Part shown: in pieces, positions 1 to 64,000 of the stretch
Position numbering within the stretch: position 1 is the first letter of the stretch
Layout of the letters: every line of letters starts with the position of its first letter
Assembly: GCA_947452065.1 (NCBI GenBank)
Contig: CANGBB010000006.1
Location: 62,001-126,000 of the forward strand
DNA length: 64,000 bases
Reading direction: 5' to 3'
Source: Gammaproteobacteria bacterium
GTDB lineage: Bacteria > Pseudomonadota > Gammaproteobacteria > Steroidobacterales > Steroidobacteraceae
Made by a program: the position numbers and the translations under genes
Notes under the pieces: model-generated
The model's database searches: none
Told to the model about the DNA's origin: nothing
The model's input: only the letters and a program-made list of their open reading frames with translations

Positions 1-468
1 TTTCATTGCGATGGCATCCAGACTCTTGAGCAAGGGCGCGAGCGCCGCGGCATCACCGCGCGCACCCTGAAATTCTGCGCTGAACGCCTGCAGGTACTGG
101 CGCAGGTTGTCGGCTGTATCACGTTCGCCATCCACGCTGACGAAGAGTACGCCGAAATCGGGCAGTCCTTCGGCCGCGCGGGTCTTGTACACTTCACGCA
201 GTGTGGCGAGCGTTGTCGGGCAGACATCCGGGCAGGACGTGAAGCCGAAGAACAGCAGTCGCGGCCGACCGGCGAGCGATGTGTTGTCGAACGGCCGGCC
301 CTCCAGATCCTGCAGAGAGAAGGGCGCAAGGGTGCGAGGCTCGGGCAGCCAGGTGCCGTTTGCAAGAACCGGCGCTGGCGGGTTCAGCATTCGGGCCAGC
401 ATGGCGCCGGCCAGTGTCGCAACCAGCACCACCAGCGCGTATAGGACATAGGGACGGCGTTGAGTCAT
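1..468 (-). CDS. SCO1/SenC-family copper chaperone, C-terminus cut by window edge
   Basis: Thioredoxin-fold protein of the SCO1/SenC/PrrC family, which delivers copper to the CuA site of cytochrome c oxidase or acts as a thiol reductase in the periplasm. The 156 visible residues begin at the ATG at 468, carry one hydrophobic segment (about residues 7-26, a membrane anchor) and then the family copper motif CPDVC with Cys79 and Cys83. The later histidine ligand lies beyond the window edge, so it cannot be checked. The start codon overlaps that of prmB on the other strand by two bases (467-468), which is unusually tight for divergent genes. The family call is firm; the exact role is by homology. 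Confidence 0.88.
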   Translation of the reverse strand, partial: MTQRRPYVLYALVVLVATLAGAMLARMLNPPAPVLANGTWLPEPRTLAPFSLQDLEGRPFDNTSLAGRPRLLFFGFTSCPDVCPTTLATLREVYKTRAAEGLPDFGVLFVSVDGERDTADNLRQYLQAFSAEFQGARGDAAALAPLLKSLDAIAMK

Positions 469-1435
469 GCGTTCATTATCACAGAAGTCCGCATCGAAGC
501 CGAAGTCGAAGGCGAAATCGAAGGCGCCCAAGCCGGCGCTGACGGTGGGCGAACTGCTCGGGCGTGTGACGCGGCGTTTCCGTCGGGCGCGGCTGTTCTA
601 CGGGCATGGCACCCTTGAGGCTGGCGATGACGCGGCGGCGCTCCTCGTGCATGCACTGGGCAGCGAGCCGCCACTGACGGCCGCGCAGCTGCGGCGGCGC
701 GCGGGGGCTGCAGTCGTTGCCGAGGTGGAGCGGCTCGCCGAGCGGCGGCTGCGCGAGCGCGTGCCGGTGGTGTATCTGACGCAGCGTTGCTGGTACGCCG
801 GCCTTCCGCTCTATATCGATTCGCGGGTTTTGATCCCGCGCTCGCCGATCGCGGAACTGATCGAGCAGCACTTCGAGCCATGGATCGTGCCGCAGCGCGT
901 GCGTCGCATTCTGGATGTGGGCACTGGCTCCGGCTGTATCGCGCTGGCCTGCGCCCGGGCCTTCCCCAAGGCCCGGGTGGATGCGGTGGATATCGATCCG
1001 GCGGCGCTGGAGGTGGCACGCCTCAATATCCGTCGTCTGCGGCTTGCGCGCCGGGTCCGGGCGCTGCAGTCGGATCACTTCGCCGCCCTGAAAGGGGATC
1101 GTTACGATATTATCGTCAGCAATCCGCCCTACGTCGGGCGCAGGGAAATGGCGGGATTGCCCGCCGAGTACCGGCATGAACCGCGCGGCGCTCTGGCGGC
1201 GGGCACCGATGGCATGGACTCCGTCCGGGTGTTGCTGCGTGAGGCGATCAGCCACCTGCAACCGGGTGGCATCCTGATCGTGGAAGTGGGCAACACCGAG
1301 CGGGCGGTGCGCAGAGCGTTCCCGCACCTGCCGTTCCTGTGGCTGCAGTTCAGCCGCGGCGGCGGCGGCGTTTTCCTGCTGACGCGTGAGCAGTTGCAGG
1401 CAGCGGCACGCTCGGAACGACAGAGCCGGAGTTGA
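467..1435 (+). CDS. prmB: Ribosomal protein L3 N5-glutamine methyltransferase PrmB
   Basis: Class I SAM methyltransferase that methylates a glutamine of ribosomal protein L3. The SAM-binding loop [12 protein letters not shown] and the glutamine-amide motif NPPY are both present, and the C-terminal GGGGVFLLT resembles PrmB rather than PrmC. With the ATG at 467 the protein is 322 aa, slightly longer than usual, with a Lys/Ser/Pro-rich N-terminal tail of about 24 residues. A GTG at 545 would remove this tail. Neither start has a clear ribosome binding site. It lies just upstream of aroC, a common arrangement in gammaproteobacteria. Confidence 0.87.
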
Positions 1436-1442
1436 AGTACAG

Positions 1443-2534
1443 ATGTCGGGTAACACATTCGGACGACTGTTCACCGTCACGACCTTTGGCGAAAGCCACG
1501 GGCCCGCGCTCGGCTGTATCGTCGACGGCTGTCCGCCGGGACTGGCGCTCACTGAGGCTGACATGCAGCCCTATCTGGATCTGCGCCGACCGGGCACCTC
1601 AAAGTTTGTAACCCAGCGCCGCGAGGCCGATCAGGTCCGCATCCTCTCCGGGGTCTTCGAGGGCCGCACGACGGGAACGCCGATCGGTTTGCTGGTTGAG
1701 AACACCGATCAGCGCTCGCGCGATTACGAGAAGATCAAGGACCGGTTCCGGCCGGGTCATGCCGACTACACCTACCAGCAGAAGTACGGCTTCCGCGACT
1801 ATCGTGGCGGTGGGCGCTCTTCAGCCCGCGAAACGGTCATGCGTGTGGCCGCCGGTGCCATCGCACGCAAATATCTCGCCGAGCGTCTGGGCATCACCAT
1901 CATGGGTCATCTCTCGCAGCTCGGCCCGCTGGAGCTGGCTGCGCCGCAGCCCGCCACCGCGAATGACAACCCGTTCTTCTGCGCCGACCCGTCGCGGATT
2001 GCGGAGCTGGAAGCATTGATCTGGAAGACACGCGAGGAGGGCGACTCGCTTGGTGCGCGAATCACTGTGCGCGCCACCGGCGTGCCCCCGGGTCTGGGCG
2101 AACCGGTGTTCGACCGGCTCGATGCGGATATCGCGCACGCCATGATGGGTATCAACGCGGTCAAGGCGGTTGAACTCGGCGACGGTGTGCGTTCAGCGGC
2201 CCAACGTGGCAGCGAGCATCGCGATGAACTGACGCCGAACGGGTTCATCGGCAATCATTCCGGCGGTGTGCTCGGCGGCATTTCCAGCGGCCAGGACATT
2301 CTCGTGCACGTGACCATCAAGCCGACTTCGAGCATCCAGGTGCCCGGTCGTACCATTGATGTGGCCGGCCAGAGCACCGAGATCATCACCACCGGTCGTC
2401 ATGATCCCTGTGTGGGTATTCGCGCCACTCCGATCGCGGAGGCCATGCTGGCGCTCGTGCTGATGGATCACTGGCTGCGCCATCGTGCCCAGAACGCCGA
2501 TGTGCATGGCACGACGCCGGTCATCACACGCTGA
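1443..2534 (+). CDS. aroC: Chorismate synthase
   Basis: Converts 5-enolpyruvylshikimate-3-phosphate to chorismate, the last step of the shikimate pathway, using reduced FMN. At 363 aa it is the usual length. It begins [20 protein letters not shown], a family signature, and contains the conserved segments RPGHADYTY and [11 protein letters not shown] near residues 100-135. The reading frame is open further upstream to 1386, but the ATG at 1443 gives the canonical N-terminus seven bases after the prmB stop. It is probably co-transcribed with prmB. Confidence 0.96.
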
Positions 2535-2582
2535 TCCGGGTTCGAAGAGTTTCGTTTTCAATTTTCCTATCGAGTAGCAACT

Positions 2583-3608
2583 ATGTCGAAGAAGTGGAAT
2601 GTGGCGGTGCTGGGTGCAACGGGTCTCGTCGGAGACATGATCCTGCGTGTGCTCGAAGAACGTAAATTTCCGGTCGGGGAGCTTTTCCCGCTGGCCAGCA
2701 GTCGCTCGGTTGGCAAACGCGTTGAATTCGCCGGCAAGCAGTGGCCCGTGCTGGACGCCGAAACCTTTGATTTCTCACGCGCTCAGATTGGCCTGTTTTC
2801 CGCTGGCGGCGATGTGTCGGCCAAGTATGCGCCTCGTGCCGCAGCGGCTGGTTGCGTAGTGGTCGATAACACCTCGCAGTTCCGCTACGAGGACGATATC
2901 CCGCTGGTGGTGCCGGAGGTCAATGGGGCCGCCATCGCGCAGTACAAGACGCGCGGCATCATCGCCAACCCCAACTGCTCCACCATCCAGATGCTGGTCG
3001 CGCTCAAGCCGATCCACGATGCGGTTGGCATTGAGCGCATCAACGTCGCCACCTATCAGTCTGTTTCGGGCGCTGGCAAGAAAGCGGTCGACGAGCTGGC
3101 GGGGCAGACTGCGCAGCTGCTCAACGGTCACGGTGAGGTCGAAGCGAAGGTGATGGCCCGACAGATCGCCTTCAATTGCCTGCCACAGATCGACAAGTTC
3201 CTGGACAACGGATACACCAAAGAAGAGATGAAGATGCACTGGGAGACCCAGAAAATCTTCGGTGACTCATCCATCCGCGTGAACGCGACAGCAGTACGCG
3301 TGCCCGTGTTCTTCGGCCACTCCGAGGCAGTCCATATCGAGACGCGGCGCAAAATCACGGCCGACGAAGCCCGTGCGTTGCTGGAAAAGGCGCCTGGCGT
3401 GAAGGTGATCGATGAGCGCAAGCCCGGTGGCTATCCGACTGCAGTCACTGACGCGGCGAATCACGACACCGTTTTTGTCGGACGCATCCGTGAGGATTAC
3501 ACCCACGAGCACGGCCTTGACCTGTGGGTCGTTGCAGACAACATTCGCAAGGGCGCTGCATCCAATGCGGTGCAGATCGCTGAGATTCTGATCAGGGAGT
3601 ACCTGTAG
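2583..3608 (+). CDS. asd: Aspartate-semialdehyde dehydrogenase
   Basis: NADPH-dependent reduction of aspartyl phosphate to aspartate semialdehyde, the branch point to lysine/diaminopimelate, threonine and methionine. The N-terminal dinucleotide motif GATGLVG is at residues 11-17. The catalytic cysteine lies in NPNCST (Cys132), and the substrate-binding segment GHSEAVHIETRR follows near residue 240. Length 341 aa. It lies between aroC and fimV, an order familiar from xanthomonads and relatives. Confidence 0.96.
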   Translation: MSKKWNVAVLGATGLVGDMILRVLEERKFPVGELFPLASSRSVGKRVEFAGKQWPVLDAETFDFSRAQIGLFSAGGDVSAKYAPRAAAAGCVVVDNTSQFRYEDDIPLVVPEVNGAAIAQYKTRGIIANPNCSTIQMLVALKPIHDAVGIERINVATYQSVSGAGKKAVDELAGQTAQLLNGHGEVEAKVMARQIAFNCLPQIDKFLDNGYTKEEMKMHWETQKIFGDSSIRVNATAVRVPVFFGHSEAVHIETRRKITADEARALLEKAPGVKVIDERKPGGYPTAVTDAANHDTVFVGRIREDYTHEHGLDLWVVADNIRKGAASNAVQIAEILIREYL

Positions 3609-3670
3609 GCCCGTGATGCGGTTTGCTCAGGCGTTCAGCGTTCGAGCTTCTGGTATGGAGAGCTAGTCAG

Positions 3671-5668
3671 TTGCGTACCAGCAGTCGGATGTTGCTTGGC
3701 GTTTGGCTGGCTCTGATCATTCTGCCGGGTGGCGCCTGGGCCCTTGGCTTCGGTGATATCAGGCTCAAGTCGGCGCTGAATGCGCCGCTTGAGGCCGAGA
3801 TCGAGTTCAGTGCTACGGCGGAGGAACTTGCGGGCCTGCGTGCTTCTCTCGCGTCGCGTGAGCAATTTGCCAGTCGTGGTGTCAGTTACCCGTCATTCCT
3901 CGACGGAGCCACCGTGCAAGTGGGCAAAGCCACTGACGGGCGGAATGTTCTTCAGGTGCGTACCGCCGATGCGGTGAGTGAGCCGTTCCTCACGCTGCTG
4001 GTGCAGATCACTCATGCCCGCGGCGTGCTCATGCGCGAGTACGCCGTGTTGCTCGATCCGCCGGTGTTTGCAGCCCAGTCAGCTGCGACGGTCAGTGCAC
4101 CGACTGTCGGCGCACAGGCTCGTGCCGGCGAACTGGCACGCAGGGATTCGCCGGTTCCCTCGTCTGTCGCAACGGCCACGGAGTCATTCGCGGCCAACCA
4201 GTCGCCCGGCTTGCAGCTTGAAACCTACCGCGTACGGTCCGGCGACACCCTGTCCGTAATTGCTGTCTCCCGGTATCCGCGTGTCAATCGCGACTCGGCA
4301 CTGCTCGGTATCTTTCGTGCCAATACGCATGCATTCGACGGCAACATGAATGCCCTGCGACGCGACTCTTTGCTCTCGCTGCCAGCTGAAGGTGAACTGG
4401 TGCGGCTGGCGCCGGCCGAGGCGCGCGCCGAAGTCGGCCGGCAATATCGCGCCTGGGCCGATGAACGTGGCAGTGGCCGACTGCGACTGGTGGCGCCCTC
4501 TGAGGTCGCCGCTTCGCCAGCACCACCACCACCGTCAGTCTTGCAGCAGCGTATCGTCGATCTGGAACAAGAGCTCGCGGAAAAGGATCGTCTGCTCAGC
4601 GTCAGCAATGCCCAACTGGCTGAGTTGCAGCAGCGCGCTGGCGCATCGTCTTCGGCAGCGTCCTCGGTGGCTCAGTCATCAGCGCCGGCCGCAGCGCCCT
4701 CGTCGTCCGGGTCACAGTCGGCCGTTTCCTGGTTGGACTGGGTACAGCGCAATGCCTATGTCCCGATGACGGGCGTTGCGCTGCTGGCCGCCGGTGCACT
4801 GGTCTGGCGGAGTCGGCGGACGCGCGAGGCAGCCTTCGGCGAAGCTTCTTTCGAGCCGTTCGCCGCCGACGTAGCCTCCGTCGAGCAGACCCCGATGTTG
4901 CGGCCGATACCGACTCCTGCGCTCGATGCGCGGGCCAGCGCGGCTCCGCTCCCCAGTGAGAGTGCGGGCCCAGTCGATCAGACCGATCCGCTGGCCGAGG
5001 CTGATTTCCTGATTGCCTACGGGCTCTATGATCAGGCGGCTGATCTGGTCATTCAGGCCATGGGGCGCGAACCGGGTCGTCGCGAACTCCGACTCAAGTT
5101 GCTTGAGGTCTACTTTGTCTGGGGCAACAAGCCCAAGTTCGAGCGACTCGCAGCCGATCTCGCAGCCTCCCGCGAGGGGGCCGCGCCCGATGAATGGGAA
5201 AAAATCGTCCTGATGGGTCGACAGATTTCGCCTCAGGATCCGCTGTTTGCTGTCACAGGCGGGATGTCCGCCGTCGCCGGAAACGTGGACCTCAACCTCG
5301 AAGGGGGGCGTAACCGCGTCGACTTCGATCTGCTGGGCGATACATTTGTCGATACCTTCGATCCCGCGCGACTCGATCTCGGTGGCGGGCTTGATGAGCC
5401 AAGCGGGGCGGCGGAGCCGATTCCGCTGGGAACCTTGGACAGCCGAGCGGAAGTTCGCACAGCGGGCAAGCCTTCGGCTGCGGCGAGCCCAAATGATTTT
5501 GATGCGGTGACCATGAACGAGGTCGGCACCAAGCTCGATCTGGCTCGCGCCTACGTGGATATGGGCGATCCGGAGGGCGCGCGCAGTATTCTGGAAGAGG
5601 TGCTGTCTGAAGGATCGGAGTCGCAGCAGCACGAAGCGCGTCGCCTGATCCAGTCTCTAGCGGGCTGA
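3671..5668 (+). CDS. fimV: FimV-family pilus and polar-localisation protein
   Basis: Inner-membrane, peptidoglycan-binding protein of the FimV/HubP family, involved in type IV pilus function and pole organisation. I chose the TTG at 3671 because GGAGAG at 3657-3662 sits 8 bases upstream and a signal peptide ending GGAWA follows; the frame is open from a TTG at 3623. Features in order: the FimV N-terminal domain (LGFGDIRLKSALN...), a LysM motif (YRVRSGDTLSVIA) near residue 180, a coiled-coil segment, a Ser/Ala-rich linker, a transmembrane helix near residues 365-385, an acidic cytoplasmic part and the conserved C-terminal TPR-like motif TKLDLARAYVDMGD. It is 665 aa, on the short side for FimV. 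Confidence 0.88.
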   Translation: MRTSSRMLLGVWLALIILPGGAWALGFGDIRLKSALNAPLEAEIEFSATAEELAGLRASLASREQFASRGVSYPSFLDGATVQVGKATDGRNVLQVRTADAVSEPFLTLLVQITHARGVLMREYAVLLDPPVFAAQSAATVSAPTVGAQARAGELARRDSPVPSSVATATESFAANQSPGLQLETYRVRSGDTLSVIAVSRYPRVNRDSALLGIFRANTHAFDGNMNALRRDSLLSLPAEGELVRLAPAEARAEVGRQYRAWADERGSGRLRLVAPSEVAASPAPPPPSVLQQRIVDLEQELAEKDRLLSVSNAQLAELQQRAGASSSAASSVAQSSAPAAAPSSSGSQSAVSWLDWVQRNAYVPMTGVALLAAGALVWRSRRTREAAFGEASFEPFAADVASVEQTPMLRPIPTPALDARASAAPLPSESAGPVDQTDPLAEADFLIAYGLYDQAADLVIQAMGREPGRRELRLKLLEVYFVWGNKPKFERLAADLAASREGAAPDEWEKIVLMGRQISPQDPLFAVTGGMSAVAGNVDLNLEGGRNRVDFDLLGDTFVDTFDPARLDLGGGLDEPSGAAEPIPLGTLDSRAEVRTAGKPSAAASPNDFDAVTMNEVGTKLDLARAYVDMGDPEGARSILEEVLSEGSESQQHEARRLIQSLAG

Positions 5669-5680
5669 GGCGCTCAGCCC

Positions 5681-6496
5681 ATGGCACGATTGGCCCTTGG
5701 CATTGAATACGAGGGCAGCCGCTACCACGGCTGGCAGACGCAGCCCTCTGCGCCCAACGTCCAGTCGATCGTCGAAGCTGCCCTGAGCAGCGTTGCGGAC
5801 CAGCCCGTCGCGCTGACCTGTGCGGGGCGCACCGATGCCGGTGTGCATTCGCTTGGCCAGGTTGCTCACTTTGATACCTCGGCGCAGCGCGACGACATTG
5901 CGTGGCTACTCGGTGCCAACAAAGCATTGCCGGCGGATATCAGCCTGCGCTGGGTGCAGAAAGTCCCCGATCATTTTCATGCCCGCTTCTCGGCGCTCAG
6001 TCGCTGCTATCGCTACTGGATACTGAACCGGCGTGCGCGCTCGGCCCTAACGGCGCAGCGCGCATGGTTGGTCCATCGGCCGCTCGATGAAAAGGCCATG
6101 CAGGCGGCCGCCCAATTGCTGCTGGGTGAGCATGATTTCAGTGCATTCCGTGCAGCCGAATGCCAGGCGCATTCGCCGGTACGGCGAATCCTTGAGCACC
6201 AGGTCACCCGCGACGGAGAGTGGCTGTGTGTGCAGATCCGAGCCAATGCCTTCCTGCATCATATGGTACGAAATATCGTCGGTCTGCTGGTGGCAGTAGG
6301 GCGCGGCGAACGGCCGCCGGAGCACGCGCGTACGCTGCTGCTGTCGCGGGATCGCCGTCTTGGCGAGATGACCGCGCCGGCCCACGGGTTGTACTTTTGG
6401 CAGGTGGAATACCCGCCACAGTTCGGCCTGCCCGAAGATTCCGCTATCATCACGCCCCTGTTGCCGGATACGGCACATCGACGGGAAGACCACTGA
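5681..6496 (+). CDS. truA: tRNA pseudouridine(38-40) synthase TruA
   Basis: Forms pseudouridine at positions 38-40 in the anticodon stem-loop of many tRNAs. The catalytic aspartate lies in the motif [11 protein letters not shown] (about residue 52), and the family segments [11 protein letters not shown] and [11 protein letters not shown] are present. Length 271 aa, as expected. Its TGA overlaps the accD ATG by one base, so the two are translationally linked. In relatives trpF, and sometimes trpB and trpA, separate truA from accD; none is present here. Confidence 0.95.
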
Positions 6497-7362
6497 TGTC
6501 ATGGTTTAAAAAGATTGTGCCCTCGCGGATCCAGACGGAGCGCCGCTCGCGCTCGGTACCGGAAGGTCTCTGGGTCAAATGCTCGGCCTGCGATTCGGTG
6601 CTCTACCGCGCCGAACTGGAGCGCAATCTGAATGTCTGCCCGAAGTGCAGTCACCACATGCGCATTGGGGCGCGAGCCCGTTTGGCTGCGTTCCTGGACC
6701 CGAATTCCACCCGCGAACTCGGCGCCGACGTCTGGCCCGAGGATCCGCTGAAGTTCAAGGACAGCAAGCGCTACAAGGACCGTCTCGCGCAGGCCCAGAA
6801 GGCCATCGGCGAGAAAGATGCGCTGGTGGCGCTGGCCGGTAAGCTGCATGGTGAACCGCTGGTGGCCTGTGCGTTTGAGTTCCAGTTCCTCGGCGGCTCG
6901 ATGGGTTCGGTGGTCGGTGAGCGTTTCTGGCGTGGCGCCCAAGAGGCGCTGCGCACTCGTTGCCCCATGGTCTGCTTCTCCGCCACCGGCGGGGCGCGCA
7001 TGCAGGAGGCGCTGCTGTCGCTGATGCAGATGGCCAAGACCAGCGCCGCGCTGGCACAGTTGTCCGCCGCCCATTTGCCCTTTGTCTCCGTACTGACCGA
7101 CCCCACCACGGGCGGTGTCAGCGCCAGCCTGGCAATGCTGGGTGATCTCAACGTGGCCGAGCCGCGCGCGTTGATCGGCTTCGCGGGCCCGCGCGTCATC
7201 AAGCAGACCGTGCGTGAAACTCTGCCCGAGGGCTTCCAGCGTTCGGAGTTCCTGCTCGAGCATGGCGGACTGGATCTGATCATTGATCGCCGCGATCTGC
7301 GCGATCGCCTTGCCGTGCTGTTGCGACTGCTGATGAAGCGGCCGCCGCTCGCGGCCGCCTGA
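6496..7362 (+). CDS. accD: Acetyl-CoA carboxylase carboxyltransferase beta subunit
   Basis: Beta subunit of the carboxyltransferase that makes malonyl-CoA for fatty acid synthesis, working with AccA. The N-terminal four-cysteine zinc finger is intact (Cys29, Cys32, Cys48, Cys51). The crotonase-like core includes [15 protein letters not shown] and [10 protein letters not shown]. Using the ATG at 6496 gives 288 aa starting MSWFKKI, typical of the family. The frame is open back to 6220, but that part lies inside truA and is not coding. Confidence 0.96.
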
Positions 7363-7377
7363 CGCTCAGCGGCCGGA

Positions 7378-8661
7378 ATGGCGCGCAGTCTGCCGCAATG
7401 GCTGGAGTGGCAGCAGCACCAGCATCCGCGTGCCATCGACCTAGGTCTTGATCGCGTACGCAGCGTGGCGCATCGCATGGACCTGCTGCCATTGCGTGTG
7501 CCTGCGGCCATCGTGGCGGGCACCAATGGCAAGGGTTCCACGGCCACCACGCTCGCCTCGCTGCTCTCGGCGGCGGGACTTCGCACCGGGCTATTCACCT
7601 CTCCGCATCTGGTGCGTTACAACGAACGCATCCAGCTTGACGGTCATCCGATCGACGACGCCAGCCTCTGCGCTGCCTTCGAACGCATCGCTGACTGTGC
7701 CGGTGACATCTCGCTCACGTTCTTCGAATTCAATGCACTGGCAGCACTTGAGGTGTTCACGCGCAGTGCAGGCCAGGCCGTAGTTCTAGAGGTGGGGCTC
7801 GGCGGCCGACTGGATGCCACCAACATCGTGGATGCGGACGTTGCCGTGTTGTGCTCGGTCGGCATGGATCACACGGATTGGCTCGGTGATTCGCTCGAAC
7901 TGATCGGCCGCGAGAAGGCCGGTGTGTTTCGCACAGCCCAGCGTGTTGTACTGGGTACCTCGGCACTGCCAGCCAGCGTCTTCGAGATCGCTACAGCGCT
8001 AGGCTGCGCGACGCGTGTTGCGGATAAAGACTTTGGCTGGTCCGTGCACCCTGACGGGAACTGGCGCTATGACTTGCACGGCCCGTCACCGGCGCAGCTG
8101 GAGCCGCTGCCAGCACCGCAACTGACAGGAGATATCCAGTACCGGAATGCAGCTACGGCGCTGACGGCTTGGTATGCACTCCATGAGGCTCGGCCAGAGG
8201 CTGTGCCGGTGCCGAGTGTCTCGACCGTCCATGAAGGTCTGTCGCGCGTCAGCCTGCCGGGACGCATGCAGGTGCTCGCGCGCGGGGCCGAGTGGGTGCT
8301 CGATGTCGCGCACAATGTTCCCGCTGCGGAAGTCTTTGCAGCGGCGCTGCTCAAGCGCGGTCCGGCGCGGCGGACCATTGCAATCTTCGGCATGCTTGGC
8401 GACAAGGACATATCGGGCGTGGTGCGCGTCCTCGATGGTTTGGTCGATGAGTGGTGGCTGTGCCCCACTGTCGATGGACGTGGCCTCGATGCGGCGCAGC
8501 TGGCGCTGCGCATGGGCTCGACCCGCGGCGTCCGGCGTCACTTTGCCTCGGTGGAGGAGGCGAGTGCCCAGGCATTGACCACTGGCTCGGCTGACGAGCG
8601 AGTGCTGGTCTGCGGCTCGTTCCACGTTGTGGGTCCGGCATTGCGCTGCCTTGAGCTATAA
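7378..8661 (+). CDS. folC: Bifunctional folylpolyglutamate synthase/dihydrofolate synthase
   Basis: Mur-ligase-type ATP-dependent enzyme that joins glutamate to dihydropteroate and to folates. The P-loop AGTNGKGST is near residues 47-55, followed by the family segments TSPHLVRYNERI and EVGLGGRLDATN, and DVAHN in the C-terminal domain. Length 427 aa, normal. It follows accD after 15 bases in the conserved accD-folC-dedD-cvpA-purF run. The last codons contain a perfect TATAAT, which could belong to a promoter for dedD. Confidence 0.94.
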   Translation: MARSLPQWLEWQQHQHPRAIDLGLDRVRSVAHRMDLLPLRVPAAIVAGTNGKGSTATTLASLLSAAGLRTGLFTSPHLVRYNERIQLDGHPIDDASLCAAFERIADCAGDISLTFFEFNALAALEVFTRSAGQAVVLEVGLGGRLDATNIVDADVAVLCSVGMDHTDWLGDSLELIGREKAGVFRTAQRVVLGTSALPASVFEIATALGCATRVADKDFGWSVHPDGNWRYDLHGPSPAQLEPLPAPQLTGDIQYRNAATALTAWYALHEARPEAVPVPSVSTVHEGLSRVSLPGRMQVLARGAEWVLDVAHNVPAAEVFAAALLKRGPARRTIAIFGMLGDKDISGVVRVLDGLVDEWWLCPTVDGRGLDAAQLALRMGSTRGVRRHFASVEEASAQALTTGSADERVLVCGSFHVVGPALRCLEL

Positions 8662-8662
8662 T
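8657..8662 (+). promoter_or_regulatory. Possible -10 element (TATAAT) before dedD
   Basis: A perfect TATAAT overlaps the folC stop codon and is followed by a GC-rich stretch (CGCGGCCC). I found no convincing -35 hexamer at 16-18 bases, so this is only a candidate internal promoter for dedD-cvpA-purF. Confidence 0.3.
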
Positions 8663-8694
8663 CGCGGCCCGTTTGGCAGTGGGCCGGTGTCGCG

Positions 8695-9315
8695 TTGGAA
8701 GATCGACTGAAAGAGCGGTTGACGGGCGCCATCCTCCTTCTGGTGCTGGTGGTCGGGCTCGTGCCCGAGATTTTCCGTGGCGAGCATTCCAGCGCGTCGG
8801 GCGCGGCTGGCACCGCCGCTGACACCAGCCAGCACCTCTACACCATCGACCTGAAAGGCGCCAAGCCGGCGCCTGATGAGACCGTTGTCGCAACGCAGCC
8901 GGCGACGTTGCCAGCCGAGGTAGAGGCCCCGCCTGAACCGGCGCAAGAGCCGGCACCGCCCGCGGCTTCGTCGGCCGCGCACAAGCCAGCGCCTGTAGCG
9001 GTGGCACCCCCAGCAGCTCCCCCAGCCGCGCCGGCTGCCAGCCGCAGTGCAAACTCGGCACCCGCGGCCCATCCACCGGCCAAGGCTGATTCCGGCTTTG
9101 CCGTGCAGATCGGTTCCTTCAGCAGCCGCGAGCATGCCAACACATTGCTCAAGCAGGCCGCCAAGAAAGGCGTGCGAGTGGTAATCGTCGGCCCCGACGA
9201 TCGCGGCGTCTTCCGGGTGCGTTCGCCGGTGGTGCATACCCGGCAAGAGGCCGTCACGATCCAGGAAAGGCTTCGGGCACAGGGTTTCAAGGGCGTGATC
9301 GGGCCGGCCAATTGA
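8695..9315 (+). CDS. dedD: SPOR-domain membrane protein, DedD-like
   Basis: Cell-division-associated protein whose SPOR domain binds denuded septal glycan. It starts at a TTG at 8695 (MEDRLKERLTGAILLL), the usual DedD N-terminus, with one transmembrane helix near residues 10-25. A Pro/Ala-rich linker (about 60-130) follows, and then the C-terminal SPOR domain (FAVQIGSFSSREHANTLLK to the end). Length 206 aa. Position between folC and cvpA supports DedD. The call rests on domain layout and position, since linker sequence is not conserved. Confidence 0.82.
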   Translation: MEDRLKERLTGAILLLVLVVGLVPEIFRGEHSSASGAAGTAADTSQHLYTIDLKGAKPAPDETVVATQPATLPAEVEAPPEPAQEPAPPAASSAAHKPAPVAVAPPAAPPAAPAASRSANSAPAAHPPAKADSGFAVQIGSFSSREHANTLLKQAAKKGVRVVIVGPDDRGVFRVRSPVVHTRQEAVTIQERLRAQGFKGVIGPAN

Positions 9316-9404
9316 TGCGCCTCGCTGCAGCCGAGGTCATGTAGAATTCCCTCTCTCGAGGCGGACTGCAGGATGCTTTGGCTCATGACGGCATTGGCGG
9401 CACG

Positions 9405-9938
9405 ATGAACCTCACCGACTACCTGATCATCGGCCTCATGCTGGCCTCCTGTATCGCCGGCATCATGCGCGGACTGCTGCGCGAATTGGTTTCCCTCGTC
9501 ACCTGGGTGCTCGCCGTATTCCTCGCTTGGCGCTTCGCCGGCATGCTGGCGCCACATCTGGGCGGTGCTTTGGCCTCGCGCGAGGTGAGCCTCTGGGCGG
9601 CACGCGCGCTGATCTTCCTGGCGGTGTTGTTGGTCGGTACCGCCGTGGGCGCACTGTTGGATCATTTCGTGCGCCTGTCCATATTCAGCGGGGCCGACCG
9701 GATGCTCGGTCTGATCTTCGGTGCCCTGCGCGCTGCTGTCGCGCTTGGTCTGGTCGCCATTGGCTGCCAGGCGCTGCGTGTCGATGACGAATCCTGGTAT
9801 CGGCATTCGCTGCTGGTGCCCTATGCGGCCCGTATCGGCACCATCCTCCGTCAGATCGGTGGTGAGGATGCGCCCGCCGCTGTGACCGGGAAGTCCGTTC
9901 AAACGTTGCGGGTCGTGCACCCCGGCAAGGAGAGTTGA
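9405..9938 (+). CDS. cvpA: CvpA family membrane protein
   Basis: Small multi-span inner-membrane protein of the CvpA family, named for colicin V production; its molecular role is poorly defined. I placed the start at the ATG at 9405, giving MNLTDYLIIGLMLASCIAGI, the usual family N-terminus with the conserved MRGLLRELVSLVTWV after it. The frame is open to 9378. Four hydrophobic segments are visible in 177 aa. It precedes purF by three bases, the classic cvpA-purF operon. Confidence 0.88.
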   Translation: MNLTDYLIIGLMLASCIAGIMRGLLRELVSLVTWVLAVFLAWRFAGMLAPHLGGALASREVSLWAARALIFLAVLLVGTAVGALLDHFVRLSIFSGADRMLGLIFGALRAAVALGLVAIGCQALRVDDESWYRHSLLVPYAARIGTILRQIGGEDAPAAVTGKSVQTLRVVHPGKES

Positions 9939-9941
9939 GCC

Positions 9942-11444
9942 ATGTGTGGCATCGTCGGTATCGTTGGCACTTCTCCGGTCAATCAGCGCATCTATGACGC
10001 GCTGACCGTCCTGCAGCACCGCGGTCAGGATGCCGCCGGCATCATGACTTCCGACGGCGGCAAGCTGTGCGTGCGCAAAGGCGCCGGTCTGGTGCGCGAT
10101 GTTTTCCAGCAGCAGCACATGCTCGAACTGCGTGGTAACAGCGGCATTGGCCATGTTCGTTACCCGACTGCAGGGTGCGATGGCGCTGCAGAGGCGCAGC
10201 CGTTTTACGTCAATGCACCCTATGGAATCTGCCTGGCGCACAACGGCAACCTGACCAATGCCGCGGAGTTGGCCGAGGTGCTGATTCGGGAAGATCGCCG
10301 TCATCTGAATACCGAATCGGATTCGGAAGTGCTGCTGAACGTTTTTGCCTCGGAACTGCAGCGCATCGGCACTCCGCGCGTAACAGCGGCGGATATCTTC
10401 GCGGCGGTGAGTGCCGTCTATCGTCGCTGCCGCGGCGGCTATGCCGTGGTCGCGATGCTGATCGGGCACGGCGTGCTCGGATTCCGTGATCCCAACGGTA
10501 TCCGGCCGCTGGTGCTGGGTCGTCGCAGCACGCGCAAGGGCGATGAGTACATGCTGGCCTCGGAAAACGTATCGCTGGACATGATGGGCTTCGAGATGGT
10601 GCGCGATGTGGCCCCTGGCGAAGTGGTGCTCATCGACGAACAGGGTCGTCTGCAAAGCCAGCAGTGTGTCGTGGGCACGCCGCACACCCCATGCATCTTC
10701 GAGTACGTTTACTTCGCGCGTCCCGACTCGATCATGGACAACATTTCCGTTTACCGCGCGCGCATGCGCATGGGTGAGCGACTGGCCGAGAAGATTCGCC
10801 GGCTGCATCCCGATCACGATATCGATGTGGTGATCCCCATCCCGGATACCAGTCGCACCAGCGCATTGCAGATGGCGCAGAAGCTCCGCATCAAGTACCG
10901 CGAGGGCTTCAACAAAAACCGCTATATCGGACGCACTTTCATCATGCCGGGCCAGGAAGAGCGCGAGAAATCGGTGCGTCGCAAACTCAATGCCATCGAG
11001 CATGAGTTCCGCGGCAAGAACGTGCTGCTGGTCGACGACTCCATCGTGCGTGGCACCACTTCGGCCCAGATCATCGAGCTGGCCCGCGAGGCGGGTGCGC
11101 GCAAGGTTTACTTCGCATCGGCTGCTCCGCCGGTCCGTTTTCCCAACGTGTACGGCATCGACATGCCGGCCGCCAGCGAGCTGGTGGCTGCCGGTCGCAC
11201 CGAGGAAGAGGTGGCACGCCTGATTGGTGCCGACTGGCTCGTCTATCAGGACCTCGTGGATCTTGTGGCCGCGTGCCAGCATGACGATGCACGTGTGGTC
11301 GAATTCGATACCTCTTGCTTCTCGGGTGAATACGTCACGGGGGATGTCACGCCGGAGTATCTCGCGCGGTTGCAAGAGGCGCGTTCCGATGCAGCCAAGG
11401 CGCATCGGCGCGAGTCTGCGCTGAAGGTTGTTGGATCCGGCTGA
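9942..11444 (+). CDS. purF: Amidophosphoribosyltransferase
   Basis: First committed step of purine synthesis: phosphoribosylamine from PRPP and glutamine. The protein starts MCGIVGIVG, so Cys2 becomes the N-terminal nucleophile of the glutaminase domain directly, without a propeptide. The phosphoribosyltransferase domain has the PRPP motif [14 protein letters not shown] near residues 362-375. Length 500 aa. Last gene of the truA-accD-folC-dedD-cvpA-purF run. Confidence 0.96.
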
Positions 11445-11471
11445 GCCCGGTTCCATCAGTCGGCTGCCAGC

Positions 11472-12728
11472 ATGCGGCTGCTATTGATCGCAGAGAGCTC
11501 CTCGCTTGAAGCGCTGATCCGTGCGCAAGTGGCGCACCATTGGCCGGAGGGTGAGGTGCGCCTCTGGTCGCCGCTTAATCAGGGTCGGCTTCCTGCTGAA
11601 TTCCTCGCTCAGGGGTACGACGCCGTCCTGATCGCCGAGCGCTGGTCCGGCGCTGAGGGTCTCGATTGGCTGCGGGAGCTCAGCGCGCGCCCCGGTTTTG
11701 CCAAGACGATTTTTCTCGCCGATCGACCGCATGCAACGCTGGTGCGGACTGCGGAGGCGGCTGGCGCACAAGCAGTGCTCGACTTCAGCGGCTCAGAGCC
11801 GGCCCAGTGGCGTGCATTGCTGCGGCAGGTGGCGGATGCCCAGCGGCTTGCGCTGGGGGATTGGCGCGTGTCTGCCGAGGCGCGTGAGGCGCAACGCTTT
11901 GGCGATGCCTACATTCCCGGTTATCGGCGGGCACGCGTACTCGCAAGAGGTCCGGTTTCGCAGCTTTATATCGCCGAGAGCACCAAGATCGGCGCGCTGG
12001 TGGCGCTGAAGGTGACGCAGGCCGGGCGCGAGGCGAGCGGCGTCGATCCAGCCTTCGAACGCTTCCTGCAGGAATACGACATTGCTGACCGGCTGCAGCA
12101 TCCCAATATCGTGCGGCTGTTCGAACTGGGCGTGACCGATGATCACGCCTATCTGGCGATGGAATATTTTCCGCTGGGCGATCTACGTCGCCGCATGCAG
12201 TTGGGTTTATCACCCGCTGAATCGCTGGCCATCGCTTCGCAGTTGGCGCAGGTTCTGTCAGCCATTCATGATGCGGGCGTTGTGCATCGCGATCTGAAGC
12301 CGAGCAATGTCATGATGCGTACTGACTCGCAGATCGCTCTGATCGACTTCGGGCTTGCCAAGCAACTGGCACTTGACTTGGATCTGACTGACCGTGGCCT
12401 GATCTTTGGCACGCCGCACTACATGAGCCCGGAGCAGGGGCATGCCGAGCCAGTCGACGGACGGAGTGATCTGTACAGTCTGGGCATACTCTTGTTCGAG
12501 ATGCTGGCGGGCGAGAAGCCATTTACCGCAGAGTCGCCCATGGCGGTCTTGTATCGTCATCGTCACCAGGCGCTGCCCTCACTCCCGGATCCTGTGCGTC
12601 ACCTGCAGCCGCTGGTACATCGGCTGCTGGCGAAGCGACCGGAGGATCGTTTTCAGACTGCTGCAGCCGCGGCACAAGCCATTGAGCAGGCGCGTGAACA
12701 CTGGCTGGAGCGAGTGATGTATGCCTGA
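11472..12728 (+). CDS. Pseudo-receiver domain fused to a Ser/Thr protein kinase
   Basis: Residues 1-125 resemble a response-regulator receiver, but the phospho-acceptor aspartate is replaced by Ala55 (in DAVLIAERWSGAEGL), the acidic pair is degenerate, and the conserved C-terminal lysine is Phe. It should not be phosphorylated in the usual way. Residues about 150-410 form a Hanks-type kinase with VALK (near 178), HRDLKPSN (near 272), DFGLA (near 292) and GTPHYMSPEQ, so the kinase should be active. There is no transmembrane segment, so it is probably cytoplasmic. Its last 8 bases overlap miaE, implying coupled translation. The substrate is unknown; no phosphatase or FHA protein lies nearby. 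Confidence 0.85.
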   Translation: MRLLLIAESSSLEALIRAQVAHHWPEGEVRLWSPLNQGRLPAEFLAQGYDAVLIAERWSGAEGLDWLRELSARPGFAKTIFLADRPHATLVRTAEAAGAQAVLDFSGSEPAQWRALLRQVADAQRLALGDWRVSAEAREAQRFGDAYIPGYRRARVLARGPVSQLYIAESTKIGALVALKVTQAGREASGVDPAFERFLQEYDIADRLQHPNIVRLFELGVTDDHAYLAMEYFPLGDLRRRMQLGLSPAESLAIASQLAQVLSAIHDAGVVHRDLKPSNVMMRTDSQIALIDFGLAKQLALDLDLTDRGLIFGTPHYMSPEQGHAEPVDGRSDLYSLGILLFEMLAGEKPFTAESPMAVLYRHRHQALPSLPDPVRHLQPLVHRLLAKRPEDRFQTAAAAAQAIEQAREHWLERVMYA

Positions 12729-13335
12729 TAACGCCTCAAACGGAATACTGGCCGCCGCCACGCCGACAGCGTGGATCCAAACAGCGGCCGAACGTTGGCA
12801 AGAGATCCTTATCGATCACGCCTATTGCGAAAAAAAGGCCGCATCCAGTGCGTTGGCATTTATCTTCGCGTACCCGGAATTGGAGCAGCAGAATCTCGCG
12901 CTGTCGCGTTTGGCGCGGGAAGAGTTGCGTCATTTCGAGCAGGTCACGCGTCTGATGCGCCGGCTGGGCGTGCCTTTCACGCGTCTTCGTCCGGGCCGAT
13001 ACGCCTCTGGGCTACGGGCTATGGTGCGCACACATGAACCGGCACGGCGTCTGGACCTGATGCTCATTGGTGCGCTGATCGAGGCGCGCTCCTGCGAGCG
13101 CTTCGTCTGTCTGGCGCCCCATTTGCCACCGGCGGTAGGTGATTTCTATGCTGAGCTCGCACGCGTCGAGTCGCGCCACGGCGAGCTTTATCTCGAGCTG
13201 GCCGCGAATGCCGGTGATGACTGGCGCGAGCGTCTAGCGATACTCGCTGCGACCGAGGCAGATCTCATCACCGCGCCGGATACTGAACTGCGCTTTCACT
13301 CAGGGCCGGTGCGCGCCAGCGTTTGCAGCTCATAG
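12721..13335 (+). CDS. miaE: tRNA-(ms2io6A37) hydroxylase MiaE
   Basis: Non-haem diiron monooxygenase that hydroxylates the isopentenyl group of the ms2i6A37 base in tRNA, an oxygen-dependent step. The diiron ligands expected in ferritin-like helices are visible in DHAYCEKKAA, REELRHFEQ, EARSCERF and ESRHGELY. Length 204 aa, as usual. The ATG lies inside the end of the kinase gene (8-base overlap), and its 3' end overlaps lpxH on the other strand by 40 bases. Confidence 0.9.
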   Translation: MPDNASNGILAAATPTAWIQTAAERWQEILIDHAYCEKKAASSALAFIFAYPELEQQNLALSRLAREELRHFEQVTRLMRRLGVPFTRLRPGRYASGLRAMVRTHEPARRLDLMLIGALIEARSCERFVCLAPHLPPAVGDFYAELARVESRHGELYLELAANAGDDWRERLAILAATEADLITAPDTELRFHSGPVRASVCSS

Positions 13336-14030
13336 GAGCCGTTGCTCCACTTCAGGCAGCTGCCCTGTTCATACCAGGCGCCCAGCACGATGCGTCGCGC
13401 ATCGCGGCCATCGAGCTGGAAGTCATGAATGCCGGGGCGATGGGTGTGGCCATGGATCAGTGTGCGCGCACCGGTGGCGCGCATCGCGGCGCTGACCGCA
13501 TCCGGACTGACGTCCATTATCTGCGGCGGCAGTCGATTCATGTGGCGCTGGCTGCCTGAGCGCGCGGCGCCCGCCAGCATCCGACGGGTGGCCAGCGGCA
13601 GCCGCAGGAAGCGTCGCTGCCAGTTGGGCCGGCGCACCTGAGCGCGCAGCTGCTGATAGGGGCGGTCCTCGCGGCATAGCAGGTCGCCATGGGTGAGCAG
13701 CACACGCTCATCGCCCAGTTCCAGCGCCACCGGATCGGTCAGCAGCTGGCAACCGCTGGCGGCGGCAAATCGCTCGCCGAGCAGAAAATCGCGATTGCCG
13801 TGCATGATGTGGCAGGCGGTTCCGGCCCGCGTCAGTGCCGACAGATCGGCACAGACTGCGGCACGCACGGGGTCGTCGTCATCGTCGCCCACCCAGAGTT
13901 CGAATAGATCGCCAAGGATGTACAACGCCTCGGCCTCACGTGCAGCGCCTCGCAGGAAGGCGCTGAACTGCGCGCAGGCCGCAGGATAGGCCGCGTCCAG
14001 ATGCAGGTCCGAGATGAACAGCAGGCTCAC
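13296..14030 (-). CDS. lpxH: UDP-2,3-diacylglucosamine diphosphatase
   Basis: Peripheral inner-membrane metallophosphatase that makes lipid X for lipid A synthesis, so the organism is expected to build lipopolysaccharide. Calcineurin-like motifs are in order: DLHLD (D8, H10), GDLFELWVGDD, GNRDFLLGERF (the LpxH-specific GNRD form), THGD and HGHTHRP. Length 244 aa. It runs towards miaE with a 40-base tail overlap and is divergent from gltX, with about 42 bases between starts. Confidence 0.93.
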   Translation of the reverse strand: MSLLFISDLHLDAAYPAACAQFSAFLRGAAREAEALYILGDLFELWVGDDDDDPVRAAVCADLSALTRAGTACHIMHGNRDFLLGERFAAASGCQLLTDPVALELGDERVLLTHGDLLCREDRPYQQLRAQVRRPNWQRRFLRLPLATRRMLAGAARSGSQRHMNRLPPQIMDVSPDAVSAAMRATGARTLIHGHTHRPGIHDFQLDGRDARRIVLGAWYEQGSCLKWSNGSYELQTLARTGPE

Positions 14031-14072
14031 GATACGTCGCCCTTCATGGCCGAATCCCGTAACATTCTACGG

Positions 14073-15497
14073 ATGTCTCAGGCCTCCGTCGTTACTCGCT
14101 TCGCACCCAGTCCCACCGGCGAACTGCATCTGGGCAATGCCCGCACAGCCCTGTTCAATTACCTGCTGGCGCGTCGCCACGGCGGGCGCTTTGTCCTGCG
14201 GGTCGAGGATACCGACGCGGCCCGTTCCAGCGAGCAGCACATCGCCTCGCTGGTCGCCGACCTGCAGTGGCTGGGACTGCATTGGGAGACCGGTCCAGGT
14301 GCCGCGAACCCAGACCACGCCTGGCGTCAGGCTCTGCGCGGCAACGTATACGGGCCCTGCTATGAGCGGCTCATCGCCAGCGGGGCTGCCTATCCCTGCT
14401 ATTGCACGGCCACGGAGCTCGATCTGTCACGCCGCGCCCAGCTGGCCGCGGGTCGGCCACCGCGCTACGCCGGCACCTGCCGGAAACTGGACGAGGCCGG
14501 GCGCGCCCAGCGCGTCGCTGCCGGGCGCAAGGCAGCGCTGCGATTTGCAGTGCCGGCCGGGCAGGTGATCGAATTTGATGATGCCGTCCACGGGCCGCAG
14601 CGCCTCATCAGCGACGAGATCGGTGATTTCATCATCCGTCGCGAAGACGGTAGCAGCGCATTCTTTTTCTGCAACGCCATCGATGATGCGGAAATGGGCA
14701 TCACGCATCTGCTCCGTGGCGAGGATCATTTAAGCAACACGCCGCGCCAGTTACTGCTGCTCTCCGTGTTGGGGTTGCGAGCGCCGTCTTACGGACATGT
14801 ATCGCTCCTGACCGGCGATGACGGTGCGCCGCTGTCCAAGCGTCACGGTGCCACCACAGTGCGAGAGTTGCGCGAGGCCGGTTATGGCGCCAATGCCATC
14901 TGTAATCTGCTTTTCAGGCTCGGTCATAGCACGCCCGATACGGGGCTTTTAACCTTGCCGCAGATGGCAGCTGGCTTCGATATCGCGCATCTGCAGCGTG
15001 CAAGTGCTCATCTCGACCCCGTGCAGCTGCGTCATTGGCAGCGTGCCTGGCTGCATTCACTGGATGCCGCTCAGGCGCGCGACTGGCTGCTGCAATGGCT
15101 GCCGCCGCAGATCGAAGAGGACTCGCTCGACAACTTGCTGGCGGCCATTCGACCCAATGTGCTGCTGGCCAGTGATGTGCGTGAGTGGTACGCCATTCTT
15201 CGGGGCGACGCGCTGTCCTTTGATGCCGAGGCTGCCGAAGCGATTCGCAGCGCGGGCACCCGTTTTTTCGCAGCGGCCGCGGCCGCCGCCGTATCGCCGG
15301 AGCGCGCTCTGGATGCCGCCGCGCTGCGTAGTGCCACCGGCACCAAGGGCGCAGCCTTCTTTCGCCCGCTGCGCGCGGCCCTAACCGGGCAGCTCCATGG
15401 ACCGGAAATCGATCTACTGTTGCGCGCTCTGGGTGCTGAGCGTATTCGTGCCCGGCTCGCCGCCTGCGCCGAGGCGCTGCCGTCGGCACCGCAATGA
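14073..15497 (+). CDS. gltX: Glutamyl-tRNA synthetase
   Basis: Class I aminoacyl-tRNA synthetase that charges tRNA-Glu. The HIGH-region motif [13 protein letters not shown] starts near residue 9 and the KMSKS-like LSKRHG is near residue 250. A CYC...C set near residues 108-138 matches the zinc-binding arrangement of gammaproteobacterial GltX. With the ATG at 14073 the protein is 474 aa; upstream ATG (14046) or GTG (14001) starts would add residues not typical of the family. At this length it cannot be the short GluQ-RS. It overlaps cysS by four bases. Confidence 0.92.
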
Positions 15498-16981
15498 GCA
15501 CATCAACGAGCACTGCGATGAGTACACCCAATCCCTCGCTTCGCATCCACAATTCGCTGACCGGGCGCAAGGAGTCGCTGGTACCGCGTGTGCCGGGTCG
15601 CATCGGCATGTACGTCTGCGGCATCACTGTCTACGACTTCTGCCATGTCGGGCACGCACGCTTTCTGGTGGTATTCGACACCGTGCGGCGATACCTGCGT
15701 CACTGCGGTTATCAGGTGACCTATGTGCGCAATATCACCGACATCGATGACAAGATCATCCGGCGTGCAGCTGAAAACGGCGAGCCTATCGGCGCGCTGA
15801 CTGAACGATTCATCGGTGCCATGCATGATGACTGTGCCGCACTCGGTGTCGAGCCGCCGGATTTCGAGCCGCGCGCTACGCAACATGTGGAAGGGATGGT
15901 CGAACTTATCACTCGACTGATCGATCGTGGTCTGGCGTATGTCGCGGGCAACGGTGATGTGCTCTACAGCGTGAGCAAGTTCCCGGACTATGGGCGTCTG
16001 TCCGGCAAGAAACTGGAAGACCTGCGCGCGGGTGCCCGTGTCGAGGTGGATGACGCCAAGCGCGATCCACTGGATTTCGTGCTGTGGAAGCGCGCCAAGC
16101 CGGGCGAGCCGGCTTGGGCGACGCCCTGGGGAGAAGGTCGCCCCGGTTGGCATATCGAGTGCTCTGCGATGTCGCGGGCGCTGCTCGGAGAGCACTTCGA
16201 TATCCATGGTGGCGGCATGGACCTGAAATTTCCGCATCACGAGAACGAGATTGCACAAAGTTGCGGTGCCACAGGGGCGCACTTCGTCAATATCTGGATG
16301 CACAATGGCTTCGTCAACGTCGACAACGAGAAGATGTCGAAGTCTCTCGGTAATTTCTTCACGCTGCGCGACGTGCTGCCGACCCTGCGTCACCCGGAAG
16401 TGATGCGCGCCTTCCTGCTGGCCAGTCATTACCGCGCGCCGGTCAACTTCGCGCCGGTTCAATTGGAGCAAGCCGAGGCTTGGCTGACGCGGCTTTACAC
16501 GGCCGTGCGCGGACTGGACTCATCCGTGGTCGGCGCCACTGCAGCACCTGCGGGTGCCGCCACCGAGTTGCCGGAGGCGGCTGCGGCCCGGGCTCTGTTT
16601 GCCGCGGCGATGAATGACGACTTCAATACGCCTGAGGCCATGGCTGCATTGCAGACGCTGGCGCGCGAACTGAATACGCAGCGCGCGGCGGGAAATCTGG
16701 TCGCAGCCAGTCAGCTGGCCGCTGTGCTGCGCGACCTGTCTGGGTTGCTCGGCCTGATGCAGTTGCCAGCCGAGGAATGGTTCCGGCTCAGCAGCGGGGG
16801 CGCCAAGGATGCGGCCGTGATCATGAGCGAGAGTGATATCGAGGCTCGTATTGCGGATCGACTCGCTGCGCGTCAGCGCAAGGATTTTGCTGCAGCGGAC
16901 CGAATCCGGCAGGAGTTGGCCGACGCAGGCGTGCAGCTTGAGGACAAGCCCGGCGGCCTTACTGCTTGGCGCCGCGGCTGA
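15494..16981 (+). CDS. cysS: Cysteinyl-tRNA synthetase
   Basis: Charges tRNA-Cys. HVGHAR (HIGH motif) follows the zinc-ligand cysteine in [10 protein letters not shown], and KMSKSLGNF is intact. The DALR anticodon-binding part is at the C-terminus, ending in the usual [13 protein letters not shown] segment. Length 495 aa from the ATG overlapping the gltX stop (ATGA). A second ATG at 15518 would drop eight Ser/Thr-rich residues and fits the family start better; both are possible. Confidence 0.95.
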
Positions 16982-16990
16982 AAGTGTCAG

Positions 16991-18628
16991 CTATTGCTGA
17001 CGCCTGATGAGACGCTCAACAATTCCGGTCGAGCTGCAGTGTTCGGTAGCCAGCGGTGCGTTCTTGGCAGCGCGCTGTTTGTAGTGCTCGATATGATTGA
17101 GGATCTCGCGCAGTGCATCGATCGCGCCGCTGCTGTCCTCGATCGCAAGGCCAATCGCCCCAAGCGGCGGTAGCGGCCCCATCACAGCGTCCACGCGCGG
17201 GTTGATCGCGTCCTGCACGATCAGGCTGCGGCAATCAGCCGGAATGGGTATCAGTCGCCGGCACTGTTGCCGACCGCGCGGCGCCTCGAGCCACAGGCTT
17301 CGCGTGAACAGCGCCGCATCGCCGGGCCCGCAAAGGGTCAGTTCCACCTTGATCGAGCCCACGTCAGCGTCTACGAGGCCTGCAGTGAGCAGAATGCCGG
17401 TGGTGGCCGGCGGAATCTCAAAGCGGCTCCCATCCTGCGAAACCAATGGCTGCAGTCGGCCCGCTGCGGCGAGTGAGTTGGAGCATTCCTCGAGCCAGTC
17501 CTGATTCGCAGGAGCGATCTGCTCGGAGAGCCAGCTGTGCGCAGGCACCACAACCGGCACGCCCGCAACCAGCATTTCCAGCAGCACGCCGCTGCAGCGA
17601 TCGTGATAGCGACGTGCATCGTAGAGCAGCAGTCCGATATCGCTTCCGCAGACGAGCTCCGCATACTGCTGCTGATCCAGCGTGCCCGCTGAGCAATCCA
17701 CGGGGGCGGCGTCGGCTGTCAGAGGGTATTCGCGTGCCAGCTGGGCGATGCAGGCATCCAGCTCACTGCGCAGTGAGGCGCGTGCATTTTGCACCACCAG
17801 TTGTGCGCGGCCGGGCACGAAGGCTTCTTGCCACAGACTGTGCAGGAGCGAGGGGAGGATGGCGCGGTTCTTTTCACGCCGCGCGTGGCCCAGGCAGGCG
17901 ATGCGGGCGGGCTGCGGCTGCAATCGTAGCCGACGAAGGTCCGAAAATAAGGGATGCACCGGATAGGGCAGCACTTCGAAGTCAGCGACTTGCAACGCGC
18001 GATATTGATCGGCCAGCGGCTCGGTGGTGCACCACAGTGATAGCCGAATGCCGCGGCATTGCTTCAGCACATCGTGCAACGAGACCTGCATGGCCGTGGC
18101 GGCGGCCTTGCCTGCGGCCTGCAGTCGACGCCACTCCGGTTCGCGGTGAATCCCGAAATGGAGCTGCGCGTGCCAGTGCACCGCTGGCAATGTCGGAGTT
18201 GCGGCAACGAAAGCCGCCAGTCCGTGGAGGTCAAGCTCCGAGGCTGTCGGTAGGAACACGACATCACCCGCGGTCAGCGGTACCCGTCGGAAGAACTCGG
18301 TGCAGGCCTCCGCAAAGCGCTCGATATGCCGGCGACGCTGCCGCTGGCGCCACCGCGTCAGTAGGCTGCCGGTGAGACGGTGCAGCAGGCCACTGTGCGG
18401 TTGACGAGCCTGAGTGTCGAGTGTGTGCCGCGAGTAGGACACAGCGGGAAATACGGCATGCAATGGCCAGTGCGGCGCTAGCCCGGCGACTGCACTGAAA
18501 TCGCGATGCGTCCCCAGGGCTGGCGCGAACCCTGCTGCCTCCGCAGCCTGCAGCACGCTGACCGCGTACGGGTAATGGTGACCGCCCGTGTCGCGCAGAG
18601 AGTGATCGAGGAGGATAAATCTTGGCAC
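16991..18628 (-). CDS. GT-B-type glycosyltransferase with extra C-terminal domain
   Basis: 545 aa. The N-terminus (RFILLDHSLRDTGGHHYPYA) resembles GT-B glycosyltransferases. The donor-site-like segment GLLLYDARRYHDRCSGVLLEMLVAGVPVV (about residues 325-355) resembles the Glu-containing motif of family 1/4 enzymes, here with LLEML. After it comes roughly 150 residues with no family I recognise, ending near an Ala/Lys-rich tail. It has no signal peptide or transmembrane helix. It is the last gene of the leftward cassette with a GT2 enzyme, an SDR and a ColD-like dehydratase, so it probably adds a sugar to a surface glycan. Donor and acceptor are unknown. Confidence 0.68.
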   Translation of the reverse strand: MPRFILLDHSLRDTGGHHYPYAVSVLQAAEAAGFAPALGTHRDFSAVAGLAPHWPLHAVFPAVSYSRHTLDTQARQPHSGLLHRLTGSLLTRWRQRQRRRHIERFAEACTEFFRRVPLTAGDVVFLPTASELDLHGLAAFVAATPTLPAVHWHAQLHFGIHREPEWRRLQAAGKAAATAMQVSLHDVLKQCRGIRLSLWCTTEPLADQYRALQVADFEVLPYPVHPLFSDLRRLRLQPQPARIACLGHARREKNRAILPSLLHSLWQEAFVPGRAQLVVQNARASLRSELDACIAQLAREYPLTADAAPVDCSAGTLDQQQYAELVCGSDIGLLLYDARRYHDRCSGVLLEMLVAGVPVVVPAHSWLSEQIAPANQDWLEECSNSLAAAGRLQPLVSQDGSRFEIPPATTGILLTAGLVDADVGSIKVELTLCGPGDAALFTRSLWLEAPRGRQQCRRLIPIPADCRSLIVQDAINPRVDAVMGPLPPLGAIGLAIEDSSGAIDALREILNHIEHYKQRAAKNAPLATEHCSSTGIVERLIRRQQ

Positions 18629-18654
18629 GTGGCTCGCTACCGATAGTTCGATGG

Positions 18655-19494
18655 TCAGCCGCTGCTGCCGGTGGCGCCACGTTTGCCGGCAAGCTTCCAG
18701 AGACGGCGTGTCAGCCAGCCACCAATCGCGCCCGCCGGCGCGACGCTTCCTGGCTGCTTCAGGTAGTACTCTTTGGCCAGCGCATAGGCAGCCACCAGCG
18801 CTTTCATCTTGCCGCTCTGGTCAGCCTGAGTCGTAATGCTGGTCGGATGAGCGAGGAAGTGTGACAGCGGCACGGGCAGATGCGCGTAAGACGGATAGTC
18901 GAGCGTCGTCAGCAGGAACAGCAGCAGATCCTCGCCAACGCCCGAGTTCTTGCCGTAGATCCCCTTCGCCCCAGGCACTTCGGTGAGCAGATTTTTCAGC
19001 AGGTCTGAACGACGGAACAGTGCGCAGCCAGGGCTGATGGTCAGCTCTTCCCGCAGCAGGTGCTGAACGATTCTGCTGACCGGTTGAATGCCGGGAGGAT
19101 GACGCAATAGCAGTCGGCCCTGTTCTTCGCCGGGCGCATGCTGCAGCACCCGCGTGTAAACAAAGGCGATGTCGGCGCGCATCAGCGGCAATGTCCGCTC
19201 GACGTAGTCGGCATCAATCCAGTCATCGTCGTAGTTGATATGTACGAACTCGCCCTGCGCATGCTCGATGCCGTCGCGCCAGCAGGCGATGGGGCCGTGA
19301 TCCTCTTCGCGGCGCACATAGCGGATGCGCGTCCCATAACTCGCGGCCACCTCGGGTGTGGCATCCGTGCTGCCGTGGTCACACAGCACCACCTCGACCG
19401 GCACAGTCTGCGCGAGCGCCGTGTCGATAGCGCGACGCACGAGGTTGGCGCGATTGAAGGTCGGAATCACGATGGAGACAGTGGGGGCGCTCAT
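18655..19494 (-). CDS. Family 2 glycosyltransferase
   Basis: GT-A fold inverting glycosyltransferase of family 2. The nucleotide-binding start VSIVIPTFNRANLVRRAID and the metal-binding DDDWIDADY (DXD-like, near residue 92) are clear. Length 279 aa, no membrane segment. It overlaps the SDR gene by four bases (ATGA), and a 26-base gap separates it from the GT-B gene downstream, so it belongs to one transcription unit. Likely transfers a sugar onto a lipid-linked or O-antigen-type glycan; specificity cannot be read from sequence. Confidence 0.83.
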   Translation of the reverse strand: MSAPTVSIVIPTFNRANLVRRAIDTALAQTVPVEVVLCDHGSTDATPEVAASYGTRIRYVRREEDHGPIACWRDGIEHAQGEFVHINYDDDWIDADYVERTLPLMRADIAFVYTRVLQHAPGEEQGRLLLRHPPGIQPVSRIVQHLLREELTISPGCALFRRSDLLKNLLTEVPGAKGIYGKNSGVGEDLLLFLLTTLDYPSYAHLPVPLSHFLAHPTSITTQADQSGKMKALVAAYALAKEYYLKQPGSVAPAGAIGGWLTRRLWKLAGKRGATGSSG

Positions 19495-20369
19495 GTGTGC
19501 AGTCCTGCAAGATGGCGGCGGAGCAGGGTGGTGTCGGCGATCAGCGCCGCCGGCGGGTCGAGATCTTCGCCGACAACGGTGATGCGTCGACCACTCTGCC
19601 GTGCAATCGCCTCGGCTAGTTCGCGTACCGTCCAGCCGGTACCGCTGCCGATGTTGATGATGCCCGTGGCCCGTGACAGCGCCAACTGGAGAATCGCATC
19701 GACGACATCGCGGGCATCGAGAATGTCACGCACCGAGGAGGGGTTTCGAACGCTTAGCGTTGCGCCGTCTTCCAGCGCGGCAATGCGTTCGCGCAGGCTG
19801 GGCACCAGATACGGGGGTTGCTGCCGCGCATGTGAATAGCTGAACACGCGGCCCGCGCACCATGGTCGGCCCAGTTTGCCCAGCAGATCGCTCACCAGTC
19901 TTTCCGCTGCGAGTTTGGTGACGCCGTAATAGGTGGCCGGCACGGTCGCAGCATTCTCCGTCAGCGCCTCGGGTCGGCTCGTGGGCTGATAGACATGGCT
20001 GGTGGAGCACTGGAAGAACCAGCAGTCCGGTCGAGTCTTGATCATGGCGCGGCACAGGTTGAAGGTGCCGATCACATTGGTTTGGTAGGCCTGGAGCGGA
20101 TCGGCCTCGACCTGCGTCACCGGTACACATGCCGCAAAATGGAAGAGGTGGCGGCAGCGCAGAGTGCTGCACCAGTCGAGTAGGGCGTCGGCGTCATTGA
20201 TGTCGCCGGCGAAGGTCGCGACGCTGACTCCGCCGGCTTGCAGCCGCTCCGCCAGCAGCCCTCCGAGAACACCGCGGTGCCCAGTCAACGCCACTTGCTC
20301 GCCCCGCAGGGCGCCGAGATGGTGGAGTTCGGGCAGGAATGCAGGGCGCTCGAAGGGCGCCTGCTTCAT
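19491..20369 (-). CDS. Extended SDR: NAD(P)-dependent sugar epimerase/reductase
   Basis: 292 aa extended short-chain dehydrogenase. Rossmann motif TGHRGVLGG near residues 30-38, a catalytic serine region CSTSHVYQP, and the YYGVTK active-site Tyr/Lys are present. It overlaps both neighbours by four bases. Next to a ColD-type dehydratase, the simplest role is reduction, or epimerisation and reduction, of the 4-keto-3,6-dideoxy sugar nucleotide, the job of ColC in colitose synthesis. It could instead be an Rmd-type reductase or a GalE-type epimerase. The role is inference from context. Confidence 0.78.
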   Translation of the reverse strand: MKQAPFERPAFLPELHHLGALRGEQVALTGHRGVLGGLLAERLQAGGVSVATFAGDINDADALLDWCSTLRCRHLFHFAACVPVTQVEADPLQAYQTNVIGTFNLCRAMIKTRPDCWFFQCSTSHVYQPTSRPEALTENAATVPATYYGVTKLAAERLVSDLLGKLGRPWCAGRVFSYSHARQQPPYLVPSLRERIAALEDGATLSVRNPSSVRDILDARDVVDAILQLALSRATGIINIGSGTGWTVRELAEAIARQSGRRITVVGEDLDPPAALIADTTLLRRHLAGLHT

Positions 20370-21592
20370 CGCGAGTGCTCTTCGAGGCTGCGCAGAATGA
20401 GCTCGACCAATCCGTCGATGACACTCTGCGCCACCGGTTTGGCGTGGCAGCCGATGAACAGGCCGCGGTCGTGGACCCGCTGTGCGCCCTGAAACGGTCC
20501 CATGCTGATGTCGATGTCAAAGTGTTTGAGCGCGGGCTGCAGAGCCATGTTGCCCGAAACGATGGGTCGGGTGTCCACGCCTTGGTCGAGTAGGGCGCGC
20601 GTGAAACCGCGGTGATCAAGTTGTACCGACTCATCGACCAGGAAGGGGAATCCAAACCAGCATGGATCCAGCCCACGCGTCGCGGTCGGAAAGTGCAACT
20701 GGCCGCGCCAGCGCTCGTGAGCGGCAAAAGCCGCGCGGATGCGGGCCACATTGGTGCGACGATGGGCGTTCATCGTGTCCAAGCGACGCAACTGCTCAAG
20801 GCCGAACGCCGCCTGAATCTCCATCGGCCGCAGGTTGTAGCCAACATTGACGAACAGGAAGCGCGGATCGATATGACTGTTGTCGCGCTCCAGGGCCTCA
20901 CGATTGCTCTGTTCGCGGCTCCATCCATGGGCACGCAGGCACTTGAGCAGGTCGTAGTCCTCTTCTGTGCGCGCCAGCACCATGCCGCCCTCGATGGTCG
21001 TCATGTGATGCGAGAAATAGAAGCTGAAGGTGCCAAAAGTACCGATTGATCCCAGCGCACGGCCCTCGTAGGTGGTGCCCAGTGATTCGCAGGTGTCCTC
21101 GACCAGCAGCAGATCTTCTTCGGCGGCGATGGCCAGCAGCTCGCCCATCTCGGTCGAATTGCCCAGAACATGCACCATCATCAGTGCTTTGAGTTCGTGC
21201 TGCTTCAGGGTTGCCTTCAGTGCGGCCACCGACATGTTCAGCGTGAGTGGATCGACATCAATCAGCACCGGCACCAGACCGGTTTGCACGATCGGCCACA
21301 CGGAGGTCGACCAGCAGACCGCTGGCACGCCCACCTTGTCGCCGCGCTTTAGGTGCTTGCTGCGCAGCGGATTGGTCAGCGCGCTCATCGCCAGCAGGTT
21401 CGCTGACGAACCGGAGTTGACCATCACAGCGTGAGGGGCAGCGCAATGCCGCGCGAACTCCTGCTCGAAGCGGCGCACCTGCGCGCCCATCGTCAGTTGT
21501 CCGCTCAGCAGTGTGGAGATGCAGGAGAGGATCTCCGCGTTGTCGTAGCTCGAATCGACCAGCGGGAACTGGAGCTTTTCGTTGGCAGCCAT
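20366..21592 (-). CDS. ColD-like PLP-dependent sugar 3-dehydratase (active-site Lys replaced by His)
   Basis: Fold-type I PLP enzyme of the DegT/DnrJ/StrS family, 408 aa. Where aminotransferases of this family have the Schiff-base lysine, this protein has His195 in FSFYFSHHMTTIEGG. From memory that is the hallmark of ColD (GDP-4-keto-6-deoxymannose 3-dehydratase) and of E1-type dehydrases. Several stretches recall ColD: NSGSSANLL, VPAVCWSTSVWP, EDTCESLGT, RAHGWSR, GYNLRPMEIQ and WFGFPF. Expected reaction: glutamate-dependent removal of the 3-hydroxyl of a GDP-4-keto-6-deoxyhexose. First gene of a four-gene leftward operon. The substrate could be supplied by Gmd (42900-43994). Confidence 0.84.
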   Translation of the reverse strand: MAANEKLQFPLVDSSYDNAEILSCISTLLSGQLTMGAQVRRFEQEFARHCAAPHAVMVNSGSSANLLAMSALTNPLRSKHLKRGDKVGVPAVCWSTSVWPIVQTGLVPVLIDVDPLTLNMSVAALKATLKQHELKALMMVHVLGNSTEMGELLAIAAEEDLLLVEDTCESLGTTYEGRALGSIGTFGTFSFYFSHHMTTIEGGMVLARTEEDYDLLKCLRAHGWSREQSNREALERDNSHIDPRFLFVNVGYNLRPMEIQAAFGLEQLRRLDTMNAHRRTNVARIRAAFAAHERWRGQLHFPTATRGLDPCWFGFPFLVDESVQLDHRGFTRALLDQGVDTRPIVSGNMALQPALKHFDIDISMGPFQGAQRVHDRGLFIGCHAKPVAQSVIDGLVELILRSLEEHSR

Positions 21593-21666
21593 GTTTTACG
21601 GAGAGCCTTGCGAAACCTTTTAATCCGCCGATGGTACCTGCAGGCGCCGGAGGGCGCCATTGGAGC

Positions 21667-22515
21667 TCAATGCCTGCCGTAAGCCTCGAGTGTGTTCTGC
21701 ATCAGCATGGCCACAGTCATGGGTCCCGCACCGCCAGGAACCGGTGTGATCCAGCCGGCGCGAGTACGCGCGGCGGCAAACTCCACGTCACCGCACAGCT
21801 TCCCGTCCGCCAACCGATTGATACCCACGTCGATGACCACAGCGCCAGGCTTGATCCATTCACCGCGCACGAAGTTGGGTTTGCCGATCGCGGCTACGAC
21901 CAGATCGGCGCGAGCGATATGCGTGGGCAGATCGCGCGTACGGCTGTGACAAGTGGTCACCGTGGCACCCGCGATGGCCAGCTCCAGCGACATCGGCCGG
22001 CCCACGATGTTCGACTGACCGACGATCACTGCATCCATCCCGGCCGGGTCGATGCCCACAGCCTGCAGCATCTTCATCACACCGTAGGGTGTGCAGGGGC
22101 GCAGCAGGGGCTCGCGCTGAGCCAGCCGACCGAGGTTGTAGGGATGGAAGCCGTCGACATCCTTGGCCGGGTCGATGGCTTCGATGATCTGGCGCGAACG
22201 GATCTGGGCGGGCAGTGGCAACTGCACCAGAATGCCGTCGATGGCTGGATCGGCATTCAGTGTCGCGATCAACGCCAGCAGTTCGGACTCAGGCGTCGTC
22301 TCTGGCAGGTCATAGGCGCTGGAGAGGATGCCCGCTTCCTCGCAGGAGCGTCGCTTGTTGCGCACGTAAACCTGCGAAGCTGCCGAGTCGCCCACCATCA
22401 CCACAGCCAGCCCCGGGCGTCGTGCTCCACGGGCTGCCAGTGCATCGGTGCCGGCCCGTACTTCGCGCTTGATACCCTCTGCAATCGCCTTGCCGTCGAT
22501 CAGTTGTGCGCTCAT
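21667..22515 (-). CDS. folD: Methylenetetrahydrofolate dehydrogenase/cyclohydrolase
   Basis: Bifunctional enzyme interconverting methylene-, methenyl- and formyl-tetrahydrofolate. The active-site region [17 protein letters not shown] contains the conserved Tyr and Lys, and QLPLPAQI and [16 protein letters not shown] are family signatures. The start at 22515 gives [13 protein letters not shown] and 282 aa, the normal length; the frame is open upstream through the tRNA region but that is not coding. It lies upstream of, and co-directional with, the sugar cassette, 74 bases from its first gene. Confidence 0.95.
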
Positions 22516-22561
22516 GGCCCCTCGGATCCCTGTGCCAAAGAAACTATTGTCGCATGCTGGG

Positions 22562-22591
22562 TTGCGTGTCTGCCTTGCCAACCCGTATGAT
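22562..22591 (+). promoter_or_regulatory. Sigma-70-type promoter of the tRNA cluster
   Basis: TTGCGT (22562-22567), an 18-base spacer and TATGAT (22586-22591), followed by the GC-rich discriminator GCGCGCCCC. Such discriminators are typical of stringently controlled stable-RNA promoters. It lies about 44 bases upstream of tRNA-Pro. Confidence 0.5.
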
Positions 22592-22634
22592 GCGCGCCCC
22601 CGGCAACGTAGTGGACGTGGCGGGGGCGACCGGC

Positions 22635-22711
22635 CGGGGCATGGCGCAGTCTGGTAGCGCATCTGCTTTGGGAGCAGAGGGTCGCAGGTTCAAATCCTGC
22701 TGCCCCGACCA
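22635..22711 (+). tRNA. tRNA-Pro (anticodon UGG)
   Basis: 77 nt cloverleaf with acceptor CGGGGCA/TGCCCCG, anticodon loop TTTGGGA (TGG), T-loop GGTTCAAATCC and an encoded CCA end. First of four tandem tRNA genes. Confidence 0.95.
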
Positions 22712-22736
22712 ACCTGATACAGATGGCTCATTCGCT

Positions 22737-22813
22737 GCGCCCGTAGCTCAGTTGGATAGAGCACCGGCCTTCTAAGCCGGTGGTCGCAGGTTCGACTCCT
22801 GCCGGGCGCGCCA
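22737..22813 (+). tRNA. tRNA-Arg (anticodon UCU)
   Basis: 77 nt cloverleaf with acceptor GCGCCCG/CGGGCGC, anticodon loop CTTCTAA (TCT), T-loop GGTTCGACTCC and an encoded CCA end. It follows tRNA-Pro after 25 bases. Confidence 0.95.
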
Positions 22814-22825
22814 TGGTTTACGACG

Positions 22826-22901
22826 GTGGACGTAGCTCAGCTGGTAGAGTCCCGGATTGTGATTCCGGCCGTCGCGGGTTCGAGTCCCGTCGTCCACCCC
22901 A
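22826..22901 (+). tRNA. tRNA-His (anticodon GUG)
   Basis: Cloverleaf with acceptor GTGGACG/CGTCCAC, anticodon loop TTGTGAT (GTG) and an encoded CCA end. The base at 22825 is G and the discriminator is C, so the extra G-1 of tRNA-His is encoded in the gene, as in other bacteria. Confidence 0.95.
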
Positions 22902-22947
22902 CTCTCAGGAGTGGGTGCTTGATCATGGTAATCTGTCTGAAAAACAA

Positions 22948-23023
22948 GGGCCGTTAGCTCAGCTGGTAGAGCAGGAGACTCTTAATCTCTTGGTCGTAGG
23001 TTCGATCCCTACACGGCCCACCA
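22948..23023 (+). tRNA. tRNA-Lys (anticodon CUU)
   Basis: 76 nt cloverleaf with acceptor GGGCCGT/ACGGCCC, anticodon loop CTCTTAA (CTT), T-loop GGTTCGATCCC and an encoded CCA end. Last gene of the four-tRNA cluster. The CUU isoacceptor reads AAG, the favoured lysine codon in a GC-rich genome. Confidence 0.94.
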
Positions 23024-23090
23024 TTCCCCCCTCCCTGTTTGCGTACAGTACGAATGCCGCACCTGGCAGCGCTGGGTATCCTCGTCGGCA

Positions 23091-23774
23091 ATGCAGATCA
23101 ATCCACTCATTGGCCTTGCTCTGACCGCCATCCTGCTCGGTGTGTCGCCGGCGAACAGCGCGGAGACCGCGCAGCAGCTGCGCGAGCGCATCACGGTGCT
23201 CCGGCCCGATGCCATGCACGGTGGGCAGTTATTTGAGCGCTGTGCGGCGTGTCACGCCTCGGACGGCGGTGGGTCAGCCGATGGCAGCGTGCCGGGCATC
23301 GCGGGTCAATATCGCAGCGTTCTGATCAAACAGCTGGTGGACTATCGCTATTCACGCCGCTGGGATCCGCGCATGGAAGTGATCGCCAACAGCCATAGCC
23401 TGACCAAGTCTCAGGACATTGCTGATGTCACCTCATTCGCCGCTGCACTGCCGTTCAAGGCTGACGCATCCCACGGTGATGGCGTGAATGTCGCGCATGG
23501 GGCGGAGGTCTTCGGTCGGCTGTGTGCCGGGTGCCACGGGGCGAGGGGGGAAGGCAATGCGGCCAAGGCGGTTCCGCGTCTGGCCGGGCAGCGCTATGAA
23601 TACCTCAGGCGCCAGCTTTATGAGGCCGTCGATGACCGGCGGCCCAACTTCGCGAATGATCATGTCCTCTTGCTGCGTCGTTTCCAGCGTGAGGATTTCA
23701 CTGGCGTGTCCGATTACTTGTCGCGCCTGAGTATCGCGACGGCCGCCGCGAGCGGTGGCAACGCTCACCGTTGA
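23091..23774 (+). CDS. Diheme cytochrome c, c4-like
   Basis: Periplasmic electron carrier of 227 aa with a signal peptide (cleavage likely after ANSA, near residue 24) and two haem-binding motifs, CAACH (Cys51, Cys54, His55) and CAGCH (Cys145, Cys148, His149), in two homologous halves as in cytochrome c4. Met95 can serve as the axial ligand of haem 1. The second half contains no methionine; at the place where c4 proteins have the ligand methionine there is His190 (ANDHV). Haem 2 is therefore probably bis-histidine or otherwise ligated. It lies just after the tRNA cluster and converges on fixJ. Confidence 0.85.
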   Translation: MQINPLIGLALTAILLGVSPANSAETAQQLRERITVLRPDAMHGGQLFERCAACHASDGGGSADGSVPGIAGQYRSVLIKQLVDYRYSRRWDPRMEVIANSHSLTKSQDIADVTSFAAALPFKADASHGDGVNVAHGAEVFGRLCAGCHGARGEGNAAKAVPRLAGQRYEYLRRQLYEAVDDRRPNFANDHVLLLRRFQREDFTGVSDYLSRLSIATAAASGGNAHR

Positions 23775-23783
23775 TTGAGACAA

Positions 23784-23804
23784 CCCGCCGGCTTCTACGG
23801 CGGG
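23784..23804. terminator. Hairpin between convergent cytochrome c4-like and fixJ genes
   Basis: CCCGCCG and CGGCGGG form a 7-bp perfect stem around a 7-base loop, 10 bases after the cytochrome stop codon. No T-tract follows on either side, so it is only a possible bidirectional terminator. Confidence 0.4.
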
Positions 23805-23830
23805 GCGGGATTCTGCGCTAAGCGATGTGC

Positions 23831-24460
23831 TCAGCCAGCCTGAGGACGCGTGGCCTGCTGTTCGATGACCATGCGCACCAGCTGTGCCACTGAGTTGGCT
23901 TCCATTTTTTCCATCACCCGAGCGCGGTGGATTTCCACCGTTCGCTGGCTGACACCCAGCTCAGCAGCCATCACCTTGTTCTGCTTGCCGCTGACCAGAA
24001 GGTGCAGAACTTCCTGCTCGCGCGGTGTCAGTGAGGAGAGATGATCGCGGATGCGATCGCCCTGCTGCAGTTGCTGGCGATTGGTGGCGTCGCGAGCCAG
24101 CGCCCGCTGGATCCGGTCTATCAGATCCTGGTCGCGGAACGGCTTCTGCAAAAAGTCGAAAGCGCCGTGCTGCATGGCATCCACGGCCATCGGGATATCG
24201 CCATGACCGGTGATGAAAATGACAGGGATAATGGCGCCCCGCTGATTCAATTCCTGCTGCAATTCCAGGCCGCTCATGCTGGGCATGCGTACATCGAGTA
24301 CCAGGCAGCTGGGTCGCTGGCTATCGAAGTGGGCGAGGAAATCGGGCGCCGAGGCGTAGCCCTCGACAGCGAGTCCGATCGACTTGATCTGCAGCTTCAA
24401 TGCGCTGCGTACGGCATCGTCGTCGTCGACCACATAAACAATGGGTGGAGTCGCTGTCAT
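23831..24460 (-). CDS. fixJ: FixJ-family response regulator
   Basis: 209 aa: an N-terminal receiver with the acidic pair VDDDD, phospho-acceptor aspartate in CLVLDVRMPSMSG and the conserved lysine in LQKPF. The C-terminal LuxR-type helix-turn-helix has LTPREQEVL and KVMAAELGVSQRTVEIHRA. It overlaps fixL by four bases and is surely its partner. FixJ-type regulators activate microaerobic or redox-responsive genes, often through an FNR/FixK protein; no fixK gene is in this window. Confidence 0.9.
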   Translation of the reverse strand: MTATPPIVYVVDDDDAVRSALKLQIKSIGLAVEGYASAPDFLAHFDSQRPSCLVLDVRMPSMSGLELQQELNQRGAIIPVIFITGHGDIPMAVDAMQHGAFDFLQKPFRDQDLIDRIQRALARDATNRQQLQQGDRIRDHLSSLTPREQEVLHLLVSGKQNKVMAAELGVSQRTVEIHRARVMEKMEANSVAQLVRMVIEQQATRPQAG

Positions 24461-25968
24461 TTGCCGTTTTCCTCGTTGGTGGGCAGTTGGATCACAAAGC
24501 AGGCGCCGCAGGGATTCTGCTGGCGATAGGTGAGTGAGCCCTTGTGTGACTGGACGATGGTGCGGCTAATGGCCAGCCCCAGGCCCGTGCCATTCGACTT
24601 GTTGGTAGCGAAAGGCGTGAACAGGTTCTGCAGCATGTCTGGAGCCACTCCGGGGCCGCGGTCGGCTACCTGGATCTCGATATCGCCCGCCTCCCCGCGA
24701 CGGGTGGTGATGCGGATCTCACGGCGCTCGTCAGGCTCGCCGGATAGCGCCTCAATGGCATTGCGCACCAGGTTTAGCAGCACTTGCTGGATCTGGATCC
24801 GGTCGATCCAGGTACGGGGCAGGTCAGCGCCGGGCTCAAGTGCGATGCGCACATCGCTGGCGCGCGCGTCGGCACGGGCCAGCAAAGCCAGCTCCTCGAT
24901 CACTTCGTTGATGTTGCTCTCTTCGCGACGCGTCTGACGATTGCGAACCAGTTCGCGCAGGCGCCGGATGATCTCGCCGGCACGCTGAGCTTGCTCGGAA
25001 ATATTTTCCAGCGCCTCTTGCACTTCGCCTTGGCCGGCTTCGCCCGTCCGCAGGAATCGTCTGGCTGCGTCGGCGAAGCTGGCAATGGCGGCCAGCGGCT
25101 GGTTCAGTTCATGCGAAATGCCGGTGGCCATCTCTCCCATGGTGGCCAGTCGCGAGACATGCGTCAGACGCTCACGCGACTCTCGGGCCTCCTGTTCGGC
25201 GCGGCGATTGTCGGTGACATCGTCGCCTGAGCATAGGATGCCAGTCACGTGGCCGCCTGCGCCGCGAAATGCCGCGCAGCGCCATACGATCTGCCGCCGA
25301 GCCCCGGCGCGCGTCAGCACGTCGTATTCGAAATGATGTGCCTGGGCGTGGCTATCCTGCAGCAGCTTGTCGAACTCTGCCGCCGCGAGCGAGCGCACTT
25401 CAGGCGCCACCACGGTGCTGAACCAGTCCTGGCCGAGCAGGGTGTGCTCGTCGTAACCCAGCACCTCGCAGCCCTTGCGGTTGATCATCGTGACTTCGCC
25501 GTTCGGACTGAGCGCAACAAGCATGGTCTGCGCCGCTTCGAGGTAACGGTTGGCCCGGTCACGTTCGCTTTGCAGCGCGGCGATGGTTTGTCGTCGCACG
25601 GTGATGTCTTGCAGGAAGCCGATGAATCGCGTGGGGCCGGCATCGGAGATGCGGCCGACGGATAGAAAGCCAGGGAAGACGCTGCCATCGCGGCGGCGGG
25701 CATCGACTTCGCGCCCAATACCGATAACGTGAGCGATGCCCGTGCTCATGTACCGCTGCAGGTGACTGTCATGCTGTGCGGCATCGCCACCGGTCATCAG
25801 CATGCTGACGTTGCGCCCGATAACCTCGGCGGCGCTGTAGCCAAACATCCGTTCAGCAGAACGATTGAACTGCTCGATGATGCCTTGGGCGTTGATGATG
25901 AGGACGCTGTCGACGCTGGCATCCAGCACGGCCTGAAGCTCGGGTGTCGACCCTACATGATCCGTCAT
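24457..25968 (-). CDS. fixL: FixL-type haem PAS sensor histidine kinase
   Basis: 503 aa with no transmembrane helix. The first PAS domain (about 8-127) closely recalls rhizobial FixL. By my recalled alignment His66, Arg72, His80 and Arg86 have exactly the spacing of His200, Arg206, His214 and Arg220 of Bradyrhizobium FixL, the haem ligand and the oxygen-pocket residues. A second PAS domain covers about 140-255. The kinase core has His286 in GISHELNQPL and the usual ATP-binding motifs (RNAIEAL, DRGPGVAPDM, GTGLGLAI). Expected role: soluble oxygen sensor that phosphorylates FixJ when oxygen is low. The haem itself is inferred from residues, not proven. Confidence 0.88.
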   Translation of the reverse strand: MTDHVGSTPELQAVLDASVDSVLIINAQGIIEQFNRSAERMFGYSAAEVIGRNVSMLMTGGDAAQHDSHLQRYMSTGIAHVIGIGREVDARRRDGSVFPGFLSVGRISDAGPTRFIGFLQDITVRRQTIAALQSERDRANRYLEAAQTMLVALSPNGEVTMINRKGCEVLGYDEHTLLGQDWFSTVVAPEVRSLAAAEFDKLLQDSHAQAHHFEYDVLTRAGARRQIVWRCAAFRGAGGHVTGILCSGDDVTDNRRAEQEARESRERLTHVSRLATMGEMATGISHELNQPLAAIASFADAARRFLRTGEAGQGEVQEALENISEQAQRAGEIIRRLRELVRNRQTRREESNINEVIEELALLARADARASDVRIALEPGADLPRTWIDRIQIQQVLLNLVRNAIEALSGEPDERREIRITTRRGEAGDIEIQVADRGPGVAPDMLQNLFTPFATNKSNGTGLGLAISRTIVQSHKGSLTYRQQNPCGACFVIQLPTNEENGK

Positions 25969-26040
25969 AGGCAGTTCCCGCAGCGCTTTAGGTAAACCAG
26001 CGCATATGTGAATTGTTGCTGCGGGCTGATCATAACTCCG

Positions 26041-26916
26041 ATGGATACGGTAGCGTCAATCATGTTGATCGTCGAGTGCGGAGAATCCGTACACCGAGCG
26101 TTGAGTCGAGCGGTGATGCTCGCCCGCCATTTCAAGGGACGCCTGCATCTGGTGCTGGCGGAAAGTGATTGGTCGAAGTTCCCAATTTCAACCGGCGGTG
26201 AGGCGGCCGACGGTTCGCCGAGCGCACAGAGTTATCTGGATTCGCTATGTGCATCAGTCGATGATCCGGACCTTGTCGTCACCAGCGAAGTGGTCGGAGT
26301 GCGATCGCAGCGTCAGTCACTGGTGCAGCTGATATCTGAGCGCCGGCCGGATGTGGTCGTGCGCCCAGCCCATGCCCAACCCGATAGTGAGGGTGGTTTC
26401 TTGCGCTCCGACCTGCGCTTCGCGCGGGCCTGTCCTGCGCCCTTGCTGTTGACCAGTGGGCGCCCCTGGCATGCCAAGCCTCGGCTCGCTGCTTTGGTTT
26501 ATCCATTGGACCCACAAGGCGCTGCAGCCACACGGCTGGTGGCCACACTCGCAGCTCGATTGCGCGAGGTTTGCCAAGGTGAGCTTGAGATCCTGACCGC
26601 CAGCTCGGCGGTGGGCGAGGGCGTTGTGAGTCTGGCCTCAAGATGCTGGCTCTCTGATCTGGCCCGGCAATCCGGTGGCACCGCCAGCGGTCCACATATC
26701 GTCGATGCGCAGTCCTCTTTGGCTCGTTTGCTCGGCGAGCAAGAGATTGATGTGCTGATCCACTCTGCACCGGAGTCCAATGACAACCTGTTCTCGGAGC
26801 CGGAATCGCCCTCGCTGCTGGCTACACCCAATGGCGCCCTGATGGCCATGGACTGCGACCTGCTGTTCGTGAGAGCCGGTCGCACAAATATCGTCAATCA
26901 ACTCGCGGTCAATTAA
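26041..26916 (+). CDS. Tandem universal stress protein
   Basis: About 291 aa with two UspA-like halves (domain starts near MLIVECGES and PRLAALVYPLD), as in UspE. The ATP-binding glycine signature is weak in both halves, so nucleotide binding is doubtful. Start uncertain: ATG 26041 is used, an in-frame GTG lies at 26008 and an ATG at 26062. It is transcribed away from fixL, with a 72-base gap, and followed by a second tandem Usp. Usp genes are frequent members of microaerobic regulons, which fits the neighbouring FixLJ pair, but I saw no FNR-type box. Confidence 0.75.
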   Translation: MDTVASIMLIVECGESVHRALSRAVMLARHFKGRLHLVLAESDWSKFPISTGGEAADGSPSAQSYLDSLCASVDDPDLVVTSEVVGVRSQRQSLVQLISERRPDVVVRPAHAQPDSEGGFLRSDLRFARACPAPLLLTSGRPWHAKPRLAALVYPLDPQGAAATRLVATLAARLREVCQGELEILTASSAVGEGVVSLASRCWLSDLARQSGGTASGPHIVDAQSSLARLLGEQEIDVLIHSAPESNDNLFSEPESPSLLATPNGALMAMDCDLLFVRAGRTNIVNQLAVN

Positions 26917-26947
26917 ACGGCTGCGATCCAATCTGAAGGGGAGATGT

Positions 26948-27937
26948 ATGCGCGCAATCAAGAAAATACTGGTCGCCATCAAACGGCCTGGCATTGGTCA
27001 GGCGGCGACTCTTCGCAAGGCGGCACAGCTGGCGCTGGGTCTGGGTGCAGAACTGGAATTGTTTCATGCTCTGACCACGCCGATTTTTCTCGGGCCCGTG
27101 CCGGGTGAGCAGGAAGACTGGCGCGTCACGCGCGACCGCGAGCAGCAGCGTGCCATCACCCGTCTGCAACGCAGTGCCGAGCGGTTGCGTCGAAGTGGCG
27201 CCAAAGTCAGTGTCAAAGCGGTGTGGGACTACCCCGGTTATGCGGCGCTCCTGCGCCGGGCGCAGCAGATTGGCGCGGGCCTGATCGTCGCCGAGCGTCA
27301 TACGGGCGGACACACGGCTCCGTGGCTGCTGCGATACACCGACTGGGAGTTATTGCGGCAGAGTCCGGTGCCGGTGCTGCTGCTCAAAAAATCCCGACCT
27401 TGGCGCAATCCGGCATTGCTGGCGGGGCTCGATCCATTCCATGAATTTGCCAAGCCCGCCAAGCTGGATGCGGAGATCCTGGCACTGGGTGGCGTCATGG
27501 CTAAAGCGCTGGGCGGCAAATTGCATGCTGCACATGTCTATCTGGCGCCGGCATTCCGTGACGACGAGAGTGCCGAGGCGCGTGCGCTGCTGGAGAGTTA
27601 CCAGAGCCGCGCACGTGATCAGGCTGAGGCGGCTTTACGCCGCGAGCTCAAGTCCGCTCAGGTCCCGCCAGAGCGGCTGCATGTCGTTCCCGGGCAGCCC
27701 GTGACGGAGCTGCCCCGATTGGTTCGGTCACTGGGCGCGGACATCGCCATCATGGGTGCCATATCCCGTTCCGGCCTGAAGCGGCTGGTCGTGGGTAACA
27801 CCGCCGAGGCCGTCTTCGACGCGCTGGCCTGCGACATTCTGGTCGTGAAGCCCTCAGGATTCCGCACGAGTATCCCGCAGCGGGTCCGCGGCCCGGCATT
27901 CGTGCTGCCTCCGGATTCGGCCATGCCTTGGGTTTGA
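26948..27937 (+). CDS. UspE-like tandem universal stress protein
   Basis: 329 aa with two UspA domains: KKILVAIKRPG at the N-terminus and LLAGLDPFHEFAKPAKL in the second half. The C-terminal glycine signature MGAISRSGLKRLVVGNTAEAV is intact, so the second domain may bind ATP. A strong ribosome binding site AAGGGGAG precedes the ATG. It lies 31 bases after the other Usp gene and is probably co-transcribed with it. Two palindromic hairpins follow its stop codon. Confidence 0.86.
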   Translation: MRAIKKILVAIKRPGIGQAATLRKAAQLALGLGAELELFHALTTPIFLGPVPGEQEDWRVTRDREQQRAITRLQRSAERLRRSGAKVSVKAVWDYPGYAALLRRAQQIGAGLIVAERHTGGHTAPWLLRYTDWELLRQSPVPVLLLKKSRPWRNPALLAGLDPFHEFAKPAKLDAEILALGGVMAKALGGKLHAAHVYLAPAFRDDESAEARALLESYQSRARDQAEAALRRELKSAQVPPERLHVVPGQPVTELPRLVRSLGADIAIMGAISRSGLKRLVVGNTAEAVFDALACDILVVKPSGFRTSIPQRVRGPAFVLPPDSAMPWV

Positions 27938-27940
27938 GCC

Positions 27941-27979
27941 CGCCGTAAGCCGGTACGGCGCCCGCCCCCGGGGGCGGGC
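27941..27979. repeat. Two adjoining perfect inverted repeats after the Usp gene
   Basis: CGCCGTA and TACGGCG (27941-27947/27954-27960) form a 7-bp stem with a 6-base loop. One base of overlap later, GCCCGCCCCC and GGGGGCGGGC (27960-27979) form a perfect 20-base palindrome. No T-tract follows. They may end Usp transcription or protect its 3' end ahead of tRNA-Leu. Confidence 0.5.
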
Positions 27980-27985
27980 TTCCGG

Positions 27986-27991
27986 TATACT
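27986..27991 (+). promoter_or_regulatory. Possible -10 element of the tRNA-Leu promoter
   Basis: TATACT followed by a GC-rich discriminator (TCCCGCCC), about 75 bases before tRNA-Leu. No clear -35 element is seen because the GC palindrome occupies that position. Confidence 0.3.
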
Positions 27992-28066
27992 TCCCGCCCT
28001 TTCGCATTGATCGGGTCGTCCGAAGGGGCGACCGTTTCGGCGCTGGTGCGCCTGCGAGCAGGATCG

Positions 28067-28151
28067 GCGAAAGTGGCGGAATTGGTAGACGCACTGGATT
28101 TAGGTTCCAGCGGGGTAACCCGTGAGAGTTCGAGTCTCTCCTTTCGCACCA
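28067..28151 (+). tRNA. tRNA-Leu (anticodon UAG)
   Basis: 85 nt class II tRNA with acceptor GCGAAAG/CTTTCGC, anticodon loop TTTAGGT (TAG), a long variable arm and an encoded CCA end. It lies 43 bases upstream of tig. Confidence 0.95.
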
Positions 28152-28194
28152 AGTTACTTGGCATCAAGCTTAAATTGAGGTTGTAAGAGCCAGC

Positions 28195-29501
28195 ATGGAG
28201 CATTCACTGACCACGATCAGCGGCCTGGAAAGGCGCCTTGAAATCGTTGTTCCGGTCGATCAGGTGGTGGCCGAAACCGAGCAGCGCCTCAAGCGCCTGA
28301 TGCGCACGGTGCGCATTGATGGTTTCCGCCCGGGCAAGGTGCCGTACGCAGTCGTGCGCAGCCAGTATGGCGACCAGGCGCACATGGAAGCTGTCGAGCA
28401 GCTGATGCAGTCGAGCGTGGCCGAATCGCTCGGTTCCTTGCAGCTGCGACCGGCCGCTCCGCCGCGCATTGAACCCATCACTTTCGCGCCAGGTGCCGAG
28501 CTGCGGTTTGCCGCCTTGTTCGAGGTGCTGCCGGAGATCCAGCTGCGGCCGCTCAGTGAGCTGGAATACGCGCGTCCGGTGGCTTCAGTGAGCGATGCCG
28601 ACGTCGATTCCATGGTCGATCGTCTGCGCCGGCAGCGTCCTGTTTTCGCAGCCGTCGATCGGCCTTCCAAGGCCGGCGATCGCGTCAGCATCGACTTCGA
28701 GGGTCGCATCGAAGGCGAGGTATTCCCCGGCGGTAAGGGCGAGGACCTCAAGGTGGTGCTCGGCGCAGGCACGATCCTGCCTGAGCTCGACACGGCCCTG
28801 CATGGAATGTCAGTCGGCGAGAGCAAGACCGTCCCAGCGCGCTTCCCGGATGAGTACGGCGCGCCTTCGGTCGCTGGCAAGCAGGCTGAATTCGACATCA
28901 AGGTTACGTCCGTCGAGGAGTCTTCTCTGCCGGCGCTGGATGATGAGTTCGTCCGTTCCCTCGGTCTGCCCGAGGGCGGTGTCGAGGCGCTGCGCGCCGA
29001 GATCCGCAAGAGCATGGAGCGCGAAGTCACTGACAGCGCGAGCCGGCGTGCGCGTGAGTCCGCGCTCGAAGCGCTATTCAAGGCAAACCCCTTCGAGTTA
29101 CCGAAGGTGCTGGTGGATGAGCAAGTGCAGGAGCTTCAGGCTCAGCTGCAACAGCGTATGGGGCCGCAGGCCACCGAGCTGCCGGGCCGCGAGATGTTCG
29201 AGGAATCGGCACGTCGCCGCGTCGCGCTGGGCCTGCTCATTGGTGAGCTCATCCGCGCCAACGAAATCCGTCCGGATCGTCAACAGGTTGAGGCACGGCT
29301 GGACGCAGCGGTGCAGGGCTCGCCGGATCCGGATCAGCTGCGCCGTCGGTATGTGCAGAGCCGTGAGGCCATGCAGCAGCTCGAGGCCGGCGCGCTGGAA
29401 GACGCAGCGATTGCTTTTGTGCTGGCGCAGGCCAAGGGCGTAGATAAGCCATCCAGCTTCAGTGAACTGGCCGGATACGATCCGGCTTCAGGGAGTGATG
29501 C

Positions 29502-29505
<4 letters not shown>
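28195..29505 (+). CDS. tig: Trigger factor
   Basis: Ribosome-bound chaperone and peptidyl-prolyl isomerase. Order: N-terminal ribosome-binding domain with the signature [12 protein letters not shown] (near residue 43; it matches GFRxGKxP), the FKBP-type PPIase domain (about 150-240) and the C-terminal helical chaperone arms. Length 436 aa, normal. Its TGA overlaps the clpP ATG (ATGA), so tig and clpP are translationally linked. Confidence 0.95.
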
Positions 29506-30125
<620 letters not shown>

Positions 30126-30251
30126 CGCCACGGCATCCGCCGGGAGCAAAGTTCAGCAATTACAAGGCCTTACCGGCTCAAGCTACTTTGCCTTCCGGCC
30201 TTAAGCCGTGCTATATAGTGGTCCACTCAGGATTTGTCAGGTGATGCACGG

Positions 30252-31535
30252 ATGAGTGACGAACCCAAGGGCCGGACTGACGACGGAAAGCTGTTGTACT
30301 GCTCGTTCTGCGGCAAGAGCCAGCACGAGGTACGAAAGCTGATTGCCGGGCCTTCGGTTTTCGTCTGCGACGAATGCGTCGAGCTGTGCAACGACATCAT
30401 CCGTGAGGAGCTTGAGGATCGCGCTGAGAAGTCGCGCGACAAGCTGCCCAAGCCGCACGAAATCAAGACCGTTCTGGACGAATACGTCATCGGACAGGAG
30501 CGCGCCAAGAAGGTGCTCTCGGTTGCGGTGTACAACCATTACAAGCGATTGCAGACCCGTGGCGGCTCCAAGCCCAAGGACGAGGTCGAGCTCGGCAAGA
30601 GCAACATCCTGCTCATCGGCCCCACCGGCTGCGGCAAGACGCTGCTGGCTGAGACGCTGGCCCGCCTGCTGAACGTACCGTTCACCATTGCGGATGCGAC
30701 TACGCTGACGGAAGCCGGCTACGTGGGTGAGGATGTCGAGAACATCATCCAGAAGCTGCTGCAGAAGTGCGACTACGACGTCGAAAAGGCGCAGACCGGT
30801 ATCGTCTACATCGATGAGATCGACAAGATCTCACGCAAGAGTGACAACCCCTCAATCACCCGCGACGTCTCGGGTGAGGGTGTGCAGCAGGCACTGCTCA
30901 AGCTGATCGAAGGAACCGTCGCCTCCGTGCCGCCGCAGGGCGGCCGCAAGCATCCGCAGCAGGAATTCCTGCAGGTCGACACCTCCAACATCCTCTTCAT
31001 CTGCGGCGGCGCCTTCGCAGGTCTTGAGAAGATTATTCAGAACCGCACCCAGAAGGGCGGTATCGGCTTCACCAGCGAATTGCGTACCGTGAGCGAGCGT
31101 CCCCATGGCGTGGACGTTTTCCATGACGCGGAGCCTGAGGACCTGGTCAAGTTCGGTCTGATCCCCGAGTTCGTCGGCCGCCTGCCGGTGGTTGCAACGC
31201 TCGAGGAGCTGGACGAGGCCGCCCTGATCTCCATCCTCACCGAGCCGAAGAACGCGCTGACCAAGCAGTATCGTCGGCTGTTCGACATGGAAAGCGCCGA
31301 GCTGGAGCTCCGCGATGATGCGCTTCGCGCTGTGGCCCGCAAGGCCATGCAGCGCAAGACCGGCGCGCGCGGCCTGCGCACCATTCTGGAAAACGTGCTG
31401 CTCGACACCATGTACGACCTGCCGTCGATGCGTAACGTCCAGAAGGTGGTCGTTGACGAATCGGTCATCGACGGTCACGCCAAGCCTTTCGTTGTCTACA
31501 AGGCGGACGAACCCCGCCTCGCCTCGGGCAGTTGA
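30252..31535 (+). CDS. clpX: Clp protease ATPase subunit ClpX
   Basis: AAA+ unfoldase that feeds ClpP. The N-terminal zinc-binding domain has CSFC...CDEC, and Walker A GPTGCGKT and the ClpX segment [11 protein letters not shown] are present. With the ATG at 30252 it is 427 aa; an upstream in-frame TTG at 30234 is less likely. The 126-base gap after clpP contains TATAGT (30214-30219) without a good -35, so clpX may also have a promoter of its own. Confidence 0.97.
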
Positions 31536-31632
31536 TCGCGGCCGGCGACCGCCGGCCTCAACCTATCCGGCATCTCAACAATGATGCCGGTGTCCGCTGG
31601 GCAAAATAGCAGCGCTATTTGTCCTCGCCGCG

Positions 31633-31658
31633 CTTGAATTCTGCTCTCCGCTCCCCAA
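31633..31658 (+). promoter_or_regulatory. Sigma-32-type heat-shock promoter of lon
   Basis: CTTGAA (31633-31638), a 14-base spacer and CCCCAA (31653-31658), one base away from the E. coli heat-shock consensus CTTGAA-N14-CCCCAT. Transcription would start near 31665, downstream of the TTG at 31662, which supports the lon start at 31704. Confidence 0.75.
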
Positions 31659-31703
31659 TGCTTGACCCATGGCGCATTGGCGCCCCCTCTTGAGGACGCC
31701 CCC

Positions 31704-34235
31704 TTGAACCAGCCCGCCGCTCCAGTGTCCACTCCGCCCGTCGCAGTCAGTGCCAACGGCGCGCTCCCGGTGCTGCCGCTGCGCGATGTGGTGGTTTACC
31801 CGCACATGGTGATTCCGCTGTTCGTGGGCCGGGAGAAATCGATCCAGGCGCTCGATATGGCCATGAAGGGCAACAAGCGCATCATGCTGATTGCCCAGAA
31901 GCAGGCCGATGTCGATGACCCCAAGCCCGAAGAGCTGTACAGCTTTGGCACGGTGGCAACCATCCTGCAGTTGCTGAAACTCCCCGATGGCACGGTCAAG
32001 GTGCTGGTCGAAGGCGAGACCCGCGCGAGCGTCACCAGCTTCCAAGGCGGTGATTTCTACACCGCGGAGGTCGAGCTGCATCGCGACAGCGATCAGTACG
32101 ACGAGCGCGAGATGGATGTGCTGACGCGCTCGGTGGTGTCGCAGTTCGAGCAGTATGTAAAGCTCAACAAAAAAATCCCGCCTGAGGTGCTGACCGCTCT
32201 GGCCGGCATCGAGCAGCCGGGTCGCCTAGCCGACAATGTCGCGGCTCACATGTCCCTGAAGCTGGCCGAGAAGCAGAAGGTTCTGGAAATCCTCGACATC
32301 CGCAAGCGCCTGGAGCACATCCTGGCCGCGATCGAGGGCGAGATGGACGTGCTGCAGATCGAGAAGCGCATCCGCGGCCGCGTGAAGTCGCAGATGGAGA
32401 AAAGCCAGCGCGAGTACTACCTGAATGAGCAAATGAAAGCCATTCAGAAGGAACTCGGCGACATGGAAGATGGCGGCAATGAGATTGCCGAGATCGAGAA
32501 GCGCATTGCGCGTGCCGGCATGCCCAAGGAGGCGCGCGAGAAGGCGACGGCTGAGGTCAACAAGCTTAAGCTGATGTCACCGATGTCCGCCGAGGCGACG
32601 GTGGTGCGCAACTACGTCGACTGGCTGGTCAAAGTGCCCTGGAAGAAGCGCACGCGTCTTCTGAAGAACATCCATCACGCTGAGAAGGTGCTGGATCAAG
32701 ATCACTATGGGCTGGAGAAGGTCAAGGAGCGCATCGTCGAATACCTGGCCGTGCTGCAGCGGGTAGAAAAGATCAAGGGACCTATCCTGTGTCTGGTTGG
32801 CCCACCGGGAGTGGGTAAGACCTCGCTGGGCCAGAGCATCGCCCGTGCGACCAACCGCCAATTCGTGCGCATGTCGCTGGGCGGCGTGCGCGATGAGGCC
32901 GAGATCCGCGGCCATCGCCGTACCTACATCGGTTCGATGCCCGGAAAGATCATCCAGAACATGGTCAAGACCGGCGTGCACAACCCGCTCTTCCTGCTCG
33001 ATGAAATCGACAAGATGGCGATGGATTTCCGCGGCGATCCGTCCTCGGCGCTGCTGGAGGTGCTCGATCCGGAGCAGAACACAACGTTCTCGGATCACTA
33101 TCTGGAAGTGGACTTCGATCTCTCGGAAGTGATGTTCGTATGTACCGCGAATTCGATGAACATCCCCGCTCCGCTGCTCGATCGCATGGAGGTGATCCGC
33201 CTGCCCGGATACACCGAAGACGAGAAGCTCAACATTGGTAAGCGCTATCTGGTTCCGAAGCAGATGAAGCAGAACGGCCTGCGCGCCGGCGAGTTGCAGG
33301 TTTCGGATCCGGCGCTGTTGGATATCGTGCGCCACTACACCCGCGAAGCGGGCGTGCGCAACGTAGAGCGTGAGATTGCCAAGATCTGCCGCAAGTCCGT
33401 TAAGGAACTGCTCGATCTGAAAGAGCAGGGCAAAGGCAAGGCTAAGGGTAAGAGCCACGCCAAAGGCAAAGGCAGGGCTGCCGGCGCACGTGCCGAGAAG
33501 GTCGCGCGCAGCGTCGCGGTCACGCCGCGCAATCTCGACCGCTATCTGGGTGTGCGGCGCTTCCGTTTCGGCAAGGCCGAGGACGAGAACCGTATCGGTC
33601 AGGTCACCGGTCTGGCATGGACCGAGGTCGGTGGCGAACTGCTCACCATTGAAGCGGCTGTGCTGCCCGGTAAGGGCAAGCTGCTGCATACCGGTCAGTT
33701 GGGCGAAGTGATGCAGGAGTCCATTCAGGCCGCGATGAGTGTGGTGCGCTCACGTACTCAGGTGCTGGGACTGGATCCGGACTTCTATCAGAAGAACGAT
33801 GTCCATCTGCACATGCCCGAGGGGGCGACCCCCAAGGATGGTCCCAGTGCGGGCATCGGCATGTGCACGGCGCTGGTCTCGGCGCTCACCCGGATTCCGG
33901 TGCGCTCTGATGTGGCGATGACCGGCGAGATCACCTTGCGCGGTGAAGTCCTGCCCATCGGCGGACTGAAGGAAAAGCTGCTCGCCGCTCAGCGCGGCGG
34001 CATCGCCGTGGTGTTGATACCCGAGGAGAACACCAAGGATCTGGCCGAGATTCCTGACACCATCAAGGGCAAACTGGATATCCGTCCCGTGCGCTGGATC
34101 GACGAAGTGTTGCAGGTGGCGCTCACCTCGCAGCCGGTGCCGCAGCCTGCAAGTGGCGACACGGCCGGCGTCGCCGCCAAGCCGGGCACGCGGCGGGCAG
34201 GCCGGCGCGGCGCGAAGGGCCTCCAGGCGCATTAA
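31704..34235 (+). CDS. lon: ATP-dependent protease Lon
   Basis: AAA+ serine protease for abnormal and regulatory proteins. I chose the TTG at 31704: GAGGA at 31692-31696 lies seven bases upstream and a heat-shock promoter sits before it. Order: N-terminal LON domain ([20 protein letters not shown]), coiled region, Walker [10 protein letters not shown] (about 366), and protease domain with catalytic Ser in DGPSAGIGM (about 715). Oddity: compared with E. coli Lon a Lys/Gly-rich insert of about 25 residues ([14 protein letters not shown]) lies between the AAA+ and protease domains, near residues 575-600. Length 843 aa. Confidence 0.96.
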
Positions 34236-34300
34236 CCCCGGTCCCTGCGGAGGGGATGTTCTTTGCGTCGAAGCACTGGCATCCTGCCCGCAGGTTGATC

Positions 34301-34306
34301 TAGAAT
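34301..34306 (+). promoter_or_regulatory. -10 element of the tRNA-Val/tRNA-Asp promoter
   Basis: TAGAAT followed by the discriminator GCGCGACC, about 15 bases before tRNA-Val. The -35 is weak (CTGGCA at 34276-34281 with 19-base spacing). Confidence 0.35.
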
Positions 34307-34320
34307 GCGCGACCTTTTTG

Positions 34321-34396
34321 GGGTGCTTAGCTCAGCTGGTAGAGCGTCGCCCTTACAAGGCGAATGTCGGGGGTTCGATCCCCTCAGCACCCACCA
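34321..34396 (+). tRNA. tRNA-Val (anticodon UAC)
   Basis: 76 nt cloverleaf with acceptor GGGTGCT/AGCACCC, anticodon loop CTTACAA (TAC), T-loop GGTTCGATCCC and an encoded CCA end. Pairs with tRNA-Asp nine bases downstream. Confidence 0.95.
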
Positions 34397-34405
34397 TCGA
34401 CAAGT

Positions 34406-34482
34406 GGAGCGGTAGTTCAGTTGGTTAGAATACCGGCCTGTCACGCCGGGGGTCGCGGGTTCGAGTCCCGTCCGCTCCGCCA
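34406..34482 (+). tRNA. tRNA-Asp (anticodon GUC)
   Basis: 77 nt cloverleaf with acceptor GGAGCGG/CCGCTCC, anticodon loop CTGTCAC (GTC), T-loop GGTTCGAGTCC and an encoded CCA end. Confidence 0.95.
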
Positions 34483-34525
34483 CTTGTTATGTCCAAAATA
34501 AAATCCGGAACCGGAAAGCCAGTCC

Positions 34526-36451
34526 ATGCTGCAGAACATCGGCGATAAGCTTAAGTCGCACCGCTGGCTCGGTGCAGGATTGCTGGGCATCCTGGCAATC
34601 ATCTTCACGCTCTGGGGCGCCTACGGCGTCGTTGACCTGAGCTTCGGTGCACCGAACTACGCGCTGAAGATCAACGGCGAGGAAGTGCCAGTTGCCACGG
34701 TACAGAATGCCTGGCAGCAGCGGCAGTCGCAGATCCAGCAGCAGATCAAGGACGACATTCCGCCTGAGCAGCGCAAAATCCTGCAGCAGCAGTTGCTGGA
34801 CGGCTACGTGGACAGCACCCTGATCAACGCCCGTGCGCGTGAGCGCGGACTGCGCGTTGGCACCGTGGCGCTGCAGCGGGCTTATCAGAATGAGCCCGCG
34901 TTCCAGGTCGATGGCAAGTTCAATGAGCAGTTCGCGCGCGGTCTGCTTGCGCAGAGTGGCCTGACGGCGGCTGCCTACGAGGCTCAGCTGCGCCAGCAGT
35001 TGCAATCTCAGCAGCTGGTTGGGGCGCTCCAGGCGACGGGCTTCCTCACCGAGACGGAGCTGCGGCGTATCTTTGCTCTGGAAAATGAGCAGCGTGAGCT
35101 GCGTTATGCGGTGGTGCCGGTCGCTCGTTTTGAGTCTGGCGTCAATGTCGAGCCGGCCAAGGTTCAGGCCTGGTACGAGACGCACAAGGACGAATATCAG
35201 AGCACGGAGTCGGCTCGGATCCAATACGCCGAACTGTCATTGGCGACCGTCGCTGCCTCGGTCAGTGTGAATGCCGATGACCTGGCCAAGTGGTACGAGG
35301 CCAACAAGACCCGTTACGCGGCGCCCGAGAAGCGCCATGCGCGCCATATCCTCATCGCCCTGAGCGAGACGGATGCCAAGGATGCCGCCAAGGCCGCTGC
35401 GGCGGAGAAGAAGGCGCGCGAAGTGCTGGAGCAGGCGCGAGCCGGCAAGGACTTCGTGCAGCTCGCGCGTCAGTATTCCGATGACACGGGCTCCAAGGCC
35501 GCGGGCGGCGATCTCGGCTGGCTCAACCCCGGTGCGTCGATCGATAAGACCTTCTCGGCAGCGCTGTTTGCCATGAAGCGTGGTGAGATCAGTAATCTGG
35601 TCAAGACCCCCTTCGGTTACCACATCATCAAGCTCGACGATGTGCAGGCTGCGGCCACCAAGACTCTGGCGGATGCGCGCACCACCATCGAAGCGGACTA
35701 TCGCAAAGATCGGGCGGCTGAGCTTTTCGGTGAGCGCCAGGAAGGCGTGCAGCGCAAGCTCGAGCAGAACGCAGCGACGGATCTGGCTGCTCTGGCCCGT
35801 GAGTTCAACCTTCAGACCGGTGAGATCGCCAACTGGACGCGCGCTGGCGCGGCGCCGCTGGGAAACAGTGCTGATCTGAACACACTGATCTTCGCCTCTG
35901 GCAATGCCAAAGGTGACCGCTTGCTAGGACCTGTGGCTCTGGGCGCAGATCGTATGGTGCTGGTGCGCGTGTTGGAGCATCGACCGGCTCAGGTCCGGCC
36001 GCTGCCTGAGGTTCAGGCCGCAGTTGTCGCGGCGGTGCGCAAGGACGCGGCCTCGGTCGCTGCACGCGCCGCAGCCGCTGAGGCGGTCAATAAGCTGCAG
36101 GCGGGGGCGGAGGCTGTTGCCACGTTCAAGGCGCTGAACCTGAATCCGACCGCAGCTGCTTGGGTGGGACGCGGAGATCCGCAGCTACCGGTGCAGGTGC
36201 GTGACATGGCGTTCGCGCTGCCTGCGACGGCCGGCAAAGCCGCCTATTCTGTGGTTGCCCTCGACTCCGGTGATGCAGCCATCGTCGCCGTGAGCGGCGT
36301 GCGTCCGGGCGTGGCTGGCGCCAATTCAGTCAATGACCAGCGGCAGGCACAGCAATACATCGACCGTGAGCGTCAGGTCGAATTCAATGCCTATCAGCAG
36401 GAGATGCGTCGAACCGCGACGATTCGCCGCAACGAGGCCGTTTTTAACTAG
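34526..36451 (+). CDS. ppiD: Periplasmic folding chaperone PpiD
   Basis: Inner-membrane-anchored SurA-like chaperone that meets proteins leaving the Sec translocon. The N-terminal transmembrane helix covers about residues 13-35. A SurA-N-type helical domain follows, then one parvulin domain (about 270-375: RHARHILIALSE... GGDLGWLNPG... FGYHIIKLDDV) and a long C-terminal part. Length 641 aa, typical. Relatives have a hupB gene between lon and ppiD; here two tRNA genes lie there instead. Confidence 0.92.
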   Translation: MLQNIGDKLKSHRWLGAGLLGILAIIFTLWGAYGVVDLSFGAPNYALKINGEEVPVATVQNAWQQRQSQIQQQIKDDIPPEQRKILQQQLLDGYVDSTLINARARERGLRVGTVALQRAYQNEPAFQVDGKFNEQFARGLLAQSGLTAAAYEAQLRQQLQSQQLVGALQATGFLTETELRRIFALENEQRELRYAVVPVARFESGVNVEPAKVQAWYETHKDEYQSTESARIQYAELSLATVAASVSVNADDLAKWYEANKTRYAAPEKRHARHILIALSETDAKDAAKAAAAEKKAREVLEQARAGKDFVQLARQYSDDTGSKAAGGDLGWLNPGASIDKTFSAALFAMKRGEISNLVKTPFGYHIIKLDDVQAAATKTLADARTTIEADYRKDRAAELFGERQEGVQRKLEQNAATDLAALAREFNLQTGEIANWTRAGAAPLGNSADLNTLIFASGNAKGDRLLGPVALGADRMVLVRVLEHRPAQVRPLPEVQAAVVAAVRKDAASVAARAAAAEAVNKLQAGAEAVATFKALNLNPTAAAWVGRGDPQLPVQVRDMAFALPATAGKAAYSVVALDSGDAAIVAVSGVRPGVAGANSVNDQRQAQQYIDRERQVEFNAYQQEMRRTATIRRNEAVFN

Positions 36452-36459
36452 AAACGGCC

Positions 36460-36486
36460 GGCGAAGCGGAGGAGTTCCGCTTCGCC
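36460..36486. terminator. Bidirectional terminator hairpin between ppiD and fabI
   Basis: GGCGAAGCGGA (36460-36470) and TCCGCTTCGCC (36476-36486) form a perfect 11-bp stem with a five-base loop between convergent genes. T-tracts are poor on both sides, so termination may rely on the hairpin alone or on Rho. Confidence 0.6.
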
Positions 36487-36499
36487 TGTTAGCTCTTAC

Positions 36500-37300
36500 C
36501 TATTCCTTACCGTCGGGCGGGAAGCTCATGCCCACGGTGCTGAAGCCGCTATCCACATAAAGGATCTCACCGGTCACTCCCGCCGCCATCGGCGAGCAGA
36601 GGAAGGCGGCCGCATTGCCCACATCCTCGATGGTGACATTGCGACGGAGCGGTGCGACGTCGGCAACATGGTTCAGCATCTTGCGCAGTCCGCCCACGCC
36701 GGCTGCCGCCAGCGTCTTGATCGGTCCGGCAGAGATGCCGTTGACGCGAATGTTCCCAGGGCCGAGATCCGCAGCCATGAAGCGTACGCTGGCTTCCAGG
36801 CTGGCCTTGGCCAGGCCCATGACGTTGTAGCTGGGAATGGAGCGCACAGCGCCTAGGTAGCTCAACGTGAGCATGGCGCCGGCACGGCCCGCCATCAGTG
36901 GGGCAGCACCACGGGCCAGTGCAGTGAAGCTGTAGCTGGAGATGTCATGTGCGACCCGGAAGGCCTCTCGCGAGGTGTTCCGGGTGTAGCTGCCTTCCAG
37001 TGCTTCGCGAGGCGCGAACGCCACCGCATGCACCAGTACATCGAGCTCACCCCATTCCCGCCGCACGGTTTCGAAGGCCGAGTCGATCTGCTCGTCGCTG
37101 CCCACATCCAGTGGCATGGTGAGTTTGACGCCGATGGATTCGCCCAACGGAACGACGCGTTCCTTGAACTTGTCGTTGGCATAGCTGAGGGCCAGTTCGG
37201 CGCCCTGGGCCTTCATGGCCTGGGCAATTCCCCAAGCGATGGAACGGTCCGTGGCGACCCCGACGATCAGTGCTTTCTTTCCAGCAAGTATTCCGCTCAT
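36500..37300 (-). CDS. fabI: Enoyl-[acyl-carrier-protein] reductase FabI
   Basis: NADH-dependent SDR that completes each cycle of fatty acid elongation. The modified Rossmann start VGVATDRSIAWGIA is typical of FabI. The active-site lysine is in YNVMGLAKASLE near residue 165, preceded by the tyrosine-containing segment. The C-terminal YVDSGFSTVGM is present. Length 266 aa. Faces ppiD tail to tail. Confidence 0.95.
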   Translation of the reverse strand: MSGILAGKKALIVGVATDRSIAWGIAQAMKAQGAELALSYANDKFKERVVPLGESIGVKLTMPLDVGSDEQIDSAFETVRREWGELDVLVHAVAFAPREALEGSYTRNTSREAFRVAHDISSYSFTALARGAAPLMAGRAGAMLTLSYLGAVRSIPSYNVMGLAKASLEASVRFMAADLGPGNIRVNGISAGPIKTLAAAGVGGLRKMLNHVADVAPLRRNVTIEDVGNAAAFLCSPMAAGVTGEILYVDSGFSTVGMSFPPDGKE

Positions 37301-37309
37301 CGCAACAGT

Positions 37310-39022
37310 TTATCCGTGTGAGACAAAGGCCACCAGTCGTTGACCGGGCTTGATCACCACGCTCTCGGCCAGTTTGTTCCAGCTCAGCAGTTGGCTGACC
37401 GTGACCCGGAGCAGACGTGCAACGCTGTAGAGCGTGTCGCCGCGTCGAACCGTGTAGGTCACTTTCTTGGGCTCGGTGCTGCTCGCGGTGCTTCCGGTGC
37501 CGCGGTTTGCCGAGGTCTTAGAGCTGGGTGCTGCAGCGGCGGGTGTCTGCGCGGTGACAACCAGTCGTTGCCCGGTGCGCAGAGTGTCATTGACCTTCAT
37601 GTCATTGAGGCGTGCCAGCGTGCTGGTATCGGTGCCCAGACGCTTCGCGATGCTTGTCAGCGTGTCACCGCTGCGCACGACGTGCACCACGGTACGGCCG
37701 GTGCGCCGGGTGCCAGGTACGCTCACCACCCGGTTATCCACCAACATGGCCGCGCGTGCGGCTTTCGCTGGCAGCGTCACTGAGGTGGAGGGCACCCGCA
37801 GCATGTCCCCTACAGCGAGCGTGTCCTTGGGGCCCAGTCCGTTCAGCTCGCGCAACAGCTCCGGTGTGGTGTTGTTGGCGCGTGCGACGGATGCCACCGT
37901 GTCCTTGGGCTTCACTGTGTACTGCGCGACCCGCATGCGCTGTTCGGGACTGAGGCTGAGATAGATCGCCTCAAGGCCATCGGCCACTTCAGTTGGTACC
38001 AGCAGGGAGTGGGGGCCGTTCGGGTCAGTCGCCCAACGATGAAAGGCCGGGTTCAGTTCGTACAGCTCATCCTTGGTGATGCCGGCGATGTCGGCAGCAA
38101 CCTGCAGATCGATCTGACCACCCGTCTGGACAGACGTGAAATACGGGATATCCGGGATCAGGCTGAACTCGAGGCCATAGTCCCCCGGCGCGGCGACGAT
38201 GCGGCGCATGGCGAGCAGTTTGGGAACGTAGGCGCGTGTTTCCGCAGGGAGCTTCAGGTGCCAGAAGTCGATGGGCTGCCCGGAGCGCTGATTGGTCCCG
38301 ACAGCGCGTCCGACATTGCCTTCCCCGCAGTTATAAGCTGCGATCGCCAGCAGCCAGTCCCCATCGAACTGTTCGTGCAGCGCCTGCAGGTAATCCAGAG
38401 CCGCTCGCGTCGCCTCGACGACATCACGGCGTCCGTCATACCACCAGTCCTGTTTCAGGCCGTACTTGGTGCCGGTGCCTGGGATGAACTGCCAGAGCCC
38501 CGCTGCGCTGGCCTTGGAATACGCATAGGGTTCGAAGGCGCTTTCGATCACCGGCAGGAGCGCCAGCTCGCGCGGCATCTTGCGGCGATCCAACTCCTCG
38601 ACGATGTAGTGCATGTACAACTCGGCGCGTCCCCAGACGCGCTCGAGGTAAGCAGGGTTATTGGCAAACCAGTTGAGCTCGCGGTCGATGGCAGGTTGGT
38701 CGACATCCTCGAGTTGAAAACCGGTGCGCAGGCGCTCAAAAAGATCGCCCGAAGGCGCTGCGATCATTGGGGCGATATTCGCGCTGCTGTCAGCGGGGGC
38801 GGGTTCTGGAGCTTTGGCGGCTGAGGCGGTATCCGCCCGGCCGGATTGTCGACGCTTGTTGCTGGGCTCTGTGCGGGCTGTTGGGGCCGGCGTGACATTG
38901 CCGCTGTGGGCAACCACCTGCTTCTCAGGATCCTTCGCTGTGAGTGTCGTGCTGCCGGCGCAGCCGGCCAGGCTCAATGCGACCAAAGGCAACAACATTA
39001 CAGCCAAAGGGCGTTTCAGCAT
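37310..39022 (-). CDS. mltD: Membrane-bound lytic murein transglycosylase D
   Basis: Outer-membrane lipoprotein that cleaves peptidoglycan to anhydromuropeptides. The start at 39022 gives a lipoprotein signal MLKRPLAVMLLPLVALSLAGC with Cys21 in the lipobox; the open frame continues upstream to 39361 but that is not needed. The transglycosylase domain has the catalytic Glu in VIESAFEPYAYSKASAAG and the GLWQFIPGT motif. Three LysM repeats follow (YTVKPKDTVASVA, HVVRSGDTLTSIA, YTVRRGDTLYSVA). Length 570 aa. Usual neighbour gloB is absent; the gene is divergent from the yafS-like methyltransferase. Confidence 0.93.
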   Translation of the reverse strand: MLKRPLAVMLLPLVALSLAGCAGSTTLTAKDPEKQVVAHSGNVTPAPTARTEPSNKRRQSGRADTASAAKAPEPAPADSSANIAPMIAAPSGDLFERLRTGFQLEDVDQPAIDRELNWFANNPAYLERVWGRAELYMHYIVEELDRRKMPRELALLPVIESAFEPYAYSKASAAGLWQFIPGTGTKYGLKQDWWYDGRRDVVEATRAALDYLQALHEQFDGDWLLAIAAYNCGEGNVGRAVGTNQRSGQPIDFWHLKLPAETRAYVPKLLAMRRIVAAPGDYGLEFSLIPDIPYFTSVQTGGQIDLQVAADIAGITKDELYELNPAFHRWATDPNGPHSLLVPTEVADGLEAIYLSLSPEQRMRVAQYTVKPKDTVASVARANNTTPELLRELNGLGPKDTLAVGDMLRVPSTSVTLPAKAARAAMLVDNRVVSVPGTRRTGRTVVHVVRSGDTLTSIAKRLGTDTSTLARLNDMKVNDTLRTGQRLVVTAQTPAAAAPSSKTSANRGTGSTASSTEPKKVTYTVRRGDTLYSVARLLRVTVSQLLSWNKLAESVVIKPGQRLVAFVSHG

Positions 39023-39134
39023 CCCAAAACCTCGCGAAGCCGGGAACAGCCGTTCGTAGCGGTTGCGCGCCACACCTAGGATGCCCGATGCTAGTCTGCA
39101 ATAAGCTTTGAAATTTAACCCATAAGTCCAAAGA

Positions 39135-39842
39135 ATGGCTAGTGTTTTCGGCAGCGGAGCAGGGTCCAAAGAGGACTGGCACAGCGGGGTGCTGGGTCGC
39201 ATGGCGATCGCGGCCGAAGCGGACATGTTGGCGCGGGCTCTCGAAGGCGTGTTCGGCCCGGTATTGCTGCAGATGGGTCGCTGGGGCGAGGGAAAAGAAC
39301 TCTGGCCATCAGGGTCGGGGCGCCGGCCCGAACTGATCGCGCCAGAGTCTGGCAGCGGCACGGATTTAATTGCTCACTTAGCGCAACTGCCGGTGGCTAA
39401 TGCCTGTGCGGATGTGGTCCTGCTGCCGCACGCGTTGGAGTTCAGTAGCGAGCCGCTGGCTGTGTTGCGCGAGGCGGATCGAGTACTGATGGGTGAGGGC
39501 TGTCTTCTTGTCGTCGGTTTCAGTCCGGCTAGCCCTTGGGGTTGGCGTGCAGCGCTGAGTCGCCGGCGATTTCCGCCCGGATTGCAGCGTGTGATTTCCG
39601 CGCGACGTGTGACGGATTGGCTGAACGTGCTCGGCTATGAGGTGGAACCGGCGCGCCATGGGCTGTTCACGCTGCCCTTCGGCAGTGCGCCACAAAGCCG
39701 CGGTCTGCGACGTCGCTGGTTCTATCCGTTTCCGGCGGGAGCGTATCTGATCAAGGCGCGCAAACGGCTGTATGGTGTGACCTCGCTGCGAACGCGTTCG
39801 CGGCCTGCGGTGCTGGGGGGTGCATTTGAACCGACGATCTGA
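39135..39842 (+). CDS. YafS-like SAM-dependent methyltransferase family protein
   Basis: 235 aa. Position directly before rnhA and dnaQ and behind mltD is that of yafS in E. coli. The sequence fits the methyltransferase-11 family: [24 protein letters not shown] is the usual segment after the SAM site. The glycine-rich SAM loop is poor here ([12 protein letters not shown] instead of LDLGCGTG), so catalytic activity is uncertain. Substrate unknown. The 3' end overlaps the possible rnhA start. Confidence 0.72.
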
Positions 39843-40305
39843 TGAGACAGCGGCAGCAGCTGCGGCCGTGAGTATTCACTCCGATGGCGCCTGTCGCGGC
39901 AATCCGGGCCCGGGTGGCTGGGGCGCCGTATTACGTTATGGGGACAGCGTTCGTGAGCTGTCGGGTGCCGTGTCACAGACCACCAATAACCGCATGGAGC
40001 TGCAGGGCGTCATCGAGGCGTTGCGGGTGCTCAAGCGGCAAGTCAGCGCCGATGTGTATACCGACTCGCAGTACGTGCGGAACGGTATTACCGAGTGGTT
40101 GGCTGGATGGAAGGCGCGAGGCTGGCGGACGGCGGATCGCAAGCCGGTCAAAAACCAGGACCTTTGGGAGGAGCTGGATGCCCTGGCGCAATCCCACCAG
40201 CTGCGCTGGCACTGGGTGAAGGGTCACTCCGGCGTACCGGATAACGAGCGCTGTGACGAGTTGGCCAATGCCGCCATCGATGCGCTGTTGTCCGGGGACG
40301 GCTAG
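39820..40305 (+). CDS. rnhA: Ribonuclease HI
   Basis: Degrades the RNA strand of RNA-DNA hybrids. The first catalytic Asp lies in [18 protein letters not shown], followed by [19 protein letters not shown] and [18 protein letters not shown]. Start uncertain: GTG 39820 follows a six-G run and overlaps the upstream gene by 23 bases (161 aa), TTG 39826 is possible, and GTG 39868 would give 145 aa closer to the E. coli N-terminus. It is nine bases ahead of dnaQ on the same strand, whereas in E. coli the two genes are divergent. Confidence 0.94.
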
Positions 40306-40314
40306 AATCCCGCC

Positions 40315-41034
40315 ATGCGCCAGATCGTGCTCGACACGGAAACCACCGGCCTCGAAGCGAGGCTTGGACATCGGATCATCGAAGTCGGGTGCGTCGAGCT
40401 GGTCAACCGGCGTCTCACCGGTCGGCAATTCCATCGTTACCTGAATCCCGAGCGCGACATCGATCAGGGTGCGCAGGCCGTGCATGGCATCAGTCGCGAG
40501 CAGTTGCTCGACAAGCCGCGCTTCGCGGAGGTGGCGGCCGAACTGCTGGAATTCCTCAGCGGTGCCGAGCTGATCATTCATAACGCGGCTTTCGACGTTG
40601 AGTTTCTTGACGCGGAGTTTGCGCGCCTGACGGAGGCGCAGCCCGCGCCGATTCGCGAGATCTGTACCGTACTCGATACGCTGCAGATGTCGCGCGAAAT
40701 GAGCCCTGGGCAACGGCATACACTCGACGCGCTCTGCAAGCGCTATGGGGTCGACAATTCCCACCGCGAACTGCATGGCGCGCTGCTCGACGCGCGGCTT
40801 CTGGCCGACGTCTATCTGGCCATGAGTGGTGGGCAGAACTCTCTCGCTCTGGGGGATGTGGCGCGGCCGCCCGGTACCCGTGCGGCTAAAGACGAACCTG
40901 CCACCCTCGTGCGCCGCGCCGGTGCCCTGCGAGTGGTGAGTCCTGATCACGCGGAAGCCGAGGCGCATCTGCGGCTGCAGGAGCTTCTCGACAAGGAGAG
41001 CAAGGCTCCCTGTCTCTGGCGCCGGTTGAGCTGA
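40315..41034 (+). CDS. dnaQ: DNA polymerase III epsilon (proofreading) subunit
   Basis: 3'-5' exonuclease of the DEDDh family. Exo I is VLDTETTGLE (residues 5-14), Exo II HNAAFDVEFLD, and the Exo III His/Asp are in HGALLDARLLADVY. The C-terminal region needed for binding the alpha subunit is present. Length 239 aa. It follows rnhA closely, so the two are probably one transcript. Confidence 0.95.
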   Translation: MRQIVLDTETTGLEARLGHRIIEVGCVELVNRRLTGRQFHRYLNPERDIDQGAQAVHGISREQLLDKPRFAEVAAELLEFLSGAELIIHNAAFDVEFLDAEFARLTEAQPAPIREICTVLDTLQMSREMSPGQRHTLDALCKRYGVDNSHRELHGALLDARLLADVYLAMSGGQNSLALGDVARPPGTRAAKDEPATLVRRAGALRVVSPDHAEAEAHLRLQELLDKESKAPCLWRRLS

Positions 41035-41040
41035 GCGGGC

Positions 41041-42750
41041 ATGAGTATGAAAGCCACTCCCGCTTCAGCCGACCAGTGCCCAGCTTGGGCGTCGCTGGCC
41101 GAGGCGGCGGAGTCGCTCCGCACAGGCACCATCCAGAGTCTTTTCGATACTGATCCGCAACGCGTGGCGCGATTTTCAGTAGATGGCGCTGGACTGCGCT
41201 GCGATTTCTCTCGTCAGCACGCCGACGCCAACGTCTTACACCTGTTTGCTTCTCTGGCCGACCAGCTGCAGCTGCGTGAGCGGATTTCGCAGATGTTTGA
41301 CGGTGAGCTCATCAACACGACGGAGCGCCGTGCGGTGCTGCACACGGCGCTGCGACGAATCGGCGCCCCCGGTGAGGTGGTGCGCGTGCAGGGCGTCGAT
41401 GTGATGCCGGATGTTCTGCGTGAACGCGCGCGGATGTTGAAATTCGCTGAGTCAGTGCGTTCGGGCAGCGTGCGTGGATCGACTGGGCAGCCTTTCGAGC
41501 GGGTCATCAATATCGGCATCGGCGGTTCAGACCTAGGTCCGGCCATGGCCGTGGAGGCATTGCACGCCCATGCCGCGGGTGCGCCTCGTCTTGCGTTTGT
41601 TGCCAATGTTGATGGTTCGCAGTTGGTCGACGCGCTGTCCTCCGCCGATCCTGCGCGCACACTGTTCATCGTTTGCTCCAAGACCTTCAGTACCCAGGAA
41701 ACACGTGCCAATGCGCTGGCCGCACGGGCCTGGTTGCAGGAGCGGCTGGGTGCGGCCGCGGTGCCTGCGCATTTCGCAGCGGTCTCGGTTAACGCTGCGG
41801 CCATGGACGAATTCGGCGTTCATCCGGATTATCGGTTTGCGATCTGGGACTGGGTTGGTGGGCGCTATTCCATCTGGTCATCGATTGGCGTGGCGCTCGC
41901 GATCGCCCTCGGCGCTGATGGTTTCGAAGCGTTTCTCGCTGGTGGTCGTGCCATGGATGAGCACTTCCGACACGCGCCCTGGGAGCAGAACCTGCCTGTG
42001 CTGGCAGCTATGTTCGGGGTCTGGAATCGCAATTGCCTCGGACTGCCTTCGTTGGCGGTGCTGCCTTATGACCAGCGGCTCTCTCGCTTTCCAGCCTACC
42101 TGCAGCAGCTTGATATGGAGAGCAATGGCAAGTCGGTTAAGCGGGATGGCCAGCCCGTGTTCGGCCCAACCGCTCCGGTGGTTTGGGGTGAGCCCGGCAG
42201 CATGGCTCAGCATTCCTTTTTCCAGTTACTGCATCAGGGGTCACCGGTTGCGGCGTTGGACTTTATTTTGCCGCGTGAGTCTTCGTGTGGCCGTCCTGAG
42301 CAGCATCAGCTTGCCATCGCCAACTGTCTGGCGCAGGCCGAAGCCTTTGCGTTCGGGCGGGGGGTTCAGCGCATCTCGGCTGAACTCAGGGCCAGTGGCC
42401 TCGACGCGCAGCATGTAGCGGAACTGCTTCCGCACAAGGTGCATGAGGGCAATCGACCCAGCACGTTGATTCTCTTCCGGCGGCTCGACCCGCGTACGCT
42501 CGGTTCTCTGATCGCACTGTATGAGCACAAGGTGTTCGTGCAGAGCGTGGTCTGGGGTATCAATGCGTTTGACCAATGGGGCGTCGAGCTTGGCAAGAAG
42601 CTTTGCGAAGGCATCCTGCCGCTGGTGCGGGATCCCGCTTCGGCGCTCGCTGCTTCTGCAACTGGAACCGGTCCGCTGACCCCCTCGCTGGCGGGCGTGC
42701 TGAAATGGTTATCGGGGGCGGGCGATGTGGATGACGGCTCATCGGCTTAG
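41041..42750 (+). CDS. pgi: Glucose-6-phosphate isomerase
   Basis: Interconverts glucose 6-phosphate and fructose 6-phosphate; the product feeds the mannose branch leading to GDP-mannose. Signature segments are INIGIGGSDLGPAMAVEAL, GRYSIWSSIGVALA, the catalytic Glu region QQLDMESNGKSV, and EHKVFVQSVVWGINAFDQWGVELGK near the C-terminus. Length 569 aa from the ATG at 41041 (a second ATG at 41047 is possible). Starts six bases after dnaQ. Confidence 0.96.
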   Translation: MSMKATPASADQCPAWASLAEAAESLRTGTIQSLFDTDPQRVARFSVDGAGLRCDFSRQHADANVLHLFASLADQLQLRERISQMFDGELINTTERRAVLHTALRRIGAPGEVVRVQGVDVMPDVLRERARMLKFAESVRSGSVRGSTGQPFERVINIGIGGSDLGPAMAVEALHAHAAGAPRLAFVANVDGSQLVDALSSADPARTLFIVCSKTFSTQETRANALAARAWLQERLGAAAVPAHFAAVSVNAAAMDEFGVHPDYRFAIWDWVGGRYSIWSSIGVALAIALGADGFEAFLAGGRAMDEHFRHAPWEQNLPVLAAMFGVWNRNCLGLPSLAVLPYDQRLSRFPAYLQQLDMESNGKSVKRDGQPVFGPTAPVVWGEPGSMAQHSFFQLLHQGSPVAALDFILPRESSCGRPEQHQLAIANCLAQAEAFAFGRGVQRISAELRASGLDAQHVAELLPHKVHEGNRPSTLILFRRLDPRTLGSLIALYEHKVFVQSVVWGINAFDQWGVELGKKLCEGILPLVRDPASALAASATGTGPLTPSLAGVLKWLSGAGDVDDGSSA

Positions 42751-42899
42751 CGGCAGCGCTGATCTCGCTCAAAGCGCAGGCCGCTTGGGTTGAACTACGA
42801 TAAAATTCCAATTCTTGGATCTGTTTCGAATAAGCAAGCGACAGTCTTTCCGTCGATTGGATTTGCTGCGCGCGAACGGCCTGATGGAAGGGAATGCGC

Positions 42900-43994
42900 A
42901 TGAGCATGAGTAAGACTGCACTGATCACCGGCATCACCGGACAGGATGGCGCCTACCTGGCCGAATTCCTGCTTGGCAAAGGCTATGAGGTGCATGGCAT
43001 CAAGCGCCGGGCATCGTCTTTCAACACGGATCGCATCGATCACCTGTATGAGGATCCGCACCAGAAAGGCGTGCACATGCGCCTCCATTACGGGGATCTG
43101 ACCGACGCGACCAATCTGATCCGTATCGTTCAGCAGGTCAGACCCGACGAGATCTATAACCTGGCCGCACAGAGCCATGTGGCAGTTTCGTTCGAGACGC
43201 CGGAATACACTGCCAATTCGGACGCGCTGGGCACGCTGCGATTGCTGGAGGCGATCCGTATTTTAGGGCTCGAGAAGCAGACTCGCTTCTATCAGGCTTC
43301 GACCTCAGAGATGTTCGGCAAGGTGCAGGAAATTCCGCAGCGTGAGACGACTCCGTTCTATCCGCGCTCGCCCTATGGTGCGGCCAAGGTCTACGCCTAC
43401 TGGATCACGGTGAACTATCGCGAGGCCTACGGGATGTACGCCTGCAATGGCATCCTTTTCAACCACGAGTCGCCGATCCGCGGCGAGACGTTTGTGACGC
43501 GCAAGATCACTCGCGGGCTGGCCCGCATCAGCCAAGGCCTGGAGGATTGTCTGTATCTGGGCAATCTGGATTCACTGCGCGATTGGGGTCATGCCCGTGA
43601 CTACGTTGAGGCGCAGTGGCTGATGTTGCAGCAGCCGGTGGCCGATGATTTCGTCATCGCCACGGGTGAGCAGCATTCGGTGCGCGAATTTGTGGAGCTG
43701 GTCGGTGCGCGTCTCGGGATGCGCGTCGAGTGGCGTGGGAAGGGTGTGGCGGAAGAGGGTGTCGACGCCAACAGCGGCAAGACCGTGATCAAGGTGGACT
43801 CGCGATATTTCCGGCCCACTGAGGTGGATACTCTGCTGGGTGATCCCTCCAAGGCGCGCACCAAGCTCGGTTGGGTTCCCGCGACCAGTTTTGCTCAGCT
43901 CGTGGATGAGATGGTCGATGCTGACTTGGATCTTGCGCGGCGCGATTCGCTTATGAAACGCGAGGGCTTCAAGACCCTCCGTCATCGCGAATAG
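42900..43994 (+). CDS. gmd: GDP-mannose 4,6-dehydratase
   Basis: Makes GDP-4-keto-6-deoxymannose, the precursor of GDP-fucose, GDP-rhamnose, GDP-perosamine and GDP-colitose. Rossmann motif [20 protein letters not shown] and YGAAKVYA (Tyr/Lys) are intact. The start is set at ATG 42900 because GGAAGGGA at 42886-42893 gives proper spacing; ATG 42894 is too close, and ATG 42906 is also possible. Length 364 aa. It is followed by fcl. The 149 bases upstream are AT-richer than average, but I could not assign a promoter with confidence. Confidence 0.95.
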
Positions 43995-44017
43995 CGGGTT
44001 TCCACTGCGTGTCTGGT

Positions 44018-44947
44018 ATGCACAGCGAATCGCGAATCTTCGTCGCCGGCCACCGTGGATTGGTGGGCAGCGCCATCGTCCGTCGCCTGCGTGCTGCTGG
44101 ATTCAACAACCTGTTACTGACTGACCGATACACACTCGATCTCACGCGACAGTCTGATGTCGAGACCTATTTTTCCGAGCAGCGCCCGGAATACGTTTTT
44201 GATGCCGCGGCCAAGGTCGGCGGCATCCATGCCAACGACGCCTATCCGGCCGAGTTCATGCGCGACAATCTCGCCATTCAGACCAACCTGATCGAGGCGG
44301 CCTACCGCCACGGCACGCGCAAATTTCTCTTTCTCGGCTCCAGTTGCGTCTACCCCCGGATGGCGCCGCAGCCAATGAATGAGGACTGTTTGCTCACCGG
44401 TCTGCTCGAGGTCACTAACCAGTGGTATGCGGTGGCAAAGATTGCTGGCCTAAAAATGTGTCAGGCCTATCGGCGACAGTACGGTTTCAATGCCATTTCG
44501 CTGATGCCAACCAATCTCTACGGTCCCGGTGATAATTTTCACCCGCTCAACTCACATGTGCTCCCAGCGCTGCTGCGCAAGTTTCACGAAGCAAAAATGG
44601 CCGGTGAAAAGTCGGTCGAGGTGTGGGGAAGCGGGCGGCCGCGGCGCGAGTTCCTGCATGTGGATGACATGGCTGACGCCTGCGTTTTCCTGATGCAGCA
44701 CTATGATGACGAGCAGCTGATCAATATCGGCTGGGGTGAGGACGTCAGCATTGCCGAATTGGCAGCCCTGATCGGGCGAGTGGTGGGGTTTTCCGGTGAG
44801 CTGCACTTCGATGCCACGAAGCCGGATGGCACGCCGCGCAAGCTGCTCGACACCACGCGCCTCAAAGCGCTCGGCTGGAAGCCCCGGATCGCCTTGGAAG
44901 AGGGTATCCGCACCACCTACGAGTGGTATCGGTCGAAGAAGGAGTGA
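44018..44947 (+). CDS. fcl: GDP-L-fucose synthase
   Basis: Bifunctional 3,5-epimerase/4-reductase that converts GDP-4-keto-6-deoxymannose to GDP-L-fucose. Rossmann motif [13 protein letters not shown], serine region [14 protein letters not shown] and [12 protein letters not shown] (Tyr/Lys) match the family closely. The ATG at 44018 gives 309 aa; GTG 44009 adds three residues. Directly after gmd. ColC, the colitose enzyme, belongs to the same family, so product assignment to fucose is by closest match and not proven. Confidence 0.9.
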
Positions 44948-44949
44948 AG

Positions 44950-45240
44950 ATGATTCTGGAGATCGCGACCTTAAGCATCGTTCCTGGCAGACAGCAGGAG
45001 TTCGAGAGTGCCTTTCGCGAAGCGCGTCAGGTCATCGTTCAGGCCGACGGCTGCGGTGCGGTGAGTCTGCAGCGCTGCATCGAGACCCCGGGACGCTACC
45101 AGGTGCTGGTCGAGTGGCCGTCGGTTGAGCACCACATGAAGGGCTTCCGGGAATCCGCGCGCTTTATCGAATGGCGGCGCATCCTCGGTCCCTTCTTCGC
45201 CGCCACGCCCACCGTCGAGCATTACGAACTAGCGGGCTGA
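44950..45240 (+). CDS. ABM-domain small protein (antibiotic biosynthesis monooxygenase family)
   Basis: 96 aa ferredoxin-like protein of the ABM superfamily: ILEIATLSIVPGRQQEFESAF, then RCIETPGRYQVLVEWPSVEHHM. Members include cofactor-free oxygenases and unassigned proteins. The ATG at 44950 has a good ribosome binding site (AAGGAGTG) that overlaps the fcl stop, so the gene is probably translated from the gmd-fcl transcript. No function is known from this context. Confidence 0.8.
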   Translation: MILEIATLSIVPGRQQEFESAFREARQVIVQADGCGAVSLQRCIETPGRYQVLVEWPSVEHHMKGFRESARFIEWRRILGPFFAATPTVEHYELAG

Positions 45241-45248
45241 GCGGTCCC

Positions 45249-46175
45249 TCAACTATTGCTGACGGCTGCGGCCGGCGCTCGGTACGGAGCGATCGGGGCG
45301 CCGGCCGGATAGAGATCTTTGTTGAGCACGCCTTCCTCGAGAATCGAGGCCGGCACCTTGCGTAACTGACTCACCACGCCGAACACTGACAGAAGCTTCA
45401 GGATGTAATACGTGATGTCGTACTCGTACCAGTAGAAGCCCTGGCGAGTCGAGCTGGAGAAGCGGTGGTGGTTGTTGTGCCAGCCTTCACCCATCGTGAC
45501 GATGGCGAGCAGCCAGTTGTTGCGGCTGTCATCCGAGGTGGCGTAGCGGCGCTTGCCAAACACATGCGACAGCGAGTTGATCGTGAAGGTCCCGTGCCAC
45601 AGCAGCACAGTGCTGAAGAAGAAGCCGAAGAAGAGTCCCGGCGCACCGAGGGTAAAGAACACCGCAGCGCCCAGCGCAATGGGCGGCAGCAGGTAGTACT
45701 TGTTCAGGAAGCGCAGTTCCGGGTAGCGGGCCAGATCAGGAATGCGGCTGTAATCTGTGGCGCTGGTGTTGGGATCAAACAGCCACAGCATGTGTGAATA
45801 CCAGAAGCCGTTCTGGATGGGTGAATGAATGTCCCGCGGCTGGTCGGAATGAATGTGATGATGGCGGTGATGAGCGGCCCACCAGAGCGCGCCTTTCTGT
45901 GCGCTGGTCTGCGCGAGGAATGCCAGCAGGAACTGGAAGACGCGGCTGGTCTTGTAGGTGCGATGCGAAAAGTAACGGTGATACCCACCGGTGACGCCGA
46001 ACATACGCGCGAAATACAGCACTGCGCAGCAGATGACTGCAGCGGGCGTGACGCCAGTCCAGATAGTCCCGAGCGCAAGCAGATGGATCACAACGAAGGG
46101 AATGCTGCCGAGCCATTCGATCTTGGGTGACTGTCTGGTCTCCGGACTCGAATTGGCGGCGGTAGGTTCGTTCAT
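45249..46175 (-). CDS. Membrane fatty-acyl desaturase (delta-9 type)
   Basis: Integral-membrane di-iron desaturase, probably acyl-CoA delta-9. All three histidine boxes are present: HRYFSH, HHRHHH (in WWAAHHRHHHIHSD) and HNNHH (in GEGWHNNHHRF). Several hydrophobic segments. The start at 46175 gives 308 aa beginning MNEPTAANSS; the frame is open to 46220. It makes unsaturated fatty acids aerobically and may help adapt membranes to temperature. It converges with the ABM gene with an eight-base gap. Confidence 0.9.
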   Translation of the reverse strand: MNEPTAANSSPETRQSPKIEWLGSIPFVVIHLLALGTIWTGVTPAAVICCAVLYFARMFGVTGGYHRYFSHRTYKTSRVFQFLLAFLAQTSAQKGALWWAAHHRHHHIHSDQPRDIHSPIQNGFWYSHMLWLFDPNTSATDYSRIPDLARYPELRFLNKYYLLPPIALGAAVFFTLGAPGLFFGFFFSTVLLWHGTFTINSLSHVFGKRRYATSDDSRNNWLLAIVTMGEGWHNNHHRFSSSTRQGFYWYEYDITYYILKLLSVFGVVSQLRKVPASILEEGVLNKDLYPAGAPIAPYRAPAAAVSNS

Positions 46176-46295
46176 GGTGGGGACGGTCCCGTTGCTGTGC
46201 GCCGCAGCGCGAAGGCGCAATCATGCAGCAGTTCGGGCTATTTGAGGGTCCGCTTTCGGTGAAGGATTGTAATACTTGTGTCACCGCCAGCGGTA

Positions 46296-47048
46296 TCAGG
46301 GCGCTGCTTTGCCGTCCGGTACGAATTTGTAGCCTGAGCCGCGATGCGAGAGGAAGTGCACCGGCTTGTCTGGATGCGGCTCGAAGTACTTCCTGAGACG
46401 CACGATAAAGTTGTCCACGCTGCGCGTGTTCGGCGCGTTGTGAAGCTTCCAGACCTTCTCAAGCAATTCCTCGCGGGTGAGCACTCGCCGGGGGTTCTGT
46501 GCGAAATAGAACAGTAGATCCAGTTCTAGCTGGGTCAGGCGCACGGGTTTATTGAACGCGATGGCTTCGTGGGTATCGAAGTCGATGCGGGCGTTTCCAA
46601 AGCTGAGTGTGCCCAGAGCGCTCTCTGCTGCGGTTGCTGGCTTCTGCCAGTGTCGGCGGCGCAGTGCTGAACGTACCCGTGCCAGCAACTCCGGCAGAGC
46701 AAAGGGCTTGGCCAGATAGTCATCGGCGCCGGAGTCGAGACCGCGCACGCGCTCTTCGGCGGCGCTGCGGGCGGTGAGCATGATGACCGGGATGTAGTGG
46801 CCGGAATCGCGCAGTTGCTGACAGAAGCTGTAGCCATCGCCATCAGGCAGCATGACATCGAGCAGGATCAGGTCGATGGCCGGTGCTTCCACAAGCTGCG
46901 ATGCTGCCTCGCGAATCGTTCGTGCATGTACGGCTCGATAGCCTTCAAGCTCAAGGTTGAGTTTCAGCCCGGCCGCGAGATGCGCCTCATCTTCGACCAC
47001 CAGCACCGTGGCACGCGTCTCGGGCGCCGATTCGTTGCTCAGGTTCAT
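46296..47048 (-). CDS. OmpR-family response regulator
   Basis: 250 aa. Receiver: acidic residues in VEDE, phospho-acceptor Asp in LILLDVMLPDGDG, lysine in LAKPF. C-terminal winged helix of OmpR/PhoB type, ending SHRGSGYKFVPDG. It overlaps its kinase by four bases (ATGA). No target gene can be named from the surroundings. Confidence 0.9.
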   Translation of the reverse strand: MNLSNESAPETRATVLVVEDEAHLAAGLKLNLELEGYRAVHARTIREAASQLVEAPAIDLILLDVMLPDGDGYSFCQQLRDSGHYIPVIMLTARSAAEERVRGLDSGADDYLAKPFALPELLARVRSALRRRHWQKPATAAESALGTLSFGNARIDFDTHEAIAFNKPVRLTQLELDLLFYFAQNPRRVLTREELLEKVWKLHNAPNTRSVDNFIVRLRKYFEPHPDKPVHFLSHRGSGYKFVPDGKAAP

Positions 47049-47989
47049 GAACTACTCGCCTCGGCTGTGGAGATGCCCGCCGGGAGGCGAATCGTCACAG
47101 TTGTTCCAAGGTTCGCGCCCTCTGACTCAGCGCGCACTGTGCCACCGAGATTTCGGATGAGCGCCGCGACCACATACAGGCCGAGGCCGGTGCCGCTGCG
47201 TTCATAAACGTCAGCTCTGGGAACGCGATGAAAACGCTTGAAGATGCTCTTGAGATGCGCTCGGTCGATACCGATCCCCTCGTCACGCACAGCAATCTCC
47301 AGCTGACCGGACGGCGCTGCCCGGACCTCGACCTCAACAACCGGAAGAGCGGGCGAGTATTTGACTGCGTTATCCAGAATGTTTTTCAGAATCGTCTCGA
47401 GTGCTGTCGGATCCGTGGTGATCTGCAGGTGGGTTGGTACACGAATGCGGATAGCGTCAGCCGGCAGGTTGTAGCGCCGCCGGATGGCATCGGCGGCCGC
47501 ATTGATCAGTGCCGGAATCTGCACGACCGTCCACATCTGCGAACGGCGTCCATGGGCCGTACGGCTGGCCTCTAGGATGTCATCGACAAAGACGGTCAGG
47601 CGCTCGACGTCAGTCAGCATCATCTGACGAAGCTCGCTGCGCTGTCCGGTGGATAGCCCTTCGCGCGCCATTGTCTCGAGGCAAAGCTTGATTGAAGCGA
47701 GGGGGCTCTTTAACTCGTGCGTCACCGAGTCGATGAATGTCTGCTGACGGCGGCCCTCGAGGATTTCGCGTACCAGCGACACGCTGAAGAGCACCACCAC
47801 GCACATCACCACAGCTAATGACACGATGCCGCCGGCCATCAGCCAGCGGTTGGTCCAGAAAGCGCGGGTGACAGACCAATTATCGCGGATCACAAGGATC
47901 CAGCCGATGAGCATGGTGACCGTCAGCAAGACGGCAATCGTGCTCAGTACGATGGGCACTGAAATGGATCTGTTCAGCTTGCGGAACAT
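47045..47989 (-). CDS. Sensor histidine kinase, partner of the OmpR-type regulator
   Basis: 314 aa with two transmembrane helices (about 12-34 and 47-70) and almost no periplasmic domain, so the signal is probably sensed in the membrane or through a partner. HisKA histidine in DSVTHELKSPLASIK; ATPase motifs NILDNAVKYSP, DEGIGID and GTGLGLYV. The start at 47989 (MFRKLNRSIS) is chosen over an open frame to 48112. Co-transcribed with the regulator gene. Confidence 0.88.
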   Translation of the reverse strand: MFRKLNRSISVPIVLSTIAVLLTVTMLIGWILVIRDNWSVTRAFWTNRWLMAGGIVSLAVVMCVVVLFSVSLVREILEGRRQQTFIDSVTHELKSPLASIKLCLETMAREGLSTGQRSELRQMMLTDVERLTVFVDDILEASRTAHGRRSQMWTVVQIPALINAAADAIRRRYNLPADAIRIRVPTHLQITTDPTALETILKNILDNAVKYSPALPVVEVEVRAAPSGQLEIAVRDEGIGIDRAHLKSIFKRFHRVPRADVYERSGTGLGLYVVAALIRNLGGTVRAESEGANLGTTVTIRLPAGISTAEASSS

Positions 47990-48115
47990 CGGTGACAAGG
48001 ATAGTCGATCTCTGGCCAGATGAGCCCTGCTGCGTTGGGCGAGGCCGGGGAGGCGCCTTGTCCATGAGATTGTCGGGCAAGGAGGGAGCAATTTGTGTAA
48101 CCTGCGCCCCATCCC

Positions 48116-49303
48116 ATGAGTACATTTGAGAGTCTCGGGCTCGAACCCGAGTTATTGCGTGCTGTTGCCGCGCGCGGCTACACCACTCCCACGCCTATCC
48201 AGGCCGGCGCCATTCCCGCTGTTCTTGCCGATCGCGATGTTCTCGCCGGCGCACAGACCGGTACCGGCAAGACCGCCAGCTTCGTGCTGCCGATTCTGCA
48301 GAAGCTCGGACAAGAGCGCGGAGCTTTGCCCCGGGTGCTGATCCTAGTCCCGACGCGGGAGCTGGCAGCGCAGGTTGCTGACAACGTGAAGGCCTATGGC
48401 GCGCACAAGCCGCACCGGGCTCTTTGCATTTACGGCGGCGTCGGCGAGCGTCCGCAGATCGATGGTCTGAAGGCCGGTTGCGACATCCTCATTGCCACGC
48501 CGGGCAGGCTGCTCGATCTGTGCCAGCAGGGGTACTGCGACTTACGCGGTATCCGTTGTGTTGTGCTCGACGAAGCCGATCGGATGCTCGACATGGGTTT
48601 CATCCACTCCATCAAACGCATCCTCAAGCTGCTTCCGGCTCAGCGTCAAAGTCTGATGTTCTCGGCCACCTACAGCGAGGATATCCGCGGTCTGGCGGCG
48701 GGCATGCTTCACGACCCGGTCAAGGTTGAGGTTGCGGCCCGCAACACCACGGCTGAGCGTGTGGCGCAGTTGGCCTACCGCGTGCCGAAAGAGCAGAAGC
48801 GGCAGCTGTTGGTGCATCTGTTCGAAAACGGTGTCGGCGATGAAGGCCCCTGGCAACAGGCACTGGTCTTCTGCCGTACCAAGCATGGTGCCAATCGCTT
48901 GGCTCAGCAGCTCGAGGCGGCCGGAATCAGTGCAGCCGCCATTCACGGTAACAAGAGCCAGTCGGCGCGCATGCGTGCGCTTGGCGACTTTAAGACGGGT
49001 CGACTCCGGGCACTCGTGGCCACCGAGGTCGCTTCGCGCGGACTCGACATCAAGGAATTGCCGCAGGTCGTCAACTTTGAGCTGCCGAATGTTCCAGAAG
49101 ACTACGTGCACCGCATTGGTCGCACAGCGCGCGCCGGATCCTCCGGAGCGGCGGTTTCGCTGGTTTCACCCGACGAAGCCGGTCTACTGCGCGACATCGA
49201 ACGCACCATGCGGCAGTCCGTGCCCTTCGGGACTTTACCGCCCCTACCGGCACCCGAGGCTCGACCCGGAGCACGACCTGAGGCGCGACGGCGAGCTGTC
49301 TGA
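48116..49303 (+). CDS. DEAD-box RNA helicase (RhlE-like)
   Basis: ATP-dependent RNA helicase, 395 aa. Motifs in order: Q motif (TPTPIQ), Walker [26 protein letters not shown], and in the second domain the ARGLDI-type segment ASRGLDI and [10 protein letters not shown]. The C-terminal tail is short and Arg/Pro-rich, closest to RhlE-like proteins. Divergent from the two-component system. Confidence 0.9.
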
Positions 49304-49348
49304 ACCTGGGCCCATCGGGTCGCGACCGGACATCAACAGAGGGGTTGT

Positions 49349-49377
49349 TTGTTCCGTATGCCGCCCGGCGCTACACT
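49349..49377 (+). promoter_or_regulatory. Sigma-70-type promoter of the metal-uptake operon
   Basis: TTGTTC (49349-49354), a 17-base spacer and TACACT (49372-49377). The predicted start of transcription falls near the GTG at 49384, so the first gene could have a leaderless message. No Zur-like palindrome was recognised. Confidence 0.45.
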
Positions 49378-49383
49378 GACTGG

Positions 49384-49716
49384 GTGACGGGCCGAGCTTA
49401 CTTTTTTTCTCCCCGAGGCGCGCGACGCACGCTGGTGCAGCTGCTGCTTCTCGTTTTGCTCGTCACTCAGCAGGCAGCCTACGCTCATGCGGTGACTCAC
49501 CTCGCGAAGAGCGGTGTGAACAAGGAGTTGCCGAGTCGCAGTAAGGCCTGCGATAGCTGCGCCAGTTTCGATAAGCTCTCCGGTGCCGCACCGCTCAGTC
49601 TCCCAGCGTTTTTTGTTCTGGATAAATCTCTTGTTGGGTTTGTCATCCCAGCCGTTTTTTTCAAGTCCCACGCCAGGTTTTTTTTCCAATCCCGCGGGCC
49701 TCCTCAGCTCCTCTGA
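49384..49716 (+). CDS. Small exported protein at the head of the metal-uptake operon
   Basis: About 110 aa from the GTG at 49384 (TTG 49345 is an alternative). One hydrophobic segment (residues 15-34, ending AAYAH) looks like a signal peptide or anchor. A HAVTHL segment and a CDSC pair follow, then a second hydrophobic stretch and a C-terminus SRGPPQLL. The Cys/His content and position before a porin and a zinc-type binding protein suggest a role in metal handling; the general pattern recalls DUF2946-like proteins. No function is known to me, and it may not be a real gene. Confidence 0.55.
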   Translation: MTGRAYFFSPRGARRTLVQLLLLVLLVTQQAAYAHAVTHLAKSGVNKELPSRSKACDSCASFDKLSGAAPLSLPAFFVLDKSLVGFVIPAVFFKSHARFFFQSRGPPQLL

Positions 49717-49787
49717 ATTGATCCTGATCGCGCCAGCGGAATGACCGAGGCGCTACGTCGCATTTGCTTCCTTCAGAGGGGAATACC

Positions 49788-51029
49788 ATGTTCAGAAACG
49801 CGCTCGTGGCCGTTGCCATAGCGGTATCTATTGCAGTGCCAGCATCCGTTATAGCGGCGGATGATGGTCGATCAAACGCGGCCAATGCCTTTAATCCCGC
49901 CATCTCACTGATCGTGAGCGGGCAGTACAGTCACCAGCAACTCGATCCACAGGACTACCGTATCGGTGGCTTCATACCCGGCGGCGACGAGGTGGGACCC
50001 GGTGCGCGTGGCTTCAACATCGGCGAATCTGAGCTGACGCTGTCGGCCAATATCGATCCTTACCTGTCGGGCTATTTTGTGCTGTCCGTCAGCGGCGAAA
50101 ATACGGTTTCCGTCGAAGAAGGTGTGATCCAAAACGCCGGACTGGTACCAGGCGTGAGCCTTAAGTTTGGTCGCATGCTGTCGGCCTTTGGTTACCTGAA
50201 CGAGCAGCACGCACATGCCTGGGATTTCACGGATGCACCGCTGGTCCACCAGGCATTCTTTGGCGGCAAACTGCAAGAAGACGGCCTGCAGGTACGCTGG
50301 CTTGCTCCAACCCCGCTGTTCGTCGAACTGGGTGCCGAGACCGGCCGAGGTGCGGGCTTTCCCGGTTCCGAGAGGAATACCAATAGCCTGAATTCGACCA
50401 TGGCCTTCCTGCATGTCGGTGATGACATTGGTCTCAGCAGTAGTTACCGGATCGGCGGCTCCTACCGTCGGACCCAAGCGCTGAACAGACCCTACGAGGA
50501 TCTCAACTCTACGGGTGCAGCGGTGAACAATGCATTCACTGGTGACAGCACTATGTGGGGTCTGGACCTCGTATGGAAGTGGTCACCCAACGGCAATGTG
50601 GTGGACCGCAATCTCAAGCTGGTCGCGGAATATATGCACCGCACCGAGGACGGTACCTTGTCGTTCAATACGACGGGCATGGGCAGTTCCGGTGCCTATC
50701 GTTCAAGCCAGTCAGGGTGGTATGTGCAGGCGGCTTACCAGTTCATGCCACGCTGGCGTGTGGGGCTTCGTCAGGATCGGCTCGATAGTGGCCGGCCCGT
50801 ATTCGGTCTCAATCTGGTCAGGCCCGGCGGTCCCACGGTTGCCGATTTTCCGGGTCTAGCGCCCAACCGACCGCAACGCGTGACGGCGATGATCGACTTC
50901 TCGCCGTCCGAATTCTCCCGGTTCCGGGTGCAGGTGGCGCGCGATGAGGCGCGCAGCGGTGCCCCCGATAACCAGTGGAACCTCCAGTACCTGATGAGTC
51001 TTGGCACTCACGGTGCGCACAAGTTTTAA
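49788..51029 (+). CDS. Outer-membrane porin-like beta-barrel protein
   Basis: 413 aa with a signal peptide (cleaved after VIAA, near residue 24), alternating beta-strand segments throughout and a C-terminal phenylalanine (HKF), the signature of BAM-assembled outer-membrane proteins. A ribosome binding site (AGAGGGGA) precedes the ATG. No TonB box or plug domain is visible, so it is a passive porin type. Being followed at once by a ZnuA-like protein suggests it admits zinc or another metal when supply is low. That role is inference. Confidence 0.8.
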   Translation: MFRNALVAVAIAVSIAVPASVIAADDGRSNAANAFNPAISLIVSGQYSHQQLDPQDYRIGGFIPGGDEVGPGARGFNIGESELTLSANIDPYLSGYFVLSVSGENTVSVEEGVIQNAGLVPGVSLKFGRMLSAFGYLNEQHAHAWDFTDAPLVHQAFFGGKLQEDGLQVRWLAPTPLFVELGAETGRGAGFPGSERNTNSLNSTMAFLHVGDDIGLSSSYRIGGSYRRTQALNRPYEDLNSTGAAVNNAFTGDSTMWGLDLVWKWSPNGNVVDRNLKLVAEYMHRTEDGTLSFNTTGMGSSGAYRSSQSGWYVQAAYQFMPRWRVGLRQDRLDSGRPVFGLNLVRPGGPTVADFPGLAPNRPQRVTAMIDFSPSEFSRFRVQVARDEARSGAPDNQWNLQYLMSLGTHGAHKF

Positions 51030-51039
51030 GGACATGATC

Positions 51040-51942
51040 ATGACAACAGTCAGATCGATACTGGCAGTTGCTTTGCTGTCGGTGTGCGCTCCGGCCTTTG
51101 CGACGGTAAACGTCTTTGCCTGCCTGCCGGAGTGGGCGGCGCTCGCCAATGAGCTGGGTGGCAGCAAGGTGAACGTTTACCAAGCCTCGACGGCGTTGCA
51201 GGATCCGCACCGTATCGAGGCGCGGCCAAGCCTGGTGGCGCGTATGCGCAGCGCCGATCTGGCGATCTGCACTGGCGCGGAGCTGGAAATCGGCTGGCTG
51301 CCGGTGCTGCAGCAAACAGCGGGTAATCCGCGGGTCCAGACCGGTCAGCCAGGTTTCATCGCCGCGGCTGAGCTTGTCGATCGTCTGGAGATACCAACTC
51401 GGATCGATCGCGCCGAAGGCGACATCCATCCGCAAGGCAACCCGCATGTGCAGCTCAACCCGCACAACATTGCGCGCATTGCAGCTGCGGTGACGCAGCG
51501 CCTAGAGCAGATCGACGCATCCAACGCTGCCTTCTACGAGGCGCGTGGCAAGGATTTTCAGGCGCGCTGGGCGCAGGCTATTGTGCGCTGGGAGAAGGAG
51601 GCAGCGACGCTTAAAGGGCTGCGGATCGTTCCCTATCACAAGGATACGGTCTATCTAATCAAGTGGCTTGGAATGGTTGAGGTCATGAATGTCGAAGCTA
51701 AGCCCGGCATCCCGCCTAGCGCAGGCCAGATCTCCGAACTGATCGGACGATTGAAGGGTGGGGCTGCGGATGTCATTACGCGTTCCGCTTATCAGGATCC
51801 CAAGGCGGCTGTCTCGCTCGGCCAAAAGACCGGCCTTCCGGTGGTGGAGCTCCCCTATACGGTGGGCGGTACCGCGCAGGCGAAAGATCTTTTCGGCCTG
51901 TTCGATGACAGCATTGCCCGGCTCAAAGCCGCAAAGAAATAA
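51040..51942 (+). CDS. ZnuA-like metal ABC transporter substrate-binding protein
   Basis: Periplasmic cluster A-I binding protein for zinc or manganese, 300 aa. Signal peptide ends near PAFA (residue 19). Metal ligands expected for the family are His in LQDPHRIEARPS, His in GNPHVQLNP, His in VPYHKDTVYL and Asp in SAYQDPKAA. The acidic His-rich loop of many ZnuA proteins is missing. ATG 51040 has AAGGA seven bases upstream (ATG 51034 is too close). It lies between the porin and the permease genes. Confidence 0.87.
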   Translation: MTTVRSILAVALLSVCAPAFATVNVFACLPEWAALANELGGSKVNVYQASTALQDPHRIEARPSLVARMRSADLAICTGAELEIGWLPVLQQTAGNPRVQTGQPGFIAAAELVDRLEIPTRIDRAEGDIHPQGNPHVQLNPHNIARIAAAVTQRLEQIDASNAAFYEARGKDFQARWAQAIVRWEKEAATLKGLRIVPYHKDTVYLIKWLGMVEVMNVEAKPGIPPSAGQISELIGRLKGGAADVITRSAYQDPKAAVSLGQKTGLPVVELPYTVGGTAQAKDLFGLFDDSIARLKAAKK

Positions 51943-51957
51943 ACGGACTCATTCATC

Positions 51958-52731
51958 ATGGCCAATCTCGAACCAAGCATCTTGCTGCCCGCTCTGCTGG
52001 CGGGCCTGCTCGTCATCGCCACGCATGCACCGTTGGGCATCCAGGTGCTCAACCGTGGCATCGTCTTCATCGATATCGCCATTGCGCAGATCGCCGGCCT
52101 AGGCGTGATCGCAGCGGACTTTTTCGGCTGGGAGGCAGCCGGTGCTGGTGTGCAGGTGGCGGCGCTGGCAGCAGCACTTCTGGGGGCTTTGTTCCTGACC
52201 TGGACCGAGCGGCGGTGGCCGGAGATCCAGGAGGCCATCATCGGTACGGTATTCGTGCTGGCAGCGACATTGAGTGTGCTGCTGCTATCGGGTAATCCCC
52301 ATGGCGGGGAATATCTCAAGGACCTGCTTGTGGGCCAGATACTCTGGGTCAATCAGGGACAGTTGATCATGCTCGCGCTGCTGACCGGCCTCGTCATTGC
52401 AGCTTGGTTCGGCCTCGGACAGGCGCGACTGGGGCGTGTTGGGTTCTATCTGCTGTTCGGTCTATCTGTCACGGCATCGGTTCAGATGGTGGGCGTGTAC
52501 CTGGTCTTCTCCAGTCTAATCATCCCGGCGCTGGCCACGCGCAACGCCACGCGCTTCAGACTGCTCAAGGCCTATGTAGTTGGCGCTCTGGGTTACCTGT
52601 TCGGATTGTTGGCCTCGACGCTGTTCGACCTACCCACGGGGGCCATCATCGTCTGGGCGATGGCGTTGGTGGGAATTATCGCCTCATCGCTGGAGCCCGC
52701 TGGAAGCGCATCGCACCCGTCAGGTCATTGA
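51958..52731 (+). CDS. ZnuB-like metal ABC transporter permease
   Basis: ABC-3 family inner-membrane permease, 257 aa with about seven hydrophobic segments. Signature stretches: RGIVFIDIAIAQIAGLGV, and SVTASVQMVGVYLVFSSLIIPAL. It should pair with the ZnuA-like protein upstream. No ATP-binding (ZnuC) gene is in the operon or anywhere in the window, so the ATPase must be encoded elsewhere if the system works. Confidence 0.87.
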   Translation: MANLEPSILLPALLAGLLVIATHAPLGIQVLNRGIVFIDIAIAQIAGLGVIAADFFGWEAAGAGVQVAALAAALLGALFLTWTERRWPEIQEAIIGTVFVLAATLSVLLLSGNPHGGEYLKDLLVGQILWVNQGQLIMLALLTGLVIAAWFGLGQARLGRVGFYLLFGLSVTASVQMVGVYLVFSSLIIPALATRNATRFRLLKAYVVGALGYLFGLLASTLFDLPTGAIIVWAMALVGIIASSLEPAGSASHPSGH

Positions 52732-52771
52732 GCCTTCAGGGTGCAACCGCGGCCGCACCCTGCACGGCTGC

Positions 52772-53494
52772 TCAATAAACGGAGCCGAAATCTTCGGCGG
52801 CCGGAATGGGGGCGTGAATCACGACCCAGGCGATCAGCGCGGCGAGGGCCAAGGCAACGACTATGGCCAATACCACCCTTGAGGATTGGATTTCCTCTTC
52901 GGGGCGTACGGACTCGGCTGGCTTGCGACCGCTGAACATGGCGCGAACCAGATTCTCACTGCGCGCAAATCGGTGGAAGGCCACAGCTGCGATGTGCAGC
53001 GCGACCGCAGCCAGAATCCAGTCGAAAAGCTGACGGTGAACGCTGGTCAGCTTGAGACTGAGCTCATTGCTGATATAGCCGTATAGCGGACCGAAGTTGA
53101 GTATCTCGTCGTTGCCGAATAGACCCAGTATGGCCTGGGCCAGCAGCGCCAGAAGCAGCACGACTACCATCCATGCGCCGAGCGGATTGTGGCCAGCGTA
53201 GGGGAGCTCGCGACCTCGCACGAGGTCCAGAGCGTAGCGCAGCGTGACGGCGGGTCCGTGCAGGAAGTTGACGAAGCGCGCATGGCGCGTACCGATCAGC
53301 CCCCACACGATGCGGAAGCCGACTAGCAGTAGAACTGCATAGCCGCACCAGAGGTGGTACACGAAGTACGCCGTGCCGAGCTCATGCGTCACCCAAGCGC
53401 CGAGAACGGCCAATGCCAGCGACCAATGGAAGATGCGAACGGGAACATCCCAGACGCGACGCTCTACAGAGAGATGGGGCGTTTGGTCTTGCAT
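52772..53494 (-). CDS. Cytochrome b561 / Ni-Fe hydrogenase-type cytochrome b
   Basis: Inner-membrane diheme cytochrome b, 240 aa with four or five hydrophobic helices. Haem-ligand histidines are plausible in RIFHWSLALA (His23) and ALHIAAVAFHRF. It begins VWDVPVRIFHWS, the typical start of the family. It lies downstream of a cytochrome c' gene, a pairing seen in other proteobacteria, where the b-type cytochrome may reduce the periplasmic protein. Confidence 0.86.
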   Translation of the reverse strand: MQDQTPHLSVERRVWDVPVRIFHWSLALAVLGAWVTHELGTAYFVYHLWCGYAVLLLVGFRIVWGLIGTRHARFVNFLHGPAVTLRYALDLVRGRELPYAGHNPLGAWMVVVLLLALLAQAILGLFGNDEILNFGPLYGYISNELSLKLTSVHRQLFDWILAAVALHIAAVAFHRFARSENLVRAMFSGRKPAESVRPEEEIQSSRVVLAIVVALALAALIAWVVIHAPIPAAEDFGSVY

Positions 53495-53512
53495 GCAGAG
53501 GCTCCTGGACAG

Positions 53513-53546
53513 AAAAAAGGCGCGCTGGATGACCCGGCGCGCCTTT
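53513..53546 (-). terminator. Rho-independent terminator between cytochrome c' and cytochrome b561
   Basis: On the minus strand, GGCGCGC and GCGCGCC form a 7-bp stem (53519-53525/53537-53543), followed by six Ts (53518-53513). It follows the cytochrome c' gene, so it would lower or separate transcription of the b561 gene. Confidence 0.65.
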
Positions 53547-53571
53547 ACTCAAGCGGCAGTTTCGCGTTGGC

Positions 53572-54072
53572 TCACTTCGCGCGGTAACCGTCGTGGCAGC
53601 CCTTGCAGGAGTCAGCCACCTTCGTTGCAGCGGCCTTGAAAGCGGCTGAGTTGGTGTTGTCTTTCTTGACCAGTGCAGCCAGCGCTGCGGACGAGTCCTC
53701 CATATCCTTTACGGCCTTGGCGAAGCCGGCCTTGTCGGTCCACGCCTCGGGCTTGGCCTTGGTGTTGCCGTCCTTCGAAGTTTCCGGGAACACTTCGCCG
53801 ACGATCCCGGCGAGCATGGCCACGCGGTCGGCGTTCTTGGCCACAGCGGCGGCGTTGTATTCGGCGCGGCCCTGCATAACGCCGGCAATCGGAGCCCAGT
53901 TGCGCGCCAGCACCGTGAACAGCGCCTTGCGGTATTCAATGGCCTGCTCGGCTGGGTTGGCACGGCCACCGCCGCCACCGCCGCCTGCTGGAGCGTTCTG
54001 CGCAGCTGCGCTCAAAGCCAGCGTGGCACCCATCATCAGGGCGCATGTTGACCAAGCACTACGGAATTTCAT
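53572..54072 (-). CDS. Cytochrome c'
   Basis: Periplasmic high-spin c-type cytochrome that binds nitric oxide, 166 aa. Signal peptide ends near SAAAQ (residue 25) and a run of seven glycines follows it. The haem motif CKGCH is at the extreme C-terminus, which defines cytochrome c' rather than class I cytochromes. The start at 54072 (MKFRSAWST) is chosen over an open frame to 54165. It is divergent from a TetR regulator and followed by a terminator and a cytochrome b561 gene. Confidence 0.9.
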   Translation of the reverse strand: MKFRSAWSTCALMMGATLALSAAAQNAPAGGGGGGGRANPAEQAIEYRKALFTVLARNWAPIAGVMQGRAEYNAAAVAKNADRVAMLAGIVGEVFPETSKDGNTKAKPEAWTDKAGFAKAVKDMEDSSAALAALVKKDNTNSAAFKAAATKVADSCKGCHDGYRAK

Positions 54073-54348
54073 ACGGGCTTCCTTCGGAATGAAGAACGGG
54101 TTGTTGATCCTGGAGCCTCTGATCGGTACTGCAGCGACGGGACCTCGCCCGCGCAACCGTAGCACCCTCGGCTCACAAACAAGCTTAGCTCATAGGTATT
54201 AGCCGAAGCCAGCGCCAGGCGGGAAGCTGTCAACCTGACACCGTTGGGATCGTTACTGGTAACGCAAGTATTTGTGAAGACGCGTCAGGCTGTAGGCGCG
54301 GGGCTTGGCAGAAGCCGTGTCGGTTCTCGTTTCAGGTTGGGGGACATC
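54073..54348. other. Divergent intergenic region (276 bases)
   Basis: Longest non-coding stretch in the window, between cytochrome c' (minus) and the TetR regulator (plus). It holds one clear palindrome (54251-54264); I found no convincing promoter or FNR-type box. The TetR frame is open back to 54244, but no start there has a good ribosome binding site. Confidence 0.6.
54251..54264. promoter_or_regulatory. Palindromic candidate operator for the TetR regulator
   Basis: CGTTAC-TG-GTAACG, a perfect 14-base inverted repeat (six-base arms) in the divergent region between a TetR-family gene and cytochrome c'. TetR proteins commonly bind such palindromes in their own promoter. Confidence 0.45.
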
Positions 54349-55008
54349 ATGCAGGATACAGCCGAGACCGCCGCTGAGGCGCCGTCAACTCCATCGCCAT
54401 CGCCCGTGCGTGGCTCGCAGCTGCGTCAAAGACTGGTGGACTGCGGCCTAGCGCTGATAGAGGGTGAGGGTGCAGGTGAGGCTGGTTTGAGTCTGCGTGA
54501 GGTGGCACGCGCCAGTGGTGTCAGTCATATGGCGCCCTATGTCTTTTTCCAGAGCAAGAACGATTTGCTCTCGGCGATTGCCGCTGCTGGTTTCCGAATG
54601 CTGCTCGGGGATCTGGAGGCTGCAGTGCTGCGCGCTGGCGCCTCGCCGCGGGCACGCTTGATAGAGCTCGGTCTGGCCTATATCGACTTCGGGCTGGCGC
54701 GTCCGCAGTTGATCAGACTGATGTTCGGCGGACGTATCCCCCTCAGTGAACGGAGCGAGGGGCTTCGCCAGATTCACGGGCAGGGCTTTATGGCGACTGT
54801 GGCTATTATTGAAGCCGGAATGAAATGCGGACAGTTCCGTCAGGGCGATGCGTTCGTTGCCGCATTCTCTGGCTGGTCGTTGTTGCAGGGATTCTCTCAG
54901 CTGGTTCTGGGCGGAGAGCTGCAGGAGAAGGTCGGTGCTTCTCAACAGTCGGTCAGGACCAGCGCACAGAAGGTCATCGAGACTTTTTTAAACGGTCTCG
55001 ATGCCTGA
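54349..55008 (+). CDS. TetR-family transcriptional regulator
   Basis: 219 aa with the N-terminal TetR helix-turn-helix (LSLREVARASGVSHMAPYVFF, near residues 50-70) and a variable ligand domain with a TetR-C33-like look (LAYIDFGLARPQLIRLMFGG). I chose the ATG at 54349. It is divergent from cytochrome c' and converges on the transporter gene, so possible targets are itself and the cytochrome genes. The inducer is unknown. Confidence 0.85.
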   Translation: MQDTAETAAEAPSTPSPSPVRGSQLRQRLVDCGLALIEGEGAGEAGLSLREVARASGVSHMAPYVFFQSKNDLLSAIAAAGFRMLLGDLEAAVLRAGASPRARLIELGLAYIDFGLARPQLIRLMFGGRIPLSERSEGLRQIHGQGFMATVAIIEAGMKCGQFRQGDAFVAAFSGWSLLQGFSQLVLGGELQEKVGASQQSVRTSAQKVIETFLNGLDA

Positions 55009-55014
55009 TTCCTA

Positions 55015-56340
55015 TCAGTCGCTGCGGATTCCAGAGGTTCTCTGGTCTTCGTAGCGGCGTCCGAGTAGCACTGCAATCCTGAACCACAGCAGCGATACGA
55101 TCGCACCGAATATCGCCAGTCCGGCCACACCAAGGGGCAATATGGTCGAGCTGATCCACGCCGAAGTCAGGTCACCGAAGCGGTAGACCACGGTGTCGAT
55201 CACGTTCTTGGCCTTGTAGCGGCTGTCTTGGTCGACAACGGTGAACAGCATCTCCCGCGTCGGCTTCGCGACCGCATATTCAGCGATGCGCCGCACGATC
55301 TGAATGCCTCCCAGTACCAGCAGTACCGGAGAGAACACCACCGCGAGGAAGGCTACGATCATCAGAACGGGGTTGAGCAACAGTCCGGCGCCGACGCCAA
55401 ACCGCTTGATGATCCGCCCTGTGCCGAATAGCTGCAGGAACACTGCGCCACAGTTCACTGCCAGATCGATGTTTGCGTACGCCTGTGTTCGGGCGTCACG
55501 ACTGTCAAATGCATTCTTGATCAGATCGCCGAGCTGGAAGTAGACGATGGTGGAGATCCAAGTCATCAATAGCAGGAAGCCTGCGAGCAGCAGCAGGTAG
55601 GGCGAGCGGAACAGCAGGCGGAAGCCGTCGATTGCGCTGCCGCCCAGTCGGTGATCAAGCGTCGTGCTCTGTGCCTCGCCGCCCATGGCCGCCATCAGGC
55701 GCGGCTTCTCGCCGGCCAGCAGACGCACCAGCAATGCCGTGATCGCAAAGCCCGATGCAGCTATCAGCATCAGTCCGTTGTTGCCGACCGTTTTTACAAA
55801 AGCCGTGGCGATCAGCGGCCCGATCACGCCACCGATGCTGCCACCCGCTGCGATGAAGCCAAACAGCCGCTTGGCTTGCGTGCGCGAGAAGATATCGGAC
55901 ATGAAGGACCAGAACACTGAAATGATCAGAATGTTGAAGGTGCTGACCCAGATGTAGAAAGCTGCAGCCACCCAGCGGTCTCGGTCTTCACCCAGGCCGG
56001 TGAACAGCCAGTAGAACCCGAGAATCGTTAGCGCAATGAAGCCGTAGACCCAGGGCAGGAAAGTGGAAAGCCGGATGCGGGCGGCAAACCAGGAATAAAT
56101 CGGTGCGAAAAGCAGACTGGCGAAGAATGTTCCAGTGAACAGTTCCTGCAGACGATCAACGCCATAGACCGTGCCCATCGCGTCGCGCACCGGCTTGATA
56201 ACCGAGTAGCTTCCGAACAGGAAAACGAAGAACAGCACTGACAGCACAACCGCACGCAGCTCCTGCGGTTCAATGACCGCGGCTGACTTAAAAAAGCGGG
56301 CGAGGAAATTCGGCTGACTGGGCGGATGGTTATTGTTCAT
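55015..56340 (-). CDS. Major facilitator transporter, NTP/NDP-exchange-like
   Basis: 441 aa polytopic membrane protein with about 12 helices. The start region (RAVVLSVLFFVFLFGSYSVIKPVRDAMG) resembles the family annotated as NTP/NDP exchange transporters in free-living proteobacteria, distant relatives of the nucleotide carriers of intracellular bacteria. Other conserved stretches are SVFWSFMSDIFSRTQAKRLFGFIAAGGSIGG and AKPTREMLFTVV. Substrate cannot be read from the sequence; free-living members are uncharacterised as far as I know. It converges with the TetR gene (six-base gap). ATG 56340 is chosen over ATG 56355. Confidence 0.8.
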   Translation of the reverse strand: MNNNHPPSQPNFLARFFKSAAVIEPQELRAVVLSVLFFVFLFGSYSVIKPVRDAMGTVYGVDRLQELFTGTFFASLLFAPIYSWFAARIRLSTFLPWVYGFIALTILGFYWLFTGLGEDRDRWVAAAFYIWVSTFNILIISVFWSFMSDIFSRTQAKRLFGFIAAGGSIGGVIGPLIATAFVKTVGNNGLMLIAASGFAITALLVRLLAGEKPRLMAAMGGEAQSTTLDHRLGGSAIDGFRLLFRSPYLLLLAGFLLLMTWISTIVYFQLGDLIKNAFDSRDARTQAYANIDLAVNCGAVFLQLFGTGRIIKRFGVGAGLLLNPVLMIVAFLAVVFSPVLLVLGGIQIVRRIAEYAVAKPTREMLFTVVDQDSRYKAKNVIDTVVYRFGDLTSAWISSTILPLGVAGLAIFGAIVSLLWFRIAVLLGRRYEDQRTSGIRSD

Positions 56341-56460
56341 GTCGGACCTTCCCAATGGAGGGGGCGAGTATAGCCGGAAGAGTGTGAGGTTCTGCCAAGT
56401 GCGCCAACCTGCCTGAGTTGTTTCTTCGCGCGGGCTTCAGTCAGTCTCAGCTATCGAAGT

Positions 56461-56928
56461 TCACGGGCGGCGTAATAGACGCGCTTTCTGGCGTTGCCAG
56501 TCCCGATCCTTATCCGTTGCCCGCTTGTCATGCTGCTGCTTGCCTTTGGCCAGACCGATCTGCAGTTTGGCGCGACCATTCTTCCAATACATTTCTGTTG
56601 GCACGATCGTGTAGCCGCGTCGTTCGACGGCGCCGACTAGATGGTCCAACTGGTTCCGGTGCAGCAGCAGTTTGCGGGTGCGAACGGGATCGGCCGGCTT
56701 GTGGGTAGAAGTGGTCTTCAGCGGCGAGATATGGGCGCCGGTGAGGAAGGCTTCATTGTTGCGGAGGAAAACGTAGGCTTCCGACAACTGGCCGCGACCG
56801 GCGCGTAGCGCCTTCACCTCCCATCCCTCCAGCGCAAGGCCGGCCTCGAGGCGCTCTTCAATGAAGTAGTCATGCCGCGCCCGGCGATTCTCGGCAATCA
56901 TTCGTGGAGCGGTCTGTTCCTTGGCCAT
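56461..56928 (-). CDS. smpB: SsrA-binding protein SmpB
   Basis: Binds tmRNA and brings it to stalled ribosomes. The family N-terminus [25 protein letters not shown] and the basic C-terminal tail (KGKQQHDKR...[14 protein letters not shown]) are present. Length 155 aa. The tmRNA gene itself is not next to it. Divergent from ratA. Confidence 0.95.
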
Positions 56929-57069
56929 CCGCTATTCTAGATCGAAGCGATACAATTCACCGAGCCGAACGAGGATGCCCGTCGTACTGCGGCTTTGGGA
57001 GCTTAAAGATGACCAGCCGAGCCCTGTTGTGCATTTGCCCGGCAATCGTGCCGTGAGGCCCTGAGAGCC

Positions 57070-57519
57070 ATGCACGAATTGCGTCGCAGTGCCATCGTGG
57101 CCCAGCCAGTCGATGCGCTTATCGCGCTGGTGGGTGACATCGAGCGTTACCCTGAGTTTGTGCCGGGCTGCGAGTCCGCCCAGATCCTCGAGCGAAACGG
57201 TGAAGAGATCGTGGCGCGTCTCGGCGTGCGGCGCGGGTCGCTCACGACCTCATTCACGACGCGTAACCGTCTCATTGGTAACCAGTCGCTGCACATGCGT
57301 CTGGTCGACGGCCCCTTCAAGCATTTTGAAGGGTACTGGCACTTCCGCCCGCTGACCGGTGAGTCCTCGGAGATTGAGCTGCAGCTGTCCTATCAGTTCT
57401 CCAATCCCCTCAAACGCGCCATTTTGCAGCCATTGTTTGCCGGGATCGCCGAGCAGATGGTGCGGGCTTTCGTGCAACGGGCCCAGTCATCGGCATCGCT
57501 CCCAGACCGTCATGAGTGA
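57070..57519 (+). CDS. ratA: RatA/COQ10-type START-domain protein
   Basis: 149 aa with the polyketide-cyclase/START fold: DIERYPEFVPGC near residue 28 and FKHFEGYWHFRP further on. In E. coli the homologue RatA was reported to block ribosome subunit joining; the wider family (COQ10) is linked to ubiquinone. Both roles are possible. It overlaps ratB by eight bases and is divergent from smpB, the standard gammaproteobacterial layout. Confidence 0.88.
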   Translation: MHELRRSAIVAQPVDALIALVGDIERYPEFVPGCESAQILERNGEEIVARLGVRRGSLTTSFTTRNRLIGNQSLHMRLVDGPFKHFEGYWHFRPLTGESSEIELQLSYQFSNPLKRAILQPLFAGIAEQMVRAFVQRAQSSASLPDRHE

Positions 57520-57832
57520 TCCCACGGGGCCGGTCACTATCGACTGCGAATTGGTGGCCGACGTCATGCCGCGACCCCGGCATATCAACTTGAAACTGTT
57601 GGCCGGAGCGACCGTTTCAGATGCCGTCGACGCAGCCTGCGAGGCCTGGGGTGAGGCGGGCCAGGCATGTCGCCAGCTCGCAGTGGGCGTTTGGGGGGAG
57701 GCGGTCCAGCCGACCCGACCGCTGCGCAGCGGTGATCGCGTCGAACTGTATCGTCAGCTGCCCAACGATCCGCGCGCGGCTCGACGCGCGAGAGCCTCCG
57801 GCGTTCGGGGTCAGTCCCGGTCGAGCCGGTGA
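57512..57832 (+). CDS. ratB: RatB/RnfH-family protein
   Basis: 106 aa ubiquitin-fold-like protein of the UPF0125/RnfH family, with LKLLAGATVSDAV and GDRVELYRQLPNDPRAARRARA near the C-terminus. The function is not well established. The ATG at 57512 overlaps the end of ratA. Its stop codon touches the bamE stop codon on the other strand. Confidence 0.88.
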   Translation: MSDPTGPVTIDCELVADVMPRPRHINLKLLAGATVSDAVDAACEAWGEAGQACRQLAVGVWGEAVQPTRPLRSGDRVELYRQLPNDPRAARRARASGVRGQSRSSR

Positions 57833-58225
57833 TCAGGCGCCGGGCGCGTTGACTGGACGGCGGCTGATGGGTTCTGTGACGTCTTCCTTGACGTCGCTGG
57901 TCACATGGTCAACCACGTCGTCCTTGAAGAAGATCGTGGCGTGCAAAGTCTTGGGCACCTGCAGCCGGCGCAGCTTCAGGTAATAGGTGTAATCCCAGCG
58001 GTCGTTGTCGAAGGCCCCAGGCACGATGGGGGTGCCCAGCAGGAATCTCACCTGGGCTCGCGTCATGCCCGGCTTCACTTGGGCGATTTTCTCGTGGTCC
58101 AGATGGTTGCCTTGCTGGATGGGCAGCCGGTAAACGCATCCGGCGAGCAGCAGGACCGATACCAGCAGCCCGGCCAGCAATTTGTGGCCAGGACGGTGCG
58201 CAGCGGCGGGGTCGATGAGGTTCAT
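57833..58225 (-). CDS. bamE: Outer membrane assembly lipoprotein BamE
   Basis: Accessory lipoprotein of the BAM complex. The lipobox LLAGC places the lipidated residue at Cys30, and the SmpA/OmlA signature QVKPGMTRAQVRFLLGTP is intact. Length 130 aa from the ATG at 58225. It is divergent from fur with a 53-base gap and convergent with ratB, whose stop codon is adjacent. Confidence 0.93.
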   Translation of the reverse strand: MNLIDPAAAHRPGHKLLAGLLVSVLLLAGCVYRLPIQQGNHLDHEKIAQVKPGMTRAQVRFLLGTPIVPGAFDNDRWDYTYYLKLRRLQVPKTLHATIFFKDDVVDHVTSDVKEDVTEPISRRPVNAPGA

Positions 58226-58278
58226 GTCCGGCATGATACCGTAAGTGCCTGTGAACCTGAGACTGGCAGAGACCATCC

Positions 58279-58755
58279 ATGCAAAGCCATGACCTGCGCA
58301 AGGCGGGGCTGAAAGTCACGCTGCCGCGGCTCCGGATCGTTGAAATCCTCGAGCGCTCGCGGCCCCAGCATCTGTCCGCAGAAGAAATCTACCAGCGGCT
58401 GCTTCAATCCCATGAGGATATCGGGCTGGCCACCGTCTATCGCGTGTTGACCCAGTTCGAGGCAGCTGGCTTGGTCAGCCGCCGGCATTTCGCCAACGGT
58501 CTGGCGGTTTTCGAGCTCAACGAAGGTGCTCACCACGATCATATTGTCTGTATGGACTGTGGACACGTCGAAGAGTTCTTCGATCGGGATATCGAGGCTC
58601 GTCAGGATGCGGTGGCCGAAGCGCTCGGCTTCCGCATCAAGGAGCACGCTTTGGTGCTTTACGGCCAGTGCCAGCGGACTGATTGCCCGCACCGCGATCG
58701 CTTGCAGCCGCCCGCTCCAGCATCTCCAGAGCATGGGCGCGAGCCCGGGCCGTAA
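58279..58755 (+). CDS. fur: Ferric uptake regulator Fur
   Basis: Iron-responsive repressor, 158 aa. The winged helix has the recognition segment SHEDIGLATVYRVLTQFEAAGLV; metal ligands include HHDHIVCMDCG (about residues 86-96) and a second cysteine pair in CQRTDCPHR near residue 135. The last ~40 codons (58637-58755) overlap recN on the other strand by 119 bases, so the C-terminal tail, longer than E. coli Fur by about ten residues, is constrained by two genes. Confidence 0.93.
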   Translation: MQSHDLRKAGLKVTLPRLRIVEILERSRPQHLSAEEIYQRLLQSHEDIGLATVYRVLTQFEAAGLVSRRHFANGLAVFELNEGAHHDHIVCMDCGHVEEFFDRDIEARQDAVAEALGFRIKEHALVLYGQCQRTDCPHRDRLQPPAPASPEHGREPGP

Positions 58756-60373
58756 CTTCAACCCCACCCAGCATTCGCGATATTTCCTCGACCCGGCCAT
58801 CTCCGGTGAGTGAGGTCACCTGCGTGCGCGTCGATCGGCCATCGCTGAGCTTGCTGACACGGAAATGTTGATGACCCTGTGACGCCACCTGCGGCAGATG
58901 TGTGACGCAAAGCACCTGACGGCCGGTGCCGAGCGCGCGCAGCTCACGACCAACGATTTCAGCCACGGCGCCGCCAACGCCGGTATCCACCTCGTCGAAG
59001 ACCATGCACGGCGCCGCGTCCCGGGCGCAGGCGACCTGCACAGCCAGTGACAAGCGTGCCAGTTCGCCACCCGAGGCGACCTTGGCGACGGGTCGTTGCG
59101 GCTGACCGGGGTTGGTCGAGACCAGAAAGCTGATGCGGTCGATCCCGTGGGATGTCGGCTCGCCTTCGGGCTGCGCTTCCAAGGTTACAAAGAATCGCCC
59201 GCCGGACATTCCCAATTCCTGCATGTGTGCCGAGACCTCACGCGCCAGCTTACCGGCCGCTGTCGAGCGTGCTGCTGAGAGTGCTTGGGCCAGTTCTTTG
59301 TAATGGGCCAATGCCGCGGCCTGTTCGGTTCGTACCGTGGCCAGATCACCGGCAGAACTCTCCAGTGTGGCCAGTTCATCGCGCAGCGCTGCATGGCGTT
59401 CGTTGAGCGCTTCGGGACCGACGCGGTGTTTGCGGGCCAACTCCTCGATGGCGGCCAGACGCTTTTCGACCAAGTCCTGACGCGCCGGATCGACGTCCAG
59501 AGTGTCGAGATAATGGGTCAGCGACTGAGCTGCATCCTTGAGCAGTACGGCGGCCTCGTCCAGCGGTGCGGCCAGCTGATCCAGTCCCTGATCCAGAGTG
59601 GCCACACCACGCAGGCTTCCCTGAGCGCGTGCCAGCAGGCTGTAGGCATTGCCGGATTCGGAATCGTAGAGCGCGTCGAGCGCTGCGTGAGCTGCCAGGG
59701 CCAGCCGACTGCGATGGCTTACCCGCGAGCGCTCTGCCGTGAGATCGGCCACTTCGCTGGCTCCAAGCTGGAGCGCGTCGAGCTCTCCGACTTGGTATCG
59801 CAGCAGATCCCGGCGCGCCTCGTGATCGCGGCTCGCAGCCTCCAAGGTCTGCGCACGCGTCAGGAGAGTGTGCCAGACCGCATAAGCGGCCTGCACCTCG
59901 TCAGCCAGCGGCTGATGGCGACCGTAACTATCGACCAGCTGGCGTTGCGTGGCGGGGCGCAGCAGGGACTGAAATTCGTGCTGGCCGTGGATATCGATGA
60001 GACGTTCTGCAACCTGTCGCAGAACCTGTAAGGGGACACTCTGGCCGCCAAGCCAGCAGCGACTCCGGCCATCGGCGCCGACCACCCGGCGCAGGAGCAG
60101 TTCCCCCTCGGTACTGATCGATTGCTCATCCAGCAGGTGGCGAAGTTCGGCGCTGATGCGACTGATCTCGAAGCTGGCCGTTACATCGGCGCGTTCGGCA
60201 CCCGCGCGGACGACTTCGGCGCCCGCTCGCCCGCCGGCCAGCAGTTCGAGCGCATCGACGAGGATGGACTTGCCGGCACCGGTTTCGCCGGTGAGTACGC
60301 TCATCCCGGGGGCGAAGTCCAGCTCCAGCGAATCAATGATCGCAAAGTCACGGATCTGCAGGTGGCGCAACAC
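58637..60373 (-). CDS. recN: DNA repair protein RecN
   Basis: SMC-like ATPase for double-strand break repair, 578 aa (E. coli RecN is about 553). Walker A GETGAGKSILVDAL near residue 30, central coiled coil, and Walker B/signature region VASGGELARLSLAVQ and VFDEVDTGVGG. The normal C-terminus (RAHALEMLERAA) is followed by about 25 basic residues encoded opposite the fur gene. It lies downstream of nadK on the same strand with a 12-base gap, as in many gammaproteobacteria. Confidence 0.94.
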   Translation of the reverse strand: MLRHLQIRDFAIIDSLELDFAPGMSVLTGETGAGKSILVDALELLAGGRAGAEVVRAGAERADVTASFEISRISAELRHLLDEQSISTEGELLLRRVVGADGRSRCWLGGQSVPLQVLRQVAERLIDIHGQHEFQSLLRPATQRQLVDSYGRHQPLADEVQAAYAVWHTLLTRAQTLEAASRDHEARRDLLRYQVGELDALQLGASEVADLTAERSRVSHRSRLALAAHAALDALYDSESGNAYSLLARAQGSLRGVATLDQGLDQLAAPLDEAAVLLKDAAQSLTHYLDTLDVDPARQDLVEKRLAAIEELARKHRVGPEALNERHAALRDELATLESSAGDLATVRTEQAAALAHYKELAQALSAARSTAAGKLAREVSAHMQELGMSGGRFFVTLEAQPEGEPTSHGIDRISFLVSTNPGQPQRPVAKVASGGELARLSLAVQVACARDAAPCMVFDEVDTGVGGAVAEIVGRELRALGTGRQVLCVTHLPQVASQGHQHFRVSKLSDGRSTRTQVTSLTGDGRVEEISRMLGGVEVTARARAHALEMLERAAASDRGAGNQSAGTGRKAPKRAP

Positions 60374-60385
60374 GCGGTGCGGTTC

Positions 60386-61273
60386 CTAGCGCTCGTGCTG
60401 ATCGGCGCCGCGGCCCCAGCGCAACTTCGAGCGCAGCAACCGGAAATAGTCATAGCCCGGCGGGTGGAGGAGGGTGACACGGCGCTCGCTGGTGCTGATC
60501 TGCAGCTGATCGCCCGGTCCCATGTCTCCGAGCAGCGCGCCGTCACAGGTGACATCAGCGCGGCCCTCGCCCTGCGAGATCAGATTAATTTCGACCTTGG
60601 CATCGCCCGGAATGACGATCGGGCGATCCGATAGTGTGTGCGGGCAGATGGGTACCATCAGCAGCACATTCAGGCGCGGATCGATGATGGGTCCGCCGCA
60701 GGACAGGGCGTAGGCGGTGGAGCCGGTGGCTGTGGCCACCACGAAACCATCGCCGCTGTGACTGTTGACGTAACTGCCGCTGACATGGGTCTCGAAGTCC
60801 AGCATGCGGCCGGTCTCACGCCGCAGCAGCACGACATCGTTCAGGGCATTCAGCGTCACAGTGCCGCGGCTGCGCACCAGTCGTGCCTCAAGCAGGGCGC
60901 GTCGGTCCGCGGTGTATTGGCCCGCCAGTAGGGCCTCCACGCAGCCAGCCATTTCCTGCGGTGAGACATCCGTCAGAAATCCGAGACGCCCACGGTTGAT
61001 GCCCATCAGCGGCACATCGTGAGGCGCGACCATCCGTGCACTTTGCAGCAGCGTGCCGTCGCCACCGATCGAGAAAACCAGCTTGGCCTGGCGCGGCAAA
61101 TCGGCGCGCGGCACCCGCGGCAGGCCGGGTAGGGCGCCCGGAGCGTCCTCGGTGGCGATCAGGACCGTGACTCCGTGGCGCTGCAGCTCGCTGCTGAGCA
61201 GCGCGGCACAGTCGGCGACTCTCGGCTCGCCAAGCTGACCGGTGATTGCGCAAACGTCGAACTTGAGTGACAT
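60386..61273 (-). CDS. nadK: NAD kinase
   Basis: Phosphorylates NAD to NADP. GGDGT (in FSIGGDGTLLQSA) and GINRGRLGFLTD are the family signatures, and TGSTAYALSCGGPI follows. The start at 61273 (MSLKFDVCA) gives 295 aa, the usual length. The frame is open for another 800 bases upstream, but that part lies opposite hrcA and is not coding. It is divergent from hrcA with 93 bases between starts. Confidence 0.95.
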   Translation of the reverse strand: MSLKFDVCAITGQLGEPRVADCAALLSSELQRHGVTVLIATEDAPGALPGLPRVPRADLPRQAKLVFSIGGDGTLLQSARMVAPHDVPLMGINRGRLGFLTDVSPQEMAGCVEALLAGQYTADRRALLEARLVRSRGTVTLNALNDVVLLRRETGRMLDFETHVSGSYVNSHSGDGFVVATATGSTAYALSCGGPIIDPRLNVLLMVPICPHTLSDRPIVIPGDAKVEINLISQGEGRADVTCDGALLGDMGPGDQLQISTSERRVTLLHPPGYDYFRLLRSKLRWGRGADQHER

Positions 61274-61366
61274 GCCCCCCTTTGTAGCACGGCAGCATGG
61301 CCGCGCCAACGCTTGATACCGGGTGTGCTTGCAGCGATTTGCACGGGTGGGTAGCCTCTTCCGGTC

Positions 61367-62434
61367 ATGACGCAGGATTCCTCTAAAGAAGGTCTGTCCG
61401 AACGGGCGCAGTTGTTGCTGCGCTCGCTGGTGCAGAGCTACATCCGCGATGGGCTGCCGGTCGGTTCGCGAAGCCTGTCGCGCGAGGCCGGGCTGACGCT
61501 GAGTTCGGCAACGGTTCGCAATGTCATGGCGGATCTCGAGGAGCTGGGCTTCGTAACCTCGCCCCATACGTCGGCCGGCCGGGTGCCTACCGACCGGGCC
61601 TACCGCTTCTTCGTCGACTCGCTGCTTCGGGCAGACTTGCCTGCGCCCGGCAGTCTTGAGGCGGAGGAATTGCGTCAGCACATCGGCAGTGCCGGTGATG
61701 ACTCGCGGGCACTGGTGGCGAATGCCAGCCAGCTGCTGTCCAGCATCACCCGTCTGGCCGGCGTGGTGACGATTCCGTTGCCCAAGTCGCAGACGCTCAC
61801 TCAACTCGAGTTCCTGCCGCTTTCGGGCCGTCGGTTGTTGGTGGTGCTGGTCTATGACAATCGCGAAGTGCAGAACCGCATCATCGAGTTGCCGCGCAGC
61901 TATAGCGCCGACGAGCTGCGTCGCGCTGCGGGCTTGCTCAATGCCACCTGCCGCGGCCTGACATTGCCCGAGTTGCGTCAGGAGCTCTTTCGTCAGCTGA
62001 AGGAGTCTCAGGAAAGCCTGAATCGACTGATGCTGGATGCGGTATCCGTGGCGCAGCTGGCTGTCGAGCCGCAAGCCGCGCCGTCAGGCGTTGACTATGT
62101 GATCGCTGGTGAGACCAATCTGATGGGGCTGGCTGAGCTCGGTGGCGTCGACAAGCTCAAGCGCTTGTTCGAGGCTTTCAATGAGCGCCGTGATCTACTC
62201 CAGCTGCTCGATGCCAGCGTGCGCGCCGAGGGTGTGCAGATCTTCATCGGCCATGAATCCGGCTACACCGTGCTCGATGACTGCAGCATTGTTGCCGCCC
62301 CCTACACCACAGATGAGGGCGTGGCCGGTGTGCTGGGCGTGATCGGTCCCACCCGCATGGCCTACGACCGCGTGATCCCGATTGTGGACCTGACCGCGAA
62401 ATTGCTCGGCTCGGCCTTGAACTCCCGGCGCTAG
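61367..62434 (+). CDS. hrcA: Heat-inducible transcription repressor HrcA
   Basis: Repressor of heat-shock genes that binds the CIRCE element, 355 aa. The winged helix region includes YIRDGLPVGSRSLSREAG and SSATVRNVMADLEELGFV; the inserted dimerisation domain is present. First gene of the hrcA-grpE-dnaK run. No canonical CIRCE lies in its 93-base upstream gap or before grpE, although an inverted repeat of different sequence occupies the CIRCE position before grpE. Confidence 0.95.
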   Translation: MTQDSSKEGLSERAQLLLRSLVQSYIRDGLPVGSRSLSREAGLTLSSATVRNVMADLEELGFVTSPHTSAGRVPTDRAYRFFVDSLLRADLPAPGSLEAEELRQHIGSAGDDSRALVANASQLLSSITRLAGVVTIPLPKSQTLTQLEFLPLSGRRLLVVLVYDNREVQNRIIELPRSYSADELRRAAGLLNATCRGLTLPELRQELFRQLKESQESLNRLMLDAVSVAQLAVEPQAAPSGVDYVIAGETNLMGLAELGGVDKLKRLFEAFNERRDLLQLLDASVRAEGVQIFIGHESGYTVLDDCSIVAAPYTTDEGVAGVLGVIGPTRMAYDRVIPIVDLTAKLLGSALNSRR

Positions 62435-62441
62435 CCCCCAC
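62416..62441 (+). promoter_or_regulatory. Sigma-32-type heat-shock promoter of grpE
   Basis: CTTGAA (62416-62421) inside the last codons of hrcA, a 14-base spacer and CCCCAC (62436-62441), five of six matches to CCCCAT. Predicted transcription start near 62448, leaving a leader of about 95 bases before grpE. Confidence 0.65.
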
Positions 62442-62492
62442 ATTGCAGAGCTTCTCAACCTGCGTCGCCACCGCTGATTTGCGTGAGGCGCG

Positions 62493-62522
62493 TTAGATTA
62501 TTGGCGCAAGACAATGATCTAA
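62493..62522. repeat. 11-bp inverted repeat in the grpE leader
   Basis: TTAGATTATTG (62493-62503), eight-base spacer, CAATGATCTAA (62512-62522); the one DNA mismatch becomes a G-U pair in RNA, so the transcript can form an 11-bp hairpin. It lies between the promoter and the ribosome binding site (GGAG at 62535), where CIRCE operators sit, and shares only their outer bases (TTAG...CTAA). Confidence 0.6.
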
Positions 62523-62543
62523 TTGTATTTATTTGGAGTATTC

Positions 62544-64000
<1,457 letters not shown>

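Follow-up and report, generated by a model that had tools for sequence, protein, structure and literature searches.

We describe a four-gene cassette between cysS and folD in a 64,000-nucleotide window (the whole stretch of DNA analysed) of a Steroidobacteraceae genome, and judge with moderate confidence that its products synthesise a D-series 3,6-dideoxyhexose and transfer it. The cassette couples a ColD-like, PMP-dependent sugar 3-dehydratase to a predicted reductase of the SDR family without the residue pair expected of a C5-epimerase, and more tentatively we propose that this dehydratase-reductase pair, which it has in common with SAR11 bacteria, serves a GDP-linked route to a D-3,6-dideoxyhexose (GDP-D-tyvelose or its C4 epimer). 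The reading draws on sequence: enzyme families, catalytic residues, missing iron-sulphur cysteines, a missing epimerase pair, operon layout, the parallel in SAR11 and Gmd as the sole fitting source found; from these we infer the substrate, the reductase activity, the stereochemistry and the glycan target.

The four genes lie on the minus strand and are tightly packed, their open reading frames being joined by two 4-base overlaps and then separated by a 26-base gap. The lead gene (20366-21592, ATG start) encodes the 408-aa dehydratase and is followed by an extended SDR of 292 aa and STSHVY/YGVTK type (19491-20369), a family GT2 glycosyltransferase of 279 aa (18655-19494; Pfam PF00535, E 2e-26) and a 545-aa protein with a GTG start (16991-18628). 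Directly upstream is folD (21667-22662), and cysS (15494-16981) is directly downstream. On the plus strand and outside the operon, gmd (42894-43994; GDP-mannose 4,6-dehydratase, TIGR01472, 597 bits, cut-off 415) lies 21 kb away beside fcl (44009-44947; GDP-L-fucose synthase, NF047922, 511 bits, cut-off 500), which is 24 kb from the SDR gene. The layout is thus the one that the sequence-only reading had described, with frames that overlap or nearly touch and gmd beside fcl about 21 kb off. Cassette G+C is 62-64%, all four frames are intact and codon make-up is normal; since G+C and codon-position G+C are like those of the flanks, a recent foreign island, as judged by composition, was rejected. 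Across folD from the cassette, 22635-23023 holds four genes for tRNAs (Pro, Arg, His, Lys).

The dehydratase belongs to the Pfam family DegT_DnrJ_EryC1 (E 3e-75), and among solved structures it is closest to those of ColD (2gms, E 5e-76; 3b8x), with E1 next. Its active-site motif, SFYFSHHMTTIEGG (residues 190-203; 20984-21025, minus strand), contains His195, and both the sequence and a 126-row alignment bear out the earlier claim that this histidine stands at the position of the Schiff-base lysine: the column holds Lys in 10 rows of ordinary aminotransferases and His in the remaining 116. Histidine and lysine divide the 126-row tree once, in a single split with full support. This excludes the case, named beforehand as refuting, of a protein that clusters with lysine aminotransferases and carries His as a local error, and that candidate was rejected. 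Equally, it is extremely improbable that the cassette is decayed or silent, or that its first gene is a misread lysine aminotransferase, for which we found nothing in support: the frames are intact, the catalytic residues are kept, the codons are normal and the His/Lys split is single.

Trp94, Asp166, Glu169, His195 and Asn253, which are invariant in the ColD clade and which we take as catalytic or cofactor-binding residues from the alignment, are all kept in the window dehydratase. The three columns that hold the iron-sulphur cysteines of E1 show Gln, Asn and a gap, and the protein scores 283 bits against the E1/RfbH model NF011936 (cut-off 423). Together with the published mechanism of these dehydratases (review PMC8987622), the kept residues and the absence of the E1 cysteines predict a ColD-like hydrolytic route that works without an iron-sulphur reductase. 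The 408-aa protein is accordingly classed, by its sequence, as a putative PMP-type sugar 3-dehydratase of ColD type, most likely of the GDP-mannose branch.

E1 (RfbH), the CDP-4-keto-6-deoxyglucose 3-dehydratase, belongs to this superfamily and is itself a histidine dehydratase, and the route it serves also ends with a C4 reduction by an SDR. An E1-type system acting on CDP-glucose, with paratose, abequose or tyvelose as its product, would therefore resemble the cassette in outline, and in two congeners genes for CDP-glucose 4,6-dehydratase do occupy the corresponding interval. We nevertheless regard this CDP branch as very unlikely and rejected it: E1 depends on a [2Fe-2S] cluster together with a reductase, whereas the window enzyme is devoid of the cysteines; the E1/RfbH rows form a clade of their own inside the His side of the tree, outside which the window dehydratase falls; and its own genome has no CDP-glucose 4,6-dehydratase above cut-off.

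A tree with ColD, E1 and StrS aminotransferases had been proposed as a check, and it places the protein on the His side and apart from E1, leaving membership of the ColD clade less clear. In the best trees the window dehydratase lies outside the 59-row ColD clade, which comprises gmd-colC-colD cassettes, and groups with 14 proteins of Pelagibacterales (SAR11), with a support of 98 in the 126-row tree and of 97/97 in a careful 61-row tree. The window sequence sits on a long branch, its nearest relatives are at most 47% identical, and its placement with the ColD clade is not rejected by an AU test (p 0.12). The enzyme shares with ColD of E. coli O55, a GDP-4-keto-6-deoxymannose 3-dehydratase, the PLP/PMP DegT fold, the histidine for lysine, the lack of iron-sulphur cysteines and the catalytic residues, but differs in its position in the best tree, in a neighbouring SDR that is not ColC and in having gmd outside the operon. 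Within the dehydratase tree, a Colwellia protein is sister of E. coli ColD.

The partner SDR matches the Pfam families GDP_Man_Dehyd/Epimerase and has both GxxGxxG and YxxxK. For comparison, the E. coli O55 colC and colD sequences were taken from CB9615, where the two genes overlap. ColC and Fcl have in common a Cys/His pair (Cys105/His176 in ColC, Cys109/His179 in Fcl), which, following established GDP-fucose synthase chemistry, we take to be the residues of C5 epimerisation. In the multiple alignment the window SDR has neither: its STSHVY places His at the Cys position, and Tyr stands at the His position. SDRs of SAR11 likewise show His for the Cys, and for the His mostly Phe or Tyr; multiple alignment was used here, pairwise residue calls being noisy for these proteins. 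Where the dehydratase belongs to the 59-row ColD clade, most of the SDRs next to it are ColC-like and have both residues. The ColC-like partner has Ala in place of the epimerase Cys in the Actinomycetota loci L104, L120, L127 and L128.

Rmd (2pk3), a GDP-4-keto-6-deoxy-D-mannose reductase, ranks first for the window SDR both by profile and by fold, where its Z of 30.4 compares with 29.3 for the next match, with small margins and UDP-glucose 4-epimerases close behind. Like the reaction proposed here, that of Rmd reduces C4 without inverting C5; the two Rmd structures compared (2pk3, 6x3b) are only about 24-25% identical to the SDR. No GDP-fucose synthase appears among the matches listed in the fold search, which by itself shows nothing. 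The sequence of an SDR is a poor guide to its specificity, and the argument from the missing epimerase pair leans on the known chemistry of GDP-fucose synthase; with this proviso, the protein is probably a C4 ketoreductase that has no C5-epimerase pair.

Because this SDR is devoid of the Cys/His pair, the cassette is not expected to yield colitose by the usual route. The sequence-only reading had taken the first gene for a ColD-type dehydratase on the route to GDP-colitose; the ColD-type histidine dehydratase, sharing its operon with an SDR and with genes of glycosyltransferase type, stands, and colitose as the product is not supported, given the residues of the adjacent SDR and a best tree in which the ColD clade does not include the dehydratase. 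Colitose could still arise if the dehydratase made GDP-4-keto-3,6-dideoxymannose and Fcl, which uses the same intermediate as the dehydratase, turned that product into GDP-L-colitose by epimerisation and reduction, the cassette SDR acting in another step. Fcl is homologous to ColC and keeps the Cys/His pair, so that it could substitute for ColC, and both the overlap of colC and colD in E. coli O55 and the AU result lend this some weight. We consider it rather unlikely, since it would leave the overlapping SDR without a clear role, yet the same pair is found in SAR11, and since Fcl sits with gmd as in the usual GDP-fucose pair.

Support for the link to SAR11 that is separate from the tree comes from gene order. 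An overlapping SDR of the window type is present in 8 of the 14 SAR11-clade loci (L052, L053, L055, L057, L059, L060, L063 and L071), seven of them by a strict motif and L071 read as LSTSHVF; among loci L052-L135, the strict motif occurs in no locus outside the SAR11 clade. A different gene adjoins the dehydratase in L069, L086, L066 and L054, no gene was seen next to it in L065, and in L075 the SDR is present elsewhere in the locus. The order in L057 is gmd-dehydratase-SDR. The SAR11 pairs thus resemble that of the window in a sister-group dehydratase and an overlapping SDR without the Cys/His pair; they differ in the active-site motif (SHQITSGEGG against SHHMTTIEGG) and in SDRs that are only 21-32% identical to that of the window.

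With respect to substrate, the genome (96% complete) yielded a single full Gmd, encoded at 42894-43994, and no other neutral-hexose 4,6-dehydratase. Other SDR-type sources identified with NCBIfam (a TviC-like epimerase, an ArnA-like UDP-pentose enzyme and PseB) are all UDP-sugar enzymes. As Gmd is the only fitting source found, GDP-4-keto-6-deoxymannose is, by elimination, the likely substrate of the dehydratase. A different 4-keto sugar, such as the product of PseB, might instead be converted to another deoxysugar; PseB is encoded in the genome, and nearest relatives at or below 47% identity leave specificity loose. Relatives across the SHH group, however, repeatedly adjoin gmd, and we deem such a substrate unlikely.

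In the D-3,6-dideoxyhexose pathway that we favour, Gmd would convert GDP-D-mannose to GDP-4-keto-6-deoxy-D-mannose, from which the 408-aa enzyme, using PMP and His195 as ColD does, would expel the C3 hydroxyl to give GDP-4-keto-3,6-dideoxy-D-mannose, with glutamate regenerating PMP. The overlapping SDR would then reduce C4 without inversion at C5, yielding a GDP-3,6-dideoxy-D-hexose of D-arabino configuration (tyvelose) or its C4 epimer, and the GT2 and GT-B-like proteins may attach this sugar to a surface glycan.

No Pfam or NCBIfam family matches the 545-aa protein. Its structural model is of low confidence (pLDDT 52), and the proteins matched by Foldseek include GT-B enzymes, at probability 1.00 with low TM; from these weak fold matches, it is probably a GT-B glycosyltransferase. 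The one homologue found within the genus, 45-50% identical, occupies the same slot in G007, and a 65% homologue of the GT2 lies beside cysS in one congener, G012. Although the cassette resembles its flanks in composition, close relatives of the dehydratase are missing from all 14 congeners.

Comparison with congeners (loci L172, L173, L178, L179 and L181) delimits the cysS-folD interval (16982-21666, unstranded) as a slot for deoxysugar/glycan genes that varies across the genus: the gap, or its cysS side where a contig ends, holds different glycan genes in different congeners. G001 has a glucose-1-phosphate cytidylyltransferase and a CDP-glucose 4,6-dehydratase; G003 combines a Gmd-like gene with a nucleotidyltransferase, a CDP-glucose 4,6-dehydratase and a gene of the DegT family; in G014 a methyltransferase is found with a Gmd-like gene; and in G007 and G012 the homologues of the 545-aa protein and of the GT2, respectively, are each accompanied by a Gmd-like gene. 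Such variability, with glycan genes filling the slot, makes a glycan role for the cassette more likely and names no glycan. The Gmd-like genes that adjoin cysS in G003, G007, G012 and G014 form a second, shorter subfamily, scoring 311-332 bits against the gmd cut-off of 415.

ColD-type cassettes are widespread across phyla, archaea included, and one outside the enterics is no novelty. The LOS of Colwellia is chemically known to contain colitose (PMC8914368), and a published survey of predicted pathways remarks, as an exception, on L-colitose being absent from TACK archaea (PMC7725333). ColD-like genes are present in the archaeal loci L132, L067 and L070. A Haladaptatus plasmid carries, in this order, gmd, an SDR that lacks the Cys/His pair and a dehydratase, and a ColD-like protein, labelled hypothetical in the records, is encoded by Synechococcus phage ACG-2014f genomes (KJ019105, KJ019066 and others).

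A search of the literature returned nothing on point for a GDP-tyvelose route or for a cysS-folD glycan slot. The routes known to us are those of the CDP-linked D-3,6-dideoxyhexoses and of GDP-L-colitose only, and we know of no description of a ColD-type dehydratase paired with a non-ColC SDR. If the proposed reading is correct, a pair that makes a GDP-3,6-dideoxy-D-hexose would constitute an added nucleotide-sugar route, and a ColD-like gene alone would not predict colitose, the partner SDR being what decides. It would also name a sugar to seek in the Pelagibacterales, whose surface glycans are, to our knowledge, little known.
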